Shown: positions 1 through 64,000 of the stretch, in pieces | Position numbering within the stretch: the first letter of the stretch is position 1 | Layout: each line of letters starts with the position of its first letter | Translations under genes and position numbers: made by a program | Assembly (NCBI GenBank): GCA_015056055.1 | Contig: SVHC01000003.1 | Span: 55,485-119,484, forward strand | Reading direction: 5' to 3' | Source: Clostridiales bacterium | GTDB taxonomy: Bacteria > Bacillota > Clostridia > Christensenellales > Aristaeellaceae | Length of the DNA stretch: 64,000 nt | Notes under the pieces: generated by a model | Databases searched by the model: none | What the model was told of the DNA's origin: nothing | The model's input: the letters and a program-made list of their open reading frames with translations, nothing else

Positions 1-73
1 GATACTGTATTGCAACGCTCTGCGCAGCCTGAAGCGCCTCCAGTGATTTCTGCGTGAATTTCTGTGCATTCAT
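1..73 (-). CDS. clpB: ClpB disaggregase, N-terminal fragment (gene runs off the window)
   Basis: Only the first 24 codons are inside the window. They read MNAQKFTQKSLEALQAAQS, the typical start of the Clp N-domain of firmicute ClpB, the AAA+ chaperone that rescues aggregated proteins with DnaK. The ATG at 73-71 follows an AGGAGGCG ribosome site at 88-81 (minus strand). Immediately upstream are a consensus promoter and a CtsR operator, which fits a class III heat-shock gene and independently supports the call. Identity rests on a short N-terminus plus the operator. ClpC or ClpE are less likely because their N-termini differ. Confidence 0.85.
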   Translation of the reverse strand, partial: MNAQKFTQKSLEALQAAQSVAIQY

Positions 74-90
74 ATTGGAACGCCTCCTTC

Positions 91-136
91 TTTGACTTTC
101 TTTGACTATTATATACTTTCCCTGACCTTCTGTCAA
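91..136 (-). promoter_or_regulatory. clpB promoter with CtsR operator
   Basis: On the minus strand TTGACA (136-131), a 17-bp spacer and TATAAT (113-108) form a perfect sigma-A promoter. Directly downstream, at 107-91, lies AGTCAAAGAAAGTCAAA, which matches the CtsR heptad repeat RGTCAAA-NAN-RGTCAAA exactly. Repressor bound there would block transcription initiation. The ctsR gene is not in the window. Confidence 0.9.
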
Positions 137-213
137 TCTAAAAATTCGTTAAGTGCCCAAATGAGCGAGAAATTGTGGTATACTGTCTGTATCAAAATAC
201 AACGAGGTATAGT

Positions 214-504
214 ATGGCAAGAATCTGGATGCGAACCATCAAAAAGCATAAAATCGTTGAAAGCCGCACCGCCCCCTGCGAGCTGACCACCGCGCCCGAA
301 GCGCTGGAAAACCTCCTGCGCGAGGCGGATATTGCGCGCCCCATCTGGCTGGAAAAGCACCTGAAGGAATGGGCCAATTTCCAGCGCACGGCATTTCTGC
401 CCGAGCACTTTATTGAAGAAACGGATTTTGACAAACTTGAGATCGAATTTTTGCCCGATGACGGAAAACAGCGCAAAAGCAACGATCCCAGGAACGCATT
501 TTAA
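214..504 (+). CDS. small conserved clostridial protein, function unknown
   Basis: A 96-residue protein starting MARIWMRTIKKHKIVES. The ATG at 214 follows GAGG at 204-207 and an extended -10 (TGGTATACT, 176-184), so the longer reading from 175 is not needed. It resembles a family of roughly 90-100-residue clostridial proteins with the pattern R(I/V)W at the N-terminus, a central PIWL segment and a C-terminal F(I/L)E..DFD..LE motif. All three are visible here (PIWLEKHL, FIEETDFDKLEIEF). There is no signal peptide or membrane segment. It is divergent from clpB. The family has no assigned function that I can name. Confidence 0.75.
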   Translation: MARIWMRTIKKHKIVESRTAPCELTTAPEALENLLREADIARPIWLEKHLKEWANFQRTAFLPEHFIEETDFDKLEIEFLPDDGKQRKSNDPRNAF

Positions 505-521
505 TTTGAAAAGCACCTGTA

Positions 522-551
522 TTGACATTCCCCCGGGCAGCAATATATAAT
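522..551 (+). promoter_or_regulatory. promoter of the DUF3842 / ECF S-component pair
   Basis: TTGACA at 522-527, an 18-bp spacer and TATAAT at 546-551, about 30 bp before the GTG start at 584. Confidence 0.75.
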
Positions 552-583
552 ATTCCAATACAGTTCATGCGGAGTGATCCATA

Positions 584-1012
584 GTGAGAATTCTGATTAT
601 TGACGGCCAGAGCGGTCGCCTTGGCGCGCAGATCATAGAAGGCTTGCGAAAAGCCGGAATTGCCGACAATCACGCAATCGTGGCAGTCGGCACAAACTCG
701 CTGGCCACCAGCGGTATGCTCGGCGCGGGCGCACATCAGGGAGCAACAGGGGAAAATGCGGTTGTCGTTCAGTGCAGAAAGGCGGACGTGATTGCAGGTC
801 CCATCGGAATCACATTGGCGGATGCCATGCTGGGCGAAGTAACGCCGCAAATGGCAGCAGCCGTCGGTCAAAGCGATGCGGTGCGCGTTTTTCTGCCCTC
901 CGATCGCTGTGATACGTTCGTGGTCGGCACGATTCCGTTGCCCCGAAAGCAGCTGGTGGATGCAGCCGTTTCCAAAATCGTTGAACTGTGTGAAGGCAGC
1001 TCTGATAAATAA
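584..1012 (+). CDS. DUF3842 family protein
   Basis: A 142-residue protein starting MRILIIDGQSGRLGAQ, a Rossmann-like first strand and glycine loop. It carries the segments VAVGTNSLATSGML, GATGENAVVV and GPIGI that mark the DUF3842 family. The start is GTG at 584 with GGAG at 571-574; no in-frame ATG fits better. Function is unknown; the fold suggests nucleotide or small-ligand binding. It lies 63 bp upstream of an ECF S component and probably shares its transcript, so a role in uptake or sensing of the same substrate is a reasonable inference, but not shown. Confidence 0.85.
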   Translation: MRILIIDGQSGRLGAQIIEGLRKAGIADNHAIVAVGTNSLATSGMLGAGAHQGATGENAVVVQCRKADVIAGPIGITLADAMLGEVTPQMAAAVGQSDAVRVFLPSDRCDTFVVGTIPLPRKQLVDAAVSKIVELCEGSSDK

Positions 1013-1014
1013 CC

Positions 1015-1068
1015 GTGCCATGAAGGCACTTCTCCCGTCCAAGATGGAGAATATACAGCAGGGAGAAG
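1015..1068 (+). promoter_or_regulatory. candidate RNA structure hiding the ribosome site of the ECF gene
   Basis: The spacer between the two genes holds a small hairpin GTGCC-ATGAA-GGCAC (1015-1029) and then an 8-bp perfect helix, CTTCTCCC (1029-1036) with GGGAGAAG (1061-1068). The second arm is the Shine-Dalgarno sequence of the next gene (ATG 1076). Pairing would mask it. No known riboswitch class was recognised. Confidence 0.45.
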
Positions 1069-1075
1069 AATATCC

Positions 1076-1621
1076 ATGAATTCCTATCGTATTCACATTC
1101 AGAAGCTTGTGCTTGCGGCGCTGTGCCTTGCGCTGTGCATGGTGCTTCCGTTCCTTACAGGGCAGATTCCCGAAATCGGCTCTATGCTCTCGCCGATGCA
1201 CATTCCGGTTCTGCTGTGCGGATTTATCTGCGGTCCCGTATGGGCAGCGCTCATCGGCGCAGTTGCTCCGCTTCTGCGCTTTGCACTGTTTGGCATGCCG
1301 CCGCTTTTCCCGGCAGGCGCTGCCATGTGCTTTGAACTGGCCGTCTATGGGCTGGTATCCGGTTTGCTGTACGGCTCGCTTCCGAAGAAAAAGGCCAGCA
1401 TTTACATTTCGCTTCTTACCGCCATGCTGGTTGGCCGCGTAGTATGGGGCGCGGTGAGAATGATTATCTCCGGCGTGAGCGGCAGCGCTTTCACCTGGGC
1501 AGCATTCCTTTCCGGCGCATTTACTTCTGCGATTCCCGGCATTATTCTGCACATCGTGCTGATTCCCCTTCTGGTTATCGCGCTAGAACGCGCATTGCCG
1601 TGGCTGAAATCCGGCAGATAG
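1076..1621 (+). CDS. ECF transporter S component, substrate unknown
   Basis: A 181-residue very hydrophobic protein with about five or six membrane helices, of the energy-coupling-factor S-component superfamily. The stretch MHIPVLLCGFICGPVWAAL followed by PLLRFALFGMPPLFPAG is typical of the PF12822-type S components that bind vitamins or related small molecules and dock onto a shared EcfAAT module. No ECF ATPase or T gene is in the window, so this is a group II (solitary) S component. The substrate cannot be told from sequence. It is co-directional with the DUF3842 gene. Its ribosome site may be masked by an RNA helix (1029-1068). Confidence 0.85.
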   Translation: MNSYRIHIQKLVLAALCLALCMVLPFLTGQIPEIGSMLSPMHIPVLLCGFICGPVWAALIGAVAPLLRFALFGMPPLFPAGAAMCFELAVYGLVSGLLYGSLPKKKASIYISLLTAMLVGRVVWGAVRMIISGVSGSAFTWAAFLSGAFTSAIPGIILHIVLIPLLVIALERALPWLKSGR

Positions 1622-1657
1622 CATTCCGGTTTAACCGTATCTTTCCATACAAAACCA

Positions 1658-1686
1658 TTGACAAACGCAGAATTATGGTATATAAT
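1658..1686 (+). promoter_or_regulatory. tRNA-Val promoter
   Basis: TTGACA (1658-1663), 17-bp spacer, TATAAT (1681-1686), 13 bp before the mature tRNA. Confidence 0.85.
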
Positions 1687-1699
1687 GTTTCTTGCGTTT

Positions 1700-1776
1700 G
1701 GGGTTATAGCTCAGTTGGTTAGAGCGTTACGTTGACATCGTAAAGGTCGATGGTTCGAGCCCATTTAACCCCACCA
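1700..1776 (+). tRNA. tRNA-Val (anticodon GAC), CCA encoded
   Basis: The cloverleaf is clear: acceptor GGGGTTA/TAACCCC, D-arm GCTC..GAGC, anticodon stem TTACG/CGTAA around loop TTGACAT (anticodon GAC, codons GUC/GUU), T-arm GATGG-TTCGAGC-CCATT, discriminator A (1773) and encoded CCA (1774-1776). It is a single gene with its own promoter and terminator. Confidence 0.97.
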
Positions 1777-1780
1777 ACAA

Positions 1781-1814
1781 AAAACCGTATTTGCAATAGC
1801 AAATGCGGTTTTTT
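1781..1814 (+). terminator. terminator after tRNA-Val
   Basis: A 14-bp imperfect stem around AATA, followed by a T-run. Confidence 0.85.
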
Positions 1815-1817
1815 GCA

Positions 1818-2255
1818 CGATGCGTTCCTGTCGGAACACGATGCGCACTTTGTGCGTGGTGTCGGCTTCGCCTGTGATGCACGCCTTCGGCGCGTGTTGG
1901 TACGCATCGCATCACTTATCACTCTTCACTTTTCTCTCATTTTCAAAAAACTGCACAGGATACGCTGCAACGATGCGTTCCTGTCGGAACACGATGCGCA
2001 CTTTGTGCGTGGTGTCGGCTTCGCCTGTGATGCACGCCTTCGGCGCGTGTCGGTACGCATCGCATCACTTATCACTCTTCACTTTTCTCTCATTTTCAAA
2101 AAACTGCACAGGATACGCTGCAACGATGCGTTCCTATCGGAACACGATGCGCACTTTGTGCGTGGTGTCGGCTTCGCCTGTGATGCACGCCTTCGGCGCG
2201 TGTCGGTACGCATCGCATCACTTATCACTTTTCACATTTCTCTCACTTATAAAAA
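1818..2255 (+). repeat. 153-bp tandem direct repeat, just under three copies
   Basis: Three nearly identical units start near 1818, 1971 and 2124, a 153-bp period. Each unit is a string of small hairpins (GTTCCTGTCGGAAC, CGCAC-TTT-GTGCG, GCC-TTCG-GC) followed by a TTATCACTCTTCACTTTTC tract. Copy 1 and 2 differ at a few bases. Copy 3 diverges near 2230 and runs into the S23 gene at 2270. The period is a multiple of three, so long false reading frames cross the repeats; they have no ribosome site and their peptides are repeats of the same nonsense. Confidence 0.95.
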
Positions 2256-2269
2256 GCGAGGCTTCGGGA

Positions 2270-2623
2270 ATGGCAGAATCAAAACTCAGAGAACTTTCCT
2301 TGGAATTTTCCGTGGATATCATTGCACTGGTCAAATATCTGAAATCCGGCAAAGAATCCATCATCTCTAACCAGATCGGCCGAAGCGGTACTTCTATCGG
2401 TGCAAACATCCACGAAGCGCAATATGCACAAGGCAAGAAAGACTTTGTTTCCAAGCTTGAAATTGCCCTAAAAGAAGCAAGCGAAACCGGTTATTGGCTT
2501 GAACTTCTGTACAGAACGGGCTATATTGACGAACAAACTTACAAATCACTTTCAAGCAAATGTGCATCCCTTCGCGCAATGTTAATCGCCTCCTGCAAAA
2601 CAGCCAAAGAAAATACAAAATAG
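2270..2623 (+). CDS. four-helix bundle (S23 / 23S rRNA intervening-sequence type) protein
   Basis: A 117-residue protein beginning MAESKLRELSLEFSVDI. The motif SNQIGRSGTSIGANIHEA, then KLEIALKEASETGYWLELL, is the signature of the S23 four-helix family (TIGR02436), basic small proteins first found inside 23S rRNA insertions and structurally akin to the Avd accessory protein of diversity-generating retroelements. The start at 2270 was chosen because homology begins there; everything upstream in frame is repeat. The ribosome site is weak (GCGAGG). No reverse transcriptase or rRNA is nearby. Members often sit beside short hairpin-rich repeats, as here. Molecular role is not established. Confidence 0.9.
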   Translation: MAESKLRELSLEFSVDIIALVKYLKSGKESIISNQIGRSGTSIGANIHEAQYAQGKKDFVSKLEIALKEASETGYWLELLYRTGYIDEQTYKSLSSKCASLRAMLIASCKTAKENTK

Positions 2624-2685
2624 CTTTTAATGGAATATAGTATTGCGGAGAAGTTTCCAAATATTTTTGAGTCGCTCTTTCGCAG

Positions 2686-2729
2686 AAAAACCACCTTTTG
2701 CCTGCAGCTGCACAAAAGGTGGTTTTTTT
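2686..2729. terminator. bidirectional terminator between the S23 and sortase genes
   Basis: A 15-bp perfect stem AAAAACCACCTTTTG/CAAAAGGTGGTTTTT with A and T tracts on both sides serves both convergent genes. Confidence 0.85.
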
Positions 2730-2734
2730 CAATT

Positions 2735-3520
2735 TTATTCCCCACTCCTTTTTTCGCGGCAAACGATCACGAGCATACCGTTTTCATCGCCGAGTTCGTT
2801 GGAGCAGGTGGAAAGGGTCAGAAGCCGATCTCCAAATGCCGTATCCACGTCAAGGTCAAAAAGGGAGCGCCACTTGACCTCAGAGGTATAGTCGTCAAAG
2901 GCGGCTTCATCGTCGAGCTCGGTCACAATATAGTCGAAGTGGTTATCCATTGCAAAATCGGTCGAGGTATAGAACACGGAGAACGGAACAAATTCATGCG
3001 TTTCATACAACCCCGCAAATCGGATGACAGGGTATTTTTCGATATATTCGCGATCGGCAAATCGCTTTAGCTTTCCGAACCGGGTACCGTCGTTCATATT
3101 ATGGCCGTAGAGAATGATATTTTCACTCTCCTTCGTACAGGCATAATCCATAAAGATCATCCCGCCCGGGTCTTCGCTTCCGTCAAGGCGGTGGGAAGCA
3201 TAGTAAACATTGTCCTCCCCCCGGCACACATACAGCGCCATATCGGCAAATTCCACGATACCCACGAAATCGTCATTCTGCATGTACAAATCCCGCATAT
3301 CCCCTCGCATGGCAGAGGTCGCCTCGGGCGCCGTTTCGCTCAGCGATTCCATCTGAGCAAGGGATGCATTCTCCTCAGCCTTCCGCCGGTGCGTTTCATG
3401 CATCCGCACGGCAATCAGAATGACCATCAGCAAAAATACAAGCAGGCAAAGCACCTCGAGGGTCTGCCAGAAGCGCCTTGCCTGCCATTTGATTTTGCCT
3501 GCATTTTCAGGCCGCTGCAT
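2735..3520 (-). CDS. class B sortase
   Basis: A 261-residue membrane-anchored transpeptidase. Residues 21-40 form the N-terminal membrane anchor; the catalytic triad is H140 in YGHNM, C239 in TLSTC and R255 in VIVCREKR. The YGHNM/TLSTC pair and the length are those of SrtB-type enzymes, which cleave a C-terminal sorting signal and attach the protein to the cell wall or to pilin-like partners. The ATG at 3520 is preferred over an upstream TTG (3541) because AGAAAGG lies just before it. The gene overlaps the stop of the upstream exported protein by 14 bp, so the two are translationally coupled. Its likely substrates are the three genes upstream in the same operon. Confidence 0.92.
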   Translation of the reverse strand: MQRPENAGKIKWQARRFWQTLEVLCLLVFLLMVILIAVRMHETHRRKAEENASLAQMESLSETAPEATSAMRGDMRDLYMQNDDFVGIVEFADMALYVCRGEDNVYYASHRLDGSEDPGGMIFMDYACTKESENIILYGHNMNDGTRFGKLKRFADREYIEKYPVIRFAGLYETHEFVPFSVFYTSTDFAMDNHFDYIVTELDDEAAFDDYTSEVKWRSLFDLDVDTAFGDRLLTLSTCSNELGDENGMLVIVCREKRSGE

Positions 3521-4067
3521 GCTTTGCCTTTCTGTGCGCAAACACCGCGCCGGAAACGGCGATTACTGCCGCACCGCAGAGAAGAAGGACATCCGCTCTT
3601 CCATCGCCCATACGGATGGGATTGCCAAATTCGTCCGCGCGCATGTATTTGTCCATGTATTCTCTGTCACCATAACGAGTGTCCCACGAAAGTACAAACA
3701 TCAAATCATCGTCCCAAATGCTTTCGTATACATTGCCGGCAGGGGTCACAATGTGCCCATCTTCGTTATAATAAAATCCTTCCGGAAGCACATATCGCAC
3801 TTCATCACGGATAGGATTTCCAAATTCATCCGCGCGCATATATTTGTCCATGTATTCCTTACTGCGATAGTTAGAGTTCCACCTGAGCTCATCTATGATT
3901 TCCTCATCAAAAATGCTATCGTATACTTTTCCTGAATTCGTTACGATTTGCCCGGCTTCGTTATAATGAAGCCAATCGGGAAGTACGTAGCGATACTCAT
4001 CCGCACAAGCAGAAACAGAAGCAAACAACACAAATGCAACTAACACGCTCACAATCATTCTTTTCAT
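3507..4067 (-). CDS. exported protein with duplicated domain and sortase-like C-terminal signal
   Basis: 186 residues: signal peptide at 1-22 (MKRMIVSVLVAFVLFASVSA, then CADE); two copies of a roughly 62-residue acidic, aromatic-rich domain (about 23-88 and 89-152), each ending in ADEFGNPIR; then MGDGRAD, a hydrophobic stretch and the positive tail HRKAKH. NPIRMGD plus hydrophobic segment plus basic tail has the architecture of a cell-wall sorting signal with no LPXTG. The first copy lacks the MGD tail, as expected for an internal repeat. A cysteine follows the signal peptide, but without a clear L-x-x-C lipobox (ASVSAC is only a weak one), so lipoprotein processing is possible but doubtful. 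The domain matches no family I recognise. It is third in the four-gene minus-strand operon. Confidence 0.82.
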   Translation of the reverse strand: MKRMIVSVLVAFVLFASVSACADEYRYVLPDWLHYNEAGQIVTNSGKVYDSIFDEEIIDELRWNSNYRSKEYMDKYMRADEFGNPIRDEVRYVLPEGFYYNEDGHIVTPAGNVYESIWDDDLMFVLSWDTRYGDREYMDKYMRADEFGNPIRMGDGRADVLLLCGAAVIAVSGAVFAHRKAKHAAA

Positions 4068-4100
4068 AATACACCTCCATCGGCCTTACCGATTCCTGCT
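4068..4100 (-). repeat. intergenic palindrome, copy 1 (copy 2 at 4464-4496)
   Basis: The spacers between the three paralogues are almost the same 33 bp: a small hairpin (ATCGGTAAGGCCGAT here, ATCGGTAAGACCGAT in copy 2) just before the GGAGGTGTATT ribosome site. They were copied along with the genes and could tune or separate messages within the operon. Confidence 0.7.
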
Positions 4101-4463
4101 TTATTGTACATGCTTTGCTTTTCTGTGTGCAAACGCTGCACCGGAAACGGCAATTACTGCTGCGCCGCAGAGAAGAAGGATGTCCGCTCTTCCATCGCCC
4201 ATACGGATGGGATTGCCAAATTCGTCCGCGCGCATGTATTTGTCCATGTATTCCCTGTCGTTATAACGGCCATACCACTCAAGTACAAAATTTAAATCAT
4301 CGTCCCAAATGCTTTCGTATACATTGCCTGCAGGGGTTACGATATGCCCGTCTTCGTTATAGTAAAATCCTTCCGGAAGTATATACCGTACTTCGTCCGC
4401 GCAGGCGTGTACGGAAGCAAGCAGCATAAATACGATCAGTATGCTCAGAACTACTCTTTTCAT
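4101..4463 (-). CDS. exported single-domain paralogue with sortase-like signal
   Basis: 120 residues: signal peptide (MKRVVLSILIVFMLLASVHA), one domain beginning DEVRYILPEGFYYNEDGH and ending ADEFGNPIR, then MGDGRAD, hydrophobic segment and HRKAKHVQ. It is almost identical in its second half to the neighbours at 3507-4067 and 4497-4859, so the three arose by recent tandem duplication. The ribosome site GGAGGTGTATT precedes the ATG. The spacer on each side of this gene repeats a short palindrome (ATCGGTAAG-CCGAT type). Product is predicted to be displayed on the surface by the adjacent sortase. Function unknown. Confidence 0.82.
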   Translation of the reverse strand: MKRVVLSILIVFMLLASVHACADEVRYILPEGFYYNEDGHIVTPAGNVYESIWDDDLNFVLEWYGRYNDREYMDKYMRADEFGNPIRMGDGRADILLLCGAAVIAVSGAAFAHRKAKHVQ

Positions 4464-4496
4464 AATACACCTCCATCGGTCTTACCGATTCCTGCT

Positions 4497-4859
4497 TTAT
4501 TGTACATGCTTTGCTTTTCTGTGTGCAAACGCTGCGCCGGAAACGGCAATTACTGCTGCGCCGCAGAGGAGAAGGATGTCCGCTCTTCCATCGCCCATAC
4601 GGATAGGATTTCCAAATTCATCCACGCGCATATATTTGTCCATGTATTCTTTGTCGTTATAATGGTCGAACCAAGTGCGCACAGAGCTTAATCCCTCGTC
4701 CCACCAGCTTTCATATACATTCCCTGAACTTGTTACAATATATCCATCTTCGTTATAGTAAAACCCTTCCGGAAGTATGTATCGTACTTCATCCGCACAG
4801 GCGGAAACAGAAGCAAACAACACAAATGCAACTAACACGCTCACAATCATTCTTTTCAT
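4497..4859 (-). CDS. exported single-domain paralogue, first gene of the sortase operon
   Basis: 120 residues with the same plan: signal peptide, one domain (DEVRYILPEGFYYNEDGY to VDEFGNPIR), MGDGRAD, hydrophobic segment, HRKAKHVQ. The middle of the domain (YESWWDEGLSSVRTWFDHY) is the most diverged stretch among the three paralogues, while the signal peptide and the C-terminal signal are nearly invariant. This suggests a conserved anchoring frame with a variable exposed part. Its start has its own promoter at 4927-4956, so the operon order is 4859, 4463, 4067, then the sortase. Confidence 0.82.
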   Translation of the reverse strand: MKRMIVSVLVAFVLFASVSACADEVRYILPEGFYYNEDGYIVTSSGNVYESWWDEGLSSVRTWFDHYNDKEYMDKYMRVDEFGNPIRMGDGRADILLLCGAAVIAVSGAAFAHRKAKHVQ

Positions 4860-4926
4860 AACAACACACGTATCGGTTTCACCGACTCTCCCTTCATTTC
4901 ATTTTTGTAAAACTCATTACAAAAGT

Positions 4927-4956
4927 ATTATGGCACAGAGGGCAGGATTTTGTCAA
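4927..4956 (-). promoter_or_regulatory. promoter of the sortase operon
   Basis: On the minus strand TTGACA (4956-4951), 18-bp spacer, CATAAT (4932-4927), about 68 bp before the ATG at 4859. Confidence 0.8.
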
Positions 4957-5116
4957 CCTTATGCATACCAAAATGGAAAAAACAGGTTTCCAACCGGAAA
5001 AACAGGGTTCCCAATGAGCCCACGTCCCCATCTGCGCGAAATATAAATCTCGCATCTCCCCTTGATAATACAGCCTGTGCAGCGGGCTTTTTTATGTGTA
5101 AACGTCAAAAAACCGG

Positions 5117-5145
5117 TTGCACCAAATGCCGTTTCATATTATAAT
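5117..5145 (+). promoter_or_regulatory. promoter of the first GH31 gene
   Basis: TTGCAC (5117-5122), 17-bp spacer, TATAAT (5140-5145). The rest of the 4957-5116 gap shows no gene; it holds a possible weak terminator near 5084-5096. Confidence 0.75.
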
Positions 5146-5182
5146 GATGTTATCCCAAATTTGATTACAAAGGGGTGTCACT

Positions 5183-7162
5183 ATGCTTTTCCAGAAGGAC
5201 CATATGCTGGTTTCCCGCTTCAACGATGAAAAAATCTTCGTGGAAGCATGGGGTGAAAACGGCGTACGTGTACGCATTACGAAAAATGCCGCACTGCGCG
5301 GCGACCGCTGGAGCGCACTGCTTCCGGACGGCGCAAAGCAGGCTGATGAAATCAACATCACCGCAAACAACTGCGCCACGCTGAAAAACGGCAAAATTAC
5401 CGCCTGTTTTGAACAAAACGTTCTTGTTTTCCGCAACGAAAAGGGCGAAGAGCTGCTGGCCGAGTTCTGGCAGGGCAACCGTCCGCTGGACAAGAAAGTG
5501 CCGCACAATCCCATCTATTTCGCCAGCCGCATCTGGTATCCGCAGGCTGCAGGCGCATCCCGCATCGAATACCGCTTCAAGGCATATGACGATGAAAAGA
5601 TCTTCGGCATGGGCCAGTATCAGGACGATCGTTTCGACCGCAAGGGCTCCACGCTGGAGCTTGCTCCCCGCAACACGCAGGCGAGCATTCCCTTCTATTA
5701 TTCCAGCCGCGGCTACGGCTTCCTGTGGAACAATCCGTGCCTGGGCCGCGCAACCTTCGGCGCAAACTACACCCAGTGGGAAGCAGTTTCCACGGATGAA
5801 CTCGATTTCTGGGTAACCGCTGGCGATTCCCCGCGCGAAATCGAGCGCCAGTATGCCGAAGTAACCGGCAAGAGCCCCATGATGCCCGATTACGCCATGG
5901 GCTTCTGGCAGTGCAAGCTGCTGTACGCCGACCAGAACGAACTGATGACCGTTGCCCGCGAATACTATCGCCGCAAGATCCCGGTAAAGGTTATCATCAT
6001 CGACTTCTTCCACTGGACCAAGTTCGGCAACTGGTTCCTGGATCCCAAAAAGTGGCCGGATCCCAAGGGCATGGTTGAAGAGCTCAAGTCTATGGGCATG
6101 GAGCTGATGGTTTCCGTATGGCCGTCCATTGAAACCGAGAGCGATAACTACGAGGAGATGCTGGAAGCGGGCTACATGATCCGCACCAAGGCAGGTCTGC
6201 CCTTCGGCTGCCTGTTCGGCTCCAACATCACGTTCGTGGATTCCACCAATCCCGATGCACGCAAGTACCTGTGGGAAAAGATCAAGAAGAACTATTACGA
6301 GCTGGGCATCCGCAACTACTGGCTGGACTGCGCCGAGCCCGAATATTCCAACCCCACCTTCTCCAACTTTGTATATGATGCAGGCCCGGCCGAAATGTGC
6401 GCAAACCTGTACCCCGTGGAATACTCCAAAGCATTCTATGAGGGACTGCGCGAATCCGGCGAAGAGCTGCCCATCAGCCTGACCCGCTGCGCATGGGCCG
6501 GTACCCAGCGCTACGGCACCCTTCTGTGGTCCGGCGATATTTACGCCACCTGGAAGGCATTCAAGCAGCAGATTCCCTCCGGTCAGAACGTCGGCATGAG
6601 CGGCGTGCCGTGGTGGAACACCGATATCGGCGGCTTCATCGGCGGCGACCGCGCCGATCCCGATTACTGCGAACTGATCACCCGCTGGTTCGAGTGGGGC
6701 ACCTTCTGCCCGGTCATGCGTCTGCACGGCGCACGCGAAGGTCAGCGTGAGGAAGGCTACACGCCGCCGAACGAGATCTGGGTATACGGCGAAAAGGCCG
6801 ACGAGATCATGGAGAAGCACATCCGCCTGCGCGAGAGGATGTTCCCGTACATCAAGCGCTGCATGCAGGAAGCTACCGAAACCGGCGATCCCGTTATCCG
6901 CGCCATGTTCTATGAATTCCCGAATGACGAGAAGGCATGGAACCTGCCCTATCAGTACATGCTGGGCAGCGACCTGCTCGTCGCTCCCGTGCTTGAGCCC
7001 GGCGTTACCGAACTGGCTGTTTACCTCCCCGAGGGCGAAAGCTGGATCGATATCCGCGACGGCAAGGAATATGCCGGCGGCCAGACCGTAACCCTGCCCG
7101 CTCCCCTGGAGAGCATTCCCGTACTGCGCAGAAAGAGCGCGGAGGCCATGTTCGAATTCTAA
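5183..7162 (+). CDS. GH31 alpha-glycosidase, probable alpha-xylosidase
   Basis: 659 residues: an N-terminal beta-sandwich (about 1-220), a (beta/alpha)8 barrel and C-terminal beta domains. The nucleophile is D382 in WLDCAEPE and the acid/base D452 in WSGDI. The WLD-x-AEPE form is common to the XylS/YicI-like xylosidase branch rather than the maltase branch (WLDMNEP). It removes terminal alpha-xylose (or alpha-glucose) from short oligosaccharides. There is no signal peptide, so action is cytoplasmic. ATG at 5183 follows AAAGGGGTG. A close paralogue lies directly downstream (7348-9309). Specificity between xylose and glucose is inference. Confidence 0.9.
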   Translation: MLFQKDHMLVSRFNDEKIFVEAWGENGVRVRITKNAALRGDRWSALLPDGAKQADEINITANNCATLKNGKITACFEQNVLVFRNEKGEELLAEFWQGNRPLDKKVPHNPIYFASRIWYPQAAGASRIEYRFKAYDDEKIFGMGQYQDDRFDRKGSTLELAPRNTQASIPFYYSSRGYGFLWNNPCLGRATFGANYTQWEAVSTDELDFWVTAGDSPREIERQYAEVTGKSPMMPDYAMGFWQCKLLYADQNELMTVAREYYRRKIPVKVIIIDFFHWTKFGNWFLDPKKWPDPKGMVEELKSMGMELMVSVWPSIETESDNYEEMLEAGYMIRTKAGLPFGCLFGSNITFVDSTNPDARKYLWEKIKKNYYELGIRNYWLDCAEPEYSNPTFSNFVYDAGPAEMCANLYPVEYSKAFYEGLRESGEELPISLTRCAWAGTQRYGTLLWSGDIYATWKAFKQQIPSGQNVGMSGVPWWNTDIGGFIGGDRADPDYCELITRWFEWGTFCPVMRLHGAREGQREEGYTPPNEIWVYGEKADEIMEKHIRLRERMFPYIKRCMQEATETGDPVIRAMFYEFPNDEKAWNLPYQYMLGSDLLVAPVLEPGVTELAVYLPEGESWIDIRDGKEYAGGQTVTLPAPLESIPVLRRKSAEAMFEF

Positions 7163-7173
7163 TGTTGATTTCC

Positions 7174-7204
7174 GGCAGACGGGTACAAAACCCGTCTGCC
7201 TCTA
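7174..7204 (+). terminator. terminator after the first GH31 gene
   Basis: Stem GGCAGACGGG/CCCGTCTGCC around TACAAAA, followed by a short T-rich tract. Confidence 0.7.
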
Positions 7205-7207
7205 TTA

Positions 7208-7333
7208 AATGACAAGAATAGCGGACGGACGCGGAATCCCCTCCGTCACCTGCGGTGACACCTCCCCTTGATTCAAGGGGAGCTTGGCGTCGCGCGGACC
7301 GGCGGGTTCGAAGTCATACGCCGGTATTCTTAT
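7208..7333. repeat. MITE-like palindromic element between the GH31 paralogues
   Basis: About 125 bp bounded by imperfect inverted ends (AAGAATAGCGG near 7214 and CCGGTATTCTT near 7321). Inside are two perfect palindromes, GTCACC-TGC-GGTGAC (7245-7259) and CTCCCCTTGA-T-TCAAGGGGAG (7262-7282). It codes for nothing. The last palindrome resembles repeats scattered in many clostridial genomes. It ends only about 15 bp before the ATG of the next gene. Confidence 0.6.
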
Positions 7334-7347
7334 AAGGAGAGACTGCA

Positions 7348-9309
7348 ATGATCTATCAGAAAGACCATATGCTGGTTTTCCAGTATGATGACGAAAAAGT
7401 ATTTGTGGAAGCATGGGGCAAAAACGGCATCCGCGTGCGCGCAACCAAAAAGAATGCCCTGCGCGGCGAAGCATACAGCGCACTTCTGCCGGCAGAACCC
7501 ATGACCGCCGATGCGATCGAAATCGGCGAAAACGGCGATGCAAAGCTCGTGAACGGCAAGATCACCGCCGAATTCAAGCATAACGTGCTGACCTTCTATA
7601 ACGACAAGGGTGAAGAGCTCATCGGTGAAAGCTGGCGCGGCGGTCCGCTGAACTATCCCGTGCCGCATGATCCGAATCTGCTTGCCGCACGCGAATGGCG
7701 CAAGAAGGATAACGGCTACCGCGTGCAGTGTCGTTTTAAGGCCTACGAAGGCGAAAAGATCTACGGCATGGGCCAGCATCCGGAAACCGTGTTCGACCGC
7801 AAGGGCACGACCCTTGAACTTGCCCCGCGCAACAAGCAGGCAAACATCCCCTTCTATGTTTCCAGCCGCGGCTACGGCTTCCTGTGGAACAATCCGGCCA
7901 TCGGCCGCGCGACCTTTGCCACCAACTATACCCAGTGGGAAGCCGACCTGACCGACGAGATCGATTTCTGGGTGACCGCAGGCGATACGCCGCGCGAAAT
8001 CGAGCGCCAGTATGCAGAGGCAGGCGGCAAGACGCCCATGATGCCCGATTACGCCATGGGCTTCTGGCAGTGTAAGCTGCGCTATGTCACGCAGGATGAG
8101 CTGCTTGAAGTCGCCCGCGAATACTACCGCCGCAAGGTGCCCGTAAAGGTCATCATCATCGACTTCTGCCACTGGACCAAGCACGGCAACTGGTTCCTCG
8201 ATCCCGAATACTGGCCGGACCCGCAGGCTATGGTGGACGAGCTCAAGTCCATGGGCATGGAAGTTGTGGCATCCGTATGGCCCTCCATGGAACCCGGCAG
8301 CGACAACTATAAGGAAATGACCGAAAAGGGTCTGCTGGTGCACAACAATTTCGGCCAGCACTACGGCCAACAGAACACGCTCACCTTCGTTGATACCACC
8401 AATCCCGAGGCATGCAAGTTCCTGTGGGAAAAGATCAAAAAGAACTATTACAGCTACGGCATCCGCAACTTCTGGCTGGACTGCGCAGAGCCCGAATATT
8501 GGAAACCCGATTTCTCGCAGTATTCCTACTATGCAGGCCAGGCCGAAATGTGCGGCAACCTCTATCCCGTGGAATATTCCAAGATGTTCTATGAAGGTCT
8601 GCGCGCTGAGGGTGAAGAAATGCCCATCAGCCTTACCCGCTGCGCATACGCAGGCAGCCAGCGCTACGGCACTCTCCTGTGGTCCGGTGACATTCACTCC
8701 CGCTGGGACGTTCTGCGCGACCAGATTCCGCTGGGCCAGAACGTTGCAATGAGCGGTCTGCCGTGGTGGAACACCGATATCGGCGGCTTTATGATGGGCG
8801 TGCATGAGGATCCTGATTTCCGCGAGCTGCTCATCCGCTGGTTTGAGTGGGGCACCTTCTGCCCGGTCATGCGCCTGCACGGCATCCGCGAAGGCAAAGC
8901 AACCCCGCCGTTCACCCCGCCGAACGAAATCTGGAGCTACGGCGAGGAAAACTGCGTGATCATGGAAAACCACATTCGCCTGCGCGAAAAGATGTTCCCC
9001 TATATCAAGCGCACCATGCAGGAAGCCCATGAAACCGGCGACCCCGTTATCCGCCCGATGTTCTATGAATTCCCGAATGACGAAAAGGCATGGAACCTGC
9101 CCTATCAGTACATGTTCGGCAGCGACCTCTTGGTTGCTCCCGTTCTTGAAGCCGGTGCCCGCAGCGTAGAGGCTTACCTGCCCAAAGGCGAAAGCTGGAT
9201 CGATATCCGCGACGGTAAGGAGTATGCAGGCGGTCAGACTGTGACCCTGCCCGCTCCCATCGAGAGCATCCCCGTGCTTAGAAGAAAGAGCGCCGAAGTT
9301 CTGTTCTAA
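7348..9309 (+). CDS. second GH31 alpha-glycosidase, tandem paralogue
   Basis: 653 residues, collinear and highly similar with the first GH31 over its whole length. Nucleophile D378 in WLDCAEPE, acid/base D448 in WSGDI. The C-terminal 80 residues are nearly identical between the two, while the region after the third barrel strand (LLVHNNFGQHYGQQN here, YMIRTKAGLPFGCLF in the first) differs, which is where GH31 substrate pockets vary. Cytoplasmic, no signal peptide. AAGGAGAG precedes the ATG. The duplicate probably has a shifted linkage or sugar preference. Confidence 0.9.
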   Translation: MIYQKDHMLVFQYDDEKVFVEAWGKNGIRVRATKKNALRGEAYSALLPAEPMTADAIEIGENGDAKLVNGKITAEFKHNVLTFYNDKGEELIGESWRGGPLNYPVPHDPNLLAAREWRKKDNGYRVQCRFKAYEGEKIYGMGQHPETVFDRKGTTLELAPRNKQANIPFYVSSRGYGFLWNNPAIGRATFATNYTQWEADLTDEIDFWVTAGDTPREIERQYAEAGGKTPMMPDYAMGFWQCKLRYVTQDELLEVAREYYRRKVPVKVIIIDFCHWTKHGNWFLDPEYWPDPQAMVDELKSMGMEVVASVWPSMEPGSDNYKEMTEKGLLVHNNFGQHYGQQNTLTFVDTTNPEACKFLWEKIKKNYYSYGIRNFWLDCAEPEYWKPDFSQYSYYAGQAEMCGNLYPVEYSKMFYEGLRAEGEEMPISLTRCAYAGSQRYGTLLWSGDIHSRWDVLRDQIPLGQNVAMSGLPWWNTDIGGFMMGVHEDPDFRELLIRWFEWGTFCPVMRLHGIREGKATPPFTPPNEIWSYGEENCVIMENHIRLREKMFPYIKRTMQEAHETGDPVIRPMFYEFPNDEKAWNLPYQYMFGSDLLVAPVLEAGARSVEAYLPKGESWIDIRDGKEYAGGQTVTLPAPIESIPVLRRKSAEVLF

Positions 9310-9358
9310 GCTTTCTCCAATACCAACCTGATCAAGGTTGAAATGATCTGATCCATAG

Positions 9359-9395
9359 CGCAAGTGCTCCAATTCCGGCGCACTTGCGTTTTTTT
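9359..9395 (+). terminator. terminator after the second GH31 gene
   Basis: Stem CGCAAGTGC/GCACTTGCG followed by seven T. Confidence 0.85.
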
Positions 9396-9446
9396 GCAAT
9401 CTATTGTACAATGCTCCTATGCAATACAATTAAGGAGGCCGACGGA

Positions 9447-10523
9447 ATGCATCTTTGGATAGGCGGAGACCTTGTTCCGACAAAGGAAAACAGCGCTCTT
9501 TTTGCCGCAGGGGATACACAGGCTCTTTTCGGCGAAGAATTCCTTTCCCTGTGGAAGGATGCCGATGCAAGAATCCTGAATCTGGAAACCGTGCTTGCCG
9601 ATGAAGGTACGCCCATCACGAAGGCAGGTCCCAATCTGCGCGCGGATACGGCATGCGCCGCCGCACTGCAGAAGCTTGATCTTACCGCCGTCTGCCTTGC
9701 AAACAATCACATCTTTGATTTCGGTGCGGAAGGCCTTGAAAGCACGCAGGCAGTCCTTGGAAATACGCCGCATTTTGGCGCAGGCAGCAATCTGCACGAA
9801 GCTTCGCAGGCGCTGTGGCTGGGAGATACTGCCGTATATGCCTGCGCCGAAAGGGAATTTTCCGCAGCAGGGGAGAGTACGCCCGGCGCAAACCCCTTTG
9901 ACCCGCTCACAAGCTTTGACCATGTGGAAGCACTTGCAAAAAAAGCCCAGCGCGTGATCGTCCTCTATCACGGCGGGCTGGAAAAATACCGCTATCCCAC
10001 GCCGAATCTGCAGCGCATCTGCCGCAAATTCGCCGAAAAGGGCGCAAGTCTTGTGATTTGCCAGCACAGTCACACAGTGGGCTGCATGGAAATGTACGCA
10101 GGCGGCACCATCATTTACGGACAGGGCAATCTGCTTTTCTCCCGATACCGTGACGAACATTGGCGCAGCGGCCTTTTGATCGGCGTGGATACCGAAACGA
10201 TGGAGCTCAGCTTTGTCCCTCTGGAACAGACCGAATGCGGCGTTCGCGTTTCTCATGACGAAAACATCCTTGCCGGATTCCGCGCCCGTTCGCAGGAGAT
10301 TCTGCAGCCCGGATTTGTAGAGAATGCCTTCCGCCAACGTGCACGGCAGGCAGATTATGAAAAGAAGCTTTTCGGCCGCCTGGGCCGCTATGTCCGCAAA
10401 CTAAAAATGACCGAACGCCTGATGGACAGACGCTCGGCCGCCGGGGTAATAAATCTGTTTGAGTGTGACACACACCGCGAGCTTGCCGCGGAAATGCTTC
10501 GATTAAAATACGTTGACCGTTGA
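9447..10523 (+). CDS. CapA-like metallophosphatase-fold protein, no signal peptide
   Basis: 358 residues of the CapA (PGA_cap, PF09587) family. Visible metal-site motifs are GGDLVP near the start, NLETV, ANNHIFDFG, YHGG and CQHSHTVG, in the usual order of the calcineurin-like fold. The ATG at 9447 follows AAGGAGG. Known CapA proteins take part in poly-gamma-glutamate capsule assembly and are mostly extracytoplasmic. This one has no membrane or signal segment, and no capB or capC is near, so a capsule role should not be assumed. Its 3' end overlaps the convergent second CapA gene by 21 bp. Confidence 0.82.
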   Translation: MHLWIGGDLVPTKENSALFAAGDTQALFGEEFLSLWKDADARILNLETVLADEGTPITKAGPNLRADTACAAALQKLDLTAVCLANNHIFDFGAEGLESTQAVLGNTPHFGAGSNLHEASQALWLGDTAVYACAEREFSAAGESTPGANPFDPLTSFDHVEALAKKAQRVIVLYHGGLEKYRYPTPNLQRICRKFAEKGASLVICQHSHTVGCMEMYAGGTIIYGQGNLLFSRYRDEHWRSGLLIGVDTETMELSFVPLEQTECGVRVSHDENILAGFRARSQEILQPGFVENAFRQRARQADYEKKLFGRLGRYVRKLKMTERLMDRRSAAGVINLFECDTHRELAAEMLRLKYVDR

Positions 10524-11672
10524 GTACTCGGAAATCTTGTCGAGAATCCTCTCGGCATCCTTACCCTCGGCCACGTGCGGCTGATAATCGTTCATGGATT
10601 TGTCGCCGCTGATGCGAACGGGAATAACCTCGAAATCCGTATCGATGATCGTGCCGGTGTGATCGACCGTAAAGGTCGGCTGGAAAAGCATGGCATCCAT
10701 GTCGTACGGGCTGGAATTTCCGCCGAAGCAGAGATTACCAACGCTGAATACCACGGGAACATCTTCATATTCGGTAACGCCGCTCACAACGTGGGAGTGG
10801 TGACCGACAACAACATCGGCGCCCGCTTCAACCGCAGCCTTCGCATATCTGCGCTGCTCTGTGGTGGAGGTGTAGCGCTTTTCTTCGCCCCAGTGGAAGC
10901 TGGCAACCAGAATATCGCACTCGGCGCGCAGCTCGGAAATCATTTCCTTCACTTCGGAAACATCGTAATCCCATTCGGTAAGGCCGATAAAGCCGACCTT
11001 GACGCCCTTGACTTCGATAATCTGCGTCTGCTTGTAGCCGTATCCTGCGATGCCGGCCTCGGCAACGTACTTTACGGTATCCTCATAGCCTGCGGTGAGG
11101 AAGTCCTTCGCATGGTTGTTGGCGAGATGGGCGACTTCAACATCGCCTTCGACCAGAATCTGCACATTCGCCGGATCGCAGCGGAAGTTGAACTGGCGGT
11201 TTGCTCGCTTTTCCTTTGCCTCGGTCAGGGGCCCTTCCAGATTGATGATGGTAAGATCGTCGTTCTCGAAAACCTCTTTCAGATTTTCAAAGAAGTATGC
11301 ATACCCGTTTTCGTCCACATAGGACTGGAAGCGGGTATTGTTTTTGTTCACATCGCCGCCGAGCGTGCAGTCGCCGCCAAAGGTGAGCGTGATGGTCACA
11401 GGCTCGGGAATGGGCGTTGCGGTAGGCTCGGGCGTCTGCGTGGGTTCAGGCGTGGCCGTGGGCGCAATCGTGGGCGTGGGAGCCGCTGCGGAGGACGCCA
11501 GGGAACCATCCGGCGCAAAAACCTGCTGCTGAGCAGAACCTTCCTCGGTAGCCTCGTCCACAATGCCGGCTGCGGGCCACAGAAGTACCAGGAGCATCAG
11601 AAGCAGTGCCGTGCCCATGCGCATGCGGGCGCGCTGCTGCCGCTTCCGCATCATTTTTTCTTTCTTCGTCAT
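10503..11672 (-). CDS. membrane-anchored CapA-like protein with Pro/Thr linker
   Basis: 389 residues: positive N-terminus, membrane segment at about 19-37 (GTALLLMLLVLLWPAAGI), a proline/threonine repeat linker (TPTIAPTATPEPTQTPEPT, about 65-92), and a CapA domain with FGGDCTLGGD, NLEGPL, ANNHAKDF, FHWGEE and GHHSHVV. The domain should face the outside. It closely matches the CapA family of surface proteins in Clostridia. The ATG at 11672 follows TAGGCGG. The two CapA genes of this window converge but are only distant relatives of each other. Confidence 0.88.
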   Translation of the reverse strand: MTKKEKMMRKRQQRARMRMGTALLLMLLVLLWPAAGIVDEATEEGSAQQQVFAPDGSLASSAAAPTPTIAPTATPEPTQTPEPTATPIPEPVTITLTFGGDCTLGGDVNKNNTRFQSYVDENGYAYFFENLKEVFENDDLTIINLEGPLTEAKEKRANRQFNFRCDPANVQILVEGDVEVAHLANNHAKDFLTAGYEDTVKYVAEAGIAGYGYKQTQIIEVKGVKVGFIGLTEWDYDVSEVKEMISELRAECDILVASFHWGEEKRYTSTTEQRRYAKAAVEAGADVVVGHHSHVVSGVTEYEDVPVVFSVGNLCFGGNSSPYDMDAMLFQPTFTVDHTGTIIDTDFEVIPVRISGDKSMNDYQPHVAEGKDAERILDKISEYSTVNVF

Positions 11673-11935
11673 ACATCTACCGCCTATAAAAACCGCCGGT
11701 TCCGGCGCGTCATTTACTCATATTGCCATTATAACCCATGAAAACGGCAAAGGCAAATAATAGAGCGTATTGTCAAACAGTGTTCATAGACTTGAAATAT
11801 TTGGAATGCCATTTTTATGCTATAAAAAGTGGTAATCACAAATTGTTAAATTATGCAAAAATTGGCCCATTTATACCCGCTTGCTGTATAATATTTTTGC
11901 AAAGTTTATGCGAATCCTTTTGCGGAGGTGCCGAT

Positions 11936-14911
11936 ATGGACGCAGGATTTTCGACCATATACCGCCCGGAAAACGGGCGCATTAAGGGGCAGAATCTGCC
12001 CCGGTATTCCAATCGCTATATTTACGAGGCCAACAAAAGCAACTATATCATGGCGGGTGACCGGCCGCACATGCGCCTTGCGCAGGAAAGAAATCTCCTG
12101 GGCACGCTGCGCCTGTTTGCCGGCGAAAAGCCGCTGGACGAATGCGAAAACGTTGATTTTTCCTACTATCCCGGCCGTGTGGACTGGGTGGTGAAGGACA
12201 GCTCATTCGAAGGCGAAATCCGCCTGACCGTGACCGCACCGGGTGACGGCGTGGGTATTGCGCTGCGCGCAGAATCCCCCATTCCGCTGCGATTCACCTA
12301 TCGCGGTCTTTCCCCCAAAAAAACAGACCCCGGCCACGAAGCCCATCCTTACTGGAACTTCAGCATCCTTGTGGCGGATAAATCTCTCCAAACCACGCAA
12401 TTTGACGAAGCATGGCTTATCGGCAATGAAACCGGAGAGGAAGAGGGAGTTCTCTACATCGAATCTCCGGCTGTAAACGCAAACCTGAAGGAACGCTGCC
12501 GCATTTTCGTCAAGTGCGACGGAACGTGTACCTTTGGCGAAGGCGGCATCACCGGCACTTTCGCAGAATATTTTCTTGCGCAGAAAGAGCACGCATCCGG
12601 CAACCCCGGAAAGCTTTTTGAACAGGGTCTGGCACGAAGCGAACGCATCGCATCTTCCCTTACCGTCGAAACGCCGGACGAGTATATAAACGCTTGCTCC
12701 CTTGCCGCAGCAGCGGAAATGGACGGCGCATGGCATCCGCCAAAGACGATGCACGGCAACATGAGCTGGAATATGCCCTTTGTCGGCTGGCTTTCCCATC
12801 AGCAGCACACACTGGGTTTCCACGACCGCGCCCTTGACACGCTCAAAGCCTATGCCGACGCGCAGGTCAAAACCGATGAAAAGCGCGCATATACCCGCTC
12901 GCCCAACGGCACTATGCCGGAATTCGATTCCCGCTACTACGGGCAGGGCCATATTGCGGAAGATCAGGCATTCTACAACATGCAGACCCAGTTTTTCCAT
13001 CAGATGATCCGTGCATGGCGCTATTCCGGCAACCCGGAGTTTGCCGCCATTCTGCGCGATGCACTGCGTCTGCACCTGATCCGCGAGGACGAATGTTTTG
13101 ATCCCGAAGGTACCGGTCTGTACGAAAGCGTGATCAACACCTGGCCGACGGACAGCGTATTCAATTCCGGCGGCGGCTCCGTGGAGGAGACATGCTATGT
13201 ATATGCAGCGGTATGCGCCATGATTGAACTGTGCGAAGGCGAAGAAAAAGAAAAATATCGCCGGAAAGCAGAAAAGATCAAAAAGGCGTTTTTCGATCAG
13301 CTCTGGATCGAAGACCGTGGATATCCGGGCGCATGGGTGGACAGAATCGGCCTGAAGCGACTGCATAAAGATGCATGGCTTTATTCCGCTTTCATGCCCA
13401 TCGAGTGCGGCCTTGTGGACGAATTCCAGGCGGCTCAGGCGCTCTATTATCCCTACTGGGCGCTGGAGCAGGATAAAAACGGCCTGTTCTGGTTCTCCAA
13501 CTGGACACCGGGCATCTGGTCCGTGCGCGAATGCTCCTCGGGCGAAAACATGCAGTATGCGCTGGCAGCCCTGCGCTGCGGCAAGGTGGATGCGGGCGCA
13601 AACGTCATTTCCGGCTTTGCAAAGCGTTCACTGGACGCTGTCATTCCCGGCAATCTGACAGACCCCGTTATCGAAAGCGCCACGCAGTTCGCCTGCGCAG
13701 TGGTGGAAGGTCTTTTCGGCTACGAACCGGATTATCCCAACGGACGCGTGACCGTAGCGCCGAAAATCCCGTTTGCATGGGGGCACGCCCGCATGAAGAC
13801 CGGCAACATCGAGCTGGTTTACGACGAAAATTCCCTGCGCGTCACGCTTGCAAAACCGGCAAAGATCACCCTGCAGATGCGCCTGTATGCCGAGGAACTG
13901 CTTTCCGTCAGGGGCACGAACAACTGGCGGCTGGTTCCCTCCATGGGCGGCATGATTGTCGAAGCGGATTTTGACGAAGGCACCGAAGCTTGCCTGCAGC
14001 TGGAAACCCGCGGAAGGCGCGATTTTGAGCATCCCATCCGCACAAATGCTATCCCCGAAGGCGAAATCTTCAATCCGCAGAATGTAACGCCGGATTCGCA
14101 CGGCGCACATCTCGTTTTCAAAAAGTCCGAAGCCGGATACTGGCAGGAATACTGGCTTGACATGGGCAAAGATCCCGTGCGCGAAGAGATTATTCAAAAG
14201 CAGCGCACACCCATTCCGGAAAACGCCACTTTGGTTCCCGTAGATATTTCCAAAGCATTGAACGCAAATGTGGAAGGCATCTTCCTGGAGAAATATCTTA
14301 CCCCGCGCTACAATCAGGGAACCTCCCTGCAGATTGCATACGACGGTTTCAACCTGTGGACATTCGGTTTCTGGGGAACGGCAGCACCGCCCGTAACGCT
14401 TGAAAAGAAGGGCATCGTCACAAGCGAAGCGGGAATTCCGTTTGCCGTCTGCGAAGGCGAAAAGAACATCGCTTTCACCAGCATCTGGGACAATTTCCCG
14501 ACAAGCGTCACCATTCCGGTAAACGATGAAGCCGATATGGCCATTGTCGCTGTCACGGGTTCCACGAACCCCATGCAGTGCGGCATCGAAAACGCCCGCC
14601 TTACCTTCGTTTATGCGGATGATACCTTCGAAGAACTGCCTCTTGTAAATCCGCAGAACTATATCAGCCTGTGCGCCTATCCGCGGCGCGCCACAGCAAC
14701 GCACTATGCAACCAACCGATCGGACGTTTTCAACCCCATTGATGAATGCCTTCTGCGCGATTTCACGCCGGAAGTCGTGCCTTTGGGCGAAAATGTGCGG
14801 ACTCTGCTCATCCGCTGGCCGCTGAAAAAAGCAGCCCTTAAGGAAATTCGCCTTGAAGCCCTGTCCATCGAAGTTGTAACCGGCATCATGGCAGTTACCC
14901 TGGTGAAGTAA
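11936..14911 (+). CDS. DUF4450-type six-hairpin glycosidase-like protein
   Basis: 991 residues. An N-terminal beta domain is followed by an (alpha/alpha)6 segment with WNMPFVGWLSHQQHTLGFHDRA, NTWPTDSVFNSGGGSVEETCY and WFSNWTPGIWSVRE, the conserved blocks of DUF4450 proteins in Bacteroidetes and Clostridia, then C-terminal beta-sandwich domains (about 620-990). The ATG at 11936 follows TGCGGAGGTG. There is no signal peptide, so it is probably a cytoplasmic sugar hydrolase or lyase. The family has no reaction that I can cite with confidence. Candidate catalytic acids lie in the conserved PEFDSRYYGQGH and GGGSVEE blocks. A TATAAT at 11887-11892 suggests its own promoter. Confidence 0.8.
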   Translation: MDAGFSTIYRPENGRIKGQNLPRYSNRYIYEANKSNYIMAGDRPHMRLAQERNLLGTLRLFAGEKPLDECENVDFSYYPGRVDWVVKDSSFEGEIRLTVTAPGDGVGIALRAESPIPLRFTYRGLSPKKTDPGHEAHPYWNFSILVADKSLQTTQFDEAWLIGNETGEEEGVLYIESPAVNANLKERCRIFVKCDGTCTFGEGGITGTFAEYFLAQKEHASGNPGKLFEQGLARSERIASSLTVETPDEYINACSLAAAAEMDGAWHPPKTMHGNMSWNMPFVGWLSHQQHTLGFHDRALDTLKAYADAQVKTDEKRAYTRSPNGTMPEFDSRYYGQGHIAEDQAFYNMQTQFFHQMIRAWRYSGNPEFAAILRDALRLHLIREDECFDPEGTGLYESVINTWPTDSVFNSGGGSVEETCYVYAAVCAMIELCEGEEKEKYRRKAEKIKKAFFDQLWIEDRGYPGAWVDRIGLKRLHKDAWLYSAFMPIECGLVDEFQAAQALYYPYWALEQDKNGLFWFSNWTPGIWSVRECSSGENMQYALAALRCGKVDAGANVISGFAKRSLDAVIPGNLTDPVIESATQFACAVVEGLFGYEPDYPNGRVTVAPKIPFAWGHARMKTGNIELVYDENSLRVTLAKPAKITLQMRLYAEELLSVRGTNNWRLVPSMGGMIVEADFDEGTEACLQLETRGRRDFEHPIRTNAIPEGEIFNPQNVTPDSHGAHLVFKKSEAGYWQEYWLDMGKDPVREEIIQKQRTPIPENATLVPVDISKALNANVEGIFLEKYLTPRYNQGTSLQIAYDGFNLWTFGFWGTAAPPVTLEKKGIVTSEAGIPFAVCEGEKNIAFTSIWDNFPTSVTIPVNDEADMAIVAVTGSTNPMQCGIENARLTFVYADDTFEELPLVNPQNYISLCAYPRRATATHYATNRSDVFNPIDECLLRDFTPEVVPLGENVRTLLIRWPLKKAALKEIRLEALSIEVVTGIMAVTLVK

Positions 14912-14928
14912 TCACCTCGCAAAGCATT

Positions 14929-14966
14929 CAGCCTCCCATCGCACATACCCGACGGGAGGCTGTTTC
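14929..14966 (+). terminator. terminator after the DUF4450 gene
   Basis: Stem CAGCCTCCC/GGGAGGCTG followed by a short T tract. Confidence 0.7.
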
Positions 14967-14999
14967 CGTTGCGAATGCTGTTAAAAATCCATGCCCCTG

Positions 15000-15028
15000 T
15001 TTACTTTTTCGCGCGTATCCGCTATAAT
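15000..15028 (+). promoter_or_regulatory. ileS promoter
   Basis: TTTACT (15000-15005), 17-bp spacer, TATAAT (15023-15028), just upstream of the T-box leader. Confidence 0.75.
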
Positions 15029-15035
15029 GTAGGAA

Positions 15036-15268
15036 ATATTTCGCGATGAAGGAAACCGCTTTTTGCAACTCGCATCCAGAGCGAGCCGGGGATGGTGCAA
15101 GCCCGGCGGATACGGCGAAAAGCGCATCAATCCCGAGCGATGCCGGCCGAACGGAGTAGGTCTGCACGGGCGCGCCCGATACAGCGCGATTCAAGCGGGC
15201 GCACACATGCGCCAATTTGGGTGGTACCGCGAGACAATCTCGTCCCATAACGGGACGGGTTTTTTGTT
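15036..15268 (+). promoter_or_regulatory. T-box riboswitch leader of ileS (isoleucine)
   Basis: The diagnostic T-box sequence AATTTGGGTGGTACCGCG lies at 15214-15231. It is followed by the intrinsic terminator CTCGTCCC-ATAA-CGGGACGGG and a T-run (15239-15265). Upstream is a long stem I whose distal loop contains GGATGGTGCAAGCC. An ATC triplet at 15126-15128, on the 3' side of stem I, is the likely specifier codon for uncharged tRNA-Ile. The leader lets transcription through when isoleucine is scarce. Exact stem I boundaries were not folded by computer. Confidence 0.95.
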
Positions 15269-15297
15269 TTGGACGCCAAGTATGGAGGGAATATAAC

Positions 15298-18200
15298 GTG
15301 ATCAAAAAGGTTTCTACGGATCTCGACTTCCTTAAGAGAGAGGAAGAGGTCATTTCGCTCTGGCGCGAGCAGGATATTTTCCGCCGCTCCATCGACCAGC
15401 GCGAAGGCTGCGATGTTTACACTTTCTATGACGGCCCGCCGACGGCAAACGGCAAGCCGCATATCGGCCATATTCTGACCCGCGCCATGAAGGACCTGAT
15501 TCCGCGCTATCAGACCATGAAGGGCAAGAAGGTTCTGCGCAAGGCCGGCTGGGATACCCACGGTCTGCCGGTAGAACTGGAAGTTGAAAAGCTGCTTGGT
15601 CTTGACGGCAAGGAGCAGATCGAAGAATACGGCGTTGAACCCTTTATCGCCGAGTGCAAAAAGTCCGTTTGGAAGTACAAGGGCGAATGGGAGCGCATGA
15701 GCGAGCGCGTCGGCTTCTGGGCCGATATGGATGACCCGTACATCACCTATGACAACCGCTATATCGAATCCGTATGGTGGTCCCTGAAGCAGATTTTCGA
15801 CCGCGGCCTGCTCTATAAGGGCCACAAGGTCGTTCCCTACTGCCCGCGCTGCGGCACCGCGCTGTCCAGCCACGAAGTAACCCAGGGCTACAAGGAAGTT
15901 ACCGAGGATTCCGTATTTGTGCGCTTCGCCATCAAGGGCGAGGAAAATGCATACTTCTATGCATGGACCACCACGCCGTGGACTCTGCCCAGCAACGTCG
16001 CACTGTGCGTAGGCCCCGAATTTGATTACTGCCGTTTCCGCGCTGCCGACGGCAGCACCGGCATCATGGCAAAGGCTCTGCTTGAAAACGTGGTAGGCGA
16101 AGTAGAAATCCTTGACACCATGAAGGGCACCGATCTTGCCGGCATGGAATACGAACCCCTCTACCGCTTCGTCGAGCCCGAAACGCCCGCTTGGCGCGTA
16201 ATTACCGGCGATTACGTCACCCTGACCGACGGTACCGGTATCGTTCATATTGCTCCCGCCTTCGGTGAGGACGACGCCCGCGTAGGCCGCGAAAACGATC
16301 TGCCCTTCGTACAGCTCGTTGACGCAAAGGGCTGCATGAGCAAGGAAACCGCATGGGCTGGCACCTTCGTAAAGAAGGCCGATCCCATGATCATTGAGGA
16401 TCTTGCAAACCGCGGACTGCTCGTAAAGAAGCAGGCTTACACGCATAATTATCCGTTCTGCTGGCGCTGCGACACTCCCCTGATCTACTACGCCCGCGCT
16501 ACCTGGTTCATCCGCATGACCGAGCTGCGCGACCGTCTGCTCGCCAACAACAAGACCGTAAACTGGATGCCCGAAAACATCAAGGAAGGCCGCATGGGCA
16601 ACTTCCTGGAGAACGTTATCGACTGGGGTCTCTCCCGCGAGCGTTACTGGGGCACTCCGCTGCCGATCTGGATCTGTAAGGACTGCGGCCATCTGCACGC
16701 CATCGGCTCCATTGAAGAGCTGCGCGCAATGGGCGAAAACGTTCCGGAAGATATCGAGCTGCACAAGCCCTTCATTGACCGCGTGGACATCAAGTGCCCG
16801 AAGTGTCAGGGCCAGATGCAGCGCACGCCCGAAGTTATCGACTGCTGGTACGATTCCGGCTCCATGCCCTTCGCCCAGTGGCATTATCCCTTTGAGAATA
16901 AGGAAATCTTCGAGCAGAACTTCCCGGCAAACTTCATCTCCGAAGCTATCGACCAGACCCGCGGCTGGTTCTACACCCTGATGGCCATCGGCACCCTGAT
17001 CTTTGACAAGGCTCCCTTTGAGAACTGCCTCGTTCTGGGCCATGTTCAGGATAAGGACGGCCAGAAGATGAGCAAGCACAAGGGCAACGTCGTTGACCCG
17101 TGGGATGTTCTCAACAAGCAGGGCGCAGACGCCGTCCGCTGGTACTTCTATTCCGTAGGCGCACCGTGGCTCCCGAGCCGCTTCTCCGGCGACATGGTCT
17201 CCGAGACGCAGCGCAAGTTCATGGGCACTCTGTGGAACACCTATGCATTCTTCTGCCTGTACGCATCCATCGACGGCTACAACCCGGAAACCGACAAGGC
17301 TGCCGAGCTGACCCTGATGGACAAGTGGGCACTTTCCAAGCTGAACACCCTGATCGAAACCGTGGACAAGGGCCTCGCCGCCTACAACGTCACCGAGTCC
17401 GCACGCGCTATCGCCGCATTCGTTGATGAGCTGTCCAACTGGTACGTACGCCGCTCCCGCGAACGCTTCTGGGGCAAGGGCATGGAAGGCACGAAGCTCG
17501 CCGCCTTCGAAACCCTGTATACCATCCTGAAGACCCTGTGCGGCCTGTTGGCTCCGTACACTCCCTTCATGGCTGAAACCATGTATCAGAACCTCAAGAC
17601 CGCTTCCGAGCCGGACAGCGTACACCTGACCAACTTCCCGGTAAGCGACAAGAATCTGATCAACCCCGAGCTCGAGGCCGATATGGAAACCGTTATTGGG
17701 GCCGTTCAGCTGGGCCGTACCTGCCGCAGCGAAGCAAACCTGAAGGTTCGCCAGCCGCTGGCTACCGCCTACGTCAAGGGCGCACACCTCAATGACGAAA
17801 TGGCAGCCCTCATCGCTGACGAGCTGAACGTCAAGACCGTTGAATTTGTGGACGATGCCCGCGCATTCACCACCTACACCCTCAAGCCGCAGATGCGCAC
17901 CCTTGGCCCGAAGTACGGCAAGATCCTGCGCGCCATCGGCGAGAAGCTCACCACCCTCGACGGCAACGACGTAGTAGATGCATTCGACCGCGGCGAAACC
18001 GTTTCCTTCGATATCGACGGCACCAATGTTGTGCTGGAGAAGGATGACGTTCTGACCGCCTCCGCCAACAAGGCCGGCTTCGTTGCTTCCAGCGACCGCA
18101 GCATGACCGTTGTTCTGGACTCCAACCTCACCGAGGCTCTGGTGGAAGAGGGCTTCGTACGCGAAGTGATCTCCAAGATTCAGACCATGCGCAAGGACGC

Positions 18201-18399
18201 AAACTTCGACGTTACCGACCGCATCAGCGTTGTGATCGAGACCGGCGACAAGCTCGCCGCCATCCTCGCTGCCAATGCAGAGGTTGTGAAGACTGCTGTT
18301 CTGGCCACCGAAGTGACCCTCGCCGCAGCAGGCGACGCTGCTACCGAGTGGAACATCAACGGCGAAAAGGCCCGCATCGCCGTAGCCGTAAACGCATAA
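15298..18399 (+). CDS. ileS: isoleucyl-tRNA synthetase
   Basis: 1033 residues. The class I signatures are HIGH at 55-58 (NGKPHIGH) and KMSKH at 590-594. The editing domain lies between them (TTTPWTLPSN, GTGIVHIAPAFGEDD), and the anticodon-binding domain follows (NTYAFFCLYASID, SNWYVRRSRERFW). Length and the opening block DVYTFYDGPPTANGKPHIGH are those of the eukaryote-like IleS2 branch, which is typically less sensitive to mupirocin. The start is GTG at 15298 after GGAGGG. Expression is governed by the T-box immediately upstream. Confidence 0.97.
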   Translation: MIKKVSTDLDFLKREEEVISLWREQDIFRRSIDQREGCDVYTFYDGPPTANGKPHIGHILTRAMKDLIPRYQTMKGKKVLRKAGWDTHGLPVELEVEKLLGLDGKEQIEEYGVEPFIAECKKSVWKYKGEWERMSERVGFWADMDDPYITYDNRYIESVWWSLKQIFDRGLLYKGHKVVPYCPRCGTALSSHEVTQGYKEVTEDSVFVRFAIKGEENAYFYAWTTTPWTLPSNVALCVGPEFDYCRFRAADGSTGIMAKALLENVVGEVEILDTMKGTDLAGMEYEPLYRFVEPETPAWRVITGDYVTLTDGTGIVHIAPAFGEDDARVGRENDLPFVQLVDAKGCMSKETAWAGTFVKKADPMIIEDLANRGLLVKKQAYTHNYPFCWRCDTPLIYYARATWFIRMTELRDRLLANNKTVNWMPENIKEGRMGNFLENVIDWGLSRERYWGTPLPIWICKDCGHLHAIGSIEELRAMGENVPEDIELHKPFIDRVDIKCPKCQGQMQRTPEVIDCWYDSGSMPFAQWHYPFENKEIFEQNFPANFISEAIDQTRGWFYTLMAIGTLIFDKAPFENCLVLGHVQDKDGQKMSKHKGNVVDPWDVLNKQGADAVRWYFYSVGAPWLPSRFSGDMVSETQRKFMGTLWNTYAFFCLYASIDGYNPETDKAAELTLMDKWALSKLNTLIETVDKGLAAYNVTESARAIAAFVDELSNWYVRRSRERFWGKGMEGTKLAAFETLYTILKTLCGLLAPYTPFMAETMYQNLKTASEPDSVHLTNFPVSDKNLINPELEADMETVIGAVQLGRTCRSEANLKVRQPLATAYVKGAHLNDEMAALIADELNVKTVEFVDDARAFTTYTLKPQMRTLGPKYGKILRAIGEKLTTLDGNDVVDAFDRGETVSFDIDGTNVVLEKDDVLTASANKAGFVASSDRSMTVVLDSNLTEALVEEGFVREVISKIQTMRKDANFDVTDRISVVIETGDKLAAILAANAEVVKTAVLATEVTLAAAGDAATEWNINGEKARIAVAVNA

Positions 18400-18407
18400 A
18401 GCACGAT

Positions 18408-18441
18408 AACGCCCGATATCCCTCCGGATACCGGGCGTTTC
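18408..18441 (+). terminator. terminator after ileS
   Basis: Stem AACGCCCG/CGGGCGTT around TATCCC-rich loop; short T tract. Confidence 0.65.
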
Positions 18442-18480
18442 ACACATGAATATACTTTTATCACAATAGGAGGCTCTGTT

Positions 18481-21126
18481 ATGGCACAAAACATCCGCAC
18501 CATGTCCGTAGGAACTCCCGTTGACCTTGCTCCCTGGTCCTATATCTGGCGCAGCGACAAAGCCGTTCAGGACAAGCCCGAAGCAGATTTTATTCCGCGC
18601 AGAATCAAGCGTCAGGATGAAGTTTACCGCACGCTGGTTCCCACGCTTGGAAAAAAAGCCGCCAGCCATTTCTATCCCGACCAGACAGACTGTCTGAAAG
18701 AACAGCTGCCCCCGGCAAAGGGAAAACTTCTGACCGGCGCGCTGTGGGTCGGCAATATCGAAGAATATGAAATTGAACTCATCTGGCCCGAAGGCGCTTG
18801 CATTCCCGCCGAAGAAGATGTGGAAGTGCGCGCATATCCCACCGCGTGGGGATGGTTCGGCTTTTCTGTCGATCAGAAGCTGATCCGCACCAAGCAGGAC
18901 GGAAACTCTTGGTTATATCCCTGCCTTCCGGGCGAGATGATGGATATCGCCTACGGCAAAAAGGTTCGCGCCGCAACGCAGGTGATCGCGGTATTTGCTC
19001 CGGAAGGTGCTCCGGTACCGGAAATCCACATCACCGGCGATGACCTCGGTGCTTGGAAAGAAGTAACCTTCACCGTGGAATGGGGCTTTGCCGATAATCT
19101 TCCGCCCTTCACCGGAAAGATGGAATCCTCTCTGGCAGTGCCCACCATTATCGAAATGGACACCGAAAACCGCAAGGCCCGCATTTCCTGCCTGTATTCC
19201 GAAGAAGCCCGCTACGGCTGCGATTCCAAGCTGACCCTCATCACGGATGAAGCGGAGCTCATGGGCGCGACCGTTCTTCTGCGCGAACTGGCAAACGCGC
19301 CCATCTGCGTACCGGAAGCCGGCCTGTTCTTCTGCCCGGCAGATAAGGCCATGACCGCGCAGGAATACATGGACGCACAAAAGGCACAGGGAAAAAAGAC
19401 CGTAGCACAGCAGGTACGCGAGCACGAAGAATCCCAGAGCTGGGAACAGCTCATCCGCAACCTGCGCCTGTGGCGCTGCCCGGACGGAACCGAGCTTACG
19501 CCTTTCCCGGAATCTCCCGCACCTGCCGTTCCGCTGCGCGTGCCGGATAAGCGCTGGGAAACCATGTACAACCTTGCGGTTGAACAGCTGCGCGGCAAGC
19601 ACATGTGGGGCTTCCTTGCACTGGAAGTTGCCCGCGCCACGATGGCAAGCGAACTGACCGGCCTGCACGCAGAGGCTGACCGCGTTTACGATTATTTCCT
19701 CGCTTCGCCCGGTATCAAGCCCGATGCCGATTACTCCACCGGCGAAGGTTCCCTCGAATGGGCCAAGACCATGCAGCATGATATCGGCTACGGCCATGAG
19801 GGCACCCATTTTTCCACCGGCAAGATGCTGTACTCCATGATGCATCGCTATTATCTGACCGCAGACAAGGCTTGGGTGGAGGAGCGTCTGCCCCGCCTGA
19901 AGAAGGCTGCAGACTGGATCATCAGCGAACGAAACGGTTACATGAAAGATACCGCCAACCGCGAAGAGCTGCTTTGCTACGGCATGATGCCGCCCGCCTT
20001 CCTGGGCGACTATGCAGCGCCTTCCTCTGACTGGCACTGGTACCATATGGACAATGTGCCCGCCTACGCAGGTCTGGCTGCATTTGCGGATGTTCTGACC
20101 CAGATTGGGGATGCTTCCGCGGAATACTACACCAAGGAAGCCAAGGCTTTCGAACGCGATCTGATCGCCATGGCAAAGCGCGAAGGCCTGTATTCCCCGG
20201 TACGCCGCGCACGCGACGGCATTTCCCGAAGCTTTATTTCCCGCATGCTCTATTCCGGCGGTCTTTTGCACTTCCAGGAAGAAACCAACATTCCCCAGTA
20301 CAACATGGGTATCAACGATCTGTTCCAGGGCGCGCTGCCTCTGGGCGATATCGGCGGCGTTCTGGATCCCTATGACCGCCGCATCGTAGGTACGCTGACC
20401 GCCATGACCGAACGCGGCATGACCCTCGCCGGTCAGGATGATCTGGAAAACCCGGCGCATCCCACCGCAACGGAAGAGGAAAAGGAACTGCGTGCACTGC
20501 AGGCAGCAGAATCCGCCGCACAGATCCGCACCGGTCGGCCTCCGGCCGAAGATATGTGGTTCTGGAGCCGCTTTGCAGACCTTCCCAAGATCTCGCACAA
20601 CGCAAATGTTTATCTCCGTCAGGACGATATTCCCAATTTCCTGTACTTCTTCTTCAACCACGTTATCGCCATGGTCGGCTCCGACGGAAGGCTCTGGGAG
20701 CATCCGCGCCCGGATACCTACATCCCGTGCGACAATCCCGACAACGGCACCGCAGCGTGGTTCACCGAGAACTTCCGCAACATGCTGCTGATGGAAGACC
20801 GCGATACGCTGTGGCTTGCAAAGGGCACGCCCCGCGCATGGCTGAAGCAGGACTGCACCATCGAAGCAATCAATGCACCCACCCTGTACGGCTATCTGAC
20901 GTACAGCATTCATTCCGATGTTGCCAGCGGCGCCATCTGCGCATCCGTGGATGTACCTTCCCGCAAGGAAGTTCCCACGATGAAGCTGCGCCTGCGCCAT
21001 CCGGATAAGGCAAAGATCAAGTCCGTTCTCGTAAACGGCGCACCCTATGCGAACATCGATGCTGACGGCGAAACCGTCACCTTCGAAAAGCCGCAGGGCA
21101 AGCTGGAAATCCGCGTAGAATACTGA
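18481..21126 (+). CDS. uncharacterised six-hairpin glycosidase-like protein
   Basis: 881 residues. The first 330 or so look like beta-sandwich domains. Residues about 350-800 have the helical periodicity and aromatic-rich loops of an (alpha/alpha)6 toroid: LEWAKTMQHDIGYGHEG, GDYAAPSSDWHWYHMDN and AWFTENFRNMLLMED. A small C-terminal beta domain (MKLRLRHPDKAKIKSVLVNG) follows, as in several glycosidase families. No signal peptide. ATG at 18481 follows AGGAGG. I could not assign it to a numbered GH family. Conserved-looking acids in the central blocks (SLEWAKTMQHD, SSDWHW) are candidates for catalysis. It lies just past the ileS terminator with no obvious promoter of its own. Confidence 0.65.
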   Translation: MAQNIRTMSVGTPVDLAPWSYIWRSDKAVQDKPEADFIPRRIKRQDEVYRTLVPTLGKKAASHFYPDQTDCLKEQLPPAKGKLLTGALWVGNIEEYEIELIWPEGACIPAEEDVEVRAYPTAWGWFGFSVDQKLIRTKQDGNSWLYPCLPGEMMDIAYGKKVRAATQVIAVFAPEGAPVPEIHITGDDLGAWKEVTFTVEWGFADNLPPFTGKMESSLAVPTIIEMDTENRKARISCLYSEEARYGCDSKLTLITDEAELMGATVLLRELANAPICVPEAGLFFCPADKAMTAQEYMDAQKAQGKKTVAQQVREHEESQSWEQLIRNLRLWRCPDGTELTPFPESPAPAVPLRVPDKRWETMYNLAVEQLRGKHMWGFLALEVARATMASELTGLHAEADRVYDYFLASPGIKPDADYSTGEGSLEWAKTMQHDIGYGHEGTHFSTGKMLYSMMHRYYLTADKAWVEERLPRLKKAADWIISERNGYMKDTANREELLCYGMMPPAFLGDYAAPSSDWHWYHMDNVPAYAGLAAFADVLTQIGDASAEYYTKEAKAFERDLIAMAKREGLYSPVRRARDGISRSFISRMLYSGGLLHFQEETNIPQYNMGINDLFQGALPLGDIGGVLDPYDRRIVGTLTAMTERGMTLAGQDDLENPAHPTATEEEKELRALQAAESAAQIRTGRPPAEDMWFWSRFADLPKISHNANVYLRQDDIPNFLYFFFNHVIAMVGSDGRLWEHPRPDTYIPCDNPDNGTAAWFTENFRNMLLMEDRDTLWLAKGTPRAWLKQDCTIEAINAPTLYGYLTYSIHSDVASGAICASVDVPSRKEVPTMKLRLRHPDKAKIKSVLVNGAPYANIDADGETVTFEKPQGKLEIRVEY

Positions 21127-21137
21127 TCCACATATGC

Positions 21138-21187
21138 AAAATCAAGCGCCCTTCCGCAGAAAATTCTGCGGAAGGGCGCTTGATTTT
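21138..21187. terminator. long bidirectional terminator
   Basis: A 24-bp perfect inverted repeat (arms 21138-21161 and 21164-21187, AAAATCAAGCGCCCTTCC-type) between convergent genes, with A and T ends that serve both directions. Confidence 0.8.
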
Positions 21188-21261
21188 GCCGGATTTCATC
21201 TCATCAGGCTCATTTCACTCGACAACTTTCCCTCAAGCAATCGATGATTTAGATGGCTTCT

Positions 21262-23280
21262 TTACTTTTCCCTGCGGATACGCTTCATCAGGCAACTACG
21301 GGGCGTGGGGAGGGAAAGGGTGATGCCGGCTGCAAGTTCTTCGCCGGAATATACCGTTTCCTCGAGAGTATCTGCATCGGCGAATACGTACTTTGCACCG
21401 GGTACGGCAAATTCCATCTTAACCGTGCAGGTTTCATCCTCACAATCTTCCTGGCGGAATGCGAGCAGCAAGCCTTCTCCGATTTCGCCGTCTTCATATG
21501 CAACAGCGGTCCAGCCATAGCGGTCGTCATGCGCATGCCACGGAGTGAGCACATACATATCCTTGACAAGCATGTGACGGATGCTGCGCCACTCATGCAG
21601 ATACGTGCGCAGGGTTTCGAAATCCAGCTCGGGATTGTGCACGAACTGTTCAAAGAAATTGAAAATCGGCAGATAGGATGCGCGATAGATATACTTATCG
21701 CTGCCGGCGCCGCTGCTTGTATCCAGCTGACCCTCGGTTTCCTTGGTAGCCGCGCCGTGGAAGGGAATCCACTGGCAGAAAGAGCTCGTCATGGAAAGGC
21801 GCAGGGCAGTGGTAGTGCGGTCGGCATCGCTGCGCATAAAGGGAACGCCTCGGCGCATGGATTCCAGATCGTTTCGTCCGCCGCCGCCCGCGCAGGAATC
21901 CACGAAGGTGCACCTTCCGTTTTCCGCGCAGAATGCAAGAATATTGTCCCACAGCTTATAGTGTCCATCGATGGCCTTGTTTTCTGCCACGCCGTAGCGC
22001 GGGAAGCCAAGACGGGTGCTTTCCTCATGATCCAGCTTGTCCCAGGTCCAGTTGTGGTTGGCGTTGTTATCCTCGCGATAGAGGTCAACGCCGTTTTGGG
22101 CCATCATCTTGAGGATGCGGTCTGTGGTCCATGCAAGGCATTCCGGATTGCCGATGTTGTTGGTGATGCTTCCGACTTCAATGGCCCATTCTTTTTTGTA
22201 GCCGTAGTTCTTTACCAGATCATCCACATGGGTAACGCGCTCAGGTTCAAACCAGACAAGCGTCTTAATGCCATGCTTGTGGAATTCTTCTACGGATTCG
22301 CGGAAACTGTCACCCGGCCATTTGATCGCATCCATTTCCCAGGAACCGATGGTTCCCCACCAGTCCGTTTCGACAGTGTTTCCCGCAGGGTCAAAGTACC
22401 ATCCCGCATCAAACCAACGGAAATCAGGCGCAACGTCCTCCGCAAGCACCTTGTCCAGCGAAGGCTTCCAGGTGAAATAGCGCTCGGAAATGCTGCCGTC
22501 CGAATTCGGAAGGCCGGTATCGCCCGCGTAGCAGGTAGTAGAGAAGGGCTTGATCGCATCGCCCTGACCATTGGCGCGGGGCATATTGCAGTTGATGAAC
22601 CATTCGCGCCACAGGTTCATGGAATCGGTATAGCTGCGTCCCTTGTACGGAATCAGAACGATCAGCGCGGTACGCAGGGTTTCACCGGGCAGAAGCTGTG
22701 CTTTCAGCTTCATATTGTTGCGCAGGCGAACTTTCGTGCCGGAATTCGTCTTTACAAACAGAGCATCCCAGATACCTGCCCAGCCGATGGCCATAAGGGT
22801 ACCGCTGTCGCCGTGCTCCAGATTGAAATAGGGGAAACCGGTATGCGTGGCGCGGCCGCCGACGGATTCAAAGCGCGCAGAACCCTTGCTCAGATCCTTT
22901 TCATACGGGGCGTAATTGTGATCCAGATCGCCGCGGATACCGCGAACCATGCCATCCTCACCGGCAAACGTCATATCCAGCGCGACAATGTTCCGCAGAA
23001 GAGCAGAGGGGCGATCGGACGTATTTTCAAAATATACGGTATATTCGCTCTGACCGTATTCGGCGCGGTATTTTGCCTTTGCGCGAATCTGAAGGCATTC
23101 GTCAACCTTCCATACCCCTTCCAGTTCGTCGTTTTCCAGTTCGTACTTCAGGCATTCCATGCCGCCAAAGCCGTTATACTGCTTTTCGTTATAAAGAAAC
23201 GATACCGGGAAGGTTTCTGCCGTACAGATTTTATCAAACAGTCTTTTTCCCATTTCCAGAGAAAGGCTTTTTTTAGACAT
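21262..23280 (-). CDS. GH36 alpha-galactosidase
   Basis: 672 residues with an N-terminal super-sandwich, a TIM barrel and a C-terminal beta domain. The nucleophile is D404 in YREDNN, and the acid/base D485 in FMRSDADRTT. WFDAGWYF, VWFEPERV and DSCAGGGGRNDLESMRRG are further GH36 blocks. It hydrolyses terminal alpha-1,6-galactose from melibiose- or raffinose-like sugars. The start ATG at 23280 follows AAGAAGG; a longer reading to 23403 lacks a ribosome site. Cytoplasmic. The YREDNN form belongs to a less studied GH36 subgroup, so fine specificity is open. Confidence 0.92.
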   Translation of the reverse strand: MSKKSLSLEMGKRLFDKICTAETFPVSFLYNEKQYNGFGGMECLKYELENDELEGVWKVDECLQIRAKAKYRAEYGQSEYTVYFENTSDRPSALLRNIVALDMTFAGEDGMVRGIRGDLDHNYAPYEKDLSKGSARFESVGGRATHTGFPYFNLEHGDSGTLMAIGWAGIWDALFVKTNSGTKVRLRNNMKLKAQLLPGETLRTALIVLIPYKGRSYTDSMNLWREWFINCNMPRANGQGDAIKPFSTTCYAGDTGLPNSDGSISERYFTWKPSLDKVLAEDVAPDFRWFDAGWYFDPAGNTVETDWWGTIGSWEMDAIKWPGDSFRESVEEFHKHGIKTLVWFEPERVTHVDDLVKNYGYKKEWAIEVGSITNNIGNPECLAWTTDRILKMMAQNGVDLYREDNNANHNWTWDKLDHEESTRLGFPRYGVAENKAIDGHYKLWDNILAFCAENGRCTFVDSCAGGGGRNDLESMRRGVPFMRSDADRTTTALRLSMTSSFCQWIPFHGAATKETEGQLDTSSGAGSDKYIYRASYLPIFNFFEQFVHNPELDFETLRTYLHEWRSIRHMLVKDMYVLTPWHAHDDRYGWTAVAYEDGEIGEGLLLAFRQEDCEDETCTVKMEFAVPGAKYVFADADTLEETVYSGEELAAGITLSLPTPRSCLMKRIRREK

Positions 23281-23323
23281 ATGGTTTCCTTCTTTCAACT
23301 TATTTGCCGCCAATGTTAACAAC

Positions 23324-23352
23324 AGTATAGTACACATTCTTCCTTTATGCAA
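23324..23352 (-). promoter_or_regulatory. promoter of the GH36 gene at 21262-23280
   Basis: On the minus strand TTGCAT (23352-23347), 17-bp spacer, TATACT (23329-23324). A TGTTAACA palindrome at 23313-23320 just downstream could be an operator half. Confidence 0.7.
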
Positions 23353-23403
23353 GCCGCCAAGAATCCTAATTCGGAAAATCCCGCAAAATTTTGTTCCCTG
23401 CAA

Positions 23404-23432
23404 TTGCCGAACAGGGCAGAGTGCGGTATAAT
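23404..23432 (+). promoter_or_regulatory. promoter of the glycerol-1-phosphate operon
   Basis: TTGCCG (23404-23409), 17-bp spacer, TATAAT (23427-23432), 40 bp before the ATG at 23472. Confidence 0.75.
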
Positions 23433-23471
23433 TGCTGTATACGCAAATCGTTTCATCCGGAGGGATTTACT

Positions 23472-24731
23472 ATGGATATTAAACAGCTTCTTCAGGGCAT
23501 TGACTGTGCCTGCGGAAAAAAGCACACCTGCCCCATTGATTTTGTGGCCGTTGAACGCGGCGCAGCAAAACACCTTGAAACCCTGTGCAGAAAGCAGAAC
23601 ACCCTGCTTATCGTTGCGGACGAAAATACTTTCCTGGCAGCAGGCGAGGCGACCCTGTCCGCACTCAATGGGAAGAACATAAAAAAAGTTATCTTCCCGG
23701 GCGACAGCATTCTTATTCCCAACGAAGATGCTGTAGCTGCCGTAAATGCGCAGCTTTCCGGCGCGGAAAAGATCATCGGTATCGGTTCGGGCGTAATTCA
23801 GGACCTGTGCAAATATGTTTCGCACGAAAGCGGCATTCCTTACTGCATCGTCGCCACCGCCCCTTCCATGGACGGCTATGCCTCCACGGGTGCTGCCATG
23901 ATCATGGGCGGCATGAAGGTAACTTATCCCGCCGGACTTCCGGAAGCCATCCTTGCAGACCCCGCCGTTTTGAAGGACGCGCCTATGGAAATGATTCGCG
24001 CGGGCTACGGCGATATTGTGGGAAAATATTCCGCCCTGAACGATTGGCTGCTGAGCCGCGAGGTTAACGGCGAATACTTCTGCCAGACGATTTATGACCT
24101 TACCTTCGATATGGTCAAGCAGACGCTCGCCCTTGCAAAGGGGCTCATGAACCGCGACGAGGAAAGCGTGCGCGTACTGATGGAGGCGCTGGTCGTGGTC
24201 GGCATCGCGATGAGCTTTGCGGGTTCCTCCCGTCCGGCATCGGGCAGCGAGCACCATCTGTCGCACTTCTTTGAAATCACCGGTATCGTGCACGGAAAGG
24301 ACTATTTCCCGCACGGAATCGACGTGGCCTATTCCACCATCGAAACCGCCCGCTTGCGTGAAGAAATCCTCAAAAACGCCTTCCCGGATACGCAGTACCG
24401 CCCCACCCGCGAAGAATATGTGCAAGAGATGAACCGCCTTTACGGTTCCGTGGCGGACGGCTGCATTGCTCTTCAGGACAAGGTCGGCCTGTACAAAAAG
24501 GATATGCTCTCCATCTACAAGGCTAGGGAAGAAAACATACGCGCCATTCTGGCAGACATGCCCACCGCTCAGCAGATTGAAGAAATGCTCGCCGCCGCAG
24601 GATATGACAAGGCCGAATTCTATGCCCTCTACGGCGAAGAAAAAATCCGCGACGCCATCCTCTATGCCAAGGAACTGAAGGATCGCTACACCGTCCTGTG
24701 GCTTTACTACGATCTTTTCGGAGGGAAATAA
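23472..24731 (+). CDS. egsA: sn-glycerol-1-phosphate dehydrogenase (AraM/EgsA family)
   Basis: 419 residues. The NAD-binding block GIGSGVIQDLCKY, the metal/substrate block ATAPSMDGYASTGAAM and the histidine block SGSEHHLSHFFEI are those of NAD(P)-dependent glycerol-1-phosphate dehydrogenases, which interconvert DHAP and sn-glycerol-1-phosphate with a bound Zn or Ni. Length agrees with bacterial AraM. It is first in a three-gene operon: the next gene (GDPD) starts 1 bp after its stop, and the third overlaps by 4 bp. This context favours a catabolic role, oxidising glycerol-1-phosphate freed from phosphodiesters, over ether-lipid synthesis; no PcrB-like gene is present. The direction is inference. 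Confidence 0.9.
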   Translation: MDIKQLLQGIDCACGKKHTCPIDFVAVERGAAKHLETLCRKQNTLLIVADENTFLAAGEATLSALNGKNIKKVIFPGDSILIPNEDAVAAVNAQLSGAEKIIGIGSGVIQDLCKYVSHESGIPYCIVATAPSMDGYASTGAAMIMGGMKVTYPAGLPEAILADPAVLKDAPMEMIRAGYGDIVGKYSALNDWLLSREVNGEYFCQTIYDLTFDMVKQTLALAKGLMNRDEESVRVLMEALVVVGIAMSFAGSSRPASGSEHHLSHFFEITGIVHGKDYFPHGIDVAYSTIETARLREEILKNAFPDTQYRPTREEYVQEMNRLYGSVADGCIALQDKVGLYKKDMLSIYKAREENIRAILADMPTAQQIEEMLAAAGYDKAEFYALYGEEKIRDAILYAKELKDRYTVLWLYYDLFGGK

Positions 24732-24732
24732 A

Positions 24733-25500
24733 ATGGGATTTGAATACCGCAATCCGATGACCGTTGCCTCCCACCGCGGGGACAGCTACAACTATTACGA
24801 AAACACCATGCAGGCCTTCGAAGCCGCCATTCTGGCCGGATGCGACATGATCGAAACCGACATTCATATGACGAAGGACGGCCATCTTATCCTCATGCAC
24901 GACGACGATACCATGCGCACTACCCGCACCCCGGGCAAAATCAGTGATAAGACGCTGGATGAAATGCTCTCCCTCAACGCAGGCAGCCCTACCATGCCCG
25001 CAAAGGTCCCCACGCTGGAAGAATTCCTCGCATGGGCCGCGCCGAAGGATATTCTTTTGAATCTTGAGCTCAAGGAATATTACTTCCCCGGCAATGAAGA
25101 GCGCGCCCGCGAATGCGTGGATAAGACCATTGCCCTTGTGCGCAAATACGAGCTTGAAAAGCGCATTGTGATCAACAGCTTTGATGCATGGATATTGGAA
25201 TACACCGACGAAGCCTACAATCACGAATTTTTGCTGCACGGCTTCTATCCTTATTTCCACCTGCGCAATGTGAAGCGCAATCCGGATGAATACCTTTTCT
25301 GCGCATGCGTATTTGCGGACATGCACGATAAAGCGAACTTTGATTATCTGACCCAGCGCGGCATCGAACCGTGGATCGGCGCAGGCTGCACTTCGAAGGA
25401 TATTCTCGCCGCAGCATTTAAAAACGGCGCAAAGCTCGTGACCACCAATTACACGGCGGACACCATTGCAAAGCTTGCCGAGATCGGAGCGCGCGCATGA
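24733..25500 (+). CDS. glycerophosphodiester phosphodiesterase
   Basis: 255 residues of the GDPD family. The metal site is readable: H14 in SHRGD, E41 and D43 in IETDIH, and H56 in LMHDDD, plus ENTMQAFEAAI and NSFDAWIL. It hydrolyses glycerophosphodiesters to glycerol phosphate and an alcohol. There is no signal peptide, so it works on internalised substrates. Ribosome site GGAGGG at the end of the previous gene. Its ATGA overlap with the following HAD gene implies coupled translation. Confidence 0.92.
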   Translation: MGFEYRNPMTVASHRGDSYNYYENTMQAFEAAILAGCDMIETDIHMTKDGHLILMHDDDTMRTTRTPGKISDKTLDEMLSLNAGSPTMPAKVPTLEEFLAWAAPKDILLNLELKEYYFPGNEERARECVDKTIALVRKYELEKRIVINSFDAWILEYTDEAYNHEFLLHGFYPYFHLRNVKRNPDEYLFCACVFADMHDKANFDYLTQRGIEPWIGAGCTSKDILAAAFKNGAKLVTTNYTADTIAKLAEIGARA

Positions 25501-26234
25501 ATTTCGTAAATGCAGAAAAAATCAAGGTCGTCGCCATGGACCTTGACGGCACCCTGACCCAGCACAAGCAGCCCCTAACGCCCGAAAACCGCGCCGCGCT
25601 GGAGGCTCTTTCCGCCAGATACAGCCTGCTGATGGTGGGCGCAGGTCAGATTTCGCGCATTTTCAATCAGCTGGAAAAGTTCCCCATCGATATCATCGGC
25701 AACTATGGTCTGCAGTACGCCACCTACAACACCGAAACCGGCGAAATGGACATCAAGCGCGATCTCACTTTCCCCTGTGACCGCGAAAGCGTGGACAGGC
25801 GCGTGACGCAGATGCGCGAAAAGCACGGATTCACCGTTTTCCGCGGCGAAAATGTGGAATACCATCCCTCCGGCTGCGTAACGTTCCCGTGCCTCGGCAC
25901 CAAAGCCATTCAGGAAGATAAGCTCGCCTTTGACCCCGACCGTAAAAAACGCCGCGCCATCTACGCCGAAATCTGCGAGGTTTTCAGCGATTACACGGTG
26001 TTCGTCGGCGGTTCCTCGTCCTTCGATATGGCTCCCGCGCCGTACAACAAGTACTATGCGCTGGATTTGCTCTGTCGTGAACGCGGTCTTTCCCATGAAA
26101 ACATCGTCTACATCGGCGACGATTACGGTCCCGGCGGAAACGACGAAAGCGTCTACAAATCCGATTTCCCGTACCTTACCATCGATGATTACCGCGATTT
26201 CCCGAAGGTGATAAAACCGCTGCTGGAAAAATAG
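25497..26234 (+). CDS. HAD-superfamily (IIB) phosphatase
   Basis: 245 residues. Motif I is DLDGT with D15 and D17; motif IV is YIGDDYGPGGND near the C-terminus. The cap segment GGSSSFDMAPAPYNKYYAL and the GNYGLQY block resemble eukaryotic-type phosphomannomutases, which are themselves HAD-IIB proteins, so a sugar- or polyol-phosphate substrate is likely. Overlap with the GDPD gene by ATGA. In this operon it may dephosphorylate glycerol phosphate or a sugar phosphate released by the GDPD. Not provable from sequence. Confidence 0.85.
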   Translation: MNFVNAEKIKVVAMDLDGTLTQHKQPLTPENRAALEALSARYSLLMVGAGQISRIFNQLEKFPIDIIGNYGLQYATYNTETGEMDIKRDLTFPCDRESVDRRVTQMREKHGFTVFRGENVEYHPSGCVTFPCLGTKAIQEDKLAFDPDRKKRRAIYAEICEVFSDYTVFVGGSSSFDMAPAPYNKYYALDLLCRERGLSHENIVYIGDDYGPGGNDESVYKSDFPYLTIDDYRDFPKVIKPLLEK

Positions 26235-26237
26235 CAT

Positions 26238-26279
26238 AAAAACAGAGGCAGAGAACTTCAATCTCCGCCTCTGTTTTTT
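26238..26279. terminator. terminator shared by the HAD gene and the convergent membrane gene
   Basis: AAAAACAGAGGC/GCCTCTGTTTTTT stem with A and T flanks. Confidence 0.85.
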
Positions 26280-27090
26280 ATTGGCCTTTCTTTAGTCTTG
26301 CCTTGGCTTCCTCAACGGTTTCGCCGTCTTTTGCAAGATAGGCTGCCACAAATCTATCCTCCACCTTGGTATAAGCGCCGACTACCCCGTTTTCCATTTT
26401 TTCATATCCCCGAACGACGCTGTTTTCGATCTTTTTATAGCTGCCGGTTATCGCCTCAGCGATTTTTTCATTCGCCGTCACAATTTTTGATTTTGCCATA
26501 TCCACGCGCCTTCCTCCTATCAGATTGATTCCAAGAAACAGTACTACAAGCCACACTGCCGTCCCCGTCAGAATATTCATCAATCGAATTTCCGCCGGAT
26601 TCATTCCGGGAAAGGATACGAGCATTGACCGCTGCAGCGTGTAAATCGAAACCACCGCATCCGCAAGCGCGATGTTGCGAAGCGTACTTACAACCGGACT
26701 GGAAGCGCAACGCGCCTTTGCCATACCGATGACAGCAAGCGTGATCTTGGTAAATGTATACACCGCAACGGCAATCATAATGATTTTATGCAGTGCCGTG
26801 CCTCTCTCCCGAACGGCAGCAAGAATATTGACCCCGATCAGGCAAAATGAAAGCGCGACCAGCAAGACGCCCGTGATGCGCCTTGCAAAAAATTCCACAT
26901 CCCTTTCGCCCGGCTTGCTCCCGATTTTCAAAACGGAAAAGCGCGCAGCGGCAAGCACGGTATAATACGCTCCGACCGTGATAAACCACCACGAATGGGA
27001 AACAAACCCCACCGCGCAATTTCCCACCGCATACGCAGCATTGATGATAAAGCTTGTATACGGATTTTTGGCAATGCGAAGGAGCTTCAT
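26278..27090 (-). CDS. membrane protein with C-terminal repeat tail
   Basis: 270 residues. Five or six membrane helices fill residues 15-195. The cytoplasmic tail (about 200-270) contains three consecutive 11-residue repeats, GSYKKIENSVV, RGYEKMENGVV and GAYTKVEDRFV, then DGETVEEAKARLKKGQ, which predicts an amphipathic helix. The same tail is known at the end of many clostridial membrane and soluble proteins of unknown role. The ATG overlaps the stop of the upstream gene (ATGA, 27087-27090). Neither reaction nor ligand can be named. Confidence 0.75.
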   Translation of the reverse strand: MKLLRIAKNPYTSFIINAAYAVGNCAVGFVSHSWWFITVGAYYTVLAAARFSVLKIGSKPGERDVEFFARRITGVLLVALSFCLIGVNILAAVRERGTALHKIIMIAVAVYTFTKITLAVIGMAKARCASSPVVSTLRNIALADAVVSIYTLQRSMLVSFPGMNPAEIRLMNILTGTAVWLVVLFLGINLIGGRRVDMAKSKIVTANEKIAEAITGSYKKIENSVVRGYEKMENGVVGAYTKVEDRFVAAYLAKDGETVEEAKARLKKGQ

Positions 27091-27455
27091 TTAATGCCTT
27101 TGATCATCGGAATCAGCGCAAGCAGCATAACAATGCCGGCCAATCCGACAATCGTTCCCCAAATAATATTCTGCCATACAAGGCACAGGCACATTCCCGT
27201 GCCAAGCACAAGCGCGGAAACAACACCGTAAACCGTGCGCAGAACATTTTTTCCATTCAGCTTCGGAAAGCTCCGTTTTTCCATTCTGCACCATATAAAA
27301 AACGTAATAGCGCCAAGAATCATTCCCACGCAGCCCAGAATAACGCCTGCACCAAAGGCATTCCATTCCGGCAAAAGCGCCATGCACATACCCAGCGAAA
27401 ACAGCACTCCGCTTACAGTTCCCATGACCAGTGCAATAAAATTGCTCTTTTTCAC
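27087..27455 (-). CDS. small four-helix membrane protein
   Basis: 122 residues, four hydrophobic segments (about 5-28, 34-55, 70-92, 94-116), no recognised domain. Start GTG at 27455 after GAAGGGGA. Promoter on the minus strand: TTGTTT (27534-27529), 17 bp, TATACT (27511-27506). Translationally coupled to the next gene. It is divergent from a TetR-type regulator (27582), which may control this pair, as is common for TetR genes beside membrane proteins. Confidence 0.75.
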   Translation of the reverse strand: MKKSNFIALVMGTVSGVLFSLGMCMALLPEWNAFGAGVILGCVGMILGAITFFIWCRMEKRSFPKLNGKNVLRTVYGVVSALVLGTGMCLCLVWQNIIWGTIVGLAGIVMLLALIPMIKGIK

Positions 27456-27581
27456 TTTGAAATCCCCTTCCTTTAATCCAACACTTGTATTTTTATTTCA
27501 TTCATAGTATACTTCTTTCAAACCGGCAAAACAATCATCACTTCACCCATATGTGTTGGAATAAAAACGAGGACAATACGC

Positions 27582-28100
27582 ATGAATACAAAAAACAACC
27601 GCCGCCGCAAAGAATCCCGGAATAAAATCGAAACGGCATTTATTGGACTGCTGCAAAGCCGCGAAATCAAGGATATCACCGTTTCCGACATTATCAAACT
27701 CACCAATCTGAACCGCAGCACCTTTTATGCGAACTATGTTGACATATATGACCTTGCAGATAAAACCCGCGAAACGCTTGAAAACGATTTTTCCAATCTT
27801 TTTGCGGATTACGACTATTTCAGCGATGACAGCGGCGCGCTGAAAATGTTCACCCATATCCGCGACAATCAGATTTTCTACAAAACATATTTCAAATTGT
27901 GCTATGACGACAAGCACCTTATTTCGATATACGATGAAAAACGCGCCCAAATAGAGCATGTTGATAAAAACATCCGCTACCATATCGAATTTTTCCGAAA
28001 CGGGCTCAATGCCATTATCAAATTGTGGCTTGCGGGCGGCTGCGCGGAATCCCCTGAAGAAATGGCGGAAGTTTTGCACCGGGAATACAGAAGACGATAA
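27582..28100 (+). CDS. TetR/AcrR family transcriptional regulator
   Basis: 172 residues. The N-terminal helix-turn-helix reads TVSDIIKLTNLNRSTFYANY (about 43-62), with the usual RSTFY recognition helix. The C-terminal ligand domain is short, of the clostridial TetR type (DhaS-like). ATG at 27582 follows GAGGAC. Divergent from the 27455-26278 membrane operon across a 126-bp gap, its most likely target. Confidence 0.88.
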   Translation: MNTKNNRRRKESRNKIETAFIGLLQSREIKDITVSDIIKLTNLNRSTFYANYVDIYDLADKTRETLENDFSNLFADYDYFSDDSGALKMFTHIRDNQIFYKTYFKLCYDDKHLISIYDEKRAQIEHVDKNIRYHIEFFRNGLNAIIKLWLAGGCAESPEEMAEVLHREYRRR

Positions 28101-28145
28101 AACACCTCATCCACTGCGAAAAAACGCAGCGGATGAGGTGCTTTT
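28099..28145. terminator. terminator between TetR and parvulin genes
   Basis: AACACCTCATCC..GGATGAGGTGCTTTT with an inner CTGCG/CGCAG pairing; serves both convergent genes. Confidence 0.85.
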
Positions 28146-28170
28146 CTTTGCTTCTTTATTCCGAAAAAGC

Positions 28171-28920
28171 TTACATATCCACCGGGTAGATCAGCTTGAG
28201 CTGATTGATGCGGGTCTGATATGCCTTGTGGCCCTTTTCAGCCATGAGGTGCTCGCGGATAGCGTCATGTGCCTCTGCAAGAGCGGTGGGGCGAGCCTCG
28301 TTGATCTTATCGAGGCGAATGATGTGATAGCCGAACTGGGTCTTTACCGGACCGCGCAGCTCGCCTTCTGCCATGGAGAAGCAAGCCTGGTCGAATTCCG
28401 GAACCATCTGACCGCGGCCGAACTCGCCGAGATTGCCGCCGTTGGCCTTGGAGGGGCAGGAGCTGTTTTCCTTGGCTGCATCTTCGAAGGAAACTTCGCC
28501 GGCCTGAATCTTTGCCATCAGGTCGTTTGCCAGAGCTTCGTCAGCTACCAGAATGTGGCTTGCGGAAACAGTTGCCTCGCCTGCGAACTGATCGGGGTTG
28601 TTATCGTAGAATTCCTTGATCTCTTCCTCGGTTACCTTAACCTTTTCAAGGGTCTTGGAAACGGCGAACTGGAAGAGCATATCGTCCTTCACCTTAGCCA
28701 GCTGAGCCTTGAACTGGGGATCATACTCCATCATGGTCTTCTTGGCATCGGCAAGGAACAGCTTCTGAGCGATCAGCTGATCCAGCATTGCACGGCGACC
28801 GTCGGGGGTATTGTAATTGCGGCCGCGGGAAGCGCTCATCTGAGAAACGGCTGCATCAACATCGGCTTCGGTAATGGCCTGACCGCCGACAGTTGCCAGC
28901 ACGCGGGTATTATTTTCCAT
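28171..28920 (-). CDS. parvulin-type peptidyl-prolyl isomerase, cytoplasmic
   Basis: 249 residues: an N-terminal SurA/PrsA-like helical chaperone part (1-110) and a rotamase domain (about 115-215) with VSASHILVADE, GGNLGEFGRGQMVPEFD and TQFGYHIIRLD. There is no signal peptide or lipobox, unlike PrsA, so it should fold proteins inside the cell. ATG at 28920 follows GGAGGA. It is monocistronic with a strong promoter, suggesting constant expression. Confidence 0.92.
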   Translation of the reverse strand: MENNTRVLATVGGQAITEADVDAAVSQMSASRGRNYNTPDGRRAMLDQLIAQKLFLADAKKTMMEYDPQFKAQLAKVKDDMLFQFAVSKTLEKVKVTEEEIKEFYDNNPDQFAGEATVSASHILVADEALANDLMAKIQAGEVSFEDAAKENSSCPSKANGGNLGEFGRGQMVPEFDQACFSMAEGELRGPVKTQFGYHIIRLDKINEARPTALAEAHDAIREHLMAEKGHKAYQTRINQLKLIYPVDM

Positions 28921-28957
28921 GGTAAATCGTCCTCCTGATAAATAAGGTCATTGGATG

Positions 28958-28986
28958 ATTATAATGAATTATTGCTGCCGCGTCAA
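28958..28986 (-). promoter_or_regulatory. promoter of the parvulin gene
   Basis: On the minus strand TTGACG (28986-28981), 17-bp spacer, TATAAT (28963-28958). Confidence 0.8.
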
Positions 28987-29024
28987 GCATTTGTTTGAAA
29001 AGGATGAACGGAGTAAAATTTCTG

Positions 29025-29060
29025 CTGGACTGTTTTTCCATAGTAGTGTATACTGTATAC
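29025..29060 (+). promoter_or_regulatory. promoter with 13-bp palindrome upstream of 29115-33145
   Basis: CTGGAC (29025-29030), 18-bp spacer, TATACT (29049-29054). The -10 is embedded in GTATACTGTATAC (29048-29060), a palindrome around one base, of the kind bound by GntR-type repressors. No regulator gene is adjacent. Confidence 0.6.
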
Positions 29061-29114
29061 AACGAATTTACATAAAACCCGAATCTGAATTTATATACGG
29101 AAAGGAAGTTATCT

Positions 29115-30569
29115 ATGATCACTTTTACTCCTGAATTTTTGCGTGAACGTATTTACGCCTGCTGGATCGGCAAAAACATCGGCGGTACCCTGGGCGCCCC
29201 TTATGAGGGCAAACCCCAAATTCTGGATGTAACCGGCTTTACTTCCAAGCCCGGCGAGCCGCTGCCCAACGACGATCTGGATTTGCAGCTTGTATGGCTG
29301 CGCGCGGTGAACGATTACGGTCCGGACGCCATCAATTCGAAGATCCTCGGCGAATACTGGCTTTCCTGGATCAATCCGAACTGGAACGAATACGGCGTAT
29401 GCAAAGCCAACATGCGCGACGGTATCCTGCCGCCCATGTCCGGCGAAATTGACAACGAACAGTGGAAGCACTCCAACGGCGCATGGATCCGCACCGAAGT
29501 ATGGGCTTGTCTGTACCCGGCAATGGTCGAAAACGCCATCCGCCTTGCCTTTGAAGACGCCAGCGTAGATCACGGCTACGGCGAAGGCACCTATGCCGCC
29601 ATTTTCGTTGCCGCAATGGAAAGCGCCGCATTCGTCATCAACGATATCCGCAGCCTGCTCAACATCGGCCTTTCCAAAATTCCGGAGGACTGCCATGTAG
29701 CCCGCAGCGTCCGCGTTGCCATCGACGCGTATGACAAGGGTATCGACTGGAAGGACGCCCGCAATCTGATCGTGAAGGACAACGAGGATCTCGGCTGGTT
29801 CCAGGCTCCCGGCAACGTAGCGTTCGTGGTTCTGGGTCTTCTGTACGGCGAGGGCGATTTCAAAAAATCCATGCTCTATGCCATTAACTGCGGCGACGAT
29901 ACCGACTGCACCGGCGCAACCATCGGCGCCCTCATGGGCATCATGGGCGGCATGGCCGTTATTCCCGAAGACTGGCGCGCCTACATCGGCGACGGCATCA
30001 AGAGCATCTGTCTGACCAACGGCCACGGCCCGTTCCCGACGGATTGCACCCAGCTGACCGATTGCATTATGAATCTGCTGCCCACGACGCTGAGAAAAGA
30101 TCACCAGAAGATGCTTTTGAAGAAGGACGCACTCGTTGAGCTCGGCGACGCAAACGACTTCTCGAATGTGGATGCGAATATGTTCTGCGGACGCAAATTC
30201 GTCGAAAGCTTCGCAGGCCGCAAGCAGTATTCCTATGTCATCGAAGGCCCCTATGCGGACGTACTGGTAGAGTTTGACGAAAAGCCCATCATCACAGAAA
30301 ACGGCACCCTTTCCGGTGCGGTCACGCTGCTTCTGCACCAGCAGCTCATGCCCGAACAGAAGCGTTTCCGCCTGAGCTATCTCACGCCCGAAGGCTGGTG
30401 GGTGGACAGCGCAAAGAACACCATTTCCCGCCACGAAGGCTTCAATGGCAAGGTAGAATTCACCATCCATGCCGACGGATATGTTGAGCCCGTTAACCGC
30501 GTCGTACTGGAAGTTGTCTGCGCGGGCCGCGCAACGCCCATTCTGGTACCCATCACTGTGCTTGGATAA
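29115..30569 (+). CDS. ADP-ribosylglycohydrolase-family protein with C-terminal beta domain
   Basis: 484 residues. Residues 1-330 match the ADP-ribosylglycohydrolase (PF03747) helical fold: ACWIGKNIGGTLGAPYEG at the start, NDDLDLQLVWL, and the metal-binding block NCGDDTDCTGATIGAL. The last 120 residues form a beta-sandwich-like module (LSYLTPEGWWVDSAKN). ATG at 29115, RBS AGGAAG. The stop is 11 bp from the GH78 gene, so the two form an operon. Family members in glycan-related operons are common in gut Clostridia, and a real ADP-ribose substrate is doubtful in this setting; a glycosyl substrate is possible. That is inference. Confidence 0.87.
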   Translation: MITFTPEFLRERIYACWIGKNIGGTLGAPYEGKPQILDVTGFTSKPGEPLPNDDLDLQLVWLRAVNDYGPDAINSKILGEYWLSWINPNWNEYGVCKANMRDGILPPMSGEIDNEQWKHSNGAWIRTEVWACLYPAMVENAIRLAFEDASVDHGYGEGTYAAIFVAAMESAAFVINDIRSLLNIGLSKIPEDCHVARSVRVAIDAYDKGIDWKDARNLIVKDNEDLGWFQAPGNVAFVVLGLLYGEGDFKKSMLYAINCGDDTDCTGATIGALMGIMGGMAVIPEDWRAYIGDGIKSICLTNGHGPFPTDCTQLTDCIMNLLPTTLRKDHQKMLLKKDALVELGDANDFSNVDANMFCGRKFVESFAGRKQYSYVIEGPYADVLVEFDEKPIITENGTLSGAVTLLLHQQLMPEQKRFRLSYLTPEGWWVDSAKNTISRHEGFNGKVEFTIHADGYVEPVNRVVLEVVCAGRATPILVPITVLG

Positions 30570-30580
30570 CAGGGAAACCT

Positions 30581-33145
30581 ATGCTGATTCACAGCTTAAA
30601 GACAGAATATCTGACAAATCCCTCTGCAGTGGAAGAGGCCCAGCCCCGGCTCGGCTGGCGTCTTTCCTGCGAAGAAGGGGAAACGGATGCCGTTCAGGCG
30701 GCGTACCGCATCCTTGTGGCCTCGTCTGAAGAAATTCTTGCCAAGGATATCGGCGACCTGTGGGACAGCGGCCTTGTTTCCTGCCGCAATACCAGCCAGA
30801 TTCGCTACGCCGGAAAATCGCTTTCACCCCGGCAGGACTGCTTCTGGAAGGTGCAGATTCTGGACGGAAAGGGCAATCTTTCCCCCTTCAGCGAAGGCGC
30901 CGGCTTCCGCATGGGACTTATGGGCTGGCAGCCGGACTTCATCTATTACGACCGTCCGGTAGCGGACAGTGAACTTGCGCCGCCCGTTGCCATGGGCCGC
31001 AAAGTTTCTCTTCGCGAAAAGCCCGCCCGCGCAACGCTGTATATCACGGCGCTTGGCGTATATAACTTCTATATCAACGGTTCGGCGTGCGAAGAGCTGA
31101 TTCTCGCGCCCGAATGGACAAGCTATTTTTACCGCGTACAGTACCGCGCGCTGGATGTGACCGATTGCCTGAACGCGGGCGAAAACGAGCTGATTGCGCT
31201 TCTTGGCAACGGATGGTACTGCGGCATGTGGCAGCACTGGCCGCCGAAGAATCACATTTACGGCACCCACCCGCAGCTTGCCGCACGTCTGGAAATTGAA
31301 TATGCCGACGGAAGCGAAGAAATCATCCTCGCCGACGAATCCTGGCGCGCAACCGAGCGCATCCCGCTGACCTTCGCCGGCATCTATGAAGGCACCTTCA
31401 CCGATGCGCGCATTCCTTTCCCCGGCGTATCGGATATGGCGCTTCCCGTAAAAGCAATTTCCCACCCGGAAATTTCCGTTGCCGCGCAGCCGAACGAGCC
31501 CATCGCCGTTTCACGGGTGATTCGTGCCAAATCGGTTACGCAGCCCAAGCCGGGCGTATTCGTTGCAGACTTCGGCGAAAACATTGCCGGACGCATCAGC
31601 CTGCGTCTTTTTGGCAAAGCAGGTCAGAAAATCGAAATTTTCCACAACGAAGTGCTGAACCCGGACGGTACCGTCTATGCAGACAATCTGGTAGCCGGCC
31701 ATTTTGTGAAAGACGTTGACAGGCAGATTGTTCGCTACATCTGCCGCGGCGATGAACAGGGCGAAATCTGCCGCCCGGATTTCACGTACATGGGATTCCG
31801 CTATATCGAAATCACCGGCCTTGATACCGCGCCCGACACGAATGACCTTGCTGCCGAGGTATTCGGATCCGCAGTTGAACAGACGGCGCACTTTTCCTGC
31901 TCTGACGCGGACGTAAACCGCCTGCAGGAGAACATTCTGCGGTCCTCCCGCGCAAATCTCATGAGCGTGCCCACCGATTGCCCGCAGCGCGACGAACGCT
32001 GCGGCTACACGGGCGACATGCAATTTTTCCTGCCCACGGCGCTGCACAATTTCGACATGGCAGCATTTTTGAAAAAGTGGTTCGTCGACCTGTGCCAGGA
32101 TTCCCGGCTGGAAGGCGGCTGCTTTGCCGACCACGCACCGAAATACGGCCCGTGGGGCCCGAATATCGGATGGGGCGAAGCGGGAATTATCTGTCCGTAC
32201 CTCGCATGGCGCGAATACGGCGACGTCGAAAACCTTCGCCTGCATTTTGAGGCCATCGAAGACCACATGCATTATCTCTGGCGAACTGCAAATCCCGACC
32301 TGACGCACGGACCGGACAGCTGCGGAAACGGCGACTGGCTGGACAACGGCGGCGCCGCCTCGCGCGAATTGATCGCCACCGCATATTTTGCCTACTGCAC
32401 GGAATTGATGGCCGAAATGGCGCATGCTCTCGGCAAGCGCTATCGCGAAGGGCATTACCGCTCTCTTGCAAAAAAAATCCGCCATGCATTCCATCAGAAT
32501 TTCATCGCTCCTGACGGCTCCCTGATTGGCGGCGGCGTAACGGGCTATGCGCTCGCATTCACAATGGATCTTCTTCCGGACGACGCTGACCTCCGCCGGA
32601 AGACGGCTGACGCATTCGCAAAAGCAGTGGAGGATTCCGGATGCCGCATTACCACCGGATTTATCGGCACGCCGCGCCTTCTGCCCGCGCTGCACATAAT
32701 CGGAAGGGACGACCTTGCAGGGCGGCTGCTTATGCAGAGAGAATGCCCCTCGTGGCTGTATCCCGTTACCGTGGGCGCAACCACCGTTTGGGAACGTTAT
32801 AACGGCTGGACGGAAAAAGATGGTTTTGCGGATTCGGGCATGAATTCTTTCAACCACTTTGCCTTCGGCGCGGTGGGCGACTACTTCTTCGGCGGCATTC
32901 TGGGCATAAGCCTTGCGGATTCCGATACTCATACCGTAAATATCGCACCCGCATACATTGCGGAACTTTCCCACGCGGAAGGCAGCCGCAGAGTATATGA
33001 TTCGGAAGTTTCCGTCGCATGGAAGCGTGAAAACGGAAGTATCTGTCTTGACGTCACCGTCGGCGCAAACCTCACCGCAAAAATATTCTTTGGCGGAAAA
33101 GAACATATCTGCGGAAGCGGAAGCTATACCTTCATCGAAGAATAA
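30581..33145 (+). CDS. GH78 alpha-L-rhamnosidase
   Basis: 854 residues. The N-terminal beta domains include FYINGSACEELILAPEW and FDARIPFPGV-like blocks. The (alpha/alpha)6 catalytic domain has the signature PTDCPQRDERCGYTGDMQ (D471, E472 in RDER), then WGPNIGWGEAG, CGNGDWLDNG and TVWERYNGWTEKDGF. A C-terminal beta domain follows. These are the acid pairs of GH78, which releases terminal alpha-L-rhamnose by inversion. No signal peptide, so substrates are imported rhamnosides (pectin or flavonoid glycosides). ATG at 30581 follows GGGAAACC, and the gene is second in the operon with the PF03747 protein. Confidence 0.93.
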   Translation: MLIHSLKTEYLTNPSAVEEAQPRLGWRLSCEEGETDAVQAAYRILVASSEEILAKDIGDLWDSGLVSCRNTSQIRYAGKSLSPRQDCFWKVQILDGKGNLSPFSEGAGFRMGLMGWQPDFIYYDRPVADSELAPPVAMGRKVSLREKPARATLYITALGVYNFYINGSACEELILAPEWTSYFYRVQYRALDVTDCLNAGENELIALLGNGWYCGMWQHWPPKNHIYGTHPQLAARLEIEYADGSEEIILADESWRATERIPLTFAGIYEGTFTDARIPFPGVSDMALPVKAISHPEISVAAQPNEPIAVSRVIRAKSVTQPKPGVFVADFGENIAGRISLRLFGKAGQKIEIFHNEVLNPDGTVYADNLVAGHFVKDVDRQIVRYICRGDEQGEICRPDFTYMGFRYIEITGLDTAPDTNDLAAEVFGSAVEQTAHFSCSDADVNRLQENILRSSRANLMSVPTDCPQRDERCGYTGDMQFFLPTALHNFDMAAFLKKWFVDLCQDSRLEGGCFADHAPKYGPWGPNIGWGEAGIICPYLAWREYGDVENLRLHFEAIEDHMHYLWRTANPDLTHGPDSCGNGDWLDNGGAASRELIATAYFAYCTELMAEMAHALGKRYREGHYRSLAKKIRHAFHQNFIAPDGSLIGGGVTGYALAFTMDLLPDDADLRRKTADAFAKAVEDSGCRITTGFIGTPRLLPALHIIGRDDLAGRLLMQRECPSWLYPVTVGATTVWERYNGWTEKDGFADSGMNSFNHFAFGAVGDYFFGGILGISLADSDTHTVNIAPAYIAELSHAEGSRRVYDSEVSVAWKRENGSICLDVTVGANLTAKIFFGGKEHICGSGSYTFIEE

Positions 33146-33151
33146 GCATAC

Positions 33152-33184
33152 AAAAAGGCAGGCTTTGCGGCCTGTCTTTTTTTC
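33152..33184. terminator. terminator between GH78 and the convergent membrane gene
   Basis: AAAAAGGCAGGC / GCCTGTCTTTTT stem-loop with T-run. Confidence 0.8.
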
Positions 33185-33186
33185 GT

Positions 33187-33732
33187 CTATTCTTGCTCAT
33201 TCGTTACACTTTTCGGCTTTGCCGCCCTGTGCGCGCTTCGAATCACGCCATAGCAGCCAAGAGCTGCAAAGATTGCGCTCATTCCGGCATTGGTAAAAAA
33301 TTCCGACGTGAATTCTGCATCCGACCATAGATCGCTTCCCAGCCAGCAATCCAGAATAAATTCCGATTTGGTCATGGTTATGGATTCAAGGTAGGTAAGG
33401 TTTCCTGCAGCCTCATCATAGACCTGACCGAACAGCGCACTGTATCCACCCACAATGCCAATAACAATGCTCAAAATAATGCATACTACCAAAACCGCCA
33501 CCTTCGCGCGGCAGGGCTTTCCGCCAAAAAGCGCATATCCCTTATCCACCAGAAAGGCAATCAGAAGGCCTATGATGCTGAGAAAATATCCCATCGCCAT
33601 GACCACGGCCCATACAACGCCGCCAATGACCGCTCCCAGAAATGCACCTATCGTGCCGCGGCAAATATTCCTTCTTTCTTCAGCGCGATTCTTCGCATCT
33701 TCATAGCTCATCCAGTTTGTTACTTCCTTCAT
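33187..33732 (-). CDS. membrane protein, function unknown
   Basis: 181 residues with three or four membrane segments: GTIGAFLGAVIGGVVWAVV, FLSIIGLLIAFLVDKGYALF, VAVLVVCIILSIVIGIVGG and a C-terminal AGMSAIFAALGCYGVI. GAFLGAVIGG followed by DKGYALFGG matches a group of clostridial membrane proteins with no assigned role. ATG at 33732 after AAGGGG. Monocistronic, divergent from the peroxiredoxin operon. Confidence 0.75.
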   Translation of the reverse strand: MKEVTNWMSYEDAKNRAEERRNICRGTIGAFLGAVIGGVVWAVVMAMGYFLSIIGLLIAFLVDKGYALFGGKPCRAKVAVLVVCIILSIVIGIVGGYSALFGQVYDEAAGNLTYLESITMTKSEFILDCWLGSDLWSDAEFTSEFFTNAGMSAIFAALGCYGVIRSAHRAAKPKSVTNEQE

Positions 33733-33799
33733 ACTATAATCACCCCTTGCAAAGGCATTTTACCACGTTTCTGGCCGATCTGCAAGATTCAGGCTATGC

Positions 33800-33829
33800 T
33801 TGACAGCCGCCTTATCCTCGCGGTAGAAT
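33800..33829 (+). promoter_or_regulatory. promoter of the peroxiredoxin operon
   Basis: TTGACA (33800-33805), 18-bp spacer, TAGAAT (33824-33829). Confidence 0.75.
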
Positions 33830-33862
33830 AAGTCCATACACCGATAAACGGAGGAATTTATC

Positions 33863-34315
33863 ATGCTTGAAATCGGAAGCCGCGCCCCGGAATTTACTCT
33901 TCCGGACCAGAACGGAAATCTTCACTCCCTGAAAGACTATCTCGGCAAAAAGGTTATTCTGTATTTCTATCCCAAAGACAACACAGCCGGATGCTCCAAG
34001 CAGGCATGCGGCTTTGCGGAGCGCTATCCGCAGTTTACGGAAAAGGGCGCAGTTGTACTCGGCATCAGCCGCGACAGCGTTGCCTCTCACAAAAAATTTG
34101 AAGAAAAGTATTCGTTGCCCTTCACGCTGCTTTCGGATGCCGACACCTCTGTCATTCAGGCATACGACGTATGGCACGAAAAGAAGATGGCAGGCAAGAC
34201 CTACATGGGCATTGTACGCAGCACATACCTGATTGACGAAAACGGCGTCATCACGCGTGCGCTTTCTTCCGTCAAGGCGGCAGACAACCCGCAACAGATG
34301 CTGGAAATGCTCTAA
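33863..34315 (+). CDS. bcp: thioredoxin-dependent peroxiredoxin, BCP/PrxQ type
   Basis: 150 residues. Peroxidatic C44 and resolving C49 lie in YPKDNTAGCSKQACGF, the five-residue spacing of PrxQ/BCP enzymes. RSTYLIDENGVI is also typical. It reduces hydrogen and organic peroxides at the cost of thioredoxin. ATG at 33863 after GGAGGA. It leads a three-gene operon with a Nim-like flavoprotein and a metallo-hydrolase, a combination that fits oxygen and toxic-compound defence in an anaerobe. Confidence 0.94.
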   Translation: MLEIGSRAPEFTLPDQNGNLHSLKDYLGKKVILYFYPKDNTAGCSKQACGFAERYPQFTEKGAVVLGISRDSVASHKKFEEKYSLPFTLLSDADTSVIQAYDVWHEKKMAGKTYMGIVRSTYLIDENGVITRALSSVKAADNPQQMLEML

Positions 34316-34327
34316 GGAGGAACTCAC

Positions 34328-34822
34328 ATGTTTCGCGAAATGCGGCGCAATCGCCAGGCCCTTTCTACTCCGGAAACGCTTGATATTCTGAAAAACGGCA
34401 CATCCGGCACGCTTGCCGTTTTGGGTGACGATGGCTATCCCTATGCCGTGCCGATGAGCTATGTCAATACCGAAAATGCCATCTTTTTCCACTGTGCAGG
34501 CAGCGGTCATAAGCTGGATGCCGTCAGAAACTATGAAAAGGCTTCCTTCTGCGTGGTTGCGCAGGATGTGATCGTCCCCGAAAAATACACCACGCACTTC
34601 CGCAGCGCAATCGCCTTCGGACGCATGCGCATCCTTGAAGATTCACAGAAAAAGCGCGAAGCTCTCCTCATGCTCGCGGAAAAGTACAATCCCGGTCATG
34701 CCGATGCACATCACGCGGAAATTGAACCGGCGCTTGCCCGCACAACCATTCTTTGCCTCGATATTGAGCACCTGACCGGAAAGCAAGCCATAGAGCTTGT
34801 GCGCATGCGTGAAGGCAAATAG
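34328..34822 (+). CDS. Nim-like pyridoxamine 5'-phosphate oxidase-fold flavoprotein
   Basis: 164 residues. MFREMRRNRQALS, LAVLGDDGYPYAVPMSYV and IFFHCAGSGHKLDA are characteristic of the NimA branch of the split-barrel FMN-binding family. Some members reduce nitroimidazoles; most have no known substrate, so a resistance function must not be assumed. A histidine at the end of the second block (CAGSGHK) is usual for the family. GGAGGA at 34316 precedes the ATG. It lies 12 bp after bcp and 2 bp before the next gene. Confidence 0.9.
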   Translation: MFREMRRNRQALSTPETLDILKNGTSGTLAVLGDDGYPYAVPMSYVNTENAIFFHCAGSGHKLDAVRNYEKASFCVVAQDVIVPEKYTTHFRSAIAFGRMRILEDSQKKREALLMLAEKYNPGHADAHHAEIEPALARTTILCLDIEHLTGKQAIELVRMREGK

Positions 34823-34824
34823 CC

Positions 34825-35394
34825 ATGGAACGGATATCCACTCATATACAGTACTATCCCGCACATGAAACGCCGCTTTCCGCCGACGTGTTCTTTATCG
34901 AGGGTGAAAAGTATCTGTACATCTATGATACAGGTGCTGGGGAAGGCGCACTGCGCGCCATTGAAGCCCTTGCGCCGGAGAAAGAGCGCGTCGTCATCCT
35001 TTCCCATTATCACGATGACCACACGGCAAATCTTGGCAGGATCAAGTATTCCCGCCTGCTCGTGGGCAATCTCACGGCAAAGCATCTTGAACGCGGGGAA
35101 ATCGTGGAAGAGCCCATCACAATCGATGACGGCGTTCACCTTGAAATTTTCCCCTGCGCATCCGTGCATTCGGGCGGAAGCTTGATTCTCACCGTAAACC
35201 GGAAATATGCCCTTATCGGCGACCTTGTCTATCCGTCCAAGAAGCTCAACCGCGTTTTTGCCCGGCTGATGACAGAAGCACTGGAGTCGCTTGATGCCGA
35301 ATTCTTTATCCCCAGCCATCGCCCAGGGACAAACATCATCCCGAAAGCATTATTGATCGCATCTCTGAAAAAACGCTTTTCTACTCAGGTTTAA
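34825..35394 (+). CDS. metallo-beta-lactamase-fold hydrolase
   Basis: 189 residues. The metal motif is HYHDDHTAN (about 54-62), followed by SVHSGGS, IGDLVYP and PSHRPG, the five MBL-fold metal ligands. The start ATG at 34825 is 2 bp after the previous stop, so translation is coupled. The short length suggests a general thiolesterase or phosphodiesterase-type enzyme, not a lactamase. Substrate unknown; the operon suggests detoxification. Confidence 0.87.
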   Translation: MERISTHIQYYPAHETPLSADVFFIEGEKYLYIYDTGAGEGALRAIEALAPEKERVVILSHYHDDHTANLGRIKYSRLLVGNLTAKHLERGEIVEEPITIDDGVHLEIFPCASVHSGGSLILTVNRKYALIGDLVYPSKKLNRVFARLMTEALESLDAEFFIPSHRPGTNIIPKALLIASLKKRFSTQV

Positions 35395-35406
35395 AAGAAT
35401 GCAAAA

Positions 35407-35449
35407 ATCCTCCGCATGGTTCTGTTTATCCATGCGGAGGATCAATTTT
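35407..35449 (+). terminator. terminator of the peroxiredoxin operon
   Basis: A 13-bp perfect stem ATCCTCCGCATGG/CCATGCGGAGGAT followed by a T-rich tract. Confidence 0.85.
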
Positions 35450-35574
35450 ATACACCTTCATATAGAGCCCAACACTATAATAATATCACAAATCAAAACT
35501 GACGTCAATAGCTATACTCGAACTTCTCCATGCAGCACAATAACAAATACAAAAAGATTATGTAAACTGCCACC

Positions 35575-35602
35575 TTGCAAAAACGCCAAAACCGCAGTAT
35601 AA
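35575..35602 (+). promoter_or_regulatory. promoter of the candidate RNA
   Basis: TTGCAA (35575-35580), 16-bp spacer, TATAAT (35597-35602). No annotated gene follows on this strand. Confidence 0.7.
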
Positions 35603-35608
35603 TAAAGC

Positions 35609-35907
35609 CAGAAAAAAGAAAGGGTGAGTCCAATGTACACGTAAAACCCAAGAGGAGATCTTACTGAAAGGTTCCCGAAAAAAATTATTGGAATCCGGAT
35701 GAAAGATCGAATCTAACTTAAGAAAGAGAGGTACAAAAAATGATGTTAGATATTAAGAGCACACAGAAATAACCCTTGATTGCCGATGATCTGAGTTTGT
35801 GAAGAAAGACAAAGATCGCAAAATGACGCAATCAAGGGTATTTCGTTTTTTGGGAAGAACGAAAAGAAGCACAACGCATCGGCCGCCGCGCAGGCGGTTT
35901 TTTGTTG
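35609..35907 (+). ncRNA. candidate structured RNA with leader-like micro-ORFs
   Basis: About 300 nt between a good promoter and a GC-rich terminator (CCGCC-GCGCA-GGCGG-TTTTTT, to 35907). It contains ATGTACACGTAA (35642-35653) behind AAGGGTG, and a 10-codon frame MMLDIKSTQK (35741-35773) behind GAGAGG. Its stop abuts a 12-bp helix, ACCCTTGATTGC with GCAATCAAGGGT, about 35771-35846. Nested inside are GATC/GATC and TTTGT/ACAAA. The layout is like an attenuator leader, yet no co-directional gene follows; groL is on the other strand. No known RNA family was recognised. Boundaries are approximate. Confidence 0.5.
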
Positions 35908-35961
35908 CTTATAAGAAGGCTTCATTCAAGGAATTTCCTGTACCTGCATTCTCGCAGTTTC

Positions 35962-35998
35962 AAAAACACCCCGGACGCATATGCGTCCGGGGTGTCGT
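35962..35998 (-). terminator. groL terminator
   Basis: A 14-bp perfect palindrome CACCCCGGACGCAT/ATGCGTCCGGGGTG, followed on the minus strand by a T-run. Confidence 0.9.
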
Positions 35999-36019
35999 GT
36001 TTCACAGCTTGGTTTCGGC

Positions 36020-37953
<1,934 letters not shown>

Positions 37954-37984
37954 AATAAAGTCCTCCTGATGCTTGAAAAACTTA

Positions 37985-38053
37985 TTAGCACTCACAATTT
38001 ACGAGTGCTAATTGCACTAGCGATAGTATATCCCAAACCGCCCCATTGTGCAA
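37985..38053 (-). promoter_or_regulatory. groESL promoter with CIRCE operator
   Basis: The CIRCE element TTAGCACTC-N9-GAGTGCTAA is perfect at 37985-38011. On the minus strand TTGCAC (38053-38048), 17 bp and TATACT (38030-38025) form the promoter just upstream. HrcA repressor is predicted to bind; hrcA is outside the window. Confidence 0.95.
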
Positions 38054-38185
38054 GGGGGTGGAGTGTGAAATTTCGTAGAATCTTATGACTTTTTGGCCTT
38101 TTTCCCGAGTTTCATAGCAAAAATGCCCCGATTTCCTTTGAAAACACCCGATTTTCGCAGGAATGATTCGCTCCCAAGCAAAATT

Positions 38186-38216
38186 AACACCTGCAAACAC
38201 TACATTCGCAGGTGTT
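38186..38216. terminator. hairpin in the 38054-38370 gap
   Basis: AACACCTGC/GCAGGTGTT stem with a 13-nt loop. It could terminate the minus-strand HTH transcript, though the T-run is weak. The rest of the gap has no gene. Confidence 0.4.
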
Positions 38217-38285
38217 GTAAAGATATGTCCGCAGACGAAAATTATGCCTCTTGTTCAGTCTGTCAAAAAGTATTTTGCCAGAATG

Positions 38286-38315
38286 GTGGACGGGGAAGTA
38301 CACTCCCCCGCCGCT
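38286..38315. repeat. 30-bp palindromic repeat, copy A
   Basis: Starts GTGGACGGGGAAGTACACTC. The same 30 bp, with two changes, occurs inverted at 59939-59968. The core ACTTCCCC/GGGGGAGT is self-complementary. Both copies lie a short way past the stop of a minus-strand gene. Confidence 0.8.
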
Positions 38316-38370
38316 GCGGATTTGAACCTATTTTTCCGTCAATGCCACCAACAAGTACCACAGGCGAAAT

Positions 38371-39870
38371 CTATTTTTCTTGCTCTTCCAATTCTTTTAT
38401 CAGTTCTTTCAAAAGATCCTGTGTACTCTGTGCCGGCAGAACCCAGCGCGTCAGAATCTCCTTGCGAAGGAAATCATACAGCGCCTGCACAAACTGGTGC
38501 TGGGTCACAAGCAATTCTCCGCGCCGCATCTCCTGCTGTGAATCATCATCCTCCAGCCGCGTAAATACAACGCCATCGCCCTCATAGCAGCATATATTGA
38601 GCATCATCGGAGGAACGCTTTCCTTCAGGATGTGAACTTCAAAATACGGGTCCTCTTTCAGTCGGTCGCGGATATGCTCAAGAATCTGCCTGCGTTCGGC
38701 AACCGTATATGCGCGCATAAAAAACGGCTGATCGGAATGGATACCCGTCTGCGCAAATCGGCGCAAGGAATCCTCACTGATGATGCAGTGCGTGCTTTTC
38801 TTTTTGCCCGTAAGATTTTCGTAGCGTTGTTTCTGAATGGCATAGAGTCTGTCTATTTTCTCCATCACGGCGGCATCGGAAATATCCATTCCGGCCTGCA
38901 CACATCCTTCCACTACCGCCGCGCGCTGCAGTGGAATCGGCACAAAATCAAATCCGATATCGCCCCTCCACCGGTATATACCACGGTCCGCCTCCATTTT
39001 CATGGCATTTTCAACCATTCGGATATAGTCCTCGATGGACAGAAGCGGCTCCATTAAGTGTACAGGACGCGTGACCGGCAGATATGCATCCAGAATGCGC
39101 TGCCAGAAAGAAAACACGTCGCATTCCGTGGATACAGACAGTGCATGCACTACACCCGGCAGAACAGCGCCCTGCCAGCGTATGTGTCGCCCCTCATGCA
39201 TTTCGACATCGATAATAATCCAGTCGCCGCCCAGAACACCTCCTGTGCGGTCGTTCAGGTCTTCGCTGTGAACGGAATAGCCGCGATATCGCCTGTCGCA
39301 CATCAGGGGAAGCGTGGCATGCATGTATTCCACCGTACGTGATGCATCATCATTCACGAATACATAGTGATCGATCACCATATTTGCCGTCGGCATTTCG
39401 CGCAGACATTTTGTGATGGTCGGCAATATCGTCCTCGAATTGATGATGATTGCATGAATTTTCTTTTCGCCCATATAGAAACGCAGCACTTCAGACACGG
39501 GAAACGCAGCATGCCTTCCGTCCAGAAAGTGGCCTACGGCAGGGATTTCCTTTTTTTCCTCTGTCGGTCTCTGTATAAACGACCACATTGCATCGTTCGC
39601 GCGGCTTACCTCCGCACCGACGCGCCGCATATCCAGCGCCGTTTCAAGGGCTGCTTTTTCATCGCGGCTAAAATCGCAGATTTCCTGCTCCAGAATCGCG
39701 TGATAAAAGCGCTCGATCGTGTCATAATTGGTCTGATCATTCAGAATGCGGTGCGCCGTGGTTTTGCTTTTATAGCCCAGCATCTGCGCCGTAGCGGACA
39801 GACTCATTCCGTGCCGCTCCAGTGTTTCTGACAAAAGTCGACCAAACATAGGGGATTGTGTGCGCAGCAT
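38371..39870 (-). CDS. large protein with N-terminal Xre-like helix-turn-helix
   Basis: 499 residues. Residues about 8-60 (MFGRLLSETLERHGMSLS, then AQMLGYKSKTTAHRIL) form a lambda-repressor-type HTH. The remaining 430 residues match nothing I recognise; they are soluble, with no membrane segment, and contain blocks such as YVFVNDDASRTVEYMHATLP and GGDWIIIDVEMHEGRHIRW. The plan resembles an uncharacterised group of big DNA-binding proteins in uncultured gut Clostridia, possibly sensing a ligand. ATG at 39870 follows GGGTGAG; the longer reading to 39909 starts inside the promoter. It is monocistronic. Confidence 0.75.
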   Translation of the reverse strand: MLRTQSPMFGRLLSETLERHGMSLSATAQMLGYKSKTTAHRILNDQTNYDTIERFYHAILEQEICDFSRDEKAALETALDMRRVGAEVSRANDAMWSFIQRPTEEKKEIPAVGHFLDGRHAAFPVSEVLRFYMGEKKIHAIIINSRTILPTITKCLREMPTANMVIDHYVFVNDDASRTVEYMHATLPLMCDRRYRGYSVHSEDLNDRTGGVLGGDWIIIDVEMHEGRHIRWQGAVLPGVVHALSVSTECDVFSFWQRILDAYLPVTRPVHLMEPLLSIEDYIRMVENAMKMEADRGIYRWRGDIGFDFVPIPLQRAAVVEGCVQAGMDISDAAVMEKIDRLYAIQKQRYENLTGKKKSTHCIISEDSLRRFAQTGIHSDQPFFMRAYTVAERRQILEHIRDRLKEDPYFEVHILKESVPPMMLNICCYEGDGVVFTRLEDDDSQQEMRRGELLVTQHQFVQALYDFLRKEILTRWVLPAQSTQDLLKELIKELEEQEK

Positions 39871-39900
39871 ATCTCTCACCCGTTTATCCGTATTACGGCA

Positions 39901-39929
39901 ATTATACAATATCTAAACAGAATTTGCAA
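39901..39929 (-). promoter_or_regulatory. promoter of the large HTH gene
   Basis: On the minus strand TTGCAA (39929-39924), 17-bp spacer, TATAAT (39906-39901). Confidence 0.8.
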
Positions 39930-39960
39930 CTAAATTTAAAATACTCCGGAAGACGGATAC

Positions 39961-40000
39961 AAAAAACTCCACCCTGCACAAACAGGACGGAGTTCATTTT
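39961..40000 (-). terminator. terminator of the GtrA-RluA operon
   Basis: AACTCC-x-CCTG / CAGG-x-GGAGTT stem, with a T-run on the minus strand. Confidence 0.75.
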
Positions 40001-40011
40001 GCTTTTTAGAA

Positions 40012-40977
40012 TTACCCCTGGATATTGATCTCCGGAAAATATTTCTGCGCAAAGGGCACGCGCTTTACGGCAAAGCTGCGGCCGGAAAGCTTGGCAAGGG
40101 GACCTTCCAACTCTTCCGGAAAGGCGAGTTTGTAGGCAAACAGCGCCTGTGCTCCGCGCTCGGTTTCGCGATTCCATGCCGCATTGCCATACTGGCTGTC
40201 GCCCATCAGCGGATGGCCCGCATGCGCCATCTGCACGCGAATCTGATGTGTGCGTCCGGTCACAAGCTCGCATTCCACAAGCGACATCCCGTCGCGGTAC
40301 GCAAGCGCCTTATACAGGGTACAGGCACTCTGCGCGCCGGGCATGCGGCGGTTGACCACAGTCTGCCTTTTTCCATCTTTCAAAAGATAGTTTTCCAGGC
40401 TGCCTTCTTCAGGCTGCATTCTGCCCTTTACGATGCACAGATACAATTTCCGCAGTTTTCTTTCGCGGATGAGATTGTCCATCTGCAAAAGGGCTTCCTG
40501 CGTTTTTGCAAAGATCACAATGCCGCCGGTAAAACGGTCAATCCGGTTGCAGGGTGCCGGTGAGAAACCGCCCTTCGGGTCGTATTCGCCCTTCTGATAC
40601 AGATAGGCGCGCACATGCGTAACCAGCGTATTGACCTTTTCCTCCTCATCCGGATGCACAATAAGGCCGGGGCGCTTGTCCGCCAGAAGAATGCTTTCAT
40701 CCTCATACAGCACAGTAACATTGTGCCGGAATTTGGAGAGCAGCGGGTCAGGTTTCTTCTCGGGCACGGCATCGAAGAGTTCATCATTCAGATACAGCGC
40801 GAGAACATCGCCCGCAATCAGGCGTTCATCGCCCTTGGCACGCTTGCCGTTGCGCTTGATGCGTCCCAAACGCAAATATTTCTGCAAAAGCGGGATTTTC
40901 AGCGCGGGCATGTTGGAGGCAACATACCGGTCAAGCCGCTTGCCTTCGCCCTCGGCAGGAATCGTCCATTCTCGCAT
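40012..40977 (-). CDS. RluA-family pseudouridine synthase
   Basis: 321 residues: N-terminal S4 RNA-binding domain (about 13-70, RLDRYVASNMPALKIPLLQK) and a pseudouridine synthase domain with catalytic D147 in NRIDRFTGG, plus KLYLCIVKG and GRTHQIRVQMAHAGHPLMGD. The S4 plus RluA layout is that of RluC/RluD-like enzymes for 23S rRNA. The NRID-RFTGG form, with Asn in place of His and FTG in place of TSG, occurs in firmicute members. ATG at 40977 after GAGGA, 10 bp downstream of the GtrA gene. Confidence 0.92.
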   Translation of the reverse strand: MREWTIPAEGEGKRLDRYVASNMPALKIPLLQKYLRLGRIKRNGKRAKGDERLIAGDVLALYLNDELFDAVPEKKPDPLLSKFRHNVTVLYEDESILLADKRPGLIVHPDEEEKVNTLVTHVRAYLYQKGEYDPKGGFSPAPCNRIDRFTGGIVIFAKTQEALLQMDNLIRERKLRKLYLCIVKGRMQPEEGSLENYLLKDGKRQTVVNRRMPGAQSACTLYKALAYRDGMSLVECELVTGRTHQIRVQMAHAGHPLMGDSQYGNAAWNRETERGAQALFAYKLAFPEELEGPLAKLSGRSFAVKRVPFAQKYFPEINIQG

Positions 40978-40987
40978 AGTTTTGTCC

Positions 40988-41575
40988 TCATTTTTTCTTG
41001 AAAATCAGGCGGCTGGTAAAGAAATTGCCGATTACGACAACCACATTGGAAAACAGCTTGGCCACCATATCATGCATGCCGCAGCTTACGGCAATCATCA
41101 TAAACACTACGTCGAACACATACGTCAGCACGCGCGACAGGAAAAACGTGCGTCCTTCGCGCAGCACAACAGCCTTCGACCAATCGTGGCTGTCAAACGC
41201 AAATGTTTTATTGGGGAAGAAGGAAAATACCACTGCCGCCAGCCAGCTGACCGTGGTAGCAATCCCAACCCATGCTGTATTGTTGATACCAATGCCCAGC
41301 AACCCGCGCAGGGGATGCGCCATCAGCCAGTAAGCAACGTAATTCACCAGTGTTGTTGCCGCGCCAATCAACGTGTATTTCAAAAACGAAGCCACTGCCG
41401 GGTATTTCCATAACCGTTGCACGGCTATCATGCACCCGGCCACGGCATCTGCCAGCAGCGTAAGGCACAGCGCCTCCTGCCATATGAATCCCAGCCGGAG
41501 ACATGCGAAAGCCGCTATGCTGAACAACAGCATAACGCCTACCGTGACACACAGCGAAATTCTTTTCAACTTCAA
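40988..41575 (-). CDS. GtrA-like membrane protein
   Basis: 195 residues with about six hydrophobic segments. The last 130 residues match the GtrA family: FLKYTLIGAATTLVNYVAYWL, FSFFPNKTFAF and NVVVVIGNFFTSRLIFKKK. Members are thought to help move undecaprenyl-linked sugars across the membrane. The first 50 residues add two extra helices. The predicted start is TTG at 41575 with only a distant AGAAAGG, so the true start could be the ATG at codon 15. Upstream of the RluA gene in the same operon. Confidence 0.8.
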   Translation of the reverse strand: MKLKRISLCVTVGVMLLFSIAAFACLRLGFIWQEALCLTLLADAVAGCMIAVQRLWKYPAVASFLKYTLIGAATTLVNYVAYWLMAHPLRGLLGIGINNTAWVGIATTVSWLAAVVFSFFPNKTFAFDSHDWSKAVVLREGRTFFLSRVLTYVFDVVFMMIAVSCGMHDMVAKLFSNVVVVIGNFFTSRLIFKKK

Positions 41576-41629
41576 GGTATTCCATCGCCTTTCTCACAAA
41601 ACCGGCAGCTGCCGGAAGACGCCGCCTTA

Positions 41630-42784
41630 TCAGGCTTTGCGCCGAAGCAGCACAGGCTTTTTCCTGCGGGGTTCTTCCTCCGCTCCGGCATCGCCTGCAA
41701 ACACTGCCTTACACAAAAGCAGCAAAATCGGACCCAGCAGCATTCCCATAAAGCTCATTACCATATAGCCGACGTACATGGCGATCATGGTGAGCAGGGG
41801 ATGCAGACCAAACTGCCTGCCGATTACGCGCGGCTCCACAATCTGGCGGACCACGATCGTGGTCGCATATATAATGGCAGAACCTATGCCAAGACCGATG
41901 GGACCGAAAATAAATCCGTAAATCGCCATCGGAATCAGCACAAGACCTGCGCCGACTACCGGAAGCGCATCCAGCACCGCAATTACAAGCGCCAGAAGAA
42001 CCGCATAGTCCAGACCCATAATACCAAAGCCGATGGACAGTTCAACCGCAGTTACCACAAACATCACAAGCGTTGCTCGCAGTTGGCCGAAAATAGCCTG
42101 CACCACACCTCCGCGCAGCTGCTCAACACGGTTTTTTATCCTGTCGGGCATATATTTCTCCAAGCTGCGACAGATTTTGTCACGGTCGGCAGAGAAATAG
42201 AACGTGCTTGCAATCGAGAGAACCGCAAACAAAAACACCTGCGAAACCGAAAGAGCCGTGCTCATTGCATAGCTCGCAATCGGCAGAATCTTGTCAATTG
42301 CGAAACTTGCCGCATTCGCGCCCAGCTGATCCAGCATGCGCGTAATTTCCTGACCGACTTTCAGAAGTACATCTTCCGAAACACCATTGAGTTCCAATGT
42401 TTCAATGCTTGCCACCCATCCGCTCAATGCCGCAGATGCGGAACGGACCCATTTAACGATCATCGGCATCAGCGCCTGCACACCGGTCAGAATCTGATTA
42501 ACCAGGAACACCACCAGGCATATCAGCACGCCGTATACCAGAAGCACCGTTACCAGCGACGCCACCGGGCGACCCAGATGAATTTTTTGGAATGCCCGTG
42601 TCAGCAGGCGAACCAGCGGCTCGATCATCAGCGCAACCGCCAAACCGATCACAAACGGTGCAATATACCGGAAGCTCACCACCAGAAGCAGCAGTGCCAA
42701 AAGCAGCGCGACCACCCAGATGAGTCTGCGGGGCAGATCATTAAAATCCCGGTTCAATGCTTCAAACCGCTCTTTAATTTTCAA
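41630..42784 (-). CDS. AI-2E family permease, YtvI-like
   Basis: 384 residues, seven or eight membrane helices with the AI-2E/PerM layout: a pair of N-terminal helices, a long soluble middle (about 115-205) and a C-terminal bundle with ALPVVGAGLVLIPMAIYGF and EPRVIGRQFGLHPLLTMIAMYVGY. The latter block matches sporulation-associated YtvI of Clostridia and Bacilli. Start TTG at 42784 is supported by a strong AAGGAGGCGG. Substrate unknown. Confidence 0.85.
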   Translation of the reverse strand: MKIKERFEALNRDFNDLPRRLIWVVALLLALLLLVVSFRYIAPFVIGLAVALMIEPLVRLLTRAFQKIHLGRPVASLVTVLLVYGVLICLVVFLVNQILTGVQALMPMIVKWVRSASAALSGWVASIETLELNGVSEDVLLKVGQEITRMLDQLGANAASFAIDKILPIASYAMSTALSVSQVFLFAVLSIASTFYFSADRDKICRSLEKYMPDRIKNRVEQLRGGVVQAIFGQLRATLVMFVVTAVELSIGFGIMGLDYAVLLALVIAVLDALPVVGAGLVLIPMAIYGFIFGPIGLGIGSAIIYATTIVVRQIVEPRVIGRQFGLHPLLTMIAMYVGYMVMSFMGMLLGPILLLLCKAVFAGDAGAEEEPRRKKPVLLRRKA

Positions 42785-42830
42785 CTTTCCGCCTCCTTAC
42801 CATAATAATTTCATCATCTCACAATCTATT

Positions 42831-43967
42831 TTATTTAGAAAACAATACGCGCATCAGGTCTTCGGGGTCTTCCATCACAGGAACGCCCGCACAGGCTTTC
42901 TCAGTAAAGGGACGCGGAGCTGCGGCCTCCCTGCTGTCGTACAGTGCAACCGGAATAGGTGTTGCATCATGCGTACGGCTGGAAAGCAGCGTATAATGAT
43001 CCGGCAGCACCATCAGGCGGAAATCGTCCCTGCGCGCAAGCAGCGGCGCAATGCAGCGTTCATCCAGCCTGCGGATGGCTTCCATCTTATCTTCCAAACT
43101 GCCCTCATGGCTCGCCTCGTCGGGCGCTTCCACATGCAGCACGGCAAAGTCATATCCGTTATCCAGCGCTTCTTCCACGGCGCGCGCCTTGGCCTCATAA
43201 TCCGTATCCAGCAGACCCGTGGCAAACGGGAAATCCGGCGCTTCCATACCCATCAGGCGGGCAATGCCCTTGACCAGGGGAACGGCGGATACGACAAAGC
43301 CCTTCTTGCCGAAAGTGGCCTCAAAATCCTTCAGGCTGGCAGCCGTGCCTGCGCCCCAGAACCATGCGCAGTTTGCCTGACAATCGCCCAGAACCTCCAT
43401 GGAACGCAGTGTCAGTGCGCGCAGACGCGCATCCGGCGGCAGATAGCCCGCAATTTCCTCGCCGGCAATATCGTGCGGCGGGGTGAGGGGGTATTCGCCT
43501 GCAGCACCCGGCAGAATGGCAACATGGCGGAAAGTATCCGTCACGGTGAAGCGCATGTCACCCGCGATGCGCATGAATTCCGCATCGTTCATCAATGCAG
43601 CCATCTTGTTGCGCGCATCATCGCCGGACACATTGTGCCCGTTGTGCGAGATCATCTTTCCGTCCTTTATGCTAACCAGATTCACGCGGAAGCACACGTC
43701 GCCTGCTTCGAGCGACGCATTCAGACCGGCAGCCTCCAAAGGAGAGCGTCCCGTATAGCACGCGCATGCATCATTGCCGAACAACGACAGGAATGCAACA
43801 TCGCTTCCCGGAGGCAGCCCCTCCGGACAGCTGCGGAAACGATACAGTTCACCGCCGCCCACACGCGCCATATTTTCACATGCAAGCGTCTCAAGGGGAG
43901 TTTTTCCCTCAAGCGCTTCCACCGGCATATCGGCCATTCCGTCGCCAACGACCAAAATATATTTCAT
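42831..43967 (-). CDS. apgM: 2,3-bisphosphoglycerate-independent phosphoglycerate mutase, archaeal type
   Basis: 378 residues of the alkaline-phosphatase-like metalloenzyme fold. MKYILVVGDGMADMP, PPGSDVAFLSLFGND, YTGRSPLEAAG, HNGHNVSGDD, HVEAPDEASHEG and LPDHYT are the conserved metal and phosphoserine blocks of archaeal-type iPGM (ApgM), shorter than GpmI. It interconverts 2- and 3-phosphoglycerate. Some homologues in gut bacteria sit with homoserine kinase activity, so glycolytic function is probable, not proven. ATG at 43967 after AAGGAG. Confidence 0.9.
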   Translation of the reverse strand: MKYILVVGDGMADMPVEALEGKTPLETLACENMARVGGGELYRFRSCPEGLPPGSDVAFLSLFGNDACACYTGRSPLEAAGLNASLEAGDVCFRVNLVSIKDGKMISHNGHNVSGDDARNKMAALMNDAEFMRIAGDMRFTVTDTFRHVAILPGAAGEYPLTPPHDIAGEEIAGYLPPDARLRALTLRSMEVLGDCQANCAWFWGAGTAASLKDFEATFGKKGFVVSAVPLVKGIARLMGMEAPDFPFATGLLDTDYEAKARAVEEALDNGYDFAVLHVEAPDEASHEGSLEDKMEAIRRLDERCIAPLLARRDDFRLMVLPDHYTLLSSRTHDATPIPVALYDSREAAAPRPFTEKACAGVPVMEDPEDLMRVLFSK

Positions 43968-43980
43968 AGCAGAAAACTCC

Positions 43981-44036
43981 TTGCAAATCAGCACTATATG
44001 ATATATTATTGTACCATGGGAATGCGACACAATCAA
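43981..44036. promoter_or_regulatory. overlapping divergent promoters
   Basis: Minus strand, for apgM: TTGATT (44036-44031), 17 bp, TACAAT (44013-44008). Plus strand, for the YhaM-like gene: TTGCAA (43981-43986), 17 bp, TATTAT (44004-44009). The two -10 boxes overlap, so the promoters should compete. Confidence 0.7.
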
Positions 44037-44049
44037 GAGGTGAAGCCAA

Positions 44050-45015
44050 TTGTCACAACCGAAGCTTAGTGAACTTGCCAAAGGTGAAGGTCTGGATGGA
44101 TTCCTTCTCGTCCGCTCCGCTGCACAGCGCATGGGGCAGAACGGAAAAGCCTATCTGGACATGACTCTTGCCGATGCAACCGGCGATACAAATGCAAAAA
44201 TGTGGGATGCCGCAATGCCTGCGCCGCAGACCGGCAGCGTCATCCGCGTGCGCGGCGTAATGCTCGATTACAACGGAAAGCCGCAGTTCCGCGTGGACCG
44301 CATGCGTCCTTCCACCCCGGAGGACAATTTTGATCTGAGCATACTGGTCCCCGTTGCTCCTGAAAACCCGCAGGATATGCTCGACGATATCCTCAACCGC
44401 GTAGATGCCATTGCCGACCGCGAGCTGAAAAAGCTGGTCCTTCACCGTCTTGAAGAAGTGGGTGAGGAGATCATGTATTATCCCGCCGCGCAGAAGCTGC
44501 ACCATGCAGAGCGCAGCGGCCTTCTGCACCACATCACCGGAATGCTCCGCACCGCAGAGCGCATCTGCGAAGTATATCCCTTTTTGGATGCAGACCTTCT
44601 CGCGTCCGGCGTTATCCTGCATGACCTCGGCAAGATCACCGAAATGCGCTCCGACGAGATGGGTATCGTAAGCGAGTACACCGCCGAAGGACTTTTGCTC
44701 GGCCATCTGGTGACCGGCGTCGCCGCTCTCAGCCGCGCAGGCGAAAAACTCGGCACGCGCCCCGAACTGATCCTCATGCTTCAGCATATGATCATTTCGC
44801 ACCATGATCTACCGGAATTCGGCAGCCCGCGCCGCCCTATGTTCCCGGAAGCCGAAGTTCTGCATATTCTGGATCTGCTCGATGCGCGCATGTTCGAAAT
44901 GCCGCGCGAACTGCAGCAGGCTGCGCCCGGCGGCTTTACCGATAAAATCTGGTCGCTGGATCGCCGTCTGTACCGCCGCGAAAATCCCGTGGCCGACGAT
45001 GCAATTCCGTTCTAA
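44050..45015 (+). CDS. YhaM-like 3'-5' exoribonuclease (OB fold plus HD domain)
   Basis: 321 residues: an OB-fold nucleic-acid-binding part (about 15-90, AYLDMTLADATGDTNAKMWD) and an HD metal-hydrolase domain with HHAERSGLLHH (151-161) and the HD pair H191-D192 in ILHDLGKITE. This is the organisation of B. subtilis YhaM. The start is TTG at 44050 behind AGAGGTG. Processes RNA or short oligonucleotides. Monocistronic, ahead of tRNA-Thr. Confidence 0.9.
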   Translation: MSQPKLSELAKGEGLDGFLLVRSAAQRMGQNGKAYLDMTLADATGDTNAKMWDAAMPAPQTGSVIRVRGVMLDYNGKPQFRVDRMRPSTPEDNFDLSILVPVAPENPQDMLDDILNRVDAIADRELKKLVLHRLEEVGEEIMYYPAAQKLHHAERSGLLHHITGMLRTAERICEVYPFLDADLLASGVILHDLGKITEMRSDEMGIVSEYTAEGLLLGHLVTGVAALSRAGEKLGTRPELILMLQHMIISHHDLPEFGSPRRPMFPEAEVLHILDLLDARMFEMPRELQQAAPGGFTDKIWSLDRRLYRRENPVADDAIPF

Positions 45016-45043
45016 CTTTATTTGTAAAATATCCGAAAACCCA

Positions 45044-45072
45044 TTGACTTTATCACACATTTAGTGTAATAT
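45044..45072 (+). promoter_or_regulatory. promoter of tRNA-Thr copy 1
   Basis: TTGACT (45044-45049), 17-bp spacer, TAATAT (45067-45072). Confidence 0.75.
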
Positions 45073-45095
45073 AAATCGTGCGTTGCGGCGCACGT

Positions 45096-45172
45096 GCTGA
45101 TGTAGCTCAGCCGGTAGAGCGCATCCTTGGTAAGGATGAGGTTCACGAGTTCGATTCTCGTCATCAGCTCCA
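45096..45172 (+). tRNA. tRNA-Thr (anticodon GGT), copy 1, CCA encoded
   Basis: Acceptor GCTGATG/CATCAGC, D-arm GCTC..GAGC, anticodon stem CATCC/GGATG with loop TTGGTAA (anticodon GGT, codons ACC/ACU), T-arm ACGAG-TTCGATT-CTCGT, discriminator T, CCA 45170-45172. Identical to copy 2 at 48706-48782. Confidence 0.97.
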
Positions 45173-45173
45173 T

Positions 45174-45203
45174 AAAGCAGTCTGAAAAGACTGCTTTTTC
45201 TTT
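45174..45203 (+). terminator. terminator of tRNA-Thr copy 1
   Basis: AAAGCAGTCT-GAAA-AGACTGCTTT with T-run. The same hairpin follows copy 2 (48784-48813). Confidence 0.85.
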
Positions 45204-45217
45204 GTTTATAGCGAAAA

Positions 45218-45251
45218 CGAAGGATTCCTATACGGAACCCTTCGTTTTTTA
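45218..45251. terminator. second hairpin, duplicated with the tRNA
   Basis: ACGAAGGATTCC / GGAACCCTTCGT stem; on the minus strand it can terminate the ATPase message. Nearly the same hairpin recurs at 48831-48860, after the second tRNA. Confidence 0.75.
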
Positions 45252-45283
45252 TCCTCTTACATCCTTTTTCCCACTTCTTGTAA

Positions 45284-46573
45284 TCAAATACATTTCACCG
45301 CATACAGAGGCAGATTGGTCAGCCATTCTTCCTCCTGATAATTCTTCATGGAAATACGCACGGCATATTCCGGTTCATACTTCCGGCAATATGCTTTCAG
45401 GCTCTTCGCCTGCTGATTCGTTTCTGCCTTTACTTCTACAGGAACAACATTCTTTCCTTTCTGGATCATAAAGTCCATTTCAAATGTAGCGGTTTCGGTG
45501 GCAAAGTAGTACGGCGTATATTCGGTTTCAGCAACCAGTTCCTGAAGAACGAACTGCTCCGTCAGCGCACCCTTGAATTCAACGAAAATTTCATTGCCCT
45601 CCAGAATGGATTCGGCATCCAAATCACTCAGTGCCCCCAGCAGACCCACGTCCAGCAGGAACAGCTTAAAAGCAGCAAAATCAATGTAGGCTTTCAGCGG
45701 CACAGCCGGCTTGTTCACACGATATACCTTGGTAATCAATCCGCAGTCCAGCAACCATTCAATGGCAATTTCAAAATCCTTCATTCTGGCTCCGGTTTTG
45801 ATCTGACCAAAGAAGAACTTCTTATTTTCTTTGGCAAGCTGCATCGGGATAGAATTCCACACCATCCGAATCCTTGCCAGTTCTGCATTGGTTGCATGTT
45901 TGCCAAAGTCATCCTCGTACTGCTCCAGAATACTTTTCTGCATCCTGCGTACTTCCTGATAATCCTTGTGCTGCGCAAAATACTGAACAATTTCCGGCAT
46001 ACCGCCAACGTAATAGTAATTTTTCAGCCAGAAGATATACTTACTGCTGAAATCAGACATCAGAGGATGATTCTTCTCTGTAATAAGCGCAGCCAGCTGT
46101 TCCTCGTCCATCGCCTCAAGAAATTCCCGGAAACTCATCGGATGCAGCTCTATAGAATCAACTTTACCAACAGGGTAAGATACACCCTCGTGAATTGCAA
46201 CACCCAGAAGAGAACCTGCTGCGATGACAGCATACTCAGGCGCATTTTCGCAGAAATATTTCAGCGATTCCAGTGCGCGAGGCGCTTCCTGAATTTCATC
46301 GAAGATGATCAGCGTATCGTCGGGTGTCACTTCAACTTTGGCCTCGATATTGATGTTCATAATGATGCGCTCAATATCGTAATCGTCATCGAAAACACGC
46401 TTCATACGCTGGTTATTGTAGAAGGTAACATAGGCAACCTTGGCAAAGTGCTGTCTGCCGAACTCCTTCATCAACCAAGTCTTACCGACCTGACGCGCAC
46501 CTTTCAGAATGAGAGGTTTCCTGTTCGGCTTGTTCTTCCATTCCACAAGCTGCTGCATTGCATATCTCTTCAT
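45284..46573 (-). CDS. AAA ATPase with DUF4143 C-terminus
   Basis: 429 residues. Walker A GARQVGKT (25-32), Walker B LIIFDEIQE with D92-E93, sensor-like AAGSLLGVAI, then the DUF4143 half with a PD-(D/E)XK-like end (TATFEMDFMIQ, VVPVEVKAETN). This is the large AAA_14/DUF4143 family, common in multiple copies in gut anaerobes. Its role is unknown; defence, nuclease-like and toxin links have been discussed but none can be asserted here. ATG at 46573, GGAGG upstream. It sits alone between tRNA-Thr and a tRNA-Thr 3' fragment. Confidence 0.93.
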   Translation of the reverse strand: MKRYAMQQLVEWKNKPNRKPLILKGARQVGKTWLMKEFGRQHFAKVAYVTFYNNQRMKRVFDDDYDIERIIMNINIEAKVEVTPDDTLIIFDEIQEAPRALESLKYFCENAPEYAVIAAGSLLGVAIHEGVSYPVGKVDSIELHPMSFREFLEAMDEEQLAALITEKNHPLMSDFSSKYIFWLKNYYYVGGMPEIVQYFAQHKDYQEVRRMQKSILEQYEDDFGKHATNAELARIRMVWNSIPMQLAKENKKFFFGQIKTGARMKDFEIAIEWLLDCGLITKVYRVNKPAVPLKAYIDFAAFKLFLLDVGLLGALSDLDAESILEGNEIFVEFKGALTEQFVLQELVAETEYTPYYFATETATFEMDFMIQKGKNVVPVEVKAETNQQAKSLKAYCRKYEPEYAVRISMKNYQEEEWLTNLPLYAVKCI

Positions 46574-46600
46574 TTTGCATCGCCTCCATCCCCTGATTCT

Positions 46601-46629
46601 ATTATACGCAATCGCGGCAGAAAGATCAA
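46601..46629 (-). promoter_or_regulatory. promoter of the AAA ATPase gene
   Basis: On the minus strand TTGATC (46629-46624), 17 bp, TATAAT (46606-46601). Confidence 0.8.
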
Positions 46630-46748
46630 CATTTTTTCATACAACTTTCTTAGTGTATATAACACTTTTTCAGAGCACTTTCATCCAAATAAATACACTT
46701 TTCATTACTCGTCACCTTAAGAGAATCATCGACGCATGATTCACCCCA

Positions 46749-46793
46749 TTGGTAAGGATGAGGTCACCGGTTCAAATCCGGTTATCAGCTCCA
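46749..46793 (+). pseudogene. tRNA-Thr 3' half (fragment from the anticodon loop on)
   Basis: TTGGTAAGGATGAGGTC, then T-arm ACCGG-TTCAAAT-CCGGT, acceptor strand TATCAGC, T, CCA. The 5' half is missing. T-arm and acceptor differ from the two intact copies here and match a different tRNA-Thr(GGT). A functional-looking terminator (46796-46824) follows, so it is the end of a once complete locus. Confidence 0.85.
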
Positions 46794-46852
46794 AAAAGCC
46801 AGTCAAAATGACTGGCTTTTCTTTTGCTTTTATCGCCTGTTTTAAATGAACC

Positions 46853-46895
46853 AAACGCCGTGAGGATTCCTTTCGAATGCTCTCACGGCGTTTTT
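46853..46895. terminator. terminator of the GH43 gene
   Basis: AAACGCCGTGAG / CTCACGGCGTTTTT stem; A and T flanks allow both directions. Confidence 0.8.
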
Positions 46896-46914
46896 CTCAA
46901 AATTCAGCAAATTT

Positions 46915-48480
46915 TCAGTTTTGGGCAGTGAACCAGAGCTTATCCATCTCGCAGACAGTACCCTCGGCATCGGAGCAGAACTCCAGATAGATTGCCTTTC
47001 GGCCGGTCAGAGCGCTGACAGGAACAGCGATTTCGCGGAAAGCATTCGTTCCATCCAGTGCGCCAGTACCAATAAGGGTTCTAGGCTGCTCCGGCGCGAA
47101 ATAGGATTCCTTCGGCTCAGCTGCATAGACATTAATTGTGCCGGCAGCGCAATCCTTGAGCAGGAGCGTCAGATACAGCTTTTCGCCCGCTTTAATGCCC
47201 TCACGGAAGTTGAAATATTTGTATCCAAGCCAGCTGTGGTTCTTCAAATTGGTCACAAGATACCGGTCTTCACGCACGCTGGCAGGATCAAAATCCAGCG
47301 TAGGATTGACATCGAAGGTATAGCTGCCCAGACCAAAGCAAGCGCTGACAGCATACTGCCTTTCATAGGGATTCAATCCCGCCGTCCGGAAGCCCTGAGA
47401 AGTGACCTCCGCCTGATCAATAATCAGCTTTTCCCCTTCAATGCGCAGATTGATGGCTTCCGCCATTGCCTGCCGGGCGCTGCCCAGGTTCGTCTCGCGA
47501 TGATAAACCTGATACCACTGACCATTGGTTTCAATCATTCCGCCATGGTTATTTCCGCCCTTGTAGGTGGCGACAATTTCGCCGGAATAGGGATCCTTGA
47601 TGAACTCGCCGCGGTTGTCGATGATGGTGCCGCCGAACTGCCATGTATTGCCCATTCCGGGGTCGCCGTAAGGATTGTCGCTGTAGGCATATCCAATCTC
47701 TGCCAGACTGCCGATGCCGGGCTGGTCGTCCGTTTTGGCATAGGACAGCACATAGAAGCTGCCGACCTTTCGGATAGAAGGACCTTCAAAGAAATAGAAG
47801 GGCGCCAGATTTCTGTGCGGCATGGTATCATTTCCGTTTTCCGCACAGCTGTGGCCGATCGGTACATGGACCGTACCTTCAATCTTTTTCAGCGTGATGG
47901 GATCCAGTTCACAGGCGAATGCCGTACGCTCGCTCTCAACAGACCAGTACAGATAGACCCTCTGGTTTCCGTTTTCATCCTTTATATCATCCACCAGAAC
48001 AGCCGGATCAAAGCCGGAGCCGATGTATCGGGGATTGGTATAGGGGCCTTCGGGCCTGTCGCTTTCCGCCGCGAAAATATGCTTGGTCGCGGAGGTAAAG
48101 ACGAACATCCAATAGGTTTTGCTCTGGGGATGATAGATCACATCGGGAGCAAAAAGGTGCTCCGTTTCGGGATGGTAGGTTATCTGCGCTGCGTTTTCCG
48201 GGGTAAAGACCATACCGTCCAGCTGATTGATATGGAACGCCACGCCGTCATGTCGCCAGTTTGTCAAATCATCCACCGGCGCAGACCAGACTACATGATC
48301 GGGGCCGCAGCAGCAGTCTGCGCAGCTATCGTGAGATCCGTAAACATACATCCGTTTTTCCCCGGTAGCAGAATCCGTGAATATGCGGGGCTCACCATCC
48401 GGAATACGCTCCCACGGCTCCATGAACGGATTTCCCAAAGACCCCTTCCCGGCAGTGCATCTGTTCAGTTCGTTTTCCAT
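46915..48480 (-). CDS. GH43 glycosidase with C-terminal CBM6-like domain
   Basis: 521 residues. The five-bladed propeller (about 25-375) has the GH43 blocks GEPRIFTD, RMYVYGSHD, FAPDVIYH, FEGPSIRKVGSFYVLSY and NNHGGMIE. The last 130 residues (SCFGLGSYTFDVNP to MDKLWFTAQ) look like a carbohydrate-binding beta-sandwich of the CBM6 type. It probably removes arabinofuranose or xylose. No signal peptide. ATG at 48480 follows AGCAGGAG; reading further upstream would translate a tRNA fragment. Specificity among GH43 subfamilies is open. Confidence 0.9.
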   Translation of the reverse strand: MENELNRCTAGKGSLGNPFMEPWERIPDGEPRIFTDSATGEKRMYVYGSHDSCADCCCGPDHVVWSAPVDDLTNWRHDGVAFHINQLDGMVFTPENAAQITYHPETEHLFAPDVIYHPQSKTYWMFVFTSATKHIFAAESDRPEGPYTNPRYIGSGFDPAVLVDDIKDENGNQRVYLYWSVESERTAFACELDPITLKKIEGTVHVPIGHSCAENGNDTMPHRNLAPFYFFEGPSIRKVGSFYVLSYAKTDDQPGIGSLAEIGYAYSDNPYGDPGMGNTWQFGGTIIDNRGEFIKDPYSGEIVATYKGGNNHGGMIETNGQWYQVYHRETNLGSARQAMAEAINLRIEGEKLIIDQAEVTSQGFRTAGLNPYERQYAVSACFGLGSYTFDVNPTLDFDPASVREDRYLVTNLKNHSWLGYKYFNFREGIKAGEKLYLTLLLKDCAAGTINVYAAEPKESYFAPEQPRTLIGTGALDGTNAFREIAVPVSALTGRKAIYLEFCSDAEGTVCEMDKLWFTAQN

Positions 48481-48519
48481 TATTTCTTCTCCTGCTGTTT
48501 TACGAAATTCTTTAGCTCT

Positions 48520-48548
48520 ATTATATTGCTTTGGAAGCAATCTTTCAA
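48520..48548 (-). promoter_or_regulatory. GH43 promoter containing a 17-bp palindrome
   Basis: On the minus strand TTGAAA (48548-48543), 17 bp, TATAAT (48525-48520). The spacer is almost wholly filled by ATTGCTTTGGAAGCAAT (48525-48541), a perfect 7-3-7 palindrome, the expected form of a repressor operator. Confidence 0.7.
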
Positions 48549-48576
48549 GGCGCAAAATCGCATAAGGCGCAGTCAC

Positions 48577-48602
48577 AGGTTCGATTCTCGCCGTCAACTC
48601 CA
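48577..48602 (+). pseudogene. degenerate tRNA 3' fragment
   Basis: AGGTTCGATTCTCG, then CCGTCAACTCCA: a T-loop consensus and an acceptor end with CCA, but the T-stem cannot pair and nothing upstream folds. It looks like a chimeric tRNA remnant about 100 bp ahead of the second intact tRNA-Thr. Confidence 0.65.
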
Positions 48603-48649
48603 TAATTCGACAATTTTAAAAAGAATTCACAGTGATTCTTCCGCAAAAA

Positions 48650-48685
48650 CCTATTGACTTTTTGCCGCAACTGTTGTAATATAGT
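48650..48685 (+). promoter_or_regulatory. promoter of tRNA-Thr copy 2
   Basis: TTGACT, 17-bp spacer (TTTTGCCGCAACTGTTG), TAATAT; same -35, spacing and -10 as copy 1. Confidence 0.75.
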
Positions 48686-48705
48686 ACATGCGTTGCGATA
48701 CGTAT

Positions 48706-48782
48706 GCTGATGTAGCTCAGCCGGTAGAGCGCATCCTTGGTAAGGATGAGGTTCACGAGTTCGATTCTCGTCATCAGCTCCA
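48706..48782 (+). tRNA. tRNA-Thr (anticodon GGT), copy 2, CCA encoded
   Basis: Identical in sequence to copy 1 over all 77 bases; CCA at 48780-48782. Flanking hairpins are duplicated too. Confidence 0.97.
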
Positions 48783-48783
48783 T

Positions 48784-48813
48784 AAAGCAGTCTGAAAAGA
48801 CTGCTTTTTCTTT
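48784..48813 (+). terminator. terminator of tRNA-Thr copy 2
   Basis: AAAGCAGTCT-GAAA-AGACTGCTTT with T-run, as in copy 1. Confidence 0.85.
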
Positions 48814-48916
48814 TGTTCATAGTAAATTTGCGAAGGATTCCTATACGGAATCCTTTGTTTTTATATTCTACGCCGCTTATATCGTTTGGGCATAATGTCC
48901 ATCATACTTGTTCCCT

Positions 48917-48945
48917 TGACGCATTTGCCATTTTGTAGTAATATA
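48917..48945 (+). promoter_or_regulatory. promoter of the secreted protein at 48984
   Basis: TTGACG (48917-48922), 17-bp spacer, TAATAT (48940-48945). Confidence 0.75.
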
Positions 48946-48983
48946 TACATTAACAATACTTCAAATTGAAGGGAAGGATTTTG

Positions 48984-49682
48984 ATGAAAAAAACTCTGGT
49001 TTTGATGCTTGTTCTGGCACTCGTTGTATGCTCTCTTCCTGCATTCGCAGCCGGAAAATTGAGCGTTGAACAGGAAGACTTCCACGTGATTCAAAATTAC
49101 AGCGTATTCGGCTATGCCTATGCCAAAGTAGCCAACGTCGGAGACCGTCCGATTAAAATCAATACCGGACTTCTTGAAATTTTTAACGCAGACGGAGAAG
49201 CTTTGACCTCCACCGACTACTATACCGAATACGCAGAGTATCTGCAGCCCGGCGAGTATACCTACATCTGGCTGTACGACGAAGTCGAAGATGTTGAACC
49301 CGGCGACGTAGACGACTATCTGCTGACTGCAACCGGAAAAGCAGATACCGATTATGTTTCCTACAGATTCCCGTGCGTCGCTTCTTACGAACCCAATGTA
49401 GAGGAAGGTTATTGGACCTATAACTACATGTATGCGACCTTCACCAACGATACCGACGAACCCGTATATGATATCAGTATTGTACTGGCGCTCCTGGATG
49501 CCGATGGTCATATCCTTTATATTGATGACGCACACATGTATAGCGATAAAGCAGTAATGCCCGGCAGTTCTATTACGGTTCGCTGCGATGTAAGCTCCTA
49601 TTTCATCGAATACTTTGAAAAGAACGGATTGGTTCCCGCATCCGTAGACGCTATTGCATATGTAAATATCGAGCAGGAATAA
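48984..49682 (+). CDS. secreted protein with two immunoglobulin-like domains
   Basis: 232 residues: signal peptide MKKTLVLMLVLALVVCSLPA ending at AFA-AG (about 23), then two similar beta-rich halves. The first has YSVFGYAYAKVANVGDRPIK and the second TYNYMYATFTNDTDEPVYDI, both of the FxLYD-like type in which a conserved aromatic-rich strand precedes an N-D or N-V turn. No lipobox cysteine at the cleavage site and no sorting signal, so it is probably released. ATG at 48984 follows GGGAAGGA. Single gene. Function unknown. Confidence 0.82.
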   Translation: MKKTLVLMLVLALVVCSLPAFAAGKLSVEQEDFHVIQNYSVFGYAYAKVANVGDRPIKINTGLLEIFNADGEALTSTDYYTEYAEYLQPGEYTYIWLYDEVEDVEPGDVDDYLLTATGKADTDYVSYRFPCVASYEPNVEEGYWTYNYMYATFTNDTDEPVYDISIVLALLDADGHILYIDDAHMYSDKAVMPGSSITVRCDVSSYFIEYFEKNGLVPASVDAIAYVNIEQE

Positions 49683-49691
49683 TCGGTTCCC

Positions 49692-49724
49692 AAAAAGCAG
49701 AAACTTTCGTTTCTGCTTTTTCTT
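49692..49724 (+). terminator. terminator of the secreted protein gene
   Basis: AAAAAGCAGAAAC-TTTC-GTTTCTGCTTTTT stem-loop with T-run. Confidence 0.85.
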
Positions 49725-49753
49725 TTGCATACTTTGGAGTTATCTGCTATAAT
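49725..49753 (+). promoter_or_regulatory. promoter of the tRNA-like RNA
   Basis: TTGCAT (49725-49730), 17-bp spacer, TATAAT (49748-49753). The RNA would start at about 49760. Confidence 0.75.
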
Positions 49754-49760
49754 TTAGGCA

Positions 49761-49833
49761 GTGATGCGCGAAAGACCGGGATCGCTGTGTTCATACCACC
49801 GGGGTTCGGTTCGACTCCGAATATACGCATCAC
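49761..49833 (+). ncRNA. tRNA-like small RNA of about 73 nt
   Basis: Closing stem GTGATGCG/CGCATCAC is 8 bp and perfect; a T-arm TTCGG-TTCGACT-CCGAA and a loop TTCATAC (anticodon-like CAT) between GTG and CAC are present. But TATA is left unpaired between T-arm and acceptor, the D-arm is not canonical, there is no CCA, and a run of seven T follows directly. It is therefore either a degenerate tRNA or a tRNA-shaped RNA ending at its own terminator. Strong promoter immediately upstream. Confidence 0.6.
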
Positions 49834-49899
49834 TTTTTTTGAATAAAGACAATTCCGGATTCTGATTTCCATTTCCGTCGGACAAACGAGGTGCAGAAC

Positions 49900-50910
49900 A
49901 TGAAACTCCACGAATGGTTCAAAGGCAAAAACGGCATGATGGTGCACTGGGGACTTTACTCCCTGCTGGCGGGCGATTACCGCGGGCAGAGAAGCGCAAG
50001 CTATGCCGAATGGATTCAGTCCTATATGCGCATTCCGAACGAGGAATATGCAAGACTTGCAACCGCATTCAATCCGGTTTATTTCAACGCGGAGGAATGG
50101 GTGCGCCTTGCCAAGGAATGCGGCATGGATTACCTCGTTATCACCAGCAAGCACCATGACGGATTCGCGCTTTTCAAATCCCACGCAAGCAAGTTCAACA
50201 TGGTCGACGCCACGCCCTTCGGACGCGACATTATTGCCGAGCTTGCCGAAGGCTGCTACAAGCACGGCCTGAAATTCGGCCTGTACTATTCGCAGGACCT
50301 CGACTGGCATCATCCCCACGGCGGCGGTTATCTTTCTGACCCCAAATGGTGCTCCGGCACGTCGTGGGACAACAACTGGGATTTTCCGGACCAGAAGAAT
50401 AAGGATTTTGATATCTGCTTCCGCGAAAAGATTCATCCTCAGGTGGAAGAGATTCTCAAAAATTACGGCGAACTGTGCCTCATCTGGTTCGACGTGCCCA
50501 TGACGCTGAAAGAGGACCATGCCCGCACCCTATATGACACGATCAAGCGCTATCAGCCCGAATGCCTGATCAATTCCCGGCTGGGTCACGGCGCATATGA
50601 CTATGTATCCCTCGGCGACAACGAAATTCCCGAAAAAGTGCCCGAAACCTTCGATGCCAATCTCGACATGAACTTTATCGGCGGCTTCAAACCCTCGCCC
50701 TACGGTCTGTATGAAACCGCAGCCACCCTCAATGATTCCTGGGGCTATTGTGCATGGGATCACAACTGGAAGTCCCCCGAGCGTGTAGCCGAAATCCGCA
50801 AACATCTCAACAGCCTAGGCATCAATTATCTTCTCAATGTCGGCCCCGACTGGCTCGGCAGAATCCCGCTCGTTTCGCAGGAAATTCTGCGCAAGGCGGC
50901 AAAGCTGTAA
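49900..50910 (+). CDS. GH29 alpha-L-fucosidase, catalytic domain only
   Basis: 336 residues of the GH29 TIM barrel: MMVHWGLYSLL, ITSKHHDGFALF, GLYYSQDLDWHHP and nucleophile D198 in LIWFDVP. ATG at 49900 follows GAGGTG; a GTG at 49891 is an alternative. Compared with typical GH29 enzymes (about 450-600 residues) the C-terminal beta-sandwich is missing. No signal peptide. It removes terminal alpha-fucose, as on host or plant glycans. It is monocistronic, just after the tRNA-like RNA. Confidence 0.93.
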   Translation: MKLHEWFKGKNGMMVHWGLYSLLAGDYRGQRSASYAEWIQSYMRIPNEEYARLATAFNPVYFNAEEWVRLAKECGMDYLVITSKHHDGFALFKSHASKFNMVDATPFGRDIIAELAEGCYKHGLKFGLYYSQDLDWHHPHGGGYLSDPKWCSGTSWDNNWDFPDQKNKDFDICFREKIHPQVEEILKNYGELCLIWFDVPMTLKEDHARTLYDTIKRYQPECLINSRLGHGAYDYVSLGDNEIPEKVPETFDANLDMNFIGGFKPSPYGLYETAATLNDSWGYCAWDHNWKSPERVAEIRKHLNSLGINYLLNVGPDWLGRIPLVSQEILRKAAKL

Positions 50911-50922
50911 AACTTTCACAAG

Positions 50923-50964
50923 AAACCACCGTCAGAACAAAACTCATTCTGACGGTGGTTTTTC
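50923..50964 (+). terminator. terminator after the GH29 gene
   Basis: AAACCACCGTCAGAA / TTCTGACGGTGGTTTTT stem-loop. Confidence 0.85.
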
Positions 50965-51019
50965 GTCTGCAATTTCATAACGACAAACACACTTGCAACC
51001 GTAAAATATACCCTCCGCA

Positions 51020-51048
51020 TTGAAATATACTGATTTTTCTCATATAAT
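51020..51048 (+). promoter_or_regulatory. promoter of the giant LRR gene
   Basis: TTGAAA (51020-51025), 17-bp spacer, TATAAT (51043-51048). Confidence 0.8.
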
Positions 51049-51078
51049 AGTTGTATTACGTAACGGGGGTCTGATTCC

Positions 51079-54000
51079 ATGACGCAAAAATATCGTTGGA
51101 AAAAAGTGATGGCTTGGCTTGTTATCTTCTGCCTGAGTGCCGGCATTCTGCCGACCGGACAGAAGAGTATTCTTGTCGCTGCCGCTGCGGAAGAAAACAC
51201 CGCATCCGCCAGAGAAAGCGGATGGCTGTATCGCATCTGCGACGACGGCTTCGCCGAAATCACCGGTTATGCAGGCGAGAGAAGTTTTCTGACCATCCCC
51301 TCAGCCTTAGGCGGGGCCCACGTCACCCGCATTGCCGAAAATGCGCTCCGGGACCATAAAGAGCTGAAGGAAATCACCGTTCCCGCTGCCATCAGCGAAA
51401 TCGGCACTTCCGCATTTCCTGCAGACACTGTTGTACTGCATGCCGCAAACGGTACGCAGGCGCTGCGTTATGCCCTTGACAACGATCTTTTATGCGTCAA
51501 TACCTCCGAATACGATTTCTTCGATGATATTCTTGACCTGTCCGAAATGTCCCGGGATCAGTTTGACCTGACGGGAAATCTGCTGACGGTCGACGCTCCC
51601 TACGGCAGTCAGCTCCGCACAGGCATGAAGGTCTTTCTCCCCCCGGTCACCGGCTACGAGCACGGCATGCCCGCGGAGATCCTTTCGCTGACAGCAAGCG
51701 GTGCAAATGCCGCAGCCGTCATCCGCGTGCTGGATTTTTCCGAAACCGTCGAAACCTATCACGCCGAAAATGTGACCCTTTTCCCCGATTACAGCAATGC
51801 CATTATTCTGGCAGAGGGATTCACGCTTATTCCTTCCCGGACCAGAGCACTGGATACCATTCAGCAGGAAAATTCTTTCGGTGTTTCCTATGAAGCGCCG
51901 CGCGGATTCCGTCTGGAGGGTACCATTGCCATTCAGTCGTCTATTCAGATGGACGTAGATTACGAATGGTTCAATATCGTAGCTTATCGCCATGATATTT
52001 CCAATACCGCGAAGGTCAACCTCTCCTTTATCGGAGATACCGGCAATATGGCCGCCCTCGGCAGCAAAGTAGACGACAAAATCGACTTTGCCAAAGTTCC
52101 CATGATTTCTGCCGGTCTGCTTACGGCATGGATGGACCTGTCGCTGGTCGTGCAGATGGAAGGCACCGTAACACTGGAAGCCAGCGTTACCGCCATCGAT
52201 CATATGGAATGGAAAAAAGGCCAGGAGGTCATCAAATACTCCTCCTCCATTCCCGGCGAAACAGCCATCAGCGTTGCCGCCGCATGGACAGGCGGCGTTC
52301 AGGCTTCCGCTGTAGTCAGACTCGGATTCGGCTCGGGCGACCTTGCCCTGGATATCGTATCCCTGTCGGTTCTGGCAGGCATGGAAGCTAAAATGGAAAC
52401 CTCATCGAAGCTGCCGGGCTGCATCGACGTACCCATCAGCGCAAAAATCACCGGCAATTTCAAACTGGGTATCCTCAATGACGACAAGCCCCGAGTCGCC
52501 CTGACGATGAAGTTATTCGACCTGACCATCCCCCTGAAAACCTGGCACGTAGAAACAGACCCCATCGTCGTTCTGGATCGCTGCACAAAGCTGTGCCGGA
52601 TAGACATCTGCGCCTTTACTGATTATGAGCCAGAAAGCATCGATGTAGAAAAGAATTCCGCTCTGCCTTCGCTGTCCACACCGGTGCGCAAAGGCTACAC
52701 CTTTACCGGCTGGTATCTGGATGAACAGCTCACTCAGCCTGTGACCAGCTCTTTCCGCATAACGGAAGATATCGTCATTTATGCCGGTTGGGAAAAGGAG
52801 ATTCCTGCAACGCCCAAGCCCACCAATACCCCCGCGCCTACGGCAACGCTGCCTCCGCCCACTCCCATGCCGCCCGTACTGGATGCCGAGGGAAGTTTGC
52901 CCTATCTGACCTGGAGCAACAACGGCACCGCCATTACCATCACGGGATTCCTAAACGATCCCGAATCCCTGACCATTCCCAGTTACATTGATGGTTTGCC
53001 TGTTACTTTGATCGGGCAAAGTGCCTTTGAAGACTGTCTGACGCTGAGATATGTTGCCATTCCCGGCACCGTGGAAAACATCCTCAGCAACGCCTTTGAC
53101 GGATGCAAGAGCCTTTCAAGCGTAGTTCTGCATGACGGTTTGAAGCGCCTGTCCTCTTTTGCATTCCGCGGCTGCGAGCATCTGACAAGCGTGCATCTGC
53201 CCGATACGGTAGAAATACTCGATGCACTGTGCTTCGGCTCCTGCACGAGCCTGTCGAACATTAACATTCCCGTGTCGCTCAAGTCCGTTTCTTTTATTTA
53301 CGGTTCCGGTCCGTTCTATGGCTCCCCTCTTCTGACGCACTTTACCGTACCCGAAGGCATGACACATCTGCCGAGCGGCACCTTCAAGTATATGCGTGAT
53401 CTGGAAAGCGTTTCCCTGCCCTCGACCCTTACATCCATCGGCAGCAGCGCTTTCTATGACTGCACATCCCTGGAATTCATTTCTCTTCCCTCCGGGTTGA
53501 CATCCCTGGGCAACGGTGCCTTTGAAAATTGCCGTAAGCTGCGCAGCATCTACATCCCCAGCGGTATAACGGTTATTCCCGATCACTGTTTTTCCGGATG
53601 CACAATGCTGGAGACCATCACTCTGCCCTCAAATCTGAAACGAATCGAGATGTGCGGTTTTGAAGGCAGCCAGGAACTTCAGTCCATCCACCTGCCGGAC
53701 GGTATTGAAGAATTGGGTACCCACGCTTTCGGCAACTGCATCAACCTGCAAAGCGTCAACATTCCGCTTTCGCTGAAAAAGGTCGGAGCATATCCCTCGC
53801 CCTTCCAGAGCTGCAGCAAACTGACCAGTATAAGCATTCCGGAAGGTATGGTGAATTTGCCCGCGCAGCTGTTCCAGGACATGGCATCCCTGCAGCATAT
53901 AACCCTGCCTTCTTCGCTGAAAACCATCGGTGCCAAGGCATTTGACGGATGCACCAATCTGGAAGATGTAGACCTTCCTATCGGTTTGCAAACCATCGGC

Positions 54001-57000
54001 GAAGCAGCATTCCAAAACTGCGACACTTTTTGGAATGTAACCGTTCCCGAAGGCGTTACCCATATCTACGCAGACGCATTTAACGGATGCAACAGATTGT
54101 CCAATATTTCTCTGCCGGACGGGCTGATCTATATCGGACGCTGTGCCATCAATTCCTGCCCCTCCCTGTTTTCGATTCATCTGCCGGATTCCGTAGAAGA
54201 GCTGGGTCCGAACGCCATCGGCAACAATGCAAGCCTGATGCATGTGAACATCCCGCTTTCCCTGAAGACGGTGGACCGCTACACAGCACCCTTCTACAAT
54301 TGCCCGCAGCTGAAGCATATTGACATTACCGACGGCATGACAGCGCTGCCCAATTACCTCTTCAACGGTACATCCAGCATCACTTCCGTCACGCTGCCTA
54401 CTACGCTGAAAAGCATCGGTGTATCTACCTTCAGCGGTACCAACATCATCGAAATCAATCTGCCGAAGGACTTCACATCGCTGAATCAGAATTCTTTTGC
54501 GAATTGCAAGTTCCTGTATGAGATTTCCATCCCTGAAGGTGTAGCTGTTATCCCTGCTTCCTGCTTTGAGGACTGCACTTCTCTGTCCGCCGTAAATCTG
54601 CCTGAAGGACTCACGCAAATTTCCTCCTATGCCTTCCGCGGCTGCTCATCGCTGGGCAGTGTCCACCTCCCCGACAGCGTGGAAACCCTGGGGGCCGTGT
54701 CCTTCGGCAATAACCCCGTACTGACGAACATCAATATCCCCATGTCCCTGCAAACAATATCCGGTTCCTATTCGCCCTTCAACAACTGTCCCAATCTGAC
54801 CAGCATCACTTTCCCGGACGGAAAGACGAATGTACCGGCATCGATGTTCATCAACATGAACAGTCTGAAAGAGATCACGCTGCCCGATACCATCGATACC
54901 ATAGGAAACTCTGCCTTCAAGGATGCAGGCGTTCAGATCCTGTATACGCCGGTACGCGGTTCCTATGCTGCGACCTGGTTCACCAAGAACTATCCCAGTG
55001 TAACGATCATCGTAACGCACGAAAACATGTGCAGCGTAAAATTCGACAGTCAGGGCGGCACGCTTGTCAGCGGTCGAAGGGTCGGTATCGGCATGCCGGT
55101 ACCTGAACCCATTGCGCCCGTCCGTGAAGAATACACCTTTACCGGCTGGTACAAGGACGAATCCTGCACAAAACCCTGGAACTTTGCCACCGATACGGCT
55201 CCCTCCACCGGGCTGACCCTCTATGCCGGTTGGAAATATTCGCCCACCCAATATATCTTCGAAGTCACCGGCGGCACGGCTACCATCGTCGCCTATATCG
55301 GCAGCGCATCCTACATTACACTGCCTGACCGCTACGAAGATCTGCCGGTAACCCGACTGGCGGCGCAGTCCATCCCGGAATGTGTGCGTTCGATCCATAT
55401 CCCCGCATCCATCACCCAGGTGGATGACCGTGCATTCCGCTCGGCAGCGAACCTGAGCGTAATCACCGTAGACGAAGGACACAGCATCTACCTCGCAGAG
55501 GATGGCGTTCTCTACACCCGTTCCGGCGAACTGCATTCCTATCCCCGCGGCAAAGGTGTTGCTGAATTCACTCCCATTGACGGCACCCACACCATCGCCA
55601 AATACGCCATCGTGGCCAACCGGAATCTGCGGACGCTGAACCTGCCCGCCACGATCCATACGCTGGATCGCTATGCCATCAGCGGATGCGAAGGTCTGCG
55701 CCGTATCAACTTTGCATCAGACATGACTACCATGGACATGACCTGCCTGACCGGCAACGGCTCCGGTATGCGCCTGTCCGGACCGGCAGATGCATCCACC
55801 CTGATAGCCTATGCAGATCTGTTCTACATTCCGTACAACGAGTTCAACCTCATCTTTATGGAAGGTCTGAGCCTTTTGGGTGCAACGACCGTACGCGCCG
55901 GAAAATTCTTCACGCCGCCGACTCCCGAGGGCGTAACCGAATTGACTTTCCGCGGCTGGTCCATTAAGGCAAATGAATTCGTTCCGTGGGATTTCACCTC
56001 CCAGCCTATGCCCTCTTGCGACCTGACCCTGTATGCGTTCTGGTCGCTGGACTTCACCGTTACCCCGATAGACGGCGGCGTAGCACTGAGCGGATATTCC
56101 GGTTCCAGTGATCCCGTCATCGTACCGGAAAGCGTAGACGGTGCGCCTGTGCTCGCCATTGCTCCGGACACTTTCCCCAATCCCGGAGTTACCCTCAAGG
56201 GCAACAAGGGCAGCGTCACAGATTCCTTTGCCGCAGAAAACGGCATGAATTTCGAACCCTTTACCTACACCGTGACCTTTGCTGCCAACGGCGGCAGTCA
56301 GCCCGCAGCGCAGCAGCTTTGCGCCACAGACACGATCGCGCAGCCCGAATGCCGACGCACCGGCTATACCCTGTCCGGATGGTACACCGATGCGGCACTG
56401 ACCCGGATTTGGGACTTTGCCACCGACCGCATGCCCGCCGGCAAACTGACCCTGTACGCCGCATGGACAAGGAACGAAAACGAAACCGCCGATGAGCCTT
56501 TCACCTTTGAAACCGCAGCGGATGGAGTTATCATCACCGGTTATGCAGGCGAAAACACGGAGCTCACCATCCCCGCGCAAATCAACGGCATACCTGTAAT
56601 CGCCATTGCGGATCGAGCCTTCATAGGCAGTTCCCTGCAGCAGGTTACCGTTGCCGACACCGTAACACACATCGGCGCATCGGCATTTGAAAATTGCCGT
56701 TCCCTGATTTCCGTCGCCTTGCCGGGCTCCGTTACCGCCATCGGCAGTCGTGCCTTTGCAGGCTGCAAATCCCTGCGCACCGTATCCCTGCCCGGGCAGA
56801 TGATCACACTGGAAAGCGGTCTCTTTGAAGGATGCACCTATCTGCATTCCGTCAGCCTGCCTTCTGCGCTGGAAACCATATCCGAAAACGCATTCCGCAA
56901 CTGCAGCTATCTGAGCGCCGTAAATCTCGGGGCAAAAGTTTCCTCCGTGGATGCAAGCGCCTTCAGCGGCTGCAGCCGCCTGACCGGCATCAACGTTTCG

Positions 57001-58299
57001 GAAGATAACATCTACTTCCGCAGCGAAGACGGCGTTCTGATGAGCAGCGACGGTTTCCTGCTGGTTCTCTATCCCGCCGGCAAGACGTCCGAAAGCTACA
57101 CAGTTCCCGAAGGTGTTCTGCGCATCGGCAACGGCGCAATGAATCAATCCCTGATTCGTACCCTGACGCTGCCTTCAACACTGAACTCCATCGGTGACCG
57201 TGCACTTTACAGCAGTCTGCGTCTGAGCAATGTGAACTTTGACGCCTGCACTGCCCTGTATACCATCGGAAGCAGCGCATTCAGCAGCTGCAGCAGCCTG
57301 CAGACGGCAGTACTGCCCGATTCTCTGCAATCATTGGGAGCAAACGCGTTCTCCGGCTGTCAGCTGACCTCCCTGACCGTTCCGGCCGATACCCTCATCG
57401 GCACACTTGCGATCCCTGCGGTACAAGATCTGTGCATCACAGGTGTTGCCGGCAGCGATGCGGAACGCTACGCCACCCAGTACGGTATTCGCTTTGTGGA
57501 TCCTTCCCGCGACATTCCCGTTGAAAGCATTACGGCAGCGGAAAGTGCCACACTGACGATCGGTCAATCCTGGCAGATCATTCCTGCGTTCACACCCGAA
57601 AACACCACCGAAACCCGCCTGACTTACAGCAGCGCGAATCGTGCCGTAGCTTCCGTTACGGAAAGCGGTCTTGTGACTGCACGTGGAGAAGGTTCGACCG
57701 TCATCAGCATCACCGCACAGAACGGCTGCGTTGTTCAATGCACCGTCACCGTTGAGCGTCCCGATGACACACCCGTATCCATCTCCCTGGAACGCAGCAC
57801 AATCCGCATGATTCCCGGGATCACGGTTCCGCTGCAAGCCATCGTTCAGCCTGCAGATTCAAATCATACGCTGATCTGGACAAGCAGCGATGAAACCGTA
57901 GCCATCTACCGGAACGGCTGCATTGTAAGCCTCAGCGAGGGCACTGCAACCCTGACCGCCGCAACCCCCAACGGTCTGACGGCTTCCTGCACGATAACAG
58001 TCTGCAAAGCCATGGAGCCTTCGGATCTGCAGTTGCCCGCAGCTCTTGTGCATATCGATGCCGAGGCATTTATGGGAACCACCTTCACCTGCGTGGAACT
58101 CCCCGGCAATATCCTGACAATCGGAGCCCGAGCCTTTGCAGACTGCACAAATCTGCAGCAGGTATTGATTCCCTCCAATGTGACGCAAATCGACAGCACC
58201 GCTTTCTCCGGCTGCACACAGCTGACAATTTATGGCACCGCAGGCAGCTATGCTGAGATTTTTGCAAAAGAACAGGGAATTCCTTTCGTAGCCGAATGA
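51079..58299 (+). CDS. giant secreted BspA-type leucine-rich repeat protein
   Basis: 2406 residues. Order: signal peptide (about 1-37); short LRR (50-125); a beta-rich region of unknown family (about 150-525); Flg_new/InlB-type repeat (about 535-570); Pro/Thr linker (574-600); a long LRR_5 block (604-1294) of 23-residue repeats such as FEDCTSLSAVNLPEGLTQIS; three more Flg_new repeats (about 1316-1388, 1592-1657, 1730-1797) with FTGWYKDESC; a second LRR block (1807-2140); two BIG2 domains (2145-2308); and a closing LRR (2312-2403). It has no sorting signal or membrane anchor, so it is probably released or held non-covalently. BspA-type LRRs bind host or surface proteins; the ligand here is unknown. 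GGGGGT ribosome site. Confidence 0.93.
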   Translation: MTQKYRWKKVMAWLVIFCLSAGILPTGQKSILVAAAAEENTASARESGWLYRICDDGFAEITGYAGERSFLTIPSALGGAHVTRIAENALRDHKELKEITVPAAISEIGTSAFPADTVVLHAANGTQALRYALDNDLLCVNTSEYDFFDDILDLSEMSRDQFDLTGNLLTVDAPYGSQLRTGMKVFLPPVTGYEHGMPAEILSLTASGANAAAVIRVLDFSETVETYHAENVTLFPDYSNAIILAEGFTLIPSRTRALDTIQQENSFGVSYEAPRGFRLEGTIAIQSSIQMDVDYEWFNIVAYRHDISNTAKVNLSFIGDTGNMAALGSKVDDKIDFAKVPMISAGLLTAWMDLSLVVQMEGTVTLEASVTAIDHMEWKKGQEVIKYSSSIPGETAISVAAAWTGGVQASAVVRLGFGSGDLALDIVSLSVLAGMEAKMETSSKLPGCIDVPISAKITGNFKLGILNDDKPRVALTMKLFDLTIPLKTWHVETDPIVVLDRCTKLCRIDICAFTDYEPESIDVEKNSALPSLSTPVRKGYTFTGWYLDEQLTQPVTSSFRITEDIVIYAGWEKEIPATPKPTNTPAPTATLPPPTPMPPVLDAEGSLPYLTWSNNGTAITITGFLNDPESLTIPSYIDGLPVTLIGQSAFEDCLTLRYVAIPGTVENILSNAFDGCKSLSSVVLHDGLKRLSSFAFRGCEHLTSVHLPDTVEILDALCFGSCTSLSNINIPVSLKSVSFIYGSGPFYGSPLLTHFTVPEGMTHLPSGTFKYMRDLESVSLPSTLTSIGSSAFYDCTSLEFISLPSGLTSLGNGAFENCRKLRSIYIPSGITVIPDHCFSGCTMLETITLPSNLKRIEMCGFEGSQELQSIHLPDGIEELGTHAFGNCINLQSVNIPLSLKKVGAYPSPFQSCSKLTSISIPEGMVNLPAQLFQDMASLQHITLPSSLKTIGAKAFDGCTNLEDVDLPIGLQTIGEAAFQNCDTFWNVTVPEGVTHIYADAFNGCNRLSNISLPDGLIYIGRCAINSCPSLFSIHLPDSVEELGPNAIGNNASLMHVNIPLSLKTVDRYTAPFYNCPQLKHIDITDGMTALPNYLFNGTSSITSVTLPTTLKSIGVSTFSGTNIIEINLPKDFTSLNQNSFANCKFLYEISIPEGVAVIPASCFEDCTSLSAVNLPEGLTQISSYAFRGCSSLGSVHLPDSVETLGAVSFGNNPVLTNINIPMSLQTISGSYSPFNNCPNLTSITFPDGKTNVPASMFINMNSLKEITLPDTIDTIGNSAFKDAGVQILYTPVRGSYAATWFTKNYPSVTIIVTHENMCSVKFDSQGGTLVSGRRVGIGMPVPEPIAPVREEYTFTGWYKDESCTKPWNFATDTAPSTGLTLYAGWKYSPTQYIFEVTGGTATIVAYIGSASYITLPDRYEDLPVTRLAAQSIPECVRSIHIPASITQVDDRAFRSAANLSVITVDEGHSIYLAEDGVLYTRSGELHSYPRGKGVAEFTPIDGTHTIAKYAIVANRNLRTLNLPATIHTLDRYAISGCEGLRRINFASDMTTMDMTCLTGNGSGMRLSGPADASTLIAYADLFYIPYNEFNLIFMEGLSLLGATTVRAGKFFTPPTPEGVTELTFRGWSIKANEFVPWDFTSQPMPSCDLTLYAFWSLDFTVTPIDGGVALSGYSGSSDPVIVPESVDGAPVLAIAPDTFPNPGVTLKGNKGSVTDSFAAENGMNFEPFTYTVTFAANGGSQPAAQQLCATDTIAQPECRRTGYTLSGWYTDAALTRIWDFATDRMPAGKLTLYAAWTRNENETADEPFTFETAADGVIITGYAGENTELTIPAQINGIPVIAIADRAFIGSSLQQVTVADTVTHIGASAFENCRSLISVALPGSVTAIGSRAFAGCKSLRTVSLPGQMITLESGLFEGCTYLHSVSLPSALETISENAFRNCSYLSAVNLGAKVSSVDASAFSGCSRLTGINVSEDNIYFRSEDGVLMSSDGFLLVLYPAGKTSESYTVPEGVLRIGNGAMNQSLIRTLTLPSTLNSIGDRALYSSLRLSNVNFDACTALYTIGSSAFSSCSSLQTAVLPDSLQSLGANAFSGCQLTSLTVPADTLIGTLAIPAVQDLCITGVAGSDAERYATQYGIRFVDPSRDIPVESITAAESATLTIGQSWQIIPAFTPENTTETRLTYSSANRAVASVTESGLVTARGEGSTVISITAQNGCVVQCTVTVERPDDTPVSISLERSTIRMIPGITVPLQAIVQPADSNHTLIWTSSDETVAIYRNGCIVSLSEGTATLTAATPNGLTASCTITVCKAMEPSDLQLPAALVHIDAEAFMGTTFTCVELPGNILTIGARAFADCTNLQQVLIPSNVTQIDSTAFSGCTQLTIYGTAGSYAEIFAKEQGIPFVAE

Positions 58300-58341
58300 G
58301 CAATTGCATCTGTCGAGTAAAGGATGCCCTTTCTGTGTAAC

Positions 58342-58383
58342 AAAAACAGAGACTGGAAGTTGGTTCTTCCAGTCTCTGTTTTA
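58342..58383. terminator. terminator shared by the LRR and XRE genes
   Basis: AAAACAGAGACTGGAAG / CTTCCAGTCTCTGTTTT stem; A and T tracts serve both directions. Confidence 0.85.
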
Positions 58384-58398
58384 TTGTCTACCACATTC

Positions 58399-58728
58399 CT
58401 ATTTCAACGAGCGAAGGTAAATATCCAAGATTTGCAGTGCCGTATTCCTGTCTTTTTCGGAGCATGCATTCAGCCTGGCAATCAATTCTTCCTGCCGTCT
58501 TCCGATTGCAGATTCCTCGCCTGTGAGAATCTCATCCGGCGTGATGTGCAGCGCATCGCAAATCCGCAAAATGGTTTCCATGCGCATATTCACCGTTCCA
58601 CGCTCAATATCCGCATAAGTCCGATTGGAAAGCCCCGCCGCTTCCGCCACTTCCATCTGCGTCAAACCTGCTCTTTTACGGATCGCCAAAAGCTTATTCC
58701 CTATAACCGAAAAGTCGTATACAAGCAT
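58399..58728 (-). CDS. XRE-family transcriptional regulator
   Basis: 109 residues. Residues 8-70 form a helix-turn-helix: LLAIRKRAGLTQMEVAEAAG, SNRTYADIERG, TILRICDALHITPDEIL. A short C-terminal helix follows. ATG at 58728 after GGAGGA. Divergent from the DUF4236 gene across a 124-bp gap that holds an AGGAATT-TT-AATTCCT palindrome, a plausible binding site. Confidence 0.92.
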   Translation of the reverse strand: MLVYDFSVIGNKLLAIRKRAGLTQMEVAEAAGLSNRTYADIERGTVNMRMETILRICDALHITPDEILTGEESAIGRRQEELIARLNACSEKDRNTALQILDIYLRSLK

Positions 58729-58754
58729 TACAGTTCCTCCAATTGCCCCATTAG

Positions 58755-58806
58755 AGGAATTTTAATTCCTATTCCCATTGACAAAAAGGAGCCATTGTAG
58801 CATAAT
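58755..58806. promoter_or_regulatory. palindrome and promoter between XRE and DUF4236 genes
   Basis: AGGAATTTTAATTCCT (58755-58770), a 7-2-7 palindrome, precedes TTGACA (58778-58783), 17 bp, CATAAT (58801-58806) on the plus strand. No clean minus-strand promoter was found. Confidence 0.65.
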
Positions 58807-58852
58807 TATATGAGTTATTCTTCCTATTTCAGCAATGAAGGATGATAATAGC

Positions 58853-59719
58853 ATGGGTTTTAGATTCAGAAAAAGCATCAATCTCGGCGGTGGATTCAGA
58901 GTCAATCTCAGCAAGTCCGGCATAGGATACAGCTTTGGCACCAAAGGTGCCAGAATTACAAAAACCACCAGAGGAACAAGGCGCACAACCATAGGTATTC
59001 CCGGCACAGGAATATCCTATTCTGCCGAAACGAAAAAAAGCTCCGCCAAACAACGGTCACAGAAGAAAGGAAGATGTTCCTCCATGAATGCCACCAATCA
59101 CAGAAATAACTCTGCTAGTCACGCTCAAAAGAAATCCAGCAAGACTAGCAGCCGAAAAAAATGGATGTGGGCCTTTACTATTTTCTTTGCGCTGGGCTTT
59201 TTTGCGTTTTTTCCTTCTTTTGCCAGTTTCTTTTCTCTGATGACAGCCGCGCTGCTCGCACCCATCAGAAAATGGCAACGCATTATACGCCGCCATGTCA
59301 GAGGCTGGCTAAGAACAGTGTTGATTATTATTCTGGTGCTATTGACATTCTTAACCTCGCTGACTGCTGATTCTACCGACAATTCCCTTCCTGCCAATCC
59401 AACCCCTGATGCTATTAATGCACTTACATCCGAATCCACCCCTCTTCCCACCATTGAAGTAACTATCGAACCTACAATAGAGCCCACGGCAGAGCCTACT
59501 GCTAAACCGACACCGGAACCCACCACAAGGCCTACGCCTAAACCGACTGAGAATGCCGAGAGGGATTACGTAGTCAACATTAAAACCGAAAAAATTCATT
59601 ATCCGAATTGCCGTTCTGTTTCGGATATAAAATCTGAAAACAAAAGAGAGTATCACGGCACGATTGATGCCCTTATCAATCGCGGATACAAGCCCTGCGG
59701 AATATGCAAGCCCAGATAA
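58853..59719 (+). CDS. DUF4236 membrane protein with C-terminal Cys-rich domain
   Basis: 288 residues. N-terminal DUF4236 (1-58): MGFRFRKSINLGGGFRVNLS, then KSGIGYSFGTKG and GIPGTGISY. A basic linker, two membrane segments (about 98-128 and 145-165), a Thr/Pro repeat linker (about 188-232) and a C-terminal domain with HYPNCRSVSDIKSEN and GYKPCGICKPR. The last is a small metal-binding-like domain also seen after nucleases and competence proteins. ATG at 58853 behind AAGGATG. Divergent partner of an XRE regulator. No function known. Confidence 0.85.
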   Translation: MGFRFRKSINLGGGFRVNLSKSGIGYSFGTKGARITKTTRGTRRTTIGIPGTGISYSAETKKSSAKQRSQKKGRCSSMNATNHRNNSASHAQKKSSKTSSRKKWMWAFTIFFALGFFAFFPSFASFFSLMTAALLAPIRKWQRIIRRHVRGWLRTVLIIILVLLTFLTSLTADSTDNSLPANPTPDAINALTSESTPLPTIEVTIEPTIEPTAEPTAKPTPEPTTRPTPKPTENAERDYVVNIKTEKIHYPNCRSVSDIKSENKREYHGTIDALINRGYKPCGICKPR

Positions 59720-59730
59720 GCAGCAAACAA

Positions 59731-59767
59731 AGCCCTCGCTTCCCTTTAACGGAAAGCGAGGGCTGTT
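59731..59767 (+). terminator. terminator of the DUF4236 gene
   Basis: AGCCCTCGCTTCCC / GGAAAGCGAGGGCT stem with a short T tract. The 59768-59938 stretch has no gene; it contains GGAATCC-GAT-GGATTCC and other small palindromes. Confidence 0.75.
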
Positions 59768-59938
59768 TGTTGTAATAATTGTGTTCCGCGAAAATAACTT
59801 CCAATCCGCAGCGGCGGCATGTACGCCGCGAGGAGCATATTTTTTCGCAGGAAGCTTGCGCGCCGAAGAAAAAATTGTTTCCTTGCAGATTTCACGCCCG
59901 GAATCCGATGGATTCCAGTGAAATCTGGTGAGGGTGGT

Positions 59939-59968
59939 AGTGGCGGGGGAGTTTACTTCCCCGTCCAC
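59939..59968. repeat. 30-bp palindromic repeat, copy B (inverted)
   Basis: Reverse complement of the repeat at 38286-38315, with 28 of 30 bases equal. It ends 3 bp before the stop of the UroD-like gene. Confidence 0.8.
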
Positions 59969-59971
59969 AAA

Positions 59972-61009
59972 TCATTGATTCTGTCCGTACGTAAACGCCT
60001 CGTCCAGCAGTGCTTCAAGGCTTGCAGCGGGCATATCGGGGGTTGCGCCGTTGCCGAGGGTGAGCATGAACCTGCCTTCGGGGCGGCGGTAGGTATCCAT
60101 CAGGAAGCGGACTTCGCGGCGGACATCCTCGGGCGTGCCGTAGGGAATGATCTGCTGCATATCGAATCCTGCCCAGATGCAGATCTTATCGCCGTATGCA
60201 TCGGCGATTTTCTTTTCATCCATGGTGTACTTCTGGATGGGATGAATTACGTCAATGCCCAGTTCGACAAAGCGGGGCATGAATGCCTCGATATTGCCGC
60301 AGGTATGCAGCCAGATATGCATGCCGAGGGAATGGATGTGGTCAATAACCTGCTTATAGTAGGGGTAGAAAAATTCATCGAAGATCTTGGGGCTGAAGAA
60401 GGTGGAATGCTGGGTACCGAGGTCATCGCTGGTATAGATGGCGTCGATATTCATTTCTTCCTTGGCGCGGGTGATCACGCGGATATAGAAATCCGTGTAC
60501 TTCCGGAAAAGCGTATGTACCGCTTCGGGATTCAGATAGAAATCCATCAGCGCCTCGTCCATGGAACGGATACCCCAGAAGCGCTCAAAATAGAAATTCC
60601 ACCAATGCGCAACGCGGTAGCGCCCGTCTGCGGGCTCACATTCGGGAATCAGACCGGGGTATTCCGGATCCGGGAAATTGTCAAGCAGCAGATCCATTTC
60701 CTCGTCCCAATCCAGAATAACGCCGGAATTGTCGTGTGCGGCATTGGAAAGATCAAAGCGCGGGTCGCGGTAGCTCCAGCGATAATTGGGATCATCTGCG
60801 GGGGCAGTGTACACCTCGGGCATTTTGAGGCTGATGATCTGCGCATCCATGGGATAGGAATCAAGAAGCTCGGCAACTTTTGCGCGAGTTTCGCCCTGGA
60901 ACGTGCCGGGGCCAACCCAGCAGTGCATCAGAACCGGCACGCGGGATACGTTGCCCTTGCCTTCAATAACCTGAATGATCTCCTCGCGGGAGAGGGGCTT
61001 CATGCTCAT
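59972..61009 (-). CDS. uroporphyrinogen-decarboxylase-family protein (MtaA/CmuA-like)
   Basis: 345 residues with the UroD TIM-barrel pattern: VPVLMHCWVGPG, YTSDDLGTQHSTFFSP, HIWLHTCGNIEAFMP and TLGNGATPD. The HTCGN block provides the histidine and cysteine that bind zinc in MtaA-type methyltransferases, so it is more like a methylcobamide:CoM methyltransferase relative than a haem enzyme. Such genes occur beside glycosidases in many gut Clostridia with no known reaction. ATG at 61009 after GGAGGAAT; it lies 27 bp behind the GH36 gene and shares its transcript. Confidence 0.88.
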   Translation of the reverse strand: MSMKPLSREEIIQVIEGKGNVSRVPVLMHCWVGPGTFQGETRAKVAELLDSYPMDAQIISLKMPEVYTAPADDPNYRWSYRDPRFDLSNAAHDNSGVILDWDEEMDLLLDNFPDPEYPGLIPECEPADGRYRVAHWWNFYFERFWGIRSMDEALMDFYLNPEAVHTLFRKYTDFYIRVITRAKEEMNIDAIYTSDDLGTQHSTFFSPKIFDEFFYPYYKQVIDHIHSLGMHIWLHTCGNIEAFMPRFVELGIDVIHPIQKYTMDEKKIADAYGDKICIWAGFDMQQIIPYGTPEDVRREVRFLMDTYRRPEGRFMLTLGNGATPDMPAASLEALLDEAFTYGQNQ

Positions 61010-61036
61010 AAAAATTCCTCCAGTATAGTATCAGAT

Positions 61037-62902
61037 TCAATTTTTCTTCTTTATCGTCAGAATCCGCGCATGACGGTTTCCTTCCGCCTGATTGGATGCA
61101 ACAGGAACAAAGATGCCGTCCTCATCGATCGCCTCTGCGGAAAGAATTTCTCCGTCCGGCATTATATATTCCGCCGCTATATCCAGTGCAGGGAAGATCT
61201 GCACGCTGCGCTGGAGAATCGTTTTGATATAAACTACGATCACGATATCGGAAAGTGCCTTATCGCTATACTGAAGGGCAATTACATTTTCACTGTCGAT
61301 CAGAATGCGGCAGGATGCCGTATTCCAGAAGGCTCGTTTCTCCTTAAACTCCGTCGCAAAGCGCGAAAGCATATCGACCGCGCTGTCCGAAAGCTTTGTA
61401 AGATCGCAGCTGAATCCATAGCCGCCTCCGGTGAGGAATGCCCGAAGCCAACTTTCCTGAATGCCGATGATGCTTTCCCAGGTGCTGCTGTCGGTGGAAA
61501 TGAGTTTTTCGGCATTCGGACGGGAATAGGTGCGCACATCCTTCAGGCTCTGAATGCATGCCCAGCGTTCAAATGCCTGCGGCGGCAGGCGCTTGAGCGT
61601 ATTTTTGATAATATCCAGCCCGGTATGCGGAGACTGATCATCCGAAAACCAGTAGCTGTCAAAATCGGCCAGATTCGTAAGATTCATGCGCTGACCGCCG
61701 GACGCACAGTTCTGGCAATACACTTCCGGATGCCGCCTGCGAAGTTCCCGCATAAAGGCGCGGTATCCGGCATAATAGCGCGTAAACGCGGAATGATATT
61801 TATCATAGCACAAATCGGCATTGAAATCAAACTTGATAAACTCGATCCCGTATTTTTTAATCTGACTGCTCAGCACATCCAGCATATATTCGCATGCCGC
61901 TGAGCTGGCAAAATCGAGGAAATATCCGCCTTCATATTCGATAAAATGCTCCGGGTGCGTTTTTACGGCGTCCGACGAGCCCAATGCGCTTTCAATTTCA
62001 AACCACAAGCCGAATTTCATGGAGTGGGCACGGACAGCCTCGGCGACCTCGATCATGCGTCCGCAGAAGGCCGAATTTTCATTTTCCGTCCAGTCACCGA
62101 TGGATTCGCCCCAGTTGGCGCTCTTGCCGAACCATCCGGCATCGATCACGAAATATTCGCAGCCGATCTTCTGCGCAACGGGAACGCAGGCAAGCATGGA
62201 ATCCACGCTCAGATCCGAAAAGCGGTACAGCCACGAATTGAAAACAACCGGCAATTCCCGGCGCGGCCAGCGTGCATTGCAGTAATCATGCAGTTTATAG
62301 CAGTCCAGATCCACGCGGTTTCGGATATCATAGAACAGGATTTCCGGCAGCTCAAATTTCTCGCCGGGCTGCAGGCGAATTGCCATGTCGCGCCCGTCAA
62401 GTCCCATTTCCACCTCGGCATACGCGCGCCCGTCCGACGTCAAAACACGGGTAATATTGATCTGCCATGCGCCGTCGGCAAGCAGATGGAAGGCGATTCC
62501 CCGGTTTGTCTGCCGGTTCCACAGGGCGGCAAACGGAGCCGCACCCGACGAAGTGCGAACGCTTTCGCACCGTGCACGCACACCGGATACCAGGTTCTGC
62601 CATGCGCCGGTGCTTTCATGCACCCAGCCGCTGGCCTGCACATAGGCGTCAAATTCGCAGCCTTCAAACCGGAATTTTGCCGTAATCGAATGTACGACGA
62701 TGTCCTTACGGGAAACATTGACAAGTTCATCCCTGCGCGAATATACGCCGCCGGGATTCTTTTCTACCTCTGCGCGAAGCTGATATTCCGCATTGGCATA
62801 TGTATAGCCCAGACCATCCGGCACCGCAGTGCCTTTCAGTTCGCACAATTCGCCGCCGATGTTCCACAGTTCCTTTGCACTTGTTCCCGTAATAAGCCGC
62901 AT
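61037..62902 (-). CDS. GH36-like alpha-galactosidase
   Basis: 621 residues with a GH36/GH27 catalytic barrel: nucleophile D359 in FIKFDFN, putative acid/base D421 in WFSDDQSP, and VIDAGWFGKS, GLWFEIESAL and QNCASGGQRMNL. N-terminal beta-sandwich (1-230). ATG at 62902 after GGAGGCGA; a longer reading to 62944 has no site. Cytoplasmic. It is more remote from typical melibiases than the enzyme at 21262-23280, and could use another alpha-galactosyl-like substrate. Confidence 0.87.
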   Translation of the reverse strand: MRLITGTSAKELWNIGGELCELKGTAVPDGLGYTYANAEYQLRAEVEKNPGGVYSRRDELVNVSRKDIVVHSITAKFRFEGCEFDAYVQASGWVHESTGAWQNLVSGVRARCESVRTSSGAAPFAALWNRQTNRGIAFHLLADGAWQINITRVLTSDGRAYAEVEMGLDGRDMAIRLQPGEKFELPEILFYDIRNRVDLDCYKLHDYCNARWPRRELPVVFNSWLYRFSDLSVDSMLACVPVAQKIGCEYFVIDAGWFGKSANWGESIGDWTENENSAFCGRMIEVAEAVRAHSMKFGLWFEIESALGSSDAVKTHPEHFIEYEGGYFLDFASSAACEYMLDVLSSQIKKYGIEFIKFDFNADLCYDKYHSAFTRYYAGYRAFMRELRRRHPEVYCQNCASGGQRMNLTNLADFDSYWFSDDQSPHTGLDIIKNTLKRLPPQAFERWACIQSLKDVRTYSRPNAEKLISTDSSTWESIIGIQESWLRAFLTGGGYGFSCDLTKLSDSAVDMLSRFATEFKEKRAFWNTASCRILIDSENVIALQYSDKALSDIVIVVYIKTILQRSVQIFPALDIAAEYIMPDGEILSAEAIDEDGIFVPVASNQAEGNRHARILTIKKKN

Positions 62903-62930
62903 CCGATCGCCTCCTTTGGTTCTACTATAC

Positions 62931-62959
62931 ATTATATTACGCACGGTTTATATTGTAAA
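62931..62959 (-). promoter_or_regulatory. promoter of the GH36/UroD operon
   Basis: On the minus strand TTTACA (62959-62954), 17 bp, TATAAT (62936-62931). Confidence 0.75.
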
Positions 62960-62996
62960 CAGCATTTATTCAGTTTGCCTCGATTGTCCAAATCTC

Positions 62997-63025
62997 TTGT
63001 ATTGGCATACCGAACGTGCTATACT
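62997..63025 (+). promoter_or_regulatory. promoter of the PHP gene
   Basis: TTGTAT (62997-63002), 17 bp, TATACT (63020-63025). Confidence 0.7.
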
Positions 63026-63060
63026 GACCTTATCAACACTTTCGTGGAGGCGAATCTTTC

Positions 63061-63900
63061 ATGAAATTCCAAATCGATCACGATATGCATATTCATACTT
63101 TTATCTCACCCTGTGCGGGATATGATCCCCGCCAGACAGCGGAAGCTATCCTTGCCTACGGCGTGAGCAATGATCTGCGCCTTTTGTGCATTGCCGACCA
63201 TGTATGGGATAAAAAGGTTCCCAGCAGAAGCCAGAATCTGTGGCTGGAACGCGGAATCGACCTGGACCGTGCACGTTCCCTTCTGCCGCTTCCGCAGAGC
63301 AAATACTGCCGTTTCCTTTTCGGAATGGAGGCGGACATGGATTTCGACGGCAACATCGCCGTAAGCCGCGAAGAGATGGACAAGCTCGACTTCATCATCT
63401 TCGCGCCGAGCCACATGCACCTGGGCGGATTCAGCGTGCCGCGCGACCTTGACCCGTCTGCAGAGGCGCACAAGGCGCTGTATCTTGAGCGGCTTCACCT
63501 GCTGATGGAAAAGGATATTCCCTTCCACAAGGCAGGTCTTGCGCACCCGGCATGTCCCATTGTATGCGAAGCTGACCCGGTTCGCGTATTTGACCTGATC
63601 ACCGACCGCGAGTACGAGGAAATCTGGACAAAAATCCGCGACAGGGGAATGGGCGTGGAAATCAATATCGACAAGCGCTATACCGGCGAAAGCCTTGAGC
63701 ACATTATGCGCCCGCTGCGCATTGCAAAGGCAATCGGCTGCAAATTCTATCTGGGCGGCGACGCGCATACGCCCGATGATTTCCGCGACCTCAACAGCCG
63801 CTTCCACAAGTATATCGATATTCTGGGACTCACCGAGGAGGATAAGCATCCTCTCGTCCGCGCAAATCTTGCGCCGGAAGCACCACACTTTTCTATCTAA
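63061..63900 (+). CDS. PHP-domain phosphoesterase-like protein
   Basis: 279 residues. The metal motifs of the PHP fold are DMHIHTF (D8, H10, H12), CIADHVWD, FGMEADMDFDG, APSHMHLGG, AHPAC, GVEINID and GGDAHTPDD. They match histidinol-phosphatase-like enzymes of the polymerase-and-histidinol-phosphatase superfamily. ATG at 63061, GGAGGC upstream. It is divergent from the GH36/UroD operon and may use a sugar- or polyol-phosphate. Substrate not predictable. Confidence 0.9.
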   Translation: MKFQIDHDMHIHTFISPCAGYDPRQTAEAILAYGVSNDLRLLCIADHVWDKKVPSRSQNLWLERGIDLDRARSLLPLPQSKYCRFLFGMEADMDFDGNIAVSREEMDKLDFIIFAPSHMHLGGFSVPRDLDPSAEAHKALYLERLHLLMEKDIPFHKAGLAHPACPIVCEADPVRVFDLITDREYEEIWTKIRDRGMGVEINIDKRYTGESLEHIMRPLRIAKAIGCKFYLGGDAHTPDDFRDLNSRFHKYIDILGLTEEDKHPLVRANLAPEAPHFSI

Positions 63901-63925
63901 GAATACCGACGAATTCCTTTCTCCG

Positions 63926-64000
63926 CACTGGCCAGCACTGCGTTTGCCCAGTGTTCCGTGGCGGCGCTCGAAGTTTGCCGCCACTTCAGCCTTCGGCCTC
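63926..64000. repeat. palindrome-rich region at the window end
   Basis: Two hairpins, CACTGG..CCAGTG (63926-63953) and GTGGCGGC..GCCGCCAC (63958-63984), then GCC-TTCG-GGC-like sequence. It has the look of a clostridial intergenic repeat. No gene seen. Confidence 0.55.

Follow-up and report, generated by a model that had tools for sequence, protein, structure and literature searches.

A class B-type sortase with neighbouring exported proteins that carry a candidate Leu/Met-Gly-Asp sorting signal in a gut bacterium

Introduction

Class B sortases, such as SrtB of B. anthracis, S. aureus and C. difficile (model TIGR03064), attach proteins to the cell wall and have a common fold, a single N-terminal membrane helix, a catalytic His and Cys and a conserved Asn (Asn92). 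Their genes adjoin those of their substrates, and Gly-Asp can follow the scissile residue, as in the B. anthracis SrtB substrate DNPKTGDE. A recent paper (PMC13257024) attributes a His-Cys-Arg triad to sortases of every class, and all of the class motifs that it lists contain Thr. In C. difficile SrtB, the triad Arg (Arg217) comes right after the loop 210–216 (TYEFDDA) that follows Cys209, and in a model of this enzyme it hydrogen-bonds the Thr hydroxyl, as described in parts of PMC5118464. The equivalent Cys and Arg of B. anthracis SrtB are C233 and R243. All activity of this enzyme was lost in mutants of catalytic residues (H140A and R243A) and in L106A, and its AlphaFold2 model contacts the Asp that follows Gly (excerpts of PMC11987632).

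Two further kinds of system are relevant to this report. The AbpA-SrtB pair of oral streptococci consists of one dedicated class B sortase and a small adhesin with an unusual signal, LPKTS, that keeps Thr, ends in a three-residue AVK tail and has no membrane segment (sections of PMC4974636). In addition, Leu instead of Thr is tolerated or even preferred by several class A sortases in vitro, where Leu fits the scissile-residue pocket and cleavage occurs before Gly; the substrates in these cases are synthetic peptides (parts of PMC10763551 and PMC9126251). In the open-licence PubMed Central literature, in vitro class A work was all that was found on Leu or Met signals or on sortases without the Arg.

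The operon and its surroundings

The stretch of DNA analysed here, referred to as the window, is 64,000 nt long and belongs to a gut bacterium with a genome of 2.83 Mb in 80 contigs. On its minus strand, three tandem genes for small exported paralogues (4859–3507) are followed by a sortase gene as the last gene of an operon (Table 1). This layout had been part of the original prediction, and all four ORFs were confirmed. From its sequence, the sortase gene probably begins at ATG 3520, within the 3′ end of the last substrate gene and with AGAAAGG six bases upstream; the alternative start at TTG 3541 in the ORF listing would give a protein of 268 aa and is less likely. Matches like the promoter-like site upstream of the operon exceeded the shuffled count in the region, but they fall short of proof.

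Table 1. Features of the sortase operon, with positions in the window
Feature	Position	Strand	Basis or remark
Promoter-like site TTGACA-18-CATAAT, TG before second hexamer	4927..4956	-	11/12; upstream of operon; consensus match only
Exported substrate 1, 120 aa	4497..4859	-	signal peptide, one domain, MGD signal, membrane segment, basic tail
M-G-D of sorting signal, substrate 1	4590..4598	-	pattern scan
Exported substrate 2, 120 aa	4101..4463	-	plan as substrate 1
M-G-D of sorting signal, substrate 2	4194..4202	-	pattern scan
Exported substrate 3, 186 aa	3507..4067	-	two tandem domains, then MGD signal, membrane segment, basic tail
NPIR closing first (internal) domain repeat of substrate 3	3807..3818	-	no MGD or membrane segment following
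M-G-D of sorting signal, substrate 3	3603..3611	-	pattern scan
Class B-type sortase, "YVC" clade, 261 aa from ATG	2735..3520	-	single N-terminal membrane helix
Cys99 of signature YVC	3224..3226	-	Cys at this column in 5/5 clade members, 0/60 other aligned sortases
Ala108 in place of peptide-contacting Leu (S. aureus L96; B. anthracis L106)	3197..3199	-	alignment
His140, catalytic	3101..3103	-	alignment to S. aureus SrtB H130
Cys239, catalytic nucleophile (TLSTC)	2804..2806	-	alignment to S. aureus SrtB C223
Met249 at place of triad Arg (S. aureus SrtB R233, C. difficile SrtB R217)	2774..2776	-	codon ATG; alignment
Arg255, further along last strand	2756..2758	-	alignment; Val in relative G292

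Several other features lie in the window. A gene for a DUF3842 protein, followed by one for an ECF transporter substrate-specific component, occupies 584–1621. A 153-nt unit present as three tandem copies (1817–2275; the second and third match the first at 99% and 86% identity) sits between a tRNA-Val gene (1700–1776) and a gene for a 23S rRNA-intervening-sequence-type protein (2270–2623, PF05635), and a 29-nt core of the unit, sought with up to two mismatches, occurs in the genome at those three places only. A long hairpin flanked by runs of A and of T (2684–2731) lies between two convergent genes and is a possible two-way terminator, as judged by eye; it is absent from the terminator scan list. 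A tandem pair of genes for family 31 glycosyl hydrolases (5183–7162 and 7348–9309; 659 and 653 aa) is on the strand opposite to the sortase operon. Farther away, two tRNA-Thr(GGT) genes (45096–45172 and 48706–48782) share a strand and are separated by 3.6 kb.

The sortase and its clade

Sequence and structural models both point to a class B-type sortase as the product of the last gene. The protein scores 30.3 bits on the sortase domain model PF04203 (cut-off 26.6), and the top 19 Foldseek rows for its AlphaFold2 model (mean pLDDT 72.7) are all class B structures. On the class B model TIGR03064 it reaches 121.9 bits (E 2.4e-35), under the cut-off of 153.75, and it reaches 31.7 where the model SrtB_LPKTxSAVK requires 200. 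The expectation of a SrtB-type enzyme with dedicated neighbouring substrates is supported, with the TIGR03064 score remaining below threshold.

Relatives were sought in the window's relatives (101 genomes), family (309), order (396) and class (391), and in genome_contigs. Four sortases with a signature in common with the window enzyme were found in the family genomes, where loci were read: G032, G162, G248 and G292. In these five proteins, Tyr-Val-Cys (LYVC in the window enzyme) replaces the usual YPV strand. A branch with SH-aLRT 95 separates them from the other sequences in a 65-row tree that was built by a quick search without bootstrap, with the YVC columns kept in and two clade members flagged as long branches; the signature itself was chosen after the sequences had been seen. 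At least five YVC members occur among the fetched matches of all searches, all of them from the window's family, and the clade may be larger since the signature was checked in fetched loci only (up to 30 per search). Of 21 sortases assessed by script in the class search, the window's own has the signature and 20 do not. Among the matches listed from plasmids, phages and viral contigs, there were only distant sortases, with up to 35.5% identity.

The triad Arg is replaced in part of this clade. The enzyme had been described as complete, with H140, C239 and R255. The first two, numbered from the ATG start, are indeed in place and the Asn92 equivalent is kept, but the triad Arg aligns with Met249, and R255 is another arginine. 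R255 lies 16 residues past the Cys, in comparison to 10 for the triad Arg of B. anthracis SrtB and 8 for that of C. difficile SrtB. In an alignment of 64 sortases from fetched loci plus S. aureus SrtB, the triad column holds Arg in 61 of 65 rows. The window enzyme has Met there, G032 has Cys and L216 has His; L143 shows Thr, probably through a one-residue misalignment. Three of the five clade members thus keep the Arg. The relative G292 was suspected of lacking it, given its end VVVCVQK; the alignment shows that the triad Arg is kept (GRLVV) and that only the equivalent of R255 is absent. Replacement of the Arg (two of five clade members versus one of 59 others, with one ambiguous viral row omitted) gave p 0.014. 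The Met249 codon and the Cys codon of G032 are each a single base step from Arg codons.

Such replacement is not limited to the YVC clade. The class B-type sortase near 5936 of L216 (genome G141) has His at this column (CIGEDHLVIL), yet it adjoins a 1820-residue frame that ends in a VPTGD signal. A further change in the window enzyme concerns Ala108, whose equivalence to B. anthracis L106 was counted from H140 in the alignment. In comparison to described class B sortases, then, the window enzyme carries Met for the triad Arg, LYVC for the YPV strand and Ala for the contact Leu.

The sorting signal

All three substrates end in DEFGNPIRMGDGRAD, a hydrophobic segment and HRKAKH. A DNA pattern for NPI(R/S)MGD occurs three times in the genome and not at all in the reversed control. 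NPIRMGD had been proposed as the cognate motif; this does not hold, as NPIR belongs to a repeated domain. The first domain copy of substrate 3 ends DEFGNPIR and continues directly into the next domain (DEVRY), so that this internal NPIR is followed by no anchor. In the relatives, the corresponding sequences are TPELGD, VGELGD and SDNLGD. The tails next to the sortases share [LM]GD, and the NPIR part is not kept. What was borne out is the oddity of Met in place of the usual Thr with Gly-Asp after it, the three relatives' loci having Leu-Gly-Asp. At the predicted scissile position there is Met in all three window substrates and Leu in all three substrates of relatives.

The proteins next to the related sortases follow one plan. 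In G032, a 136-residue exported protein is encoded just upstream of the sortase, whose longest frame overlaps it, and ends SDNLGDDDG, a membrane segment, RRWAKARR and a short extension. The upstream 128-residue exported protein of G162, a roe deer MAG, ends VGELGDHSVS, a membrane segment and ARHKRTARR. These two proteins are 23% (G032) and 17% (G162) identical to the window substrates. In G292, the substrate gene is downstream of the sortase (start about L108:5730), and its product ends TPELGDESAP, a membrane segment and YARKR. The contig of G248 starts within a likely gene upstream of the sortase, of which the readable part, by eye, is an end with a hydrophobic stretch and basic tail. Overall, [LM]GD followed by a hydrophobic segment and a basic tail was found in 4/4 readable clade loci (window, G032, G162 and G292; six ORFs), at 32–34 residues from the C-terminus, or 47 in G032.

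This result was obtained with a scan rule that required no motif and was identical for clade and control loci. Stricter scans missed the G032 substrate owing to a Glu inside its membrane segment, hence the use of one relaxed rule throughout. As controls, 68 regions surrounding other sortases were taken, three of them from the window genome; judged by their match to the window enzyme, most of these sortases are class B. From the 68 regions, 37 frames passed, among which 13 recognisable signals in 11 loci all had Thr before Gly or Asn (e.g., MPETG, VPKTG, SPETG, IPKTN and MPATG); three of the 13 were unflagged by the script and recognised by eye. The remaining 24 frames had no motif and by eye resemble antisense or chance frames. 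The split between [LM]GD in the clade and Thr in the controls has a Fisher p of 0.0007 by locus, or 0.003 once related control loci are merged into seven. The control set includes one cluster of the window genome, L059, whose sortases are not clearly class B; without it there are 10 Thr signals in 10 loci.

A second scan took in 115 loci, partly overlapping the first set and including L047 and shorter loci omitted before. It returned 41 frames, 23 of them flagged as Thr-type; after exclusion of two chance frames (L008 and L130) and five repeats of signals already counted, 16 signals remained that had not been counted before. Each of them has Thr, and Leu/Met-Gly-Asp occurs in none. Thr thus stands at the corresponding place in 29/29 recognisable control signals. 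The linkage of sortase and substrate is itself not general, since most control loci had no neighbouring substrate visible to the scan.

Profile searches gave a similar picture. A tail profile run over the 309 family genomes, with its own matches as rows, reached E < 1e-16 only in the four genomes used to build it, and the next match had E 8e-4. Five readable weak matches of this profile were rejected as sorting signals. The window substrates matched no LPXTG anchor model of Pfam or NCBIfam at E ≤ 1. The TPELGD signal of G292 scored 14.9 bits on the LPXTG model TIGR01167 (cut-off 15.9), a weak test given that two of four Thr-type controls matched (16.1 and 13.0) and two did not.

Thr signals persist elsewhere in the same genomes: LPETG, LPGTG and SPETG in that of the window and LPSTGG in G292. 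Besides the operon, the window genome has five places above the sortase cut-off and one weak match. At L059 (contig C71), sortase genes accompany three Thr-type surface proteins, of 511 aa (LPETG), 1495 aa (LPGTG) and 314 aa (SPETG, with a Cna_B domain). This may be a pilus locus.

The substrate proteins

The three substrates have in common a domain of ~65 residues, present twice in substrate 3. Each has an N-terminal hydrophobic stretch, read from the translations, and a C-terminal hydrophobic stretch with a basic tail, located by scripted scans. A lipoprotein reading was also considered. V-S-A-C in two copies presumably fits a lipobox and V-H-A-C in the third does not, while A-C-A before DE, as we take it, fits signal peptidase I in all three (both judged by eye); the lipoprotein reading was rejected on these grounds.

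Comparison of the copies indicates purifying selection, with the middle of the domain less constrained. At the domain end, pN is 0–0.04, with pS 0.44–0.55 in four of six copy pairs and 0.11 in two pairs; in the middle, pN is 0.09–0.32 versus pS 0.48–0.67. For the signal and tail, substrate 3 differs from each other copy by eight synonymous and two nonsynonymous changes (pS 0.34, pN 0.03), and substrates 1 and 2 differ by two synonymous changes only. Nonsynonymous per-site differences are below synonymous ones in every comparison between copies, and the idea of a small diversifying surface domain finds no support in them.

Homologues of the domain were sought widely. No convincing one was found in the 101 genomes, where two weak matches (E 0.002–0.004) were judged unrelated when their frames were read, and none was found in genome_contigs. 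By sequence, the domain has no relative in the PDB (best E 0.23), and its structural model (mean pLDDT 65.6) has no fold match (best E 0.77).

A proposed mechanism and its alternatives

The system is a variant within class B sortase systems rather than a separate kind. With these systems it shares the fold, membrane helix, His, Cys and Asn92 equivalent of the enzyme, the adjoining substrate genes and the Gly-Asp after the scissile residue; it differs in having Met or Leu rather than Thr before Gly and in its score below the TIGR03064 cut-off. It resembles AbpA-SrtB in its pairing of one dedicated sortase with small proteins, but its signal has no Thr and does have a membrane segment and basic tail. 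It departs from the class A cases in combining natural signals with a class B-like enzyme and in the regular presence of Leu or Met across the loci read.

We consider it probable that this is a dedicated sortase-substrate pair that has shifted to Leu/Met-Gly-Asp as its signal and whose catalysis may have changed as well. An ordinary signal peptide would direct the export of the three small acidic domain proteins, and their C-terminal hydrophobic stretch and basic tail would keep them in the membrane. The sortase would then cleave Met-Gly-Asp before the Gly, by way of an acyl-enzyme at Cys239, and transfer the substrates to the cell wall or onto each other. In the course of YVC clade evolution, the scissile Thr would have become Leu or Met with Gly-Asp retained, and the peptide groove would have changed alongside, with Tyr-Val-Cys for the YPV strand and Ala or Met for the Leu96 equivalent. 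We infer cleavage at Met-Gly, wall attachment and, with less certainty, activity of the window enzyme with its Met249. Predicted cleavage at Leu-Gly is chemically reasonable, given that class A sortases accept Leu for Thr in vitro. Against this account stand the loss in the window enzyme of both the Arg and the Leu whose mutation inactivates B. anthracis SrtB, the small number of independent readable signals (four), the TIGR03064 shortfall and the want of any LPXTG anchor match for the substrates.

A bolder version, which we put forward tentatively and regard as rather doubtful, is that the clade abandoned Thr-Gly for Leu/Met-Gly and that two of its members work without the Arg that is regarded as essential, as naturally Arg-free transpeptidases in which Arg and Thr were lost together. 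The contact between the Thr hydroxyl and the triad Arg in the C. difficile SrtB model is impossible for Leu or Met. The link between the two losses is a suggestion only, because three of five clade members keep the Arg and L216 has His together with a Thr signal.

The same replacements can be read as decay. The clade would still use [LM]GD, but the window enzyme and the Cys-bearing one of G032 would have lost, or be losing, activity, and the former might only bind substrates that stay anchored in the membrane. Single-base steps would suffice for both replacements of the Arg, a residue that, like L106, B. anthracis SrtB cannot do without. We think this unlikely, as the frame is intact, the sortase gene shares bases with that of substrate 3, the enzyme retains His, Cys and the Asn92 equivalent, and the substrate signals are under purifying selection. 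Moreover, two different replacements within the sole clade without Thr suggest an altered need rather than random decay.

It is more improbable still that the C-terminal segments are plain membrane anchors, with [LM]GD a coincidence or a trace of common descent and the sortase serving proteins encoded elsewhere. The lack of a canonical signal would fit this, as would the low identity of the G032 and G162 proteins to those of the window. Nevertheless, the [LM]GD plan adjoins every readable clade sortase, the tail profile has no other convincing match in the family genomes, and TPELGD comes close to the cut-off of TIGR01167, a model that only two of the four Thr controls match. Lastly, an assembly or sequencing error that hides an ordinary triad behind Met249 could arise from a single base in this one draft genome, but is very improbable with Cys at the same column in a second clade genome, the contact Leu changed too and no frameshift or stop present.

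Significance

If the dedicated pair is as proposed, a natural sortase-substrate pair without Thr, with some members also without the Arg, would show which parts of sortase chemistry are dispensable. It would provide a ligase whose signal is orthogonal to LPXTG, and it would reveal wall-anchored proteins that motif searches overlook.
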